Below, piece after piece: positions 1 through 33,945 of a stretch of 33,945 nucleotides of DNA (positions are counted from its first letter, which is position 1; the number at the start of each line of letters is the position of its first letter). Location: contig SCQY01000266.1 of NCBI GenBank assembly GCA_004298665.1, positions 1 through 33,945 of the forward strand, read 5' to 3'. The translations under genes were made by a program, and so were the position numbers. A model generated the notes under the pieces. The model was given only the letters and a program-made list of their open reading frames with translations, had not been told where the DNA came from and ran no database searches. This DNA comes from a bacterium. GTDB taxonomy: Bacteria > Vulcanimicrobiota > Vulcanimicrobiia > Vulcanimicrobiales > SCRA01.

Positions 1-81
1 CTGATTTCGCTGGCGGCGATGGCCCCGGGAGGTACGGGGCGGGTGGCGAAAGGTTTCTCTCTTGACGAAGGAGAGGAGCCT

Positions 82-2814
82 ATGAACCGTACGCGACTCG
101 ATAGTTTTGGCGCCAAAGACACGTTGAACGTCGGCGGCCGCTCGCACACCATCTATCGGCTCGACGCCCTGGCAAAGAAGGGTGTCGGCCATGTTTCGCG
201 GCTGCCGTACTCGCTGAAGATCCTGCTGGAGAGCCTGCTGCGCAATGAGGATGGAGTCTCCATCACCAAGGATGACGTCGCGGCGCTGGCGGGCTGGGAT
301 CCCAAGACCATCGGTCAGCGCGAGATCGCATTCCGTCCTGCGCGCGTCCTGCTTCAGGACTTCACCGGCGTACCGGTGGTGGTGGATCTTGCGGCGATGC
401 GCGACGCGATGGCGGCCATGGGCGGCGATCCCACGCAGATCAATCCGCTGCAGCCGGTTGAGCTGGTCATCGATCACTCCGTGCAAGTCGACTACTACGG
501 TTCGGACGACGCATTCGCCAAGAACGCGGAGATCGAGTTCCAGCGTAACCGCGAGCGTTACGAGTTCCTCAAGTGGGGGCAGGCGCGCTTCGACAACTTC
601 CGCGTCGTCCCGCCGGATACCGGGATCGTGCATCAGGTCAACCTGGAGTATCTGGCGCGCGTGATCTTTGACCAGAACGGCGAAGCCTATCCGGATTCAC
701 TCGTGGGCACCGACTCGCATACCACCATGGTCAACGGTTTAGGCGTCGTCGGTTGGGGCGTGGGGGGCATCGAAGCCGAGGCTGCCATGTTGGGGCAGCC
801 CATCTCGATGCTGATCCCGGAGGTGGTGGGGTTCCGTCTCTCGGGTAAGCTCCCTGAAGGTGTCACGGCCACGGACCTGGTGCTCACGGTGACGCACATG
901 TTGCGGAAGAAGGGCGTCGTCGGAAAGTTCGTCGAGTTCTACGGGCCGGGGCTGGCGAACCTCACCGTTGCCGACCGCGCGACGCTGGGCAATATGTCGC
1001 CGGAGTACGGCTCCACCATCGCCATCACACCGATCGACGCGCGCACGCTCGAGTACCTGCGACTGACGGGGCGCAGCGAGGAGCATCTTGCGCTGGTCGA
1101 GACGTACGCGAAGGCGCAGGGTCTCTTCCACCAGGAAGGCGACCCCGAGCCGATCTTCAGCGACACGATCGATCTCGACCTCGCCGCCGTCGAGCCCACG
1201 ATCGCCGGGCCGCGACGTCCGCAGGACCGCATCGCCTTGCGCCAGGCCAAATCCGCCTTCCTCTCGCTCATGGACGAGTTCGAAGCGGCGCGCGCTGCCA
1301 AGGCTTCCAAGAACGGCGGCGCCGCCGTCGCCGTGGCGCCGGGAACACGCCGCGCCGCGAAAGTGTCGTTTGCAGGCACGCAGTTCGATCTCTCCGACGG
1401 CGCCGTCGTGATCGCCGCGATCACCAGCTGCACCAACACGTCGAATCCCGCCGTGCTGATGGCCGCGGGGTTGGTGGCGAAGAAGGCCAACGCTCTCGGG
1501 ATCAAGACCAAACCGTGGGTGAAGACCTCGCTCGCTCCGGGGTCCAAAGTCGTCACCGACTATCTCATCGCGGCGGGCCTCGATAAGGAGCTCGACGCGC
1601 AGGGCTATCAGCTGGTCGGCTACGGCTGCACGACCTGCATCGGCAACTCGGGGCCGCTTGCCGATCCCATCGCCCAGGCAGTCGACGCCAACGACATCGT
1701 GGTAGGCGCCGTGCTCTCAGGGAACCGCAACTTCGAGGGGCGCATCCACTCGCAGGTGCGTGCCAACTATCTCGCCTCACCGCCGCTGGTAGTTGCCTAC
1801 GCGCTAGCCGGACGGATGGACGTCGATCTGGTCAAGGAGCCGCTGGGCGTCGGGAAGAACGGCCAGCCGGTCTTCCTGCGCGATGTATGGCCCAGCAACA
1901 GCGAGATCCAGGATTTGATTCAGCGTCATGTCACGGGCGAGGCCTTCCGCAAGGAGTACGCCGAAGTCTTCAAGGGCGACAAGCGCTGGCAATCGATCGA
2001 TGTCGCCGGCTCCGACATCTACAATTGGCAGAGCGACTCGACCTACGTGCAGAATCCGCCGTACTTCGTGGACATGCCGGCGACGCCGCCGGCCCTGCAC
2101 GATCTGGCAGGGGCGCGTGCGCTGGCTGTGCTCGGCGACAGCGTGACCACCGATCACATCTCGCCGGCGGGCAACATCGCCAAGAGCAGCCCGGCGGGAA
2201 CGTATTTGCTCGCGCACGGCGTCGAGTCCAAGGACTTCAACTCCTACGGCTCGCGACGCGGCAATCACGAAGTGATGATGCGCGGCACCTTCGCCAATAT
2301 CCGGTTGCGCAACGCGCTCGTGCCGGGCGTCGAAGGCGGGTTCACGCGCTATCTTCCCACGGGCGAGCAGATGTCGATCTACGACGCCGCCATGCGCTAC
2401 GAGAAGGACGGGACGCCGCTGGTGATTCTGGCCGGTAAGGAGTACGGCAGCGGCAGCTCGCGCGACTGGGCGGCGAAGGGAACGTACCTGCTGGGCGTCC
2501 AGGCCGTGATCGCCGAGAGCTTCGAGCGCATCCACCGCTCGAACTTGGTGGGCATGGGCGTGCTCCCGCTGCAGTTCGTCGACGGTCAGAGCACGAGCTC
2601 GCTGGGCCTCACCGGCGAGGAGACCTTTGCCGTCCAGGGCATCGCCAGCGGCCTCGCGCCGCGCCAGCGTCTGAAGGTGACGGCTGCTGGCACCGGCGGG
2701 AAGACCACTTCCTTCGAAGTGCTCTGCCGCATCGATACTCCCGACGAGGTGGAGTACTATCGCCACGGCGGCATCCTGCAGTACGTGCTGCGTCAGCTCG
2801 CCGGAAAAGGCTAG
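82..2814 (+). CDS. acnA: Aconitate hydratase (AcnA/IRP1 type)
   Basis: Interconverts citrate and isocitrate in the TCA and glyoxylate cycles, in the cytosol, using a [4Fe-4S] cluster. The 910-aa product has the usual AcnA length. The three cluster cysteines are visible as C450 (motif SCTNTSNP) and C516/C519 (motif [12 protein letters not shown]). The swivelling C-terminal domain carries [13 protein letters not shown] and [15 protein letters not shown]. The ATG at 82 is preferred over an in-frame start 63 nt upstream because a purine-rich GAAGGAGAGGAG lies just before it and the family starts near this point. A strong terminator follows, so it is probably transcribed alone. It supplies isocitrate to the isocitrate lyase encoded at 7160. 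Identification is secure. Confidence 0.97.
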
Positions 2815-2843
2815 AGACGCGGACTCGGAAAGCGCAGAAAAGG

Positions 2844-2882
2844 CGAAGGAGGACGGCCGCCGGCCGTCCTCCTTCGTTTTTT
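2844..2882 (+). terminator. Intrinsic terminator after acnA
   Basis: A 16-bp perfect inverted repeat (CGAAGGAGGACGGCCG and its complement, one-base centre) is followed by six T. It lies 30 nt after the acnA stop and ends just before the stop of the convergent remnant gene, so it can serve acnA. The stem is symmetrical, but the T run is on the plus strand. Confidence 0.93.
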
Positions 2883-2890
2883 CCCGTGGA

Positions 2891-3270
2891 CTAGAGCTTA
2901 CACTTGACTTCGGAGAGCGGGCGGTAGGCCTCTTCTCCGGGGATGACCTTCATGATCTTGTAGTACGCCCAGGGTGTCTTGACTTGTGATGCCGGAAGCA
3001 CCTCGGCGAGATACATATCGTGGATCAAGAGGTGGTCCTGTGGGCGCATGTAGCCGTTGCGGGCGAAGAAGTCGCTGAACTTCAGTCCGTCCAACTGCTT
3101 GCCCACCGCATCGGCATCCGTGGTACCGGCCCGCTTGACGGCCGCGAGATACTGGCGAACCGCCGAGTAGTTTGCCATCTGCACGAAGTTGGGCGGCACG
3201 CCGTTGTTCTTGGCCATGAATCGCTTGGCAAAGACCATCGCTTGAACGAACGCGTCGCCGCGGCGGACGA
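2891..3270 (-). pseudogene. C-terminal remnant of ABC transporter substrate-binding protein (branched-chain amino acid/urea type)
   Basis: Only the last ~125 residues of a periplasmic Leu/Ile/Val-type binding protein (Peripla_BP_6 family, normally about 380-420 aa) are present. Recognisable C-terminal family elements include ANYSAVRQYLAAVKRAGTTD, RPQDHLLIHDMYLAEV and PWAYYKIMKVIPGEEAYRPL. Family resemblance stretches back to about 3270 on the minus strand. The only in-frame ATG is internal (3238) and has no ribosome binding site. There is no signal peptide, no N-terminal lobe and no transporter gene nearby. It abuts the 3' end of a likewise truncated reductase gene, which suggests a deletion fused two genes. 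It is very probably non-functional. Confidence 0.8.
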
Positions 3271-3311
3271 CCTGTATAGGCCTTTGAGGTACGACGGCGA
3301 GTGGTCGTTTC

Positions 3312-4166
3312 CTAGGAGTGCGTCAGCGAGACGAAGTCGACACTCTGCGTGGCCAAGATGCTCTCGGCGACGGCCAGCGTATCGACAGGGTCGCCTGCGA
3401 TGACCGGCAATGAGCCCACGGCATTCTTGATGGCGGCGGCATAGCGCGCCGGCGCCTCCACGTTGAGCGCGTCGACGCTTTCGTGAGCGAGGGCGCGCGC
3501 AAAGGCGAGCGTCTCCTCGTGCGCAGCTCCGCCCTCCGTGGGATCGGTGCCGGAGATGCGGAAGATCACGGGGAGGTCCGGACCGAGCATGCGGCGGATG
3601 GCGCGCAGGATCTCCATGCCGAAGCGCCTGCGCCGCGCAGCATCGCCTCCCCAGTCGTCGCTGCGGCGATTGGTGAGCGGCGAGAGGAACCGGTCGATCA
3701 GGGAGTCAGCGGATGCCGTCACTTCGACGCCGTCGAAGCCGAGCTGCGATGCACGAAAGGCGCCGCGGGCGAAGAGGGCGACCGTTTTCCAGATATCCTC
3801 CTCGCTCATCTCGCGCGGCTCGCCATCCGCATGGGTTCCGTCTGCGTAGCGCCCGGCATGGGAGAGCTGGAGGGCGATGCGCCCGCCGGCCGCGTGTACT
3901 TCCTCCGCCACGCGGCGCAAGCGGAGTGCATCGCTTTGTTCGTTGATGAGACCGTCGCGGCCGCCCGCGGCACCGGCGCGATCGACGGCCGAGCCCTCAG
4001 TGATGATCAGCCCTGCGCCGTCGCGCACGCGCTCGGCGTAGAAGGCGCCCAGCACCTTACCGTCATCGTCGCGCGCCTCGAAGCCCAGGCGCACCGATCC
4101 CATCACGATGCGGTTGGGAACGGCCAGCGTTCCGATGCGCCCGGGGCGGTTGACATCCTCAAACAC
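3312..4166 (-). pseudogene. Old-yellow-enzyme/2,4-dienoyl-CoA reductase-like flavin oxidoreductase, C-terminally truncated
   Basis: NADH:flavin oxidoreductase of the OYE TIM-barrel family. The GTG start at 4166 is preceded by AGGAAGA. Family elements in order: PNRIVMGS near residue 17, GLIITEG near 52, LQLSHAGRYA near 99, the catalytic-region GFDGVEVTASADSLIDRFLS near 145, and TNRRSDDWGG near 166. The protein is 284 aa, whereas the barrel usually needs about 340 or more. It stops at VDFVSLTHS, where relatives continue with the FMN-phosphate-binding segment (usually GRPLLADP). The last barrel strand and helix are therefore missing, and FMN binding is doubtful. It lies 59 nt downstream of fabF on the same strand and may once have formed an operon with it. 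Truncation is inferred from family length; a naturally short variant cannot be excluded. Confidence 0.65.
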
Positions 4167-4225
4167 GCGAGAATATCTTCCTAGATCTCATCGGCGTCTT
4201 CTTCGCGTTGCGAACCCGCGGACAT

Positions 4226-5449
4226 TCAACGCGTGACGACGAGCGACGAGTTCTGCCCGCCGAAGCCAAACGCGTTGACTTGGAACGAAGAGAAGATCAG
4301 CGAACGCGGCTGCCCCGTCACGACCTCGAACTGGGCGGCGGGGTCGACGTGCTGCGTGCCGAGCGTCTGGCTGACGAGACCGTGCTCCATGCCCACGATG
4401 CCGGCGATGAGCGACATGGCGCCTGAAGCTGCCATGCTGTGTCCCATGTGGCCTTTGAGCGAGGTAACGGGAGGCACGTTCGCCGCCCGGCCATAGATGC
4501 GGTTGATCGCCCGCAGCTCAGCGGCATCGCCTACAACGGTGGCGGTGCCGTGGGCGAAGACGGCAGCGGGGGCCTGACTTGGAGTCAGTGCGGCGTCGTC
4601 GAGCGCGCGGCGCATCGCCAGCGCCTCCCATTCGCCGCTTGGCTCAGGTGAGGTGATGTGGTAGGCGTCCGCAACCTGACCGTATCCGCGAATGCGCGCC
4701 AACACGTGCGCGCCGCGAGCTCGAGCGTGCTCGATGTGTTCGAGCACGAGCATAGCAGCACCGTTGCCCATCACAAAGCCGTCCCGTTCGGCGTCGAAGG
4801 GCCGTGAAGCCAGAGATGGGTCCGGGTTGCGCGAGAGGGCACCGGCGCGCGTTAGGCTCTCGTAGACGAGGTCGCAGAGTAAGTCTTCCGTGCCGCCGGC
4901 GATGGCGAGGTCGACTTCTCCGCGCTCGATCATCCGAGCGGCGATGCCGATGGCATCGAGTGACGACGCGCATGCGTTGCTCACGGTGAGTTGCGGTCCG
5001 TGGAGGCGATAGTGGAGGGAGACGCGCGCCGCGGGCATGTTGGGGATGACCAGAGCCATCAGTTTAGGGGGAACGCTCTTCTGGCCCTCGCGCAGATACG
5101 CGGTCTGGGCTGCCGTGATGAAGGGGAAGCCGCCCATCGTGTTGCCGAGTACCACCGCGGTGCGCAACGCGTCCAGCGGCTCGGCCGATGCCTGCCGCAC
5201 GGCTTCGTCGGCGGCGATCAGCGCGTAGTGCGTGAAGCGGTCGGCGTTGCGCAGCGCGCTAGACGGCAGAGGGCTGTGCTCGAGAAATGCGTCGGGCACG
5301 GCGGCCCAGAGGCGGTTCCCGCTGAGTCCCTCGCCACTGGGGATGGGGCTGATGGCGCATACGCCCCCGATCACCCCTCTCCAGAATGTCTCGACATCAT
5401 GGCCGACGGGGGAGATCACCCCCAAGCCCGAGACGGCCACATGATCCAT
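4226..5449 (-). CDS. fabF: 3-oxoacyl-[ACP] synthase II (KAS II)
   Basis: Condenses malonyl-ACP with acyl-ACP in fatty-acid or polyketide chain elongation, in the cytosol. At 407 aa it has the normal family length. The Cys-His-His triad is readable: C160 in SNACASSLDAIG, H300 in AHGTATVVGD and H337 in KGHMGHSMAASGA. The C-terminal GFGGQNSSLVV is typical. The start at 5449 was chosen because GAGGAG precedes it and MDHVAVSGLGVISPVG matches family N-termini; an upstream in-frame start would add 36 untypical residues. No ACP, fabG or other fab gene is adjacent, so it may be a second, specialised KAS (for example for a lipid or secondary product) and not the housekeeping enzyme. It is transcribed divergently from the protease gene, with a 110-nt shared upstream region. 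Confidence 0.92.
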   Translation of the reverse strand: MDHVAVSGLGVISPVGHDVETFWRGVIGGVCAISPIPSGEGLSGNRLWAAVPDAFLEHSPLPSSALRNADRFTHYALIAADEAVRQASAEPLDALRTAVVLGNTMGGFPFITAAQTAYLREGQKSVPPKLMALVIPNMPAARVSLHYRLHGPQLTVSNACASSLDAIGIAARMIERGEVDLAIAGGTEDLLCDLVYESLTRAGALSRNPDPSLASRPFDAERDGFVMGNGAAMLVLEHIEHARARGAHVLARIRGYGQVADAYHITSPEPSGEWEALAMRRALDDAALTPSQAPAAVFAHGTATVVGDAAELRAINRIYGRAANVPPVTSLKGHMGHSMAASGAMSLIAGIVGMEHGLVSQTLGTQHVDPAAQFEVVTGQPRSLIFSSFQVNAFGFGGQNSSLVVTR

Positions 5450-5559
5450 CGATGGTACTCCTCGTCCGGCAGCGAATCGACCGGGCCTGTGCTTGTGTTC
5501 TGCTCGACGAAGTTCGCACGGCAACCGGCGCAGCCCCGCACGTGTTCCATCATGCACGG

Positions 5560-6507
5560 ATGGATGCCCCTGTGACCCTCATCGATCGGCGCGAGCCCGA
5601 CCCGCTCGACGCCTACTCGCGAACCGTCGTCGACGTCGTCGAGCGCGTGAGCCCCGCCGTGGTCGGCGTTCACACGCGGCGAGGCGGCGCCGGCAGCGGC
5701 GTCGTCTTCGCACCGGACGGCTTTGTCTTGACGAACAGCCACGTGGTCCGCCACGGCGGCGAGTTGGAAGTCGTGCTCCACGACGGTCGTTCCCTTCCCG
5801 CGCAACGCATTGGAGAGGATCCGCACAGCGACACCGCGGTCATTCGCGTTGCCGGGGACGCGCTGGCCAGCGCCGCGCTCGGGGATTCGTCCGAGCTGCG
5901 CGTGGGGGAGCTGGTGATCGCCATCGGCAATCCATTGGGCTTTCAGGCCTCGGTGACGGCCGGCGTGGTCAGTGCGCTGGGGCGGACGCTGCGCGCACAG
6001 ACGGGGCGGCTCATCGAGAACGTCATTCAGACGGATGCCGCGCTCAACCCAGGGAACTCCGGCGGACCGTTGCTTGACGGTCGCGGGCGCGTGGTGGGCA
6101 TCAACACGGCGATCATCGCGGGCTCGCAGGGCATCTGCTTCGCTATTCCCATCAATACCGTGACGTGGGTTGCCGGCCACTTGATGCGCGAAGGGCGCGT
6201 GCGGCGCGCATACCTGGGCGTCTCGGCGCAGAGCGTGCGCGTTGCTCCCGTGCTGGCTTCGCGTTACGGCCTAGACGATACACGGGGCGTGCAGATCACG
6301 GAGGTGCACGCCGACACGCCTGCCCATCATGCCGGGCTGCGCCCCGGCGACGTGATCGTGCGCCTCAACGGGCTGCGCATCAGGACGCCCGACGATCTCC
6401 AGCGCGTGCTCGGCGTCTACGTGCCCGAAGCCGGTCTCGACCTGGAGCTGCTGCGCGCCGGCGGGCGCCTTGCGGTCATCGTGGTACCCGCGGAGCTCCC
6501 CGGCTAG
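5560..6507 (+). CDS. HtrA/DegP-type serine protease with one PDZ domain, apparently not exported
   Basis: Trypsin-like protease of the HtrA family, 315 aa. The catalytic triad is H61 (TNSHVV), D91 (HSDTAVI) and S167 (NPGNSGGPL). One PDZ domain follows at about residues 215-310 (AYLGVSAQ, GVQITEVHADTPAHHAGLRPGDVI). HtrA proteins normally act in the periplasm or at the outer face of the membrane, but here the N-terminus MDAPVTLIDRREPDP has no hydrophobic segment. Starting further upstream in the same frame (to 5386) would add residues antisense to fabF and still no clear signal peptide. No strong ribosome binding site precedes 5560. It may be a cytosolic quality-control protease, or the start may be misplaced. 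Confidence 0.87.
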   Translation: MDAPVTLIDRREPDPLDAYSRTVVDVVERVSPAVVGVHTRRGGAGSGVVFAPDGFVLTNSHVVRHGGELEVVLHDGRSLPAQRIGEDPHSDTAVIRVAGDALASAALGDSSELRVGELVIAIGNPLGFQASVTAGVVSALGRTLRAQTGRLIENVIQTDAALNPGNSGGPLLDGRGRVVGINTAIIAGSQGICFAIPINTVTWVAGHLMREGRVRRAYLGVSAQSVRVAPVLASRYGLDDTRGVQITEVHADTPAHHAGLRPGDVIVRLNGLRIRTPDDLQRVLGVYVPEAGLDLELLRAGGRLAVIVVPAELPG

Positions 6508-6606
6508 AGCACATCGCATTCATGCGGCAGTACGCTAGCCTTTTGGTGCCATCGTAGGCCCACTCGCCTCGCCCGGTGCTCCGCTAGCGACGTCGAAAGT
6601 TGCGCG

Positions 6607-7026
6607 ATGTTCGTACTTGCGATGGTGGTCGCCTTCGCTGTGGGCGGGAGCAGCGTGATCGACCACGGTGACGGCTGCGACCCCCTTCCCGCGATCGCTG
6701 TCCAGAGCCTCACCGTCCTCACCCCGGGTGCTGCCGCCGTCGACCCGCAACACGCGCTGCTGTCCTTAAGCGTCCCGTTGCTGACTCCGCCGATCCGCGT
6801 GGTGATCGGTGGTGCGGGTCTGCGCTGGGAGAGCACCGTGTTGGAGCCCGTCCCCGCTGCGGGGTCCTTGCGGGCGGTCAGCGGCGACCAGGAGCGGCGC
6901 GGGACGGCGCTCCCGCCCCTGCGCCCTGGGACACGCTATGACGTTTCGGTGGGCTACGCCGAGCCGACGCCCGAAGGCTGCCTGCCTCCGCGGCCGTCCC
7001 TCGTCGGCGCCTTCTCCACGCCCTGA
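6607..7026 (+). CDS. Small secreted or membrane-anchored protein of unknown function
   Basis: 139 aa, not recognised. The N-terminus MFVLAMVVAFAVGGSS is a hydrophobic stretch that could be a signal peptide or anchor, though it lacks the usual leading positive charge. The rest is rich in Pro, Val and Leu with alternating hydrophobic residues (SLSVPLLTPPIRVVIGG, GTRYDVSVGYAEP), suggesting a small beta-sandwich. Two Cys (residues about 24 and 125) could form a disulfide if exported. Codon use (GC-rich third positions) resembles the neighbours. It sits 100 nt after the protease gene in the same direction. No ribosome binding site stands out. It is probably a real gene, but homology is unknown. 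Confidence 0.55.
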   Translation: MFVLAMVVAFAVGGSSVIDHGDGCDPLPAIAVQSLTVLTPGAAAVDPQHALLSLSVPLLTPPIRVVIGGAGLRWESTVLEPVPAAGSLRAVSGDQERRGTALPPLRPGTRYDVSVGYAEPTPEGCLPPRPSLVGAFSTP

Positions 7027-7079
7027 TGAAGAAGAAACTAACTTTCATGTATAACTGAATATGGTGGAAAATACCTCAC

Positions 7080-7115
7080 TCGGGGGATTCGCCCGAAGAC
7101 GTGAACCGATACAAT
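7080..7115 (+). promoter_or_regulatory. Possible promoter/operator of aceA
   Basis: The 133-nt stretch before aceA is noticeably AT-richer than its surroundings. It contains a short inverted repeat TCGGG-N7-CCCGA (7080-7096) and a -10-like TACAAT (7110-7115), with only a weak -35 candidate upstream. A second -10-like TATAACT lies near 7050. The placement suits a regulated aceA promoter, but neither box is strong. Confidence 0.3.
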
Positions 7116-7159
7116 CGTCCTCACAGCACCATTTCACAACGTGACGAGAGGAGTAGACG

Positions 7160-8454
<1,295 letters not shown>

Positions 8455-8455
<1 letters not shown>

Positions 8456-8560
8456 GGAATCTATCATCCGCGTCATCCCGTCGTTGCCAAGGGGCTCATG
8501 TACCGCAAGAGTACACAGCGCCCCTTGGCGCCTTGATCTGAATGCGGATCATAGATTCCC
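8455..8560 (+). repeat. 106-nt nested inverted repeat (long imperfect hairpin) after aceA
   Basis: The outer arms GGGAATCTATCATCCGC (8455-8471) and GCGGATCATAGATTCCC (8544-8560) pair with a single mismatch. Nested inside, CCAAGGGGC (8487-8495) pairs perfectly with GCCCCTTGG (8520-8528), and GTAC (8500-8503) can pair with GTAC (8511-8514). No T run follows, so it is not a plain terminator. It could be a structured 3'UTR/ncRNA or a small palindromic mobile element. It begins on the last base of the aceA stop codon. No gene is seen from 8456 to 8805. Confidence 0.75.
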
Positions 8561-8595
8561 AGCGATCCCGCCGTTGCCGAGGGGCTCATCTACCG
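8475..8595 (+). repeat. 31-bp direct repeat pair
   Basis: Copies at 8475-8505 and 8565-8595 share the pattern ATCCCG-CGTTGCC-AGGGGCTCAT-TACCG and match at 28 of 31 positions. The first copy lies inside the left half of the hairpin and the second begins 5 nt after the hairpin ends. The second copy has no matching right arm. The arrangement suggests partial duplication of a structured element. Confidence 0.75.
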
Positions 8596-8752
8596 TGAAG
8601 CCGGTTGCAGGGTTCGTGCATGACGTGGTATCCTTGGAGCCACGATGTTCCGCTCGGCTAGCTTCCGACCGTCAATCCCGCCGCTTCGTTTCACGGAGCT
8701 GATTGGGTTGCGCATACTCGGATAGCCCTCGTCGAGAGGAAGAGAATCCTAG

Positions 8753-8788
8753 GACGCGCCGCTCGATCGAGCGGCGCGTCTTTCTTTT
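8753..8788 (+). terminator. Strong intrinsic terminator directly upstream of proC
   Basis: A perfect 14-bp inverted repeat (GACGCGCCGCTCGA and its complement with no spacer) is followed by TTTCTTTT. It lies 300 nt after aceA and only 18 nt before the proC start, so it must end the aceA 3'UTR, an unannotated transcript from 8456-8750, or an attenuated proC leader. Confidence 0.92.
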
Positions 8789-8805
8789 GTGATATGGAGT
8801 ACACC

Positions 8806-9606
8806 ATGCAGGATGTGACGCTTCTCGGCGCCGGGAAGCTGGGCTCGGCGCTGCTGCGCGGCTGGCAACGCGCGGGGCGTCTGCCGGGGCGCGCCGTCAC
8901 CAAGAGCGAGGCCACGGCCGGCATGGTGCGCGAATGCTTTCGTATTCCCGCGGGGACCTCTATCGATGAAGCCCTGGTTGGAACGCGCACGATCATCGTG
9001 GCCGTCAAGCCGCACCAGTGGCCGGAGGTCGCCGGGACCCTGGAGGCGTGGGGGGACGGCGGGGGCACGCTGGTGAGCGTAATGGCCGGCGTCGACTGCG
9101 ATGCGCTGCGACGCCGCGTGTCCGACCGCGTGGACGTGGTGCGCGCAATGCCCAACGTGCTCTGTTCGTTCAACGAGGGGGTGACGGCGGTTGCCGACGG
9201 CGCCCCGGCGCACGTGCGGGCGCTCTTCGCACCGCTGGGAACCGTGCTCGACGTGCCGGAGGGGAGCCTCGACGCCTTCACCGCACTGACGGCCTCAGCG
9301 CCCGCGCTCGTGCTGCGTTTGATGGAAGGCTTTACCGATGCGGCGCTTGCGCTGGGGCTGCCCGCGGACAGTGCTCAAGCCGTGGCCGCGCAGGTTTTCC
9401 GCTCGACGGGCGCCTGGCTGGCGCAGAGCGGGGAACATCCCGCCGTCCTGCGCAAGCGCATCACCACGCCCGGGGGGTGCACGATCGCTGGACTCATGGA
9501 ATTGGAGCGGGCGCGCTCGGCTGTTGGTTTTGCCGATGCGTTGCTGGCGACGGCGCGGCGCGCGAGCGAACTCGGGGCTACGAAATCCGTGCTACCGAAG
9601 TCGTAG
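8806..9606 (+). CDS. proC: Pyrroline-5-carboxylate reductase
   Basis: Last step of proline synthesis: NAD(P)H-dependent reduction of pyrroline-5-carboxylate, cytosolic. 266 aa, normal length. The N-terminal Rossmann motif LGAGKLGSALLRG and the signature TTPGGCTIAGLMELE near residue 220 identify the family; RAMPNVLCSFNEGVTAV matches the central motif. ATG 8806 is chosen because GGAG lies 6 nt upstream; an ATG at 8794 in the same frame has no ribosome binding site and would lie almost on the terminator. With the terminator immediately upstream, transcription must begin within or very near it, or read through it. This is the monofunctional gene; no proA/proB is nearby. Confidence 0.95.
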   Translation: MQDVTLLGAGKLGSALLRGWQRAGRLPGRAVTKSEATAGMVRECFRIPAGTSIDEALVGTRTIIVAVKPHQWPEVAGTLEAWGDGGGTLVSVMAGVDCDALRRRVSDRVDVVRAMPNVLCSFNEGVTAVADGAPAHVRALFAPLGTVLDVPEGSLDAFTALTASAPALVLRLMEGFTDAALALGLPADSAQAVAAQVFRSTGAWLAQSGEHPAVLRKRITTPGGCTIAGLMELERARSAVGFADALLATARRASELGATKSVLPKS

Positions 9607-9639
9607 GGCGGCGAGAGAGGCGTCGCGTAGTATACCCGG

Positions 9640-11034
9640 GTGGCTGCCGAAACCGTTTCCCAACACGACGAGGATGATAGCGAGCTCACGCGTCTCCTTG
9701 GGGCATATATCGCATGTGCTACCGGTTGGCTCGTGCTGTCGACGGCCGTCGGCATCATCGTCGCCTTCAAGTTCGCCTATCCGGAGTTCCTGACCAACCC
9801 TTACTTCTCGTTCGGCCGGCTCCGGCCCATCCACACGAACGATACGTTCTACGCATGGGCAAGCGTCGCGCTCGTAGGCTTGGTGTTCTACGTCGCCTGC
9901 AAGACCTGTGCGACGCGCTTGTACAGCATCAAACTAGGGTGGATCACGCTGGCGCTGTTCAATATTGCTGCGGTCCTCGGAACGATCGCCCTGGATATTG
10001 GCTTCAATAACGGAGATCAGGAATATCGCGAGTGGATCTGGTGGATCGAGGCGCTCCTCCTCATTGCCATCCTGACTGCCGCCTACAATCTCATCATGAC
10101 GGTCGCCAGGCGCAAAGACGATGACATCTACCTCTCCAACTGGTATACGATGGGCGGCATCATCTGGACGCTCATCCTCTCGATCGTCGCCTTCATTCCT
10201 TTGTATCAGTACGGTTTAGGGCAAGTGGCGGTGCAAGGCTTCTTCATGCACAACGCCGTCGGCATGTGGTTCACTCCGCTTACGCTGGGGCTCTTCTACT
10301 ACGTGCTGCCCAAGCTGCTCAACCGCCCGATCTACTCGTACGCTTTGGGCGTCCTCGCGTTCTGGACGAATCTCGTCTTCTATCCGATCATCGGCGCCCA
10401 CCATTTCATCTTCAGCCCGCTGCCGTGGTGGCTGCAGACGCTAGCCATCGTCTTCAGCGTAGCGATGCTCGTGCCGGTCTGGGCAGGCAGCGCGAACTTC
10501 CTGCTGACGATGCGCGGGCGCTGGGAGCAGGTACGGCGCTCGTATGCGCTGCCGTTCGTCTTCGTGGGCGTGCTGGGCTACCTGCTGGGATCGACGCAGG
10601 GAACCTTCGAAGCGTTTCGCTCGCTGCAGGCCGTCTGGCATCTCACGAACTTCACCGTGGGCCACTCGCACCTGACGATGTATACGTTCATCACCTTCGG
10701 GATCTGGGGCGGCATCTACGCCTTGGTGCCTCGCGCCACCGGGCGCGCTCCCTCGCTCATGCTGACCGGTCTGCACTTCTGGCTCGCCACGGTCGGCATG
10801 ACGATCTACATTCTGGCACTCTCCATCGGCGGTACGATCCAGGGCTTGGTGTGGATGAGCGGCGCGCCGTTCATCGACTCGGTGACGGCTATCGCGCCGG
10901 ATTGGCTGTGGCGCTCGATCGGCGGATCGCTGATGTTCATCAGTCACCTCGTCTTCGCGTGGAACGTATGGATCATGCTGGGCGGCGGTGAGCGTGTGGC
11001 CAGCCGCATCGAGCCGATCAAGGAGGCGGCCTGA
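9640..11034 (+). CDS. ccoN: cbb3-type cytochrome c oxidase subunit I
   Basis: Catalytic heme-copper subunit of a high-affinity terminal oxidase in the cytoplasmic membrane: reduces O2 to water and pumps protons. 464 aa with about 12 hydrophobic segments. Likely ligands are visible: H65 in RPIHTND (low-spin heme b), the His of FFMHNAVGMW and the His pair of IIGAHHF (CuB), and the His residues of VGHSHLTMYTF (hemes). The GTG start at 9640 gives MAAETVSQHD before the first membrane segment. There is no close ribosome binding site, and TAGTAT sits 7 nt upstream of the GTG, so translation could be leaderless. First gene of the oxidase operon; ccoO overlaps its stop by one base. The fused layout of the partner subunits is unusual. 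Confidence 0.93.
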   Translation: MAAETVSQHDEDDSELTRLLGAYIACATGWLVLSTAVGIIVAFKFAYPEFLTNPYFSFGRLRPIHTNDTFYAWASVALVGLVFYVACKTCATRLYSIKLGWITLALFNIAAVLGTIALDIGFNNGDQEYREWIWWIEALLLIAILTAAYNLIMTVARRKDDDIYLSNWYTMGGIIWTLILSIVAFIPLYQYGLGQVAVQGFFMHNAVGMWFTPLTLGLFYYVLPKLLNRPIYSYALGVLAFWTNLVFYPIIGAHHFIFSPLPWWLQTLAIVFSVAMLVPVWAGSANFLLTMRGRWEQVRRSYALPFVFVGVLGYLLGSTQGTFEAFRSLQAVWHLTNFTVGHSHLTMYTFITFGIWGGIYALVPRATGRAPSLMLTGLHFWLATVGMTIYILALSIGGTIQGLVWMSGAPFIDSVTAIAPDWLWRSIGGSLMFISHLVFAWNVWIMLGGGERVASRIEPIKEAA

Positions 11035-12032
11035 TGAATCGCGACGGCCGCCTTCTCGCCATCGCCGGAGGATCGGGGCTGGTTTACCTCGTGCTGGCGA
11101 CCTTGATGGGCGTGCTTCCGGGTATGGCGCTCTCGAGAACCGCACCGGGGCCGGGCGTCACGCCGTTGACTGCGGAGCAGCAGGCCGGGCGCGCGGTCTA
11201 CATCGCCGAAGGCTGCTCCTACTGCCACACCCAGCAAGTACGGCCGCTCGCGATGGACAAGGTCTTCGGCCGTCCGTCGGCGCCGGGAGACTACGCGTAT
11301 CAGACGCCCGAGCTCTTGGGCTCCGAGCGTACCGGACCCGATCTCACCAACGTCGGCGTGCGTCAGCCTGCCGAAGTCTGGCAGTACATTCACCTCTACG
11401 ATCCACGCGCGGTCGTGCCGCAGTCGATCATGCCGTCCTACCACTGGCTCTTCGAAGTCGTTCCCTCGGCGCCGCCGGGCGTGACCCCCGTTGCGCTCCC
11501 GCCCGCCTATGCCCCCAAGAGCGGCGTAGTGATCCCAACGGCGCGAGCCAAGGCGCTGGTGGCCTACCTGCTCTCGCTGAAGCAGCCGGCGCTGCCGGCG
11601 GACATGGAGAAAGCCGCGCAGGAGGCCGCGCAGGCGATGGCCCCCGCCAAGCCGGCAGCCGGTCAAGGTGCGGGTAAAGCCGCCGTACAGGGCTTCGACT
11701 ACGCTTCGACGGGTCCGAATCTCTACGGCGCCAACTGCGCCGCCTGCCACGGCGCACAGGGCACGGGCGTTGCGGGGGCCTTCCCGCCGCTCGCGAACGA
11801 TCCGGTGGTCACGGCCGCGGACCCCACCGAGCACGTGAAGATCGTGCTCGACGGGCTGCACGGCAAGAGCATCGGCGGAACGGCGTACGGGGGGCAGATG
11901 CCTGCCTTCGCCACGCAGCTCACCGACGAGCAGATCGCGGCGATCGTCGATCACGAGCGGACGTCGTGGGGTAACCACGCACGGACGGTGACGCCGCGCG
12001 ATGTCGCGCGGATCCGCAAAGGGGGGAAGTAG
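11034..12032 (+). CDS. ccoO: cbb3 oxidase subunit II (CcoO) fused to a C-terminal cytochrome c domain
   Basis: 332 aa. An N-terminal membrane anchor (residues about 8-30) is followed by the CcoO domain with heme-c site C61-x-x-C64-H65 in the diagnostic context CSYCHTQQVRP; SIMPSYHWLF holds the probable Met ligand. After an Ala/Pro/Lys-rich linker (about 195-220) a second mono-heme cytochrome c domain begins, with C235-x-x-C238-H239 (CAACHG) and probable Met in QMPAF. Normally the extra c-type hemes sit on a separate CcoP subunit; here one is fused to CcoO. The start overlaps the ccoN stop by one base and is preceded by AAGGAGG. The domains face the periplasm and pass electrons from cytochrome c to CcoN. 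The fusion is directly visible; the CcoP origin of the tail is inferred. Confidence 0.92.
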   Translation: MNRDGRLLAIAGGSGLVYLVLATLMGVLPGMALSRTAPGPGVTPLTAEQQAGRAVYIAEGCSYCHTQQVRPLAMDKVFGRPSAPGDYAYQTPELLGSERTGPDLTNVGVRQPAEVWQYIHLYDPRAVVPQSIMPSYHWLFEVVPSAPPGVTPVALPPAYAPKSGVVIPTARAKALVAYLLSLKQPALPADMEKAAQEAAQAMAPAKPAAGQGAGKAAVQGFDYASTGPNLYGANCAACHGAQGTGVAGAFPPLANDPVVTAADPTEHVKIVLDGLHGKSIGGTAYGGQMPAFATQLTDEQIAAIVDHERTSWGNHARTVTPRDVARIRKGGK

Positions 12033-12034
12033 GC

Positions 12035-12199
12035 GTGGAGCACATGGTGGGCGGTCCGCCGCTGGGCAGCGCGCTCGTCGCTCTCGCCGGCGGTGCGATC
12101 ACCCTGTGGGTGATCGTCGCTGCGATCCGCATGCTGATCTCTCCCGGTGAGACGGATCCCAGCCATCCGAAGTACAGCGTCCTGAGAGGTGATCGTTGA
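12035..12199 (+). CDS. 54-aa single-span membrane protein of the cbb3 operon
   Basis: GTG at 12035 opens a 54-codon gene squeezed between the ccoO-c fusion (2 nt gap) and the next gene (one-base TGATG overlap). The GGGGGGAAG upstream can act as ribosome binding site. The product has one clear membrane segment (about residues 11-36, GSALVALAGGAITLWVIVAA) and a short hydrophilic tail ending in PSHPKYSVLRGDR. Position and size match accessory subunits such as CcoQ or CcoS, but the sequence was not recognised as either. Tight coupling on both sides supports a real gene and a role in assembly or stability of the oxidase. Confidence 0.72.
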   Translation: MEHMVGGPPLGSALVALAGGAITLWVIVAAIRMLISPGETDPSHPKYSVLRGDR

Positions 12200-12648
12200 T
12201 GGAGGAGGCGGCGCGCATACGCGTCTTTCTCGACGCCGGAGCGGAACCCATCGCCGACTACGCGCCGCCGGCGAGTTTCTCGCTCGATACGACGCAGCTG
12301 CGCGATGGAGAGCACGCACTGCGAATCGAGGCCTTCGACGCCACGGGGCGGATGGGGATTCGGCGCATTCCGTTCGAAGTGCGCAACGGCCCCGGCATCA
12401 CGGTCTCCGGCTTGCGTGCCGGCAGCACCGTACACGGCACGCTCGACCTGCGGCTCAATGCCTTCGGCGGCGAGGAGCCGTTCGAGCCCAAGCGCGCCGA
12501 GTCGCCTTCGCCGATTCCCGTCTGGACGTGGGTGATGTGCGTCTTCATCGTCGCCTGGGCCGCGTGGTATGCGGCCGAGATGTGGAACGTGCCGCCGGAG
12601 TTCGCCAAGACCCCCACGTACTACTCGGTGAGCACACAGGGCCGCTAG
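12199..12648 (+). CDS. Ig-like domain protein with C-terminal membrane segment, cbb3 operon
   Basis: 149 aa. Residues about 5-65 resemble a bacterial Ig-like beta-sandwich (pattern FSLDTTQLRDGEHALRIEAF then FEVRNG). Near residue 105 follows SPSPIPVWTWVMCVFIVAW, a single membrane span resembling the N-terminal anchor of CcoP/FixP (usually with PRWWLW). No CXXCH is present, so it carries no heme c. Because the second cytochrome c is fused to CcoO, this gene may supply the anchor part of a split CcoP. The ATG overlaps the preceding stop, with GAGAGGT upstream. It is probably the last gene of the operon; a GGCCG/CGGCC hairpin (12664-12679) follows without a T run. Function inferred from context only. 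Confidence 0.75.
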   Translation: MEEAARIRVFLDAGAEPIADYAPPASFSLDTTQLRDGEHALRIEAFDATGRMGIRRIPFEVRNGPGITVSGLRAGSTVHGTLDLRLNAFGGEEPFEPKRAESPSPIPVWTWVMCVFIVAWAAWYAAEMWNVPPEFAKTPTYYSVSTQGR

Positions 12649-12718
12649 CAGAGAAACGCGGAGGGCCGCAGTAACGGCCGTTCACAAGAATTTCCCTGGC
12701 CGCGTCCATGATGGCGCC

Positions 12719-15190
12719 ATGGTAGGAAGCGGAGCAAGCGTCGTGGACGCCGGAACGGCGCTCGAGGGGTTGGGAGCCGCCGAGGCGGCGCGGCGTCTTG
12801 CCGCGTACGGACCCAACGAGCTGCCTTCGCAGCGGCGGGCCCCGCGTTGGCTGCGGCTCCTCAAGGCGCTTGCCGACCCGATGGCGATCCTGCTGGTCGT
12901 AGCCAGCGCCACGTACGTCGTGTTGGGCGATCGGTTCGACGCCGCCGTCACGGGGATCGCGTTGGTACCGATCCTGCTCGTCTCGCTGGTGCTGGAGGGG
13001 CGCGCGGAGCGCGCGCTCGATCGACTCAAACAATTGACGGCTCCCACGGCGGTCGCGCTGCGTGATGGGCGGGAGACGACCATCTCGTCCACGGCGATCG
13101 TGCTCGACGACCTGCTCGTCGTCCAAGAAGGCGACGTGATCCCCGCCGACGGTGTGCTGCTGCGCGGTTCACAGCTCATGCTCGACGAATCGCTGCTCAC
13201 CGGTGAGTCGCAGCCTGTGCCCAAAGATGCCGTCGACGACGGCGCCGAGCGTGACCTTTGGGCGGGCACCACGCTCCTTTCGGGGCGCGGCGTGATGGTC
13301 GTTACGGCCACGGGAGCGCGCACGCGGCATGGTGCAATCGGCACGCTCTTGAGCACGATCGAGGCGCCGGCAACGCCGCTGCAGCGGATGGTGCGGCGTT
13401 TCGTTGGCCAACTCGGCATCGGTGCCGCCGTCTGCTGCGTGGCGGTGGTGATCGCCGACTTGCTGCACGGCTCTGCCTGGCCCGCAGCCATCATCGCCGG
13501 CGTGAGCCTGGCGATGGCCGCCATCCCCGAAGAGTTTCCCATGGTCTATACGCTCTATCTCGCGCTTGGGGCATGGCGCCTGGCGCGCGACGAAGCGTTG
13601 ATTCGCAAGCTGCCTAGCGCCGAGACGCTGGGGGCGACGACGGTCATCTGCACGGACAAAACGGGGACGTTGACGCTCGGGCGCCTCGACGTCGACACGG
13701 TCTACCCAGCGGACGGGAGCGACGTGCTCGGCGCCGCCCTCTGCGCCTCCGAGGAGTCACCTTTCGATCCGCTCGAACAAGCCATCGAGCGTGCGGTACG
13801 TGCCGCTGGTCGCAAGCGGAGCGCGTCGCCGTTGGTGCGCCGCTACGCCTTCGACCCCGCGGACAAGTACGTCTCCTACGTTCGCCAGACCGCCGATGGC
13901 CTGCGTATCTTTGCCAAAGGATCCGTTGAGGGAATTCTCGCGCATACCGCTCCGCCGGCCGAGCGGCGCAGGGAGATCGAGGAGGTCAATCGCCAACTCG
14001 CGGCGCGCCGCATGCGCGTGATCGCCGTCGCCGAAGGAGGCATCGCGGAGAGTACCGGCCGCGCCGACGACGAGCGTGCGTTGGCGTTCGTTGGGCTCGT
14101 GGCCTTCACCGATCCGATTCGCCCCGACGTGCTCGTTTCGTTGGAGGAATGCCGGCGCGCGGGGGTCCGCGTCATCATGCTGACGGGTGATCATCCCGAG
14201 ACGGCGGCGGCCATCGGTGCCGCGCTGAACTTCGCGGTAGACCATGGCGGCACGATTGCCTCGGGCGAACAGATCGACGCGCTCGACGACGTGGGATTGG
14301 CGGAGCTTGCGGCGCATACCACCATTTTCGCGCGCACGCGCCCCGAGCAGAAGTACCGGCTGGTGAAGGCGCTGCAATCGCGCGGCGAGGTCGTGGCAAT
14401 GACGGGCGACGGCACGAACGATGCGCCCGCGCTGCGCGAGGCAGACATCGGCATCGCGATGGGGAAGCGCGGTACCGAGGTGGCGCGCGAGGCGGCCGAT
14501 TTAGTGCTGCTGGACGACGACTTCACCACCATCGAGCGCGCCGTGCGCGACGGACGGCGCATCTTCGACAACCTCAAGCACGCCTTCTCGTACCTGCTGG
14601 CGTTCCACATTCCACTGCTGATTTCGGCGCTGGTCCTGCCGATCGCCGGGGCGCCGCTGCTGCTGCTTCCCATTCATCTGGTTTGGCTGGAGTTGATCGT
14701 GCACCCGACGTCGTCGCTCGTCTTCGAAGCGGATCCGCCGGATGCCGACCTCATGCGTCGCCCGCCGCGGCGCAGCGGCGCGGGCTTCTTACGTGCGGGC
14801 GAGTTCGCGCGTCCGCTCGTCGTAGGCACGACGCTGGCTCTGGCCGTGCTGGCGCTCTACGTGTGGGAGTTGGCGCATGCCATGCCCGTCACCGAGGCGC
14901 GCGCGCTGGCGTTGTCCGCCATGGTGATCGGCCAGCTGCTGCTGGTGTTGGTGGAGCGCGATCCGCTGCGCCCGCTCTGGCAAGTACCGTTGCGCAACAA
15001 CCTAACCTTGATCGTCGTGATGCTCATGGCGGCCGCGAGCCTGCTGATGCTGGTTTACGTCCCCGTCGCGGCGGCGGCTGCAGAGTTCGGCCCGCTGACG
15101 CTGCGCGAATGGGGGTTGGGCGTCGCCGTCGCCGTGTCGGCCACGTTGTGGTACGAGCCCGTGAAAGCGTGGCGGCAAGCGCACATCTAG
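12719..15190 (+). CDS. P-type cation-transporting ATPase (P2-like; substrate unknown)
   Basis: 823-aa inner-membrane pump driven by ATP. In order: N-terminal cation-ATPase domain (GLGAAEAARRLAAYGPNELP); actuator loop with LLTGESQPVPKD; membrane segment 4 with AAIPEEFPMV; phosphorylation site D313 in CTDKTGTLTLG; nucleotide domain; hinge TGDGTNDAPALREADIGIAM; and C-terminal membrane bundle. Calcium pumps usually show PEGLP and Mg pumps PEMLP in segment 4; PEEFP is neither, so the ion is not assignable. No CXXC metal-binding domain is present, which argues against Cu/Cd/Zn type. No clear ribosome binding site precedes 12719. mgtC follows 13 nt later, which would suit Mg2+ homeostasis as in mgtCB operons of enterobacteria. 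Confidence 0.9.
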   Translation: MVGSGASVVDAGTALEGLGAAEAARRLAAYGPNELPSQRRAPRWLRLLKALADPMAILLVVASATYVVLGDRFDAAVTGIALVPILLVSLVLEGRAERALDRLKQLTAPTAVALRDGRETTISSTAIVLDDLLVVQEGDVIPADGVLLRGSQLMLDESLLTGESQPVPKDAVDDGAERDLWAGTTLLSGRGVMVVTATGARTRHGAIGTLLSTIEAPATPLQRMVRRFVGQLGIGAAVCCVAVVIADLLHGSAWPAAIIAGVSLAMAAIPEEFPMVYTLYLALGAWRLARDEALIRKLPSAETLGATTVICTDKTGTLTLGRLDVDTVYPADGSDVLGAALCASEESPFDPLEQAIERAVRAAGRKRSASPLVRRYAFDPADKYVSYVRQTADGLRIFAKGSVEGILAHTAPPAERRREIEEVNRQLAARRMRVIAVAEGGIAESTGRADDERALAFVGLVAFTDPIRPDVLVSLEECRRAGVRVIMLTGDHPETAAAIGAALNFAVDHGGTIASGEQIDALDDVGLAELAAHTTIFARTRPEQKYRLVKALQSRGEVVAMTGDGTNDAPALREADIGIAMGKRGTEVAREAADLVLLDDDFTTIERAVRDGRRIFDNLKHAFSYLLAFHIPLLISALVLPIAGAPLLLLPIHLVWLELIVHPTSSLVFEADPPDADLMRRPPRRSGAGFLRAGEFARPLVVGTTLALAVLALYVWELAHAMPVTEARALALSAMVIGQLLLVLVERDPLRPLWQVPLRNNLTLIVVMLMAAASLLMLVYVPVAAAAAEFGPLTLREWGLGVAVAVSATLWYEPVKAWRQAHI

Positions 15191-15203
15191 CGGAGGGATC
15201 GCC

Positions 15204-15863
15204 ATGCAGGTGGAGCTGATCGAGGCGATCGTGCTGAGGACACTCGCGGCCGCCGTGCTGGGAGCGGCGATCGGCATGCAGCGCGAGCTGGTCCATCGCC
15301 CAGCGGGGCTGCGCACGCACATGCTGGTCTCGCTGGCTGCCTGCGCCTTCGCCGAAGCGGTCTATGGCCTGCAATCCGATCGCATCATCGCCGGCGTAGC
15401 GACGGGCGTGGGGTTTCTCGGCGCGGGGGCGATCGTGCGGCAGGGACTTACGGCCTCTGGTCTCACGACCGCAGCGAGCATCTGGGTGGCAGCGGCGGTG
15501 GGCGTCTGCGCCGGGGTTGGAACGCCGGCTGCTCTGCTGGCGGCGATCGTGGTCACGGTAGCGACAGTGATTGCGCTCGGCATCGCGGACTGGCGCGTGG
15601 CCGCGTTCGTGCGCGCCGAGCATCGCCTTCAGGTGATCGTACGGTTCGACGTGAGCGAGACGACTGCTGAGGCGGTACGCGAGCAATTGGCGAAGCACTT
15701 TGCAAAGGTGCGCTTTGTCTCGTGCATCGCTTTCGAGCGCACCGGTGAGCGGCTGGTGAGCTCGGTCTCCTACGACCTGGGCGTGCGCGGCGATCGCGAA
15801 CTTTGGGAGCGCTTGGCCGCGCTAGGCAAGAGCCCCGGGGTCATGGGTATCGACGTGGCTTGA
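15204..15863 (+). CDS. mgtC: MgtC/SapB family membrane protein
   Basis: 219 aa. The N-terminal part has several hydrophobic helices with family motifs GAAIGMQRELVHRPAGLRTH and GVGFLGAGAIVRQG. The C-terminal ~80 residues (from HRLQVIVRFDV) form a soluble, ACT-like tail as in long MgtC proteins. Family members influence Mg2+ starvation survival, membrane potential or F-ATPase activity. GGAGGG precedes the ATG. The 13-nt gap from the P-type ATPase indicates one operon. Its last 42 nt overlap the convergent USP gene, so the two transcripts are antisense at their ends. Confidence 0.92.
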   Translation: MQVELIEAIVLRTLAAAVLGAAIGMQRELVHRPAGLRTHMLVSLAACAFAEAVYGLQSDRIIAGVATGVGFLGAGAIVRQGLTASGLTTAASIWVAAAVGVCAGVGTPAALLAAIVVTVATVIALGIADWRVAAFVRAEHRLQVIVRFDVSETTAEAVREQLAKHFAKVRFVSCIAFERTGERLVSSVSYDLGVRGDRELWERLAALGKSPGVMGIDVA

Positions 15864-16319
15864 GAGGCATTCGGGGGTGGCGCAAGGCAGAACCAGCACC
15901 GGCAGTCTGCTGCGGCGGAGAACTCCCTCCGTGGTGCTGCCGAGCAGCGCGCGCGCTGCCCCGTGCCTGCCGTGCGTGCCCATCATGATGAGGTCGGCCC
16001 CTACCGTGTGTGCCGTCTCGAGGATGCTCTCCACAGGGTCGCCGCGCAGGCTGCGCACCTCGGCATCGAAGCCGAGTTGAGCGGCGCGGCCGCGCGCGCG
16101 CACGAGGACGTGGCGCGACCACCACGTTACGGCCTCCGCCGAGTCCATCTTCATTCCCGCGGGAAGCGGCTCATCGAGCAGATAGCCCGGCACGGGGACC
16201 TGAACGTGGCAGAAGACCAGCGTGGCCTGATCCTCCTCGGCGATCGAGAGAGCGTACCAGACGGCGGCGTCCGATGGCGACCCGCCGTCAACGGGAACGA
16301 GAATGGTGTGAAAGCTCAT
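15822..16319 (-). CDS. Universal stress protein, copy 1
   Basis: 165 aa, UspA alpha/beta fold, cytosolic. N-terminal ILVPVDGGSPSDAAV and the C-terminal ATP-binding signature GTHGRHGAARALLGSTTEGV (G-2x-G-9x-G-S/T) are complete, so it is probably an ATP-binding USP. About 18 extra residues follow the usual end and overlap the end of mgtC on the other strand. Transcribed divergently from the first SRPBCC gene across a 176-nt gap. It opens the first of three USP/SRPBCC/regulator/kinase units. USPs of this kind are often induced by hypoxia, nutrient or energy stress in other bacteria. Confidence 0.9.
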   Translation of the reverse strand: MSFHTILVPVDGGSPSDAAVWYALSIAEEDQATLVFCHVQVPVPGYLLDEPLPAGMKMDSAEAVTWWSRHVLVRARGRAAQLGFDAEVRSLRGDPVESILETAHTVGADLIMMGTHGRHGAARALLGSTTEGVLRRSRLPVLVLPCATPECLSSHVDTHDPGALA

Positions 16320-16405
16320 CGACTGGGCTTGCCTACCGGAGCGCGGTATCAGGACTTGACATACGATTGGGATAGCACACGCATGGCGACGGCGTTGTGA
16401 AGAAA

Positions 16406-16417
16406 CCGCGAACGCGG
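16406..16417. promoter_or_regulatory. Perfect palindrome in the USP1/SRPBCC1 divergent region
   Basis: CCGCG-AA-CGCGG is a perfect inverted repeat, and its flanking AA/TT bases partly extend it. It sits between two divergent genes, where an operator for a dimeric regulator would be expected. It does not resemble FNR or Crp half-sites. A TTGACA lies at 16356-16361 but without a matching -10. Confidence 0.3.
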
Positions 16418-16495
16418 GTTCCCACGGGCCTCACGCAATCCGCCCACCGAACAGCCATGATCGGGACGAACGATGTAACCCGACTGGAGAAGGAT

Positions 16496-16969
16496 ATGAC
16501 AGACGTCTTGATCGTGGACGAAGTGGGATGTGCGGCGGATCGCGTTCCGGAGCTGCTCTCGGCGGTGCTGAAAGCCCAGCCGGGCGGCGAAGCCTCGGGA
16601 TACTATCGTCTGGAGGTGCCGTTCGAGGAGCTTGGGCTGCCGGATGTCGGAGAGTTCTCTCGCCGCGTCGACGTACGTCTGGGAACGCCCCAGTCGCGGC
16701 CGGTATTCGGCTCCCTCAACGAGTTGCGGATTCCGCTGAGCTGGGAGGTCCCAGGACACGCCGCCTTCCCCGTCTTCGAAGGGTTCTTGGAAGTGACGCC
16801 TCTGGCGCAGCAACGCTCCCAGCTCACGGTAGCCGGAGCCTATCGGCCGCCCGGGGGGCCCGTAGGGGCGGCCTTCGACGCCGCGATCGGCCACCGCATC
16901 GCCGAGGCGACGATCCGCCACTTCCTGAGCGGACTGAGGCACGCGATCGAAGCGCGCGCCGTCTCCTAG
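16496..16969 (+). CDS. SRPBCC (START/Bet v1-like) family protein, copy 1
   Basis: 157 aa. The C-terminal signature GAYRPPGGPVGAAFDAAIGH, followed by an amphipathic helix, is typical of SRPBCC/polyketide-cyclase-like proteins, which bind hydrophobic ligands in a helix-grip fold. The N-terminal half contains YYRLEVPFEELGLPDVGEFS, closely similar to YELDVPFEDLHLPRLGRFT of copy 4. GGAGAAGG precedes ATG 16496; an in-frame start 99 nt upstream has none. It is the first of four paralogues in the window. Its stop codon shares the bases CTAG with the stop of convergent ispH. The ligand is unknown; close linkage to stress proteins suggests a stress role. Confidence 0.85.
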   Translation: MTDVLIVDEVGCAADRVPELLSAVLKAQPGGEASGYYRLEVPFEELGLPDVGEFSRRVDVRLGTPQSRPVFGSLNELRIPLSWEVPGHAAFPVFEGFLEVTPLAQQRSQLTVAGAYRPPGGPVGAAFDAAIGHRIAEATIRHFLSGLRHAIEARAVS

Positions 16970-17973
16970 CGCGCCTGCTTCGAAGCGCCGGAGGCTTGCG
17001 CCTCGAGACGCGTCAGTTCGCGCGGCGGCGTGAAGATGATCGCCGGCTCGCGCTTGCCGAAGTCGCGTACTTCGAACGTACCAAGCTCTTGAAGGCGCGC
17101 GAGGATGCTCTGCACGAGGTGCTCGGGGGAAGAGGCGCCGGCCGTGACGCCGATCGCGCGCTTCCCCAGCACCCAGCGGGGATCGATGGCATCGGGGTGG
17201 TCGATGAGATAAGCGGCGGTACCCGTTTGCTTCGCGCTCTCGCACAGACGCTGGGAGTTGGAGCTGTTCTCCGAGCCGACCACCAGCACGAGATCGGCCT
17301 CGGCCGCCAACGCTTTGACCGCCTCCTGACGATTCTGCGTGGCGTAGCAGATATCGTCCCTAGCCGGAGTTACCAGCGCCGGGAATCGCTCCTTCAGCGT
17401 CTCGATGATCTCCCGTGTGTCATCGATGCTGAGAGTCGTCTGCGTCACCACGGCAACCCGCTGCGGGTCTGGAACTTCGCAGGCGCGCGCTTGTTCGACG
17501 TTCTCAACTAAGCCGATTCGTCCGGGGATCTCGCCGAGCGTGCCGGCCACCTCGTCATGGTACTTGTGGCCGACGAGTATGACGTAGAGGCCCTCGTTGG
17601 CGAACTTGATCGCCTCCAAGTGTACTTTGGAAACCAGCGGGCAGGTCGCATCGATGACCTGCAAACCGCGTTCGACCGCGCCGCGGCGTACTTCGGGGGA
17701 GACGCCGTGGGCGCTGAAGACGAGGAGCGAGCCCGACGGCACTTCGGTTACGTCTTCCACGAAGACCACGCCGCGTGCTTGGAAGCGTTGCACGACATCG
17801 CGGTTGTGGACGATCTCCTTGCGAACGTAGATCGGCCCGTCGTGGATCTCCAGCAGACGGTTGATGATATCGATGGCGCGCTCGACCCCTGCGCAGAAGC
17901 CGCGCGGATTGGCAAGCAAGATCGTTCCGGTCTCGGCGGCCGCGCTGGGGGCACTGATAGCTCTCTCGCTCAT
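16966..17973 (-). CDS. ispH: 4-hydroxy-3-methylbut-2-enyl diphosphate reductase
   Basis: Last enzyme of the MEP isoprenoid pathway: converts HMBPP to IPP and DMAPP with an iron-sulfur cluster, cytosolic. 335 aa. The three cluster cysteines are seen in NPRGFCAGVERAI, DATCPLVSKVH and DICYATQNRQEAV. VVGSENSSNSQRL and GVTAGASSPEHLV complete the family pattern. The start is uncertain: 17973 gives MSERAISAP, while an ATG at 18039 would add 22 residues; neither has a good ribosome binding site. It is a housekeeping gene lying between SRPBCC1 and regulator 1, and seems to interrupt the first stress unit. Confidence 0.94.
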   Translation of the reverse strand: MSERAISAPSAAAETGTILLANPRGFCAGVERAIDIINRLLEIHDGPIYVRKEIVHNRDVVQRFQARGVVFVEDVTEVPSGSLLVFSAHGVSPEVRRGAVERGLQVIDATCPLVSKVHLEAIKFANEGLYVILVGHKYHDEVAGTLGEIPGRIGLVENVEQARACEVPDPQRVAVVTQTTLSIDDTREIIETLKERFPALVTPARDDICYATQNRQEAVKALAAEADLVLVVGSENSSNSQRLCESAKQTGTAAYLIDHPDAIDPRWVLGKRAIGVTAGASSPEHLVQSILARLQELGTFEVRDFGKREPAIIFTPPRELTRLEAQASGASKQAR

Positions 17974-18113
17974 GGTGTACGCGGGGTTTCCGCCATGGGG
18001 TGCCGGTGCCTGCCTGCGGCCGGGAGGAGGCAGGCTCATCCAGGGTATGGTCGCGCGAGGCTTCGCCCTGCCGTTTGGATGGAATCGCTGCCTCGGAGGA
18101 GAAGGCGTGCGTC

Positions 18114-18806
18114 GTGGCGAGCGAGACCATCCTCTTGGTTGACGACGAGCCGGGAATCGTCGACTTCCTCAAAGCCTATCTGGTGCGCGAGGGCTTTGCG
18201 GTGAAGACTGCGTTGACCGTGACAGAGGCGCTCGCGGTCGCACAGAGCGACGAGCCCGATCTGATGATTCTCGACCTCACGCTCCCCGACGGCAACGGCT
18301 ACGATCTCTACCGCGCCGTCTCCGCGCACCGCCGCATTCCAACCATCATGCTGACGGCACGGGGCGAGGAGATCGACCGCATCGCGGGGTTGGAGATGGG
18401 TGCCGACGACTACGTCACCAAGCCCTTCTCCCCGCGTGAGGTGACCGCGCGCGCGCGCGCTATTCTGCGGCGTTCGTCCCGCTCGCCGGCGATCGACGGC
18501 GCTGTGGAGACCTTACGCGTGCGCGGCTTGGCCATCGACCGTATCGCCCACGAAGTGCGCATCAACGGCCGGGTGGTCGGCGTCACGCCAACCGAGTTCC
18601 GTATCTTGACGGCGTTGGCTGAGCACGCGGGTCAGGTGCTCACGCGGATGCAGCTGCTCGATCACCTGCAGGACGACGGCTCCATTTTCGAGCGAACGCT
18701 GGATCGCCACATCGGTAATCTGCGCCGGAAGATCGAGCCCGACCCCGTTCATCCTACCTACGTGGTCACCGTCTTTGGTGTCGGCTACAAGATGCGAAAG
18801 GTCTAG
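18114..18806 (+). CDS. OmpR/PhoB-family response regulator, copy 1
   Basis: 230 aa. Receiver domain: acidic pair in LLVDDEPG, phospho-acceptor D53 in LILDLTLPDG (read from the GTG start), Thr of LTARGEE and Lys of VTKPFSPRE. C-terminal winged helix with recognition-helix region ERTLDRHIGNLRRKIE and FGVGYKMRKV. GTG 18114 is chosen because GGAGGAGAAGG lies 8 nt upstream and the protein aligns with copies 2 and 3. The partner gene, a His-less kinase fragment, begins 9 nt downstream. Receiver residues are intact although its neighbour cannot phosphorylate it, so it probably gets phosphate from another kinase such as copy 3. Confidence 0.93.
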   Translation: MASETILLVDDEPGIVDFLKAYLVREGFAVKTALTVTEALAVAQSDEPDLMILDLTLPDGNGYDLYRAVSAHRRIPTIMLTARGEEIDRIAGLEMGADDYVTKPFSPREVTARARAILRRSSRSPAIDGAVETLRVRGLAIDRIAHEVRINGRVVGVTPTEFRILTALAEHAGQVLTRMQLLDHLQDDGSIFERTLDRHIGNLRRKIEPDPVHPTYVVTVFGVGYKMRKV

Positions 18807-18815
18807 ACATAAGCG

Positions 18816-19136
18816 ATGGATCACCTGGAAAGCATCCTCGACGCTGTAGCGACGGGGCGTTACGACGATGCGCGCGCCATCCTAGGCAGCCGCCGAGGCG
18901 AGAACTCGCAGATTGCCGGTGCGGCGATCGACGGGCTGGAGCGGCGCGAGGCGCTCTACCGGCGCTTCGACCAGATGGTCGGCGCGGAGATCGTCAACAT
19001 GCTCGCCGTGGCCCAGGCGGGGCTGGAAGGGATGCTCGACGGCATCGTCCCGGTCGACGAAGAGAGCCTGCACAAGACGCTCGAGGCAGTCCAGGCGATG
19101 GGGGCGCTTCTCAAGGGAGTTGGCGAGTTGCGCTAG
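18816..19136 (+). CDS. Kinase-like DHp protein without phospho-acceptor His or ATPase domain, copy 1
   Basis: 106 aa, aligned over its full length with the first ~108 residues of the kinases at 20882 and 22941. It has the same N-terminal helical pattern (ILDAVATGRYDDA) and the dimerisation helix AEIVNMLAVAQAGLEGMLDG. Where copies 2 and 3 read HEIGN, this one reads AEIVN: the phospho-accepting His is A57, but E58 and N61 of the HExxN box remain. In HisKA kinases those residues belong to the motif needed for phosphatase activity. The catalytic ATPase domain is absent; the gene ends with a stop shared (CTAG) with the convergent USP gene. It may be a phosphatase, a titrating partner of the regulators, or decaying. 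Reading frame and coupling to the regulator favour function. Confidence 0.82.
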   Translation: MDHLESILDAVATGRYDDARAILGSRRGENSQIAGAAIDGLERREALYRRFDQMVGAEIVNMLAVAQAGLEGMLDGIVPVDEESLHKTLEAVQAMGALLKGVGELR

Positions 19137-19564
19137 GTAGCCGCCGCGGCTTGCATCACGACGCGCAACAGGCGCGAGTTGGGGGTTGCGGCCAGCACGT
19201 GGCGAGCATCGGTGGATGGCAGCGGGCCGGCGAGCTCGGCGAGGAGCACTTCCGCGTCGAAGCCCTGTGCGATAGCCGCTACCGTCTCGAGCAGCGGTCC
19301 CCACGAGACTACGGTCGTGACCGATCGCCCTGCACCGCGCAGACGCGTGCTCAACGTGTGGAGCTGATGGAAGGCTTCCAACTCGCGTGCATCGGCCGAG
19401 GGGCCGCGCAGCCGCTGGTCGTAGGGTAGCTCCGCGGGCTCCGGCAAGCGCAGCACGCAGAGTAAGACGATGCGCACGGGGCGCTCGATGAGATCGGCAA
19501 CGACGGCTTCGACGATGCGGCGGTCGAGCGGCGTGGCGAGCGGAACGACAACGGTCGGTCTCAC
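19133..19564 (-). CDS. USP-like protein lacking the ATP signature, copy 2
   Basis: 143 aa from a GTG at 19564. The N-terminal RPTVVVPLATPLDRRIVEAV and the alternating strand/helix pattern fit the USP fold, but the C-terminal G-2x-G-9x-G-S/T loop is replaced by AELAGPLPSTDARHVLAATP, so ATP binding as in classical USPs is unlikely. Upstream there is only a weak GGGG as ribosome binding site. The open frame extends further upstream antisense to SRPBCC2, which is not credible. It is divergent from SRPBCC2, as USP1 is from SRPBCC1. Family membership is weaker than for copies 1 and 3. Confidence 0.65.
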   Translation of the reverse strand: MRPTVVVPLATPLDRRIVEAVVADLIERPVRIVLLCVLRLPEPAELPYDQRLRGPSADARELEAFHQLHTLSTRLRGAGRSVTTVVSWGPLLETVAAIAQGFDAEVLLAELAGPLPSTDARHVLAATPNSRLLRVVMQAAAAT

Positions 19565-19657
19565 GGCCCCATCATCAGACCGGAGCGAGAAATCCTCGCG
19601 AAGGGTGCGCCCTGAATTCTTCTTAGATTCGCTTGGCGCGGAGGCTAGGATGGGCGC

Positions 19658-20221
19658 ATGCCTCAGGTTACCCTTTCGGAAACCCTGCTGAGCAACCCGG
19701 ATGTCGTGGCCGTCGCACTGTTGCGCGTCCTGGAGCACCTTGCCCCGGCTTCTCGCCACGGTGACGTAGGGCTGACGGTTCCCCTGGCGGCGCTTCATCT
19801 GCCCGGCGTGGGCGATCTCAGCGTTCCGATCGTGCTGACGCTGGGGGAACCGTCGATCGACGCTGCCGAGCGAAGCGTTCCCGTGCGCCTCAAAAGCCGT
19901 GCCTCGGAGCGGATCTTCCCGAAGTTCTCGGGGGTGCTGCGCGTCCACCCGGTGGCCGAACATCGCGCCGACTTAGTGTTGGACGGCCGGTACACGCCTC
20001 CCGCGGGGCTGCTGGGCGCGCTCGCGGACGCCACGCTCCTGCGTTCGGCGGCGCATCTGAGCCTGCGCGCCTTCCTCGGGCGGCTGGCCGACGGGGTGGC
20101 CAGGGAGATCGAAACCCCCGAAGTCCTCTTTTTCGAACACTCACGAGTTCTTCCCGAGCCGGGAAGTCCCGTCGCGTATGTTGAGGGCCATGAGCGGCAA
20201 GCACATCCTGATCGCGGATGA
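19658..20221 (+). CDS. SRPBCC-like family protein, copy 2 (divergent)
   Basis: 187 aa. The signature is recognisable as GRYTPPAGLLGALADATLL after a strand pair FSGVLRVHPVAEHRADLVL, matching the order in copies 1, 3 and 4. The middle carries ALHLPGVGDLSVPIVLTLGE, comparable to LHLPRLGRFTRKVLMNLGE in copy 4. It is the most divergent copy, and a ~35-residue tail beyond the family end overlaps the start of response regulator 2 (about 32 nt), implying translational coupling. AGGATGGG precedes ATG 19658. Ligand unknown. Confidence 0.75.
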   Translation: MPQVTLSETLLSNPDVVAVALLRVLEHLAPASRHGDVGLTVPLAALHLPGVGDLSVPIVLTLGEPSIDAAERSVPVRLKSRASERIFPKFSGVLRVHPVAEHRADLVLDGRYTPPAGLLGALADATLLRSAAHLSLRAFLGRLADGVAREIETPEVLFFEHSRVLPEPGSPVAYVEGHERQAHPDRG

Positions 20222-20879
20222 CGAGCCGCGGATCGGCGAGGTTCTGGCCGCCTACCTCGAGCGGGAAGGCTTCCGGATTTCTATTGCCGAGACCGCGGCC
20301 CGCGCGTTGGAGCTTGCCCTTGGCGAGCGTCCGGACTTGATGATCCTCGATTTGACGCTTCCGGACGGCAGCGGCCTGGACGTCTTCCGGGACGTGCAGG
20401 CCGAAGCCAGCATTCCCACGATCATTCTCACCGCGCGAGCCGATGAAATCGACCGCATCGTGGGATTGGAGATGGGAGCCGACGACTACGTGACCAAGCC
20501 GTTCTCGCCGCGAGAAGTCTCGGCGCGCGTGCGCGCCGTTCTGCGACGGACCGCGCGCGATCCGGAGGAGCGCCGCGAAGAAGCATTGCGGGTGGGAGAC
20601 CTCACGCTCGATCCGCAGGCGCACGAAGTTCGCGTCGGCGGCAATCTCGTTGCCGTCACTCCGGCCGAGTTCCGTATTCTGCAGGCATTCTTCGCCCACG
20701 CCGGACAAGTGCTCACGCGCGAGGAGCTGCTGGATATCCTCGATGACACAGGCACGATCTACGAGCGCACGCTGGATCGGCACGTGAACAACCTCAGACG
20801 GAAGATCGAGAGCGACGTCGATAGCCCGCAATACATCCTGACCGTGTACGGCGTCGGCTACAAGCTGCGGAGAGAGTGA
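20190..20879 (+). CDS. OmpR/PhoB-family response regulator, copy 2
   Basis: 229 aa. Receiver: IADDEP, D54 in LILDLTLPDG, LTARADE, VTKPFSPRE. DNA-binding domain with ERTLDRHVNNLRRKIE and VYGVGYKLRRE. ATG 20190 (MSGKHIL) is preferred to ATG 20178 because copy 3 begins MSGQRIL in the same register; GAGG lies close upstream. It overlaps SRPBCC2 at its start, and the kinase gene starts at or just after its stop. All phosphorylation residues are intact, while the adjacent kinase has a degraded catalytic domain. Confidence 0.93.
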   Translation: MSGKHILIADDEPRIGEVLAAYLEREGFRISIAETAARALELALGERPDLMILDLTLPDGSGLDVFRDVQAEASIPTIILTARADEIDRIVGLEMGADDYVTKPFSPREVSARVRAVLRRTARDPEERREEALRVGDLTLDPQAHEVRVGGNLVAVTPAEFRILQAFFAHAGQVLTREELLDILDDTGTIYERTLDRHVNNLRRKIESDVDSPQYILTVYGVGYKLRRE

Positions 20880-20881
20880 GC

Positions 20882-21646
20882 GTGGAGAAAATCCTGCACG
20901 CGATCGACGAAACGATGCTCGGGTCCTGGGATGAGGCGATCGTGCAGCTCAAGGCGGTCGACGATACCCGAACCTCGGCATTGGCGGCGCGCCTGCTGGA
21001 GCTGGTCGACCAGCTCGAGCAGGAGGAGCTCGTGCGCAACGAACAGCACGCGCGCCTCGGTCACGAGATCGGTAACACGCTGGCGGTCGCCCAAGCAACG
21101 CTCGAGGGGATGCTGGACGGCGTGGTGGATCGCGACGACATCAATCTCGAGAAGGTGCACGACGCGGTGCGCGTGGCGGGTGCGGTCTTGGCCGAGAGCG
21201 GTCGCGAGCGTCGCGACGTGGCTGCCGCCACGACCATCGTCTTGGAGACGTTCACGCTCTGCTCGATGATCGACGAGGAGCTTGCGGCGGCTGCCGTCAT
21301 CGCCGCACCGAAGGACATCCGCCTCCGGCGAGACGGCACGGGGCCCGCTGCCTGTGCCGCCTACCGCGGCAACCCCGTCCGCACGCGCCGCCTGCTGCAT
21401 GATGTGCTGATCAGCGTCGTGCGCTCGACACCGCCGGGCAGCACGGTGGAGCTGCACCACGAACCGCCTGACGGAATGCTCGTGGTCACCGTGCGCAACG
21501 ACAACGCCCCCGGCCACCCGGTGCGGCGGATGAGTTTGGCGGCCGTGGCACGTCTGCTGCACCATCTCAACGATCGTGTGCGGGTGGCCTCCGTTGAGAG
21601 CTCGTCGCTGCGGCTGCACGTCCCGCTTCCCGCTGCCTCCATCTGA
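20882..21646 (+). CDS. Histidine-kinase-like protein with degenerate ATPase domain, copy 2
   Basis: 254 aa from GTG 20882 (a GTG at 20876 overlapping the regulator stop is also possible). The N-terminal helical region MEKILHAIDETMLG and DHp helix with H61 in LGHEIGNTLAVAQ match copy 3. The ATPase region is still alignable (YRGNPVRTRRLLHDVLISVV, TPPGSTVEL), but the N-box Asn residues are lost (DVLIS for NVMIN), the DSGPG loop reads NDNAPG, and the GSGLGL lid motif is gone. Autophosphorylation is therefore unlikely, yet the phospho-acceptor and HExxN box remain: it could receive phosphate from another kinase, or act as phosphatase. No membrane segment or sensor domain is present. Confidence 0.88.
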   Translation: MEKILHAIDETMLGSWDEAIVQLKAVDDTRTSALAARLLELVDQLEQEELVRNEQHARLGHEIGNTLAVAQATLEGMLDGVVDRDDINLEKVHDAVRVAGAVLAESGRERRDVAAATTIVLETFTLCSMIDEELAAAAVIAAPKDIRLRRDGTGPAACAAYRGNPVRTRRLLHDVLISVVRSTPPGSTVELHHEPPDGMLVVTVRNDNAPGHPVRRMSLAAVARLLHHLNDRVRVASVESSSLRLHVPLPAASI

Positions 21647-21721
21647 CGCCGCCTCGCGCCTTCATCGCTCGTTCCAAGGCCCTTCACGCCGAGCGCCTAT
21701 GGTGAGGACGGAGGTAGGCCG

Positions 21722-22177
21722 ATGTTCAAGAAGTTGTTGGTACCGGTCGACGGATCCGAGCCGGCGAACGCCGCGGTGGAATTAGCCGTCGACATTGCGC
21801 GCTCGCAGGGCGGTACCGTCGTCTTCTGTCACGTCGTCGACATCGTTCCGCTGATTGCCATCGGCGGATCCACGACGATGGATCCGACGGTGATCGTCGA
21901 GTCGCAACGCGAGCTCGGCGAGCAGTACCTCGCCTCGGCCGCCCAGCGCGCTCGGGCCGCTGGCTTGAATCCGCGAACCGAGCTCGTCGAGGGGGAGACC
22001 GTGCAGAGCATCCTGGACCTCGCGCGCCGCGAAGAGGCAGACGCCATCGTCATGGGCAGCCATGGACGCGGCGGCATCGCGCGGATGGTTCTAGGCAGCA
22101 AGACCGAAGGCGTCCTGAGGCGCGCGCCGGTGCCCGTGATGGTCGCCCCGACGGCGGCTGCAGCCGCGCGCGCATAG
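21722..22177 (+). CDS. Universal stress protein, copy 3
   Basis: 151 aa, classical UspA family. N-terminal KKLLVPVDGSEPANAAVELA and complete ATP signature GSHGRGGIARMVLGSKTEGV followed by LRRAPVPVMVAP. GGAGGT precedes the ATG. Unlike copies 1 and 2 it points the same way as the following regulator gene (63 nt gap) and may be cotranscribed with the regulator/kinase 3 pair. The end of the signature resembles USP1 closely (GSTTEGVLRRSRLPVLVLP), which supports common descent within this locus. Confidence 0.94.
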   Translation: MFKKLLVPVDGSEPANAAVELAVDIARSQGGTVVFCHVVDIVPLIAIGGSTTMDPTVIVESQRELGEQYLASAAQRARAAGLNPRTELVEGETVQSILDLARREEADAIVMGSHGRGGIARMVLGSKTEGVLRRAPVPVMVAPTAAAAARA

Positions 22178-22240
22178 CCCGCGGCCCGCGCCGCGGCATC
22201 CAGCGGGGAAGCGGGTAGTCCCGCGCCGAAAGCGGAGGAT

Positions 22241-22933
22241 GTGTCGGGTCAACGCATCCTTCTCGTCGATGACGAAGCGCAAATCGGCGAAGTTCTCAGC
22301 AAGTATCTCGAGCGCGAGGGGTACGCCACGACGGTGGCGTCGACGGCCGCTGAAGCTGTGGCGACGGCAGAGAGCCAGCGCCCTGATCTCCTCATTCTGG
22401 ACTTGAACCTGCCCGACGGCAGCGGACTCGATGTCTTCCGTGCGCTGACGGCGCAAGAGCCCCTTCCGACGATCATGCTCACTGCGCGCTCCGAGGAGAT
22501 CGACCGCGTGGTCGGTCTGGAGCTGGGTGCCGACGACTATATCACCAAGCCGTTCTCCCCGCGCGAAGTCGTCGCGCGCGTCCGCGCCGTTCTGCGCCGC
22601 TCCTCAGGAGAGCATGGCGATGAGCGCGCGGTCAAGACGTTGCGCGTGCGCGATCTCACGATCGACGCGCAAGCGCACGAAGTGCGCATCGGCGATCGGA
22701 CCGTTACGTTGACTCCTTCGGAGTTCCGTATCATCGTGGCCCTGGCCACCAACGCCGGGCAGGTGCTGACGCGCTCGCAATTGCTCGATGCGCTCCACGA
22801 CGACGGTTCGATCTATGAGCGAACGCTCGACCGCCACATCAACAACCTGAGGAAGAAGATCGAGCCCGACCCGGAGAACCCCAGCTACGTGGTCACGGTC
22901 TTCGGGGTCGGCTACAAGATGCGGAAAGAGTAG
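22241..22933 (+). CDS. OmpR/PhoB-family response regulator, copy 3
   Basis: 230 aa from GTG (MSGQRILLVDDEAQ). D54 in LILDLNLPDG, LTARSEE and ITKPFSPRE complete the receiver. The winged helix carries ERTLDRHINNLRKKIE, nearly identical to copies 1 and 2. GGAGG lies only 2 nt before the GTG, an unusually short spacing. Its partner kinase 3 begins 7 nt after its stop and is the only complete kinase of the three, so this pair is the likely functional core of the network. Confidence 0.94.
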   Translation: MSGQRILLVDDEAQIGEVLSKYLEREGYATTVASTAAEAVATAESQRPDLLILDLNLPDGSGLDVFRALTAQEPLPTIMLTARSEEIDRVVGLELGADDYITKPFSPREVVARVRAVLRRSSGEHGDERAVKTLRVRDLTIDAQAHEVRIGDRTVTLTPSEFRIIVALATNAGQVLTRSQLLDALHDDGSIYERTLDRHINNLRKKIEPDPENPSYVVTVFGVGYKMRKE

Positions 22934-22940
22934 ATCAATC

Positions 22941-23774
22941 ATGGAACGCCTCCTCCACGCCATCGACAGTGCGATGCTGGGGCGCTGGGCGGATGCCAAG
23001 AGCGAGCTGCAGCGCTTGGGTGATCCCGCGCATGATGAGATCGTGCGGCGGCTGCTCCAGCTGATCGACCAGCTCGAAAGGACGGAGGCGGCCCGTGCGC
23101 GCCATCTCGCAACGCTGCGCCACGAAATCGGCAATCCGCTGGCCATCGCGCAGGCGAACGTGGAAGGTATGCTCGATGGCGTGCTCGACCGGGGCGATGA
23201 GCGGCTGCGCGGCATTCAGGAGGCCATCGAAGCGGCAGGCGCGCTGGCCCACGATTTGGCACACGCTCCGCGCGAGTCGAGCGAAGCGCTACCCATCCGC
23301 ATCGATACGTTCAACGTCTGCGCGCTCATCGCCGCCGAGGCGGCCTCGGTGCACGGGCTGGCGGCCTCGAAAGGCGTCCAGCTGACCTACAGCGCCTGCG
23401 GCATGCACTACGACGCGTGCACGATGTACCGCGGCGATCCCACGCGGGTGGGGCAGATCCTTCGGAACGTCATGATCAACGCCGTGCGCTACACGCCGCC
23501 GGGGGGTAAGGTGGAGATGCGCTGCGATCGCCCCGATGGCGAGTTGACGGTGGTCGTCTCCGATTCGGGCCCGGGAATCGATTCGGAGGAGTTGCCGCAC
23601 GTCTTTGAGGCGGGCTTCCGTGGAAAGGCGGCAACGCGGCGAACAGCGGGTTCGGGTCTGGGGCTGGCGGTGGTCGATCAACTCCTCAAGCGTATCGGCG
23701 GCAACGCACGCGTGGAGTCGATCGAGGGCTCCGGGACCACGTTCGTCATCAGCCTCCCTGCGGCCACCCTCTAG
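22941..23774 (+). CDS. Complete soluble histidine kinase, copy 3
   Basis: 277 aa. N-terminal helical region (1-50: MERLLHAIDSAMLGRW), DHp with phospho-acceptor H61 in LRHEIGNPLAIAQ, then a full HATPase domain: N box RNVMINAVRYT (N176, N180), G1 loop SDSGPGID, F box HVFEAGFRG and G2 lid GSGLGLAVVDQLLKRIGG. There is no signal peptide, membrane segment, PAS, GAF or HAMP domain; the ~50-residue N-terminal region, shared by all three copies, is the only candidate input module. It should autophosphorylate and act on regulator 3, and may also serve regulators 1 and 2. The last 26 nt overlap the convergent hibernation-factor gene. Confidence 0.95.
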   Translation: MERLLHAIDSAMLGRWADAKSELQRLGDPAHDEIVRRLLQLIDQLERTEAARARHLATLRHEIGNPLAIAQANVEGMLDGVLDRGDERLRGIQEAIEAAGALAHDLAHAPRESSEALPIRIDTFNVCALIAAEAASVHGLAASKGVQLTYSACGMHYDACTMYRGDPTRVGQILRNVMINAVRYTPPGGKVEMRCDRPDGELTVVVSDSGPGIDSEELPHVFEAGFRGKAATRRTAGSGLGLAVVDQLLKRIGGNARVESIEGSGTTFVISLPAATL

Positions 23775-24111
23775 CCTCCGGTATGCTTTCTCCCCGGCTC
23801 GCCCGGGGGGAGACTGCGCGCATCCTCAGGCGATGCGTAGCCATCCGGAAGGCCGCGAAGGTAGCCAGATAAGGGTCGCGATCAAGGGCATGTGCCTCGA
23901 TCGGTTCGGCCGAGTCGGCGATGCTCGCATCCACGCGAACGTGGAAGAGGCCGTTGCTCGCCCGTCGCCGCCCCGCTACTTCCAGGGTGACGCAACATGC
24001 CGCCAGGGATTCGCAGTGCTTGCCGAGCCGCCCGGCTTGATCCCGGACGAGGCGCTCGAGAGATGCGGATCGATCCAAAAGGCGGAACGAGATCACGATC
24101 GGATAGCCCAT
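23749..24111 (-). CDS. HPF/RaiA-like ribosome hibernation protein (short form)
   Basis: 120 aa. The pattern IVISFRLLDRSASLERLVRD ... LACCVTLEV (after a short helix) ... GLFHVRVDASI ... DRDPYLATFAAFRMATHRL follows the beta-alpha-beta-beta-beta-alpha order of S30AE/sigma-54-modulation proteins, which bind the 30S subunit and silence ribosomes in stationary or starved cells. GGGAGGT precedes the ATG at 24111. The C-terminal ~25 residues are Arg/Gly-rich and unlike the family; this part overlaps a GC hairpin (23789-23813) and the end of kinase 3. No long-form dimerisation domain is present. Assignment rests on pattern matching by eye, so it is probable and not certain. Confidence 0.72.
   Translation of the reverse strand: MGYPIVISFRLLDRSASLERLVRDQAGRLGKHCESLAACCVTLEVAGRRRASNGLFHVRVDASIADSAEPIEAHALDRDPYLATFAAFRMATHRLRMRAVSPRASRGESIPEARGWPQGG
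23789..23813. other. GC-rich hairpin at the kinase 3/hpf convergent junction
   Basis: TCTCCCCGG and CCGGGGGGAGA pair around a short CTCGC loop, with two extra G on one side. It lies 15 nt after the kinase 3 stop but inside the 3' part of the convergent gene. There is no T run, so it would be a weak or factor-assisted terminator at best. Confidence 0.35.
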
Positions 24112-24180
24112 CGTCGGCGTACCTCCCGCTGACGATGGTACGCGGTACCTGCGATGCAGTTGGGAAGCGCTGGAGAACGT

Positions 24181-24666
24181 CTAGCGCCTGGGCTCGCCCT
24201 GTTTGTGCGCTTCGTCGGCACGGCACGACTCTTCCATACGCTTGGCGATGCTGCGCAGGAGTTCGCGCGCGGTGATTCCAGCGATGCGTCGCCCGAGCGC
24301 CGCATCGAAGGCACGGCCCGGAAGGCCGAGAGGGGGCTCGTAGTTTCCCTCGAGCACCAGCCGGCAGCTGCTATAGTCCTCGCCGGCCTTGATCGAGATG
24401 CGCCCGTCGAAGAAGGGATAGATCGCCGGCTGGCGCGGCGTCCAGGAAATGCGCCAGACTTCGCTCTCGTGGCTGGGATCCGTCAGGGGCGCGCACTGCA
24501 CCGTCACTTCTTGCTCCAGCTCGGCGCTGCCGCGCCCTTCCGGGATGGGGACGCGCAACACGAGGGACTGCTCGGCAGAGGTATCGGTGGGGAGCACCTG
24601 GGCCAAGTAGCGGTGCGCGTGGGCCAGCGGGCAGGCGACGAAGACGCGCTCGCGTATCTCGCTCAT
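24181..24666 (-). CDS. SRPBCC family protein, copy 3
   Basis: 161 aa. C-terminal signature GNYEPPLGLPGRAFDAALGR then an amphipathic helix (RIAGITARELLRSIAKRMEE), close to copies 1 and 4; strands YPFFDGRISIKAG and SCRLVLEG precede it. A charged tail follows. The ATG at 24666 is clear but its ribosome binding site is weak. It lies 69 nt upstream of the hibernation-factor gene on the same strand, so these two may be cotranscribed, and it is divergent from copy 4 across a 97-nt region. Ligand unknown. Confidence 0.85.
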   Translation of the reverse strand: MSEIRERVFVACPLAHAHRYLAQVLPTDTSAEQSLVLRVPIPEGRGSAELEQEVTVQCAPLTDPSHESEVWRISWTPRQPAIYPFFDGRISIKAGEDYSSCRLVLEGNYEPPLGLPGRAFDAALGRRIAGITARELLRSIAKRMEESCRADEAHKQGEPRR

Positions 24667-24699
24667 GGGAAGATCATCACTCCAGGGTCAGAAGGCGTC

Positions 24700-24716
24700 G
24701 TGAACGTACCCTTCAC
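24700..24716. promoter_or_regulatory. Inverted repeat between divergent SRPBCC3 and SRPBCC4
   Basis: GTGAA-N7-TTCAC is a perfect 5-bp dyad with a 7-nt spacer. It lies in the centre of the divergent intergenic region, 34 and 47 nt from the two starts. It is a possible operator; GTGA/TCAC half-sites recall Crp-type sites, but Crp spacing is 6. A second small dyad CTCG/CGAG lies near 24735. Confidence 0.3.
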
Positions 24717-24763
24717 TGGTCCTTCCCTTACATTTCTCGTAAGCGAGGGATGCTCAAACAACG

Positions 24764-25228
24764 ATGGCGCATGTATTCTACGAGAGCGAGGTAGCCTGCG
24801 CGCCCGATCAGATCGTGGATCGGCTTCGGCATGCCCTAGCCCCCGAAGACTCCGACCAGCCGGGAACCTGGTACGAGCTGGACGTCCCCTTCGAGGACCT
24901 TCATCTCCCGCGGCTGGGGCGCTTCACGCGCAAGGTACTGATGAATCTCGGGGAGCCCGAACAGCGTACCTATGCTACCCTGATGCCGATCGTTTGGCGC
25001 GTCACCGACAGCCGGGCCTTTCCGGAGTTCCGCGGCTGGATCGAAGTGGTACCGCTCTCGGCTACGCGAACCCAGTTGGCGATCTTGGGTGACTATACCC
25101 CACCACTCGGCCCCTTGGGATTGATGATCGATAGAGTCGGGGGGAATGCCGTAGCCGAGATTACCGTTCGCCGCCTCCTCCAGCGCCTGCGTCTCGTACT
25201 CGAGGATGGGGTACGTAGCCGTGGATGA
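24764..25228 (+). CDS. SRPBCC family protein, copy 4
   Basis: 154 aa. N-terminal YELDVPFEDLHLPRLGRFTR matches copy 1, and the signature GDYTPPLGPLGLMIDRVGG with following helix (AVAEITVRRLLQRLRLVLED) matches copies 1 and 3. Its stop overlaps the phosphoketolase start (ATGA, 4 nt), so it is translationally coupled to xfp and probably first gene of the xfp-ackA operon. That coupling ties this protein family to the energy-stress pathway. Ligand unknown. Confidence 0.87.
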   Translation: MAHVFYESEVACAPDQIVDRLRHALAPEDSDQPGTWYELDVPFEDLHLPRLGRFTRKVLMNLGEPEQRTYATLMPIVWRVTDSRAFPEFRGWIEVVPLSATRTQLAILGDYTPPLGPLGLMIDRVGGNAVAEITVRRLLQRLRLVLEDGVRSRG

Positions 25229-27534
25229 GCGTTGGCCACTATCTGCGAGCTGTTGACTATCTGGGGGCGGCGCAGCTCTACCTGCGGGAGAACGTCCTGT
25301 TGCGCCGGCCGCTGCGCGCGGAGCACATCAAGCCGCGCTTGATCGGCCACTGGGGAACGCAGCCGGGCCTCAACCTCATCTACGCCCACCTCAACGTTCT
25401 GATCCAGCGCAGCAATACGCGCGTGCTACTGGTGGTGGGCCCCGGTCACGGCGCCCCGGCGATCCTGGCCAATCTCTACCTCGAGGGAAGCCTCCTTGCG
25501 CGCCATCCCGAGCTCAGCCTCGACGAGGCGGGCGCGACGGCCTTCGTGCGGCGCTTCTCCTGGCCCGGCGGGGCTGCCAGTCATCTGACGCCGGCGACTC
25601 CCGGGGCGATTCACGAGGGCGGCGAGCTGGGCTACGCTCTCCTGCACGCCATGGGCGCCGCCTTCGACCGTCCCGATCTGCTGGTGGCGTGCGTCGTGGG
25701 CGACGGTGAAGCCGAGACGGGACCGGCTGCTGCGTCGTGGCCCCTGGTGCGGCTGCTCGACCCGGCGACCTGCGGAGCGGTCTTGCCGATCCTGCATCTC
25801 AACGGATACAAGCTTTCGGCGCCGACGTTTCTGGGGCGCATGGACGACCGCGAGCTGATAGAGCTCTTCGAGGGGCACGGGTACGCCGTGCACGTCGTTG
25901 CCGGGCGCAGCCACGATGAGCTGGAAGAGCCGATGCGCGCTGCGCTGGCGGCGGCCTACGAAGAGACGCTCGCCATCCGCGCACGCGCCGGCGACTCCGG
26001 GGCGGCGCGTTGGCCGTTGATCGTGCTGCGAACGCCCAAAGGCATGGGCTGTCCGGCGTTTCTCGACGGCAAGGCACTGGAAGACACCTTTCGCGCCCAC
26101 CAGGTGCCCATCGAGGACCCCGCCGGCAATCCGCAGCACCTGGCGATCCTGGAGCAATGGCTGCGCAGTTACCACCCCGAGGAGCTCTTCGACGAGAACG
26201 GCGCGCCGGTCGACGCGGTGCTGGAGGTGGTGCCGCGTCCCGACCGGCGCATGGGGATGAGTCCCTATGCCGACGGTGGTGCGCTGCTGCGCCCGCTGGC
26301 GCTGCCCTTGCTGGACGACTACGCCGCAGCGCTCGAGCGCCGCGGCGGCGAGAGTGCCGACGCCCTGCGCCGGCTGGGTCCATACCTGCGTGACGTCTTC
26401 GCTGCCAATGCGGACAGCGCAAACTTTCGCCTCTTCTCGCCCGACGAGACCATCTCCAACCACGTCGACGCGGTCTTCGAAGTGACCGGGCGCGCCTGGA
26501 CGGCCCCGCAGCGCCCCAGCGACGAGTTCCTGGCGATCGATGGGCGCGTGATGGAGGTGCTCAGCGAGCACGCCTGCCAGGGCTGGCTCGAAGGCTATCT
26601 CTTGACGGGGCGCCACGGGCTCTTCGTCTGCTACGAGGCGTTCGCAACCATCGTCGACTCCATGGTGAACCAGTACGCGAAATGGCTGAAGACGGCGGGA
26701 GAGATACCGTGGCGCACGCCGCCGGCCTCGCTCAACTATCTGCTCACCTCGCACGTTTGGCGCCAGGATCACAACGGCTATTCGCACCAGGGGCCCGGCT
26801 TCATCAACGCGCTCTTGACGAAGAAGAGCTCGGTGGTGCGCATCTATCTGCCCGCCGATGCCAATACGCTGCTGTGCGTGGTCGATCGGTGCCTGCGCAG
26901 CCGCAATAGAGTCAATCTCATCATCGCCGGTAAGCAGGAGGAGCCGCAGTGGCTCTCCCTGGAGGAGGCCCGCGAGCACTGCGCGCGCGGCGCCTCCGCA
27001 TGGGAGTGGGCGAGCAACGATGGCGGCGCCCCCGACGTCGTGCTGGCAGCGGCCGGTGACGTTCCGACGCAGGAGGTGTTGGCCGCCGCTTGGCTCTTGC
27101 AGCGGGATTTTCCCGAGCTGCGTCTGCGCGTCGTCAACGTGGTGGACCTGCTGACCCTGGACCCGGACCATCCTCACGGCTTGGACGATTCCGCCTTCGA
27201 GCGCCTGTTCGCGCGCGACGCGCCGGTGGTCTTCGCCTTCCATGGATTTCCGCGCGTGATCCACGAGCTGATCTACCGTCGATTCGACCCCGAGCGCTTT
27301 CACGTGCGAGGCTACATGGAAGAGGGCACGACGACAACGCCCTTCGACATGGTGGTGCGCAACGGCTTGAGCCGCTTTCAGATAGCCAGCGAGGCGCTGC
27401 GGCGCGCCGGCCGGCTGCGTTCGCGGGCCGGTGCCTTGATCGGTGCGTACAGCGCACGCTTGGCAGAGCACCGCGCCTACATCGAGGAGCACGGCGAAGA
27501 TCTCCCGGAGATCACGCAGTGGCGTTGGAGCTGA
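25225..27534 (+). CDS. xfp: Xylulose-5-phosphate/fructose-6-phosphate phosphoketolase
   Basis: Thiamine-diphosphate enzyme splitting xylulose-5-P or fructose-6-P with phosphate into acetyl-phosphate and an aldose phosphate, cytosolic. 769 aa, family length about 790. Seen: GHWGTQPGLNLIYAHLNVLI, GPGHGAPAILANLYLEGS, TPP-binding GDGEAETGP, central GWLEGYLLTGRHGLFVCYEA, SHVWRQDHNGYSHQGPGFI and C-terminal HVRGYMEEGTTTTPFDMVV. The ATG overlaps the SRPBCC4 stop; acetate kinase starts 1 nt after its stop. The pair makes acetate plus ATP from sugar phosphates without respiration, useful under oxygen or energy limitation. Substrate preference cannot be read from sequence by eye. Confidence 0.97.
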   Translation: MSVGHYLRAVDYLGAAQLYLRENVLLRRPLRAEHIKPRLIGHWGTQPGLNLIYAHLNVLIQRSNTRVLLVVGPGHGAPAILANLYLEGSLLARHPELSLDEAGATAFVRRFSWPGGAASHLTPATPGAIHEGGELGYALLHAMGAAFDRPDLLVACVVGDGEAETGPAAASWPLVRLLDPATCGAVLPILHLNGYKLSAPTFLGRMDDRELIELFEGHGYAVHVVAGRSHDELEEPMRAALAAAYEETLAIRARAGDSGAARWPLIVLRTPKGMGCPAFLDGKALEDTFRAHQVPIEDPAGNPQHLAILEQWLRSYHPEELFDENGAPVDAVLEVVPRPDRRMGMSPYADGGALLRPLALPLLDDYAAALERRGGESADALRRLGPYLRDVFAANADSANFRLFSPDETISNHVDAVFEVTGRAWTAPQRPSDEFLAIDGRVMEVLSEHACQGWLEGYLLTGRHGLFVCYEAFATIVDSMVNQYAKWLKTAGEIPWRTPPASLNYLLTSHVWRQDHNGYSHQGPGFINALLTKKSSVVRIYLPADANTLLCVVDRCLRSRNRVNLIIAGKQEEPQWLSLEEAREHCARGASAWEWASNDGGAPDVVLAAAGDVPTQEVLAAAWLLQRDFPELRLRVVNVVDLLTLDPDHPHGLDDSAFERLFARDAPVVFAFHGFPRVIHELIYRRFDPERFHVRGYMEEGTTTTPFDMVVRNGLSRFQIASEALRRAGRLRSRAGALIGAYSARLAEHRAYIEEHGEDLPEITQWRWS

Positions 27535-27535
27535 C

Positions 27536-28684
27536 ATGGAGATCATCACGCTCAACGTGGGTTCGAGCAGCCTGCGCGCCGGCGTCGTGCGCTGGGTGGG
27601 GGACGATGCTTCCACGGCGTTCGAGCGGGTGGGGAGCCTCGACGACGCGACGGCTATCCTAGCGGCGCTGGAGGCGTACGAGCATACGCACGAGAGTGTG
27701 CTCGCCGTCGCTCATCGCGTGGTTCACGCAGGGCGTATGACCGCGCGCGCCGAGGTGCTGGACGAGGCGCTGGAGCGGGAGATCGAGCGCGCGACGCCGC
27801 TGGCGCCGCATCACAACCCGGCGGCGTTGCGCGTCATCAATCTGGCGCGCCAATGTTTTCCCCGCCTGCCGCAGGTGGCCGCCTTCGACAGCGCCTTTCA
27901 CGCCACGTTGCCGTTGCGCAGCGCCGTCTATCCCTTACCCTACGCGTGGTTCGAACGCGGCGTACGCCGCCTGGGTTTCCACGGCCTGAGCCATGCCTAT
28001 GCTTCGCGCCGCGCGGCGAAGCTGCTACGGCGGCCCCCGTCGGAGACGAACGCGATCGTCTGCCACCTCGGGAGCGGGGCATCGCTGTGCGCCGTGGCAG
28101 GGGGCTGCAGCGTCGACACGACCATGGGCTATACGCCGCTCGAGGGGCTCATGATGGGGACCCGCTCGGGGAGTCTCGACCCCGGCATCCTGTTCCATGC
28201 CCTTCGCGAAGGCGCCGCGCCCGAGCGCCTGGAGCAGATTGTCGACACGGAGTCCGGCTTCGCGGGACTGGCAGGGCGCAGCAATGTGCGCGAGGTTCTG
28301 GAGGCGGCCTCGGCAGGCGAGGAACGCGCTTGCCTGGCAGTCGACGTCTACGTTCATCGTCTGCGGCGCGAGATGGCCGCCATGCTGGCATCCTTGACGC
28401 ACGTTCACGCGCTGGTCTTCACGGGCGGGGTCGGCGAGCATGCGCCGTCGATTCGCGAGCGCGCCTGCCGCGGTTTCGAAACCGTGGGTTGGACCATTGA
28501 CGCAGCGGCAAACGAAGGCAGCGCGACCGACGATCGTGACGTCGCCGCAGCGTCTTCGCGGACCCGGATCTTCGTGATCCACGCGCGCGAGGACATCGAG
28601 ATGGCACGAGCAACCCGAGACCTGCTGGCGCCGCAGCGTCGTGGAAGCGTGCCAGGAGATTCGGCGACGCCCGCGCGAACGTAG
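27536..28684 (+). CDS. ackA: Acetate kinase
   Basis: Transfers phosphate from acetyl-phosphate to ADP, forming acetate and ATP. 382 aa, slightly shorter than the common ~400. Signatures: LNVGSSSLRAGV near the start, AHRVVHAGR, LAPHHNPAAL, AFDSAFHATLP, FHGLSHAYASRRAA, CHLGSGASLCAV and TMGYTPLEGLMMGTRSGSLD; C-terminal VFTGGVGEHAPSIRE. The ATG lies 1 nt after the xfp stop, indicating an operon. No phosphotransacetylase is adjacent, so acetyl-phosphate probably comes from the phosphoketolase. The tail beyond residue 370 (RRGSVPGDSATPART) is not conserved. Confidence 0.95.
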   Translation: MEIITLNVGSSSLRAGVVRWVGDDASTAFERVGSLDDATAILAALEAYEHTHESVLAVAHRVVHAGRMTARAEVLDEALEREIERATPLAPHHNPAALRVINLARQCFPRLPQVAAFDSAFHATLPLRSAVYPLPYAWFERGVRRLGFHGLSHAYASRRAAKLLRRPPSETNAIVCHLGSGASLCAVAGGCSVDTTMGYTPLEGLMMGTRSGSLDPGILFHALREGAAPERLEQIVDTESGFAGLAGRSNVREVLEAASAGEERACLAVDVYVHRLRREMAAMLASLTHVHALVFTGGVGEHAPSIRERACRGFETVGWTIDAAANEGSATDDRDVAAASSRTRIFVIHAREDIEMARATRDLLAPQRRGSVPGDSATPART

Positions 28685-28728
28685 CCACCGCATGGTTGCG
28701 TTCATTCTGGTCCTCGTGTATCCCGCTC

Positions 28729-29958
28729 ATGGATGAGCCAGGCGCGATGATCGTCGTTGGGGCGGGCCTCACGGGCGGGCGCGCCGCGGAGGCGCTGCGT
28801 CAGCAAGGATATGCTGGGCGCGTCGTGCTGGTGGGCGAGGAGCCCGAGCGTCCCTACGAGCGCCCGCCGCTCTCCAAGGAGCTATTGCGCGGGGAGAAGC
28901 GCAGCAGCGAGTTCTTTCTGCGTTCCGAGCCGTACTACGCGGAGCAGCGGATCGAGCTTCGTCTGAACACGCGCGTCGAGCGCATCGACGCGCAGGCGCA
29001 CCGTGCCCTGCTCTCCGGCGGCAGCGTCCTCTCGTACGATCGGTTGCTGATTGCCACGGGCTGCACGGTCCGCCGGCTGCGCGTGCCTGGAACGGAGTTG
29101 CGGGGCCTTCACTACCTGCGGACGCTGCGCGATGCCGATGCGATCGCAAGCGCGCTCGCTGCGCGGCCGAACGTGCTGGTAGTTGGAGCCGGCTTCATCG
29201 GATGCGAAGTCGCGGCCTCGGCGCGCATGCTGGGCTGCCATGTCACGATGATCGATGTCGCCACGCCGCTGGCGGCGGTGATCGGCGAGCGGCTGGGACA
29301 GTGGATCGCCTCCATGCATCGCGCTCACGGCGTTGACGTGCGGGTGGGCGTTGGTGTCGCTGCCTTCCACGGGACTGAGCGCGTTGAGACGGCGCTCCTC
29401 GACAACGGTGAGGAGGTGCCCTGTGGTCTGGTGGTGATCGGTGTAGGCGTCATGCCCAACATCCCTGCCGTGGAGGGGGCGACGCTCGACGTGCAGGACG
29501 GCATCGTCGTAGACGAACGGTGCCGCACCAGCATCGCCGACCTCTACGCCGCGGGGGACGTGGCGAGCTGGCCCCATCCCGTGTGGGGCGAGCGATTGCG
29601 CGTGGAACACTTCGATCACGCCCAGAATCACGGCGTATGGGCCGCGAAGTGCATGCTGGGCGAAACCAAGCCGTACGCCCCGGTGCCGTTCTTCTGGTCC
29701 GACCAGTACGATCGCTCGATACAATACGTGGGCTATGCGCCGCGCTGGAACGATCTGGTGCTGCGCGCAAGCCCCGAGAGCGGTTCGTTCAGCGCGTTTT
29801 ACCTCATGGATGGGCGGCTGCAGGCATGCTTTGCCGTCAACCGATTCAAGGATATCTCAGCGGCCAGGCGGCTGCTGCGAACCCGCTCGACGATCGACCC
29901 GGAACTGCTTGCCGATGAGTCGGTCGATCTCAAGAAATTGCTCGTCGAACCGGCGTGA
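28729..29958 (+). CDS. FAD-dependent ferredoxin/rubredoxin reductase-like oxidoreductase
   Basis: 409 aa, pyridine nucleotide-disulfide oxidoreductase superfamily, closest in pattern to dioxygenase ferredoxin reductases (BphA4/HcaD). FAD motif VVGAGLTGGRAAEALR, then ERPYERPPLSKELL, LLIATGCTVRRL, NAD(P) motif VVGAGFIGCEVAASARMLG, and YAAGDVASWP; C-terminal reductase domain from about residue 310 (FFWSDQYDRSIQYVG). No CXXC redox pair is seen, so it is not a thioredoxin-reductase type. It would move electrons from NAD(P)H to a ferredoxin, rubredoxin or cytochrome-like partner; none is adjacent, but the DUF2249/membrane gene set follows within 50 nt. The start is uncertain between 28729 and 28747. 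Confidence 0.9.
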   Translation: MDEPGAMIVVGAGLTGGRAAEALRQQGYAGRVVLVGEEPERPYERPPLSKELLRGEKRSSEFFLRSEPYYAEQRIELRLNTRVERIDAQAHRALLSGGSVLSYDRLLIATGCTVRRLRVPGTELRGLHYLRTLRDADAIASALAARPNVLVVGAGFIGCEVAASARMLGCHVTMIDVATPLAAVIGERLGQWIASMHRAHGVDVRVGVGVAAFHGTERVETALLDNGEEVPCGLVVIGVGVMPNIPAVEGATLDVQDGIVVDERCRTSIADLYAAGDVASWPHPVWGERLRVEHFDHAQNHGVWAAKCMLGETKPYAPVPFFWSDQYDRSIQYVGYAPRWNDLVLRASPESGSFSAFYLMDGRLQACFAVNRFKDISAARRLLRTRSTIDPELLADESVDLKKLLVEPA

Positions 29959-30005
29959 GACTCGGGTCGCTGTCCGCTACGGCTCCTCAGACGTACGATG
30001 GCAGC

Positions 30006-30254
30006 ATGATCGAACTCGACGTCCGCCCGCTTCCGCCGGGCCGCAAGCACACCACCATCTTCGAGAAATACGAAGCGCTCGCGCAAGGCGATACCCTGCG
30101 CATCATCAACGACCACGACCCGCGTCCGCTGCGCTTCGAACTCGACCACGACTACCCCAACACGTTCTCGTGGGAGTACGCGCAGAAGGGGCCCGACATC
30201 TGGCTCGTCGACATCAAGAAGACCGCTGCTCTAGGCGAGCGCGTTGCGGATTAA
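30006..30254 (+). CDS. DUF2249 protein, copy 1
   Basis: 82 aa. Shows the DUF2249 (TusA/SirA-like fold) pattern: N-terminal LDVRPLPPGRKHTTIFEKYE, central INDHDPRPLRFELDHDYP, C-terminal WLVDIKKTA. The ATG at 30006 matches the domain start. No Cys is present, so a TusA-like persulfide chemistry is unlikely. DUF2249 proteins are often found near hemerythrin, nitrite or NO-reductase genes; their biochemical role is unknown. It begins the tight five-gene set and follows the reductase by 47 nt. Confidence 0.88.
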   Translation: MIELDVRPLPPGRKHTTIFEKYEALAQGDTLRIINDHDPRPLRFELDHDYPNTFSWEYAQKGPDIWLVDIKKTAALGERVAD

Positions 30255-30259
30255 CTGAC

Positions 30260-30487
30260 GTGGAACCGAAAGTCCTCGACGTACGGCCTTACCACGAGCG
30301 TGGCGAGGAGCCGTATCAGGCGATTATGGATGCCGTCGACTCTCTCGAACCGGGGCAGGCGTTCCTGCTCATCAATACGTTCGAACCCACTCCGCTCTAC
30401 CGCGTGATGGATCGCAAGGGTTTCGGCCACGAGTGCACGCGCGTAACGGACGGAGAGTTTCATATCCGCTTCGCGCCAAAGTCATGA
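30260..30487 (+). CDS. DUF2249 protein, copy 2
   Basis: 75 aa from GTG 30260, 5 nt after copy 1. Pattern KVLDVRPYHERGEEPYQAIM, then LLINTFEPTPLYRVMDRKG and HIRFAPKS: the HDPRPL box of copy 1 is FEPTPL here. A single Cys lies in GHECTRV. The stop overlaps the start of the membrane protein gene by 4 nt (ATGA). No good ribosome binding site precedes the GTG, so coupling to copy 1 is likely. Copies 1 and 2 may form a heteromer; this is inference. Confidence 0.85.
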   Translation: MEPKVLDVRPYHERGEEPYQAIMDAVDSLEPGQAFLLINTFEPTPLYRVMDRKGFGHECTRVTDGEFHIRFAPKS

Positions 30488-31683
30488 TCTCATCGGGTGA
30501 GAGCGTCAGCGATCCGGCGGGGAGCGGGGCGCTCCTCGCCGTCGCGCTGGCGTTCTTTCTTTGCGGCTGCATCGAGCTCATCGTGAGCGGCGCCTCGCTG
30601 CTCACGCTCCACGCGTTCGCCGCCTTCATCGTCATGGCGGTCGTGGGCGCCTCCAACCAGCTCGTGCCGGTGCTCACGGGCGCCAAGGCGGCTCCCGCGC
30701 GCACCGTCATGCTGCTTTCGGCGCCGCTGGTGCTTGGATTCTTGTTCCTGCTGGGCGGCTTCCACGGCATCCATGCGCTCTTCACGGTTGCGGGGCCGCT
30801 GCTCTTCGTGGGAGTGGCGGCGTGGGCGATCTGGACCATCAATCGCATTCGTACCGCTCCGCTCGAGGCGCAGACGCGCGCCGCCGTCATCACGGCGGCC
30901 GTGGCCTTCATCGCCGCGGCAGGCATCGGCGCGGTGATGGCTTTGGCGTTGGATGGCCGCGCGCCCGCGGGGGCGCTGCTCCTGGCGCCCACGCACGCTT
31001 CGCTCGTGGTGATCGCCTTCGCTAGCACGTTCGTCTTTGCGGTCTCCTATCGTTTCGTGCCGATGTTCTCGCTCGCGCATACGACCGAAGGACGTTGGAC
31101 GCGCAGCGCGCAGTGGACGATCGCCATCGCGGGTGTGGCCGGCGGACTGGTATTCCTCAGCATCTGGTACATGCGTGCCGGCTCCATCATCGCGATCGTG
31201 TCGGTGATCGCCGCCATCGTCGTGCATCTGCAGACGTTGAAGAAGCGTATGCGCAAGAAGATCGACGTGAGCCTGCGCTATGCCTCCGCAGCCTGGGTCT
31301 TCGCGCTGCTCGCCGCATGCTGCACCCTGGGCGCCACCTGGCACCCGGATAAGGCGCCGGCCGCCGTGGCTTTCGCCATCCTGGGTTGGCTCTCGCTCTC
31401 GATCTTGGGCTACTCCTACAAGGTGGTAGGCTTCTTGGCCTGGGAGTACGCCCGGCGCATGCATCCGACGGCGAAACTCCCGCCGCTAGGAAACGCCGTG
31501 CCGGAGCGCGCATCGAATGTGAGCCTGGCGCTGCTGACAGCCGGTGCGCTGGGTGCCGCGCTCGCCACGGCGTTTGCCCCGGAGGCGCTGCGCTTGGCAG
31601 CCGTGATCTATGCGGCAGGCGGCGTCGGCGCGGTGGCGGTGCTTACCCGGCTGGGCTGGAAGTACGTGGGGTTGAAGGTATGA
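30484..31683 (+). CDS. Polytopic membrane protein, heme-copper-oxidase-I/NnrS-like
   Basis: 399 aa with about 11-12 hydrophobic segments, inner membrane. Two internal segments share the pattern H-x(8-13)-G/A-x-S-x-x-VP: LHAFAAFIVMAVVGASNQLV and THASLVVIAFASTFVFAVSY (then RFVPMFS), a repeat seen in subunit-I-like and NnrS-like proteins, where the His may bind heme. The His count and the HNxxG/HH motifs of a true oxidase are absent, so oxygen reduction is unlikely. It overlaps DUF2249 genes at both ends by 4 nt, so it is certainly part of that operon. A heme- or redox-linked role such as NO handling is inferred, not shown. Confidence 0.83.
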   Translation: MISSGESVSDPAGSGALLAVALAFFLCGCIELIVSGASLLTLHAFAAFIVMAVVGASNQLVPVLTGAKAAPARTVMLLSAPLVLGFLFLLGGFHGIHALFTVAGPLLFVGVAAWAIWTINRIRTAPLEAQTRAAVITAAVAFIAAAGIGAVMALALDGRAPAGALLLAPTHASLVVIAFASTFVFAVSYRFVPMFSLAHTTEGRWTRSAQWTIAIAGVAGGLVFLSIWYMRAGSIIAIVSVIAAIVVHLQTLKKRMRKKIDVSLRYASAAWVFALLAACCTLGATWHPDKAPAAVAFAILGWLSLSILGYSYKVVGFLAWEYARRMHPTAKLPPLGNAVPERASNVSLALLTAGALGAALATAFAPEALRLAAVIYAAGGVGAVAVLTRLGWKYVGLKV

Positions 31684-31898
31684 GCGACATCCATCTGGAC
31701 AACCGAGGGCTCCATCCGCCGGAGCCCATGATTCGCATCCTCGAAGCGCTCGACAACATGCAGGGCCCTGGGAAGCTCACGGCTATCATGGAGCGTCAGC
31801 CGCGCTTTCTGTTTCCGGAATTGGAGACGCGCGGACTGCGCTACACCTGTGAGCCTAGCGGTGAAGGGTACCTGTTGACGGTGGAGCGTGACGCATGA
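31680..31898 (+). CDS. DUF2249 protein, copy 3
   Basis: 72 aa. ATG 31680 overlaps the membrane protein stop (ATGA), and its own stop overlaps the DUF59 start (ATGA). Pattern: IHLDNRGLHPPEPMIRILEA then ERQPRFLFPELETRG and GYLLTVERD. The central box is RQPRFLFPEL, a form of DUF2249 box in which the conserved Pro is kept. One Cys (TCEPSGEG). It is the most divergent of the stand-alone copies. Context fixes the frame and makes it a confident gene despite the small size. Confidence 0.87.
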   Translation: MSDIHLDNRGLHPPEPMIRILEALDNMQGPGKLTAIMERQPRFLFPELETRGLRYTCEPSGEGYLLTVERDA

Positions 31899-32212
31899 GT
31901 GCTGAGATGACCCCGCTGCACGAGGAAGTGCTGCAGCAACTGACGACCGTCATCGATCCCGAGTTGGGCATCGACATCGTCAACCTCGGTTTGATCTACG
32001 GGATCGGCGTCGAAGACAGCAATGGTCACGTCGACATCGTGATGACACTGACCGTACCGGGCTGTCCAATGCACGATACGATCAAGATGGACGTCGAGCG
32101 TGCCGTGACCTCCGTCCCGTGGGTGAGTGACGTCAACGTGAAGGTGACGTTCGAGCCCCCCTGGTCGCCCGAGCGGATGAGCGAGGAGGCCCATCGCCAG
32201 CTCGGCCGCTGA
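31895..32212 (+). CDS. DUF59/MIP18 family protein (SufT/PaaD-like iron-sulfur assembly factor)
   Basis: 105 aa. VIDPELGIDIVNLGLIYGIG and VMTLTVPGCPMHDTI are the family hallmarks, with the reactive Cys in PGCPM. Members help mature Fe-S proteins. It overlaps the DUF2249 copy 3 stop by 4 nt and ends the tight operon. Its presence suggests that a partner of the system is an Fe-S protein; the radical SAM protein at the window edge and the regulator are possible clients, though the regulator shows no Cys cluster pattern. Confidence 0.93.
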   Translation: MSAEMTPLHEEVLQQLTTVIDPELGIDIVNLGLIYGIGVEDSNGHVDIVMTLTVPGCPMHDTIKMDVERAVTSVPWVSDVNVKVTFEPPWSPERMSEEAHRQLGR

Positions 32213-32261
32213 ACCCCTGACGGCGAAAGGATGGCGCCGCCCTCAGCGGAAGCACCTGGGC

Positions 32262-33182
32262 GTGATTGCGCATCTCATCGACGTCCGTTCGATCCCCACC
32301 TGGCTGCGGCACCGGGAGATCTTCGCGGCGTTCGATGCCTTGCGCCCGGGCGAAGAGCTCCAGCTCTCCACCGACCATGAGCCGCGTCCTTTGCGCTACG
32401 AGTTCGATCGCCAGCGTGAAGGCCGCTTCGTCTGGCTCCAGCGCCAGCACAGCGACGACGATTGGGTCGTGACGATCCGGCGCATCGATTCCGAAGGGCG
32501 CGACGGCAGCTTGGAAGACTTCTTTGGCCGTTGCGCCGCGCTGGAGGGATGCAGCGACGAGACGCGCGCCGCGTTCGTTACGAGCGCCATCGAGCGTTCC
32601 ATCCCGCACCGCGAGGCGCTCAACGAGCAGGGATCGCAGTGGCCCTACCTCGGCTTCGTCCGCGAGGGAACACTGGGCATGATCGCCGGCTCGGCCAACG
32701 GCCGCGAGCGCCTGCTCTTCGAGTTCCTCCCTTTCGAGACGTTCGGAGAGCTCTCGCTGGTCGACGGCGGGACCATGCTGGGGCGCGTGGCGCCGCCGTT
32801 CGGTGCGGCGCGCATCGTTGCCGTGCCGCGCAACGTCGTGCTCAAGCAGATGGAGAGCGACATCGGTTTAGTACGCTCGATCGCCCTGCTTTGCGCACAG
32901 CGCGGCCGCGCGCTGGCCGAGCGTCTGGAGTTCTTGGCGGGGCGCTCCACCGTGGAGCGCGTGGCACGCGCCCTGCTCCCCTACGCACCCCCGGACCAAG
33001 GGCTGGCCCCGGTGCTCTCGTCTGCGCGACGCATGAGCCAGAGCCAACTGGCCATCGCGGCGGGAACCGTCCGGGAGGTAGCGGCGCGCGCGCTCTTCGA
33101 GTTGGAGAATGCCGGAGCCATCGAGCTCGAAGGCGGGCGCATCGCGCGCATCGACCGCGCGAGACTCTCTTCGTTTCTCTAA
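32262..33182 (+). CDS. Crp/Fnr-family regulator with N-terminal DUF2249 domain
   Basis: 306 aa from GTG 32262. Residues 1-75 are a DUF2249 domain (LIDVRSIPTWLRHREIFAAF, STDHEPRPLRYEFDRQ), most like copy 1 of the neighbouring operon. From about residue 85 follows a cyclic-nucleotide-binding-type beta barrel (GFVREGTLGMIAG, FGELSLVDGGTM), and from about 215 the Crp winged helix (MSQSQLAIAAGTVREVAARA). There is no N-terminal Cys cluster as in Fnr and no obvious cAMP-contact motif. An effector-binding DUF2249 fused to a Crp regulator would let the same ligand or partner control transcription. It lies 49 nt after the DUF59 gene; its stop overlaps the convergent radical SAM gene. Confidence 0.9.
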   Translation: MIAHLIDVRSIPTWLRHREIFAAFDALRPGEELQLSTDHEPRPLRYEFDRQREGRFVWLQRQHSDDDWVVTIRRIDSEGRDGSLEDFFGRCAALEGCSDETRAAFVTSAIERSIPHREALNEQGSQWPYLGFVREGTLGMIAGSANGRERLLFEFLPFETFGELSLVDGGTMLGRVAPPFGAARIVAVPRNVVLKQMESDIGLVRSIALLCAQRGRALAERLEFLAGRSTVERVARALLPYAPPDQGLAPVLSSARRMSQSQLAIAAGTVREVAARALFELENAGAIELEGGRIARIDRARLSSFL

Positions 33183-33945
33183 GTACGCGCGTCCGCGGCA
33201 GCCGCCAAACGGCAGCAGAAGGGGTCTTGCGCGAAGGGATCGCCGGTGAGCGCATAGGCGCGTGCACGCGATCCGCCGCAAAGGTCGCGGTCTTCGCAGC
33301 GGCCGCACGCTCCCGAGTAGGAGCTAGGGTCGCGCAGGCGCTGCATCGTGGGGTGGTTGCGGTAGACGTCGAGCAGCCGATGTGTCCGCACGTTCCCCAT
33401 CACGAGCGGCAGCAAGCCGCTGGGCATGATCTCGCCGCAGTAGGAGACGAAGGCGAAGCCTTTGCCTTCACCCACGCTTGGGATGCCCAGCAGTGCAGAT
33501 GCCGCTTTCGCAGGGCGCTCTCCCGGCGCCATGGCCGCCAGGCGTTCGGCGACGTAGCGATGGTAGTGCGGCGCCTCCCAGGCCTTGAGATCGAACGGCG
33601 CCGTCAGCCAGAGATCGAAGAGGGTAGCGAAGGCCTGCTCGGTTTCGGCGGCATCGAGGCAGTCTTGCGCCGCGACGCCGGGGCCGGGGATCAGGAAATG
33701 GAGATTCCAGAGCGTTGCGCCAAGCGTTGCGATCAAGGCTGCGATCTCGCGCAGGCGTCCGGCATTGCGGCGCGGGACGACGGTATCGACGTGCAGTTCG
33801 AAGCCCAAGCTGCGTGCCGCGCGCGCGGTGCTCAGGTCCGCATCCGCGGCATCGACGGCTATCGCGATGCGTCTGCAGCCGGCCTCGTAGAGACGTGCGA
33901 GTGCCCCTAGCGTGCGATGTATCTCTGCACGCATGGAGGCGACGA
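33179..33945 (-). CDS. Radical SAM/SPASM protein (AhbD/NirJ-like), N-terminus beyond the window
   Basis: The last ~255 residues are present; the gene runs off the right edge, so the CxxxCxxC SAM-cluster motif is not seen. Barrel parts VDTVVPRRNAGRL and WNLHFLIPGPG are followed by the SPASM region SYCGEIMPSGLLPLVMGNVR, then Y-x-G-CGRCEDRDLCGGSRARA and GDPFAQDPFC, supplying the auxiliary-cluster cysteines. This pattern resembles heme-biosynthesis radical SAM enzymes (AhbD, NirJ) and the related uncharacterised TIGR04053-like group. An apparent ATG at 33934 is probably internal, since the frame stays open to the edge. The last 4 nt overlap the regulator's end. Together with the heme-protein-like membrane gene it hints at heme or porphyrin chemistry. 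Confidence 0.85.
   Translation of the reverse strand, partial: VASMRAEIHRTLGALARLYEAGCRRIAIAVDAADADLSTARAARSLGFELHVDTVVPRRNAGRLREIAALIATLGATLWNLHFLIPGPGVAAQDCLDAAETEQAFATLFDLWLTAPFDLKAWEAPHYHRYVAERLAAMAPGERPAKAASALLGIPSVGEGKGFAFVSYCGEIMPSGLLPLVMGNVRTHRLLDVYRNHPTMQRLRDPSSYSGACGRCEDRDLCGGSRARAYALTGDPFAQDPFCCRLAAAADART

Follow-up and report, generated by a model that had tools for sequence, protein, structure and literature searches.

The boldest reading of the operon described here, in which we have moderate confidence, is that a lineage of C-family (cbb3-type) oxidases carries a mobile electron-entry heme domain. On at least two occasions it would have been duplicated from a CcoP-like anchor onto CcoO and then lost from the anchor, and Bacteroidota would still display the intermediate state. 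In the window, a contig of 33,945 nucleotides, the outcome would be a heme-free CcoP that is purely structural and bears a cytoplasmic Ig-like domain; no ccoG or ccoS was found in the tested genomes of the phylum. The operon likely encodes a working C-family cytochrome c:O2 oxidoreductase, its subunits arranged as N, O, Q-like, P-like and its electron-entry cytochrome c domain relocated. Its architecture, homology and distribution come from sequence comparison, and we infer the electron path, the topology, the O2 substrate and the role of the Ig-like domain.

Operon layout and subunits

Positions 9640-12648 of the window contain ccoN, a ccoO extended by a cytochrome c domain, a gene for a 54-aa membrane protein and a gene for a heme-free Ig-like/TM protein (Table 1). 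Both the ccoN/ccoO junction and the junction between the small ORF and the Ig ORF are TGATG overlaps, and only 2 bp separate ccoO from the small ORF; the genes therefore form one tight operon. The host genome is a 90% complete MAG of 3.16 Mb in 362 contigs, which was searched one protein family at a time. Its nearest named relatives are groundwater MAGs (FW021 bins), and relatives of the same order are named Candidatus Eremiobacterota (today Vulcanimicrobiota). Among the genes neighbouring the operon, those for a P-type ATPase and proC are shared only within the window genus, and the neighbours in other hosts differ.

Table 1. Features of the oxidase operon, in window coordinates
Feature	Coordinates	Strand	Evidence
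ccoN, catalytic subunit of a divergent C-family (cbb3) heme-copper oxidase	9640..11034	+	COX1 2.8e-81
ccoO, full-length gene with its cytochrome c extension	11034-12032	+	
Core of ccoO (N-terminal TM, first heme c domain), CSYCH 11214-11228	11034..11588	+	FixO
Additional cytochrome c domain at the C-terminus of ccoO, CAACH 11736-11750	11691..12032	+	Cytochrom_C, Cytochrome_CBB3
54-aa single-TM protein in the CcoQ position	12035..12199	+	Conservation; FixQ sub-threshold
Ig-like domain, N-terminal part of the heme-free anchor	12199..12519	+	Big_7/Big_13 sub-threshold; predicted strands
CcoP-like TM anchor and short tail	12520..12648	+	Helix 108-128; FixP_N; alignment with sister proteins

The core of CcoO matches FixO over aa 16-141 (3.9e-35), and its best structural match is 3mk7_B (6.7e-26). 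An Ala/Pro-rich linker joins this core to the extra domain, which matches Cytochrom_C over aa 226-307 (4.9e-17) and Cytochrome_CBB3 (2.6e-15). The two CXXCH motifs lie at aa 61 and aa 235, in agreement with the first-pass annotation, which had described a ccoO with an additional CAACH domain. It had also correctly placed and described the small membrane protein and the heme-free Ig-like protein.

The 54-aa protein carries the motif PGExxPxHPKxxxLxxDR and is present in all four architectures of the operon, Bacteroidota included. Among the families that the small proteins match, FixQ comes up most often (4 of 18 homologues, best 7e-4, none over the cut-off). Position and size, together with these weak matches, suggest that the protein occupies the place of CcoQ. 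A CcoS-like identity was considered and dropped, as FixS is absent among the matches and FixQ is present.

The Ig-like/TM ORF starts at ATG 12199, or alternatively at TTG 12196, ends at 12648, and encodes no CXXCH motif. FixP_N is matched below threshold by 10 of 29 Ig-TM homologues (best 0.012), and the match falls on the TM segment in both full-length proteins with the position shown. The preceding part matches Big_7 in 12 and Big_13 in 11 of the 29 homologues, always below Pfam thresholds. An AlphaFold2 model of the anchor displays beta strands and the helix (mean pLDDT 72). A fold search with the Ig protein returned no match at E<=0.001, the best being beta sandwiches of CopC, FN3 and cadherin-like type at E of about 0.05 and above; the Ig assignment thus leans on the weak Pfam matches, the predicted strands and the matches of the Ig profile to large multi-repeat proteins elsewhere, which reach 3e-9. 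No Ig-type match was found in plasmid records.

The anchor of the window ends just past PPEFAKTPTY, where sister proteins continue through a linker into a cytochrome domain. One of these sister proteins (L074) is collinear with the TIGR00782 CcoP model over the TM segment and the first heme domain (model 21-191 of 285, 1.9e-13), and therefore equals CcoP minus its second heme domain. This alignment, with the weak FixP_N matches, supports the proposed CcoP-like character of the membrane segment; the Ig protein is related to CcoP. The first-pass annotation had the usual ccoNOQP order replaced. The operon instead appears collinear with ccoNOQP: although the FixQ and FixP_N matches are weak and pass no Pfam cut-off, position, size and order agree.

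A separate ccoP, which might have paired with this oxidase, was not detected: the genome of the window contains neither a FixP_N match over threshold nor a second FixO. The proposed check for assembly genes, made here for CcoG and CcoS, found both absent from all eight Vulcanimicrobiota genomes tested, unlike in canonical cbb3 systems, and no other FixO was found in these eight genomes. Other tested hosts of the operon have a second FixO and CcoS. The bc1 cytochrome b is present.

Distribution and history of the cytochrome domain

The search of related genomes recovered the four-gene arrangement in all four sampled genomes of the genus, the window and three others (G001, G002 and G003) whose CcoO is 68-90% identical to that of the window. 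A close CcoN (at least 57% identity) occurs in 19 of 101 related genomes, those of the genus included, and across the phylum 24 of 149 genomes searched contain the Ig-TM protein. Two sister families, f2 and f3, belong to the same phylum as the window, Vulcanimicrobiota (alias Eremiobacterota). All intact loci of f2 encode a mono-heme CcoO, a small protein and, in a single ORF, an Ig-TM-cytochrome c protein with a length of about 282-300 aa. Intact f3 loci likewise pair a mono-heme CcoO with a single Ig-TM-cytochrome c protein.

A scan of 84,980 species found the architecture of the window also in Burkholderiales, Acetobacteraceae, Rhodanobacter and one Terriglobia MAG. In Bradyrhizobium and a Beijerinckiaceae MAG it found the unit with a CcoO that bears two cytochrome domains. 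The operon is rare: counting strong matches only, it was found in 2 of 369 and 1 of 385 genomes sampled from two proteobacterial classes, counts that include seeds, and in 6 of 391 genomes of a Bacteroidota class. At four sampled loci of the latter class (L173, L174, L175 and L177), and at L091, CcoO and the Ig-TM anchor each bear the cytochrome. Another Bacteroidota genome (G495, locus L176) has it only on CcoO, and a gammaproteobacterial locus in the class of G152 (G879, locus L178) only on the anchor. The outgroup locus on plasmid pBN2 of Paraburkholderia aromaticivorans (L118) combines a mono-heme CcoO with a TM-cytochrome c protein devoid of the Ig domain. Further CcoO-cytochrome fusions occur at L119 and L179.

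In a tree of concatenated CcoN, CcoO and Ig sequences, the window genus groups with Proteobacteria of the same architecture (98/97), the sister-family Vulcanimicrobiota loci form one clade (100/99), and the Bacteroidota loci form another together with L178, which is basal to them (98/96). Five architecture changes suffice on this tree. A tree that unites the window genus with the remaining Vulcanimicrobiota is rejected, though weakly (p = 0.02). In a tree of the cytochrome domain, built on 103 columns, the two Bacteroidota copies are sisters (92/89), which is what copying within a lineage predicts, and the CcoO-borne copies of the window group are intermixed with anchor-borne Vulcanimicrobiota copies (87/85). 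In the most likely history, an ancestral anchor-borne domain was first copied onto CcoO; the anchor thereafter lost its own copy at least twice, in the window lineage and among Bacteroidota.

A history with no relocation strikes us as unlikely, though it deserves weighing. In it, CcoO and the anchor of the ancestor would both have borne the domain, and loss would have removed the anchor copy in the window lineage and the CcoO copy in sister Vulcanimicrobiota. Loci with both copies exist today, the anchor copy is gone from one Bacteroidota genome, and a split of all CcoO-borne from all anchor-borne domains is not rejected (AU p = 0.17). Such a history, however, requires at least three or four independent losses, and the domain is confined to the anchor in L118, L178 and all sister Vulcanimicrobiota loci. 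It also sits poorly with the sister relationship of the Bacteroidota copies and with the similarity of the CcoO domains of the window genus, whose mean identity to the phylum's anchor-borne domains (61.9%) exceeds that to other CcoO-borne ones (58.8% and 43.8%). The first-pass annotation had CcoP split and its cytochrome moved onto CcoO; the mono-heme CcoO and Ig-TM-cytochrome c protein of f2 and f3 speak for the move to the extent that the AU result permits.

On sequence grounds, the extra CcoO domain is homologous to the cytochrome domain of the sister-family Ig-TM-cytochrome c protein. We regard as very unlikely an independent fusion of CcoO to some unrelated cytochrome c, in the manner of PRK14486, with a chance loss of the anchor's heme domain. 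PRK14486 does match the fusion of the window over most of its length (3e-45), and L119 and L179 testify to other fusions of this kind, but the match reaches 155 bits where the family cut-off is 447. The domain in the window, moreover, falls among the anchor-borne domains of the sister families and has the signature GFDYxxxG...IDHERTSWGN in common with them.

Under the favoured history of copying onto CcoO and loss from the anchor, two features appear to be older than the move. The Ig domain was probably acquired earlier, because every architecture of the clade has it on the anchor; the first-pass annotation was right to place it on the anchor, and its gain does not seem to have been part of the split. 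Canonical cbb3 oxidases have three c hemes and the window has two, as had been counted, but the rearrangement does not account for the difference. The sister families already have two, having no second heme domain of CcoP, so the reduction would predate the move, and the move itself would have cost no heme.

Catalytic subunit and proposed mechanism

CcoN aligns over nearly its full length with P. stutzeri CcoN (3mk7; 8e-69) and scores 276.9 bits against the NCBIfam ccoN model TIGR00780, well under its cut-off of 583. In P. stutzeri numbering, H60, H207, H257, H258, H345, H347 and Y251 are kept in all aligned CcoN members. The window CcoN is probably an O2 reductase, as its metal ligands and the cross-link tyrosine of cbb3 oxidases are preserved. 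Glu323 is replaced by Gln in every aligned clade member, with a Glu four residues later. The outgroups L118 and L119 also have Gln here, and the canonical cbb3 sequences in the same comparison retain Glu323. Proton coupling or substrate could therefore differ. The replacement of this active-site-proximal residue is what would speak for reduction of another substrate, such as NO. We consider this very unlikely, given that CcoN retains the entire C-family framework, the three CuB histidines and a tyrosine at the position of the cross-linked Tyr251; NO reductases are not known to have that tyrosine.

Across the wider clade, the P-like subunit begins with an Ig-like domain, followed by a single TM helix and a single cytochrome c domain. 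On the proposed route, the latter would have been duplicated onto the adjoining ccoO, the state seen in Bacteroidota today, and the anchor copy would then have been lost. This would leave the window lineage with the domain as a C-terminal extension of CcoO and with the P-like subunit as a heme-free Ig-TM anchor. By analogy with the electron path of canonical cbb3 oxidases, the C-terminal heme c of CcoO should assume the entry role of the CcoP heme. It would be reduced by a soluble or bc1-linked donor and would pass electrons to the first heme c of CcoO, then to heme b and on to b3/CuB, where O2 would be reduced. Cytochrome c maturation is periplasmic. With a single TM helix, the fused protein of the sister families should thus expose its C-terminus to the periplasm and its Ig domain to the cytoplasm, and the Ig domain of the window would likewise face the cytoplasm.

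The Ig-TM protein and the 54-aa protein are likely to act in the structure or assembly of the complex. Purifying selection maintains the heme-free anchor, with dN/dS of 0.07-0.29 against 0.08-0.17 for ccoN, which points to a structural role. Although the genome of the window is a MAG in many pieces, the same selection, the identical arrangement in the three other genomes of the genus and its occurrence in cultured Bradyrhizobium and Rhodanobacter leave virtually no room for an assembly or frameshift artefact.

Relation to known oxidases and significance

The complex resembles canonical cbb3 CcoNOQP (P. stutzeri 3mk7/5djq) in its CcoN ligands and Tyr251, the mono-heme core of CcoO, the order of the N, O, Q-like and P-like subunits, and a P-like TM anchor with FixP_N resemblance. 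It departs from it in the Ig-like domain on the anchor, the extra cytochrome on CcoO and the Gln in place of Glu323. Canonical CcoP is diheme, whereas the anchor of the window has neither heme domain and the sister families keep one. The sister Vulcanimicrobiota oxidase (for instance L074 and L052) has a CcoN 57-66% identical to that of the window and the same Ig domain, TM anchor and small protein, but bears the cytochrome c domain on the anchor next to a mono-heme CcoO. The P. aromaticivorans oxidase has a CcoN 38% identical to that of the window, a mono-heme CcoO, a TM-cytochrome c protein as its third subunit and the Gln at the Glu323 position. It differs in having no Ig domain and no annotated CcoQ-like gene; a P-type ATPase and a molybdopterin oxidoreductase follow in its locus.

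PRK14486/NF011054, the bifunctional cbb3 subunit II/cytochrome c family, likewise joins CcoO to a C-terminal cytochrome c. The window protein falls far under the family cut-off, and its fusion is paired with a heme-free Ig-TM anchor. CcoO-cytochrome fusions are thus already known from the NCBI family, and the combination with a heme-free Ig-TM remnant of CcoP, or the intermediates leading to it, was not found described in a literature search of openly accessible papers.

Genomes of this kind should not be described as missing ccoP. The cbb3-type oxidase found in them apparently matures without CcoG and CcoS and belongs to a clade in which Glu323 is replaced throughout. The architectures of this clade provide a natural series of intermediates for how a redox domain may shift from one subunit of a respiratory enzyme to another. 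In the window, two jobs usually fused in CcoP, providing the entry heme and holding the complex together, would come apart, and each may be tested on its own.

CcoN residues and COX1-family genes

Throughout the clade of cbb3-type oxidases with an Ig-TM anchor, including the window and all its relatives, Glu323 of CcoN (P. stutzeri numbering) is replaced by Gln, as it is in the outgroup loci of the Paraburkholderia aromaticivorans plasmid pBN2 (L118) and of a CcoO-cytochrome fusion (L119). The Gln forms part of a motif, QG[ST]xE, conserved in the clade and the outgroups, its version in L119 being QGSVQ. In the clade, S240 is changed to Gly. The window's genome carries five more COX1-family genes above the cut-off (contigs C42, C73, C24, C203 and C13) and one additional weak match (C173).

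Coordinates of features at the oxidase loci
Locus	Feature	Position	Remark
Window	CcoN	9640-11034	
Window	P2-type cation ATPase	12719-15190	3' of the oxidase operon; common to the window genus
L118	Molybdopterin oxidoreductase and cytochrome c	10908-12599	Continuation of the plasmid oxidase operon
L179	Bare TM anchor	3951-4259	About 77 aa

Bare anchors and a Bradyrhizobium neighbourhood

Bare TM anchors of about 77 aa, lacking Ig and heme, occur at L179 and L180 beside a CcoO of 609 aa with three CXXCH motifs; the two genomes (G861, G762) belong to the class of G152, and their CcoN is 37% identical. Judged by eye only, hemC-like and hemE-like genes adjoin the Bradyrhizobium oxidase cassette (L061), with a cytochrome b561-like gene close by.

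ATPases and the plasmid operon

Two loci of the window genus (L056, L057) carry a second P-type ATPase in tandem with the P2-type enzyme. The pBN2 oxidase is likewise followed by a P-type ATPase, but one only distantly related to that of the window genus. The continuation of the pBN2 operon into oxidoreductase and cytochrome c genes suggests that an oxidoreductase feeds the plasmid oxidase.
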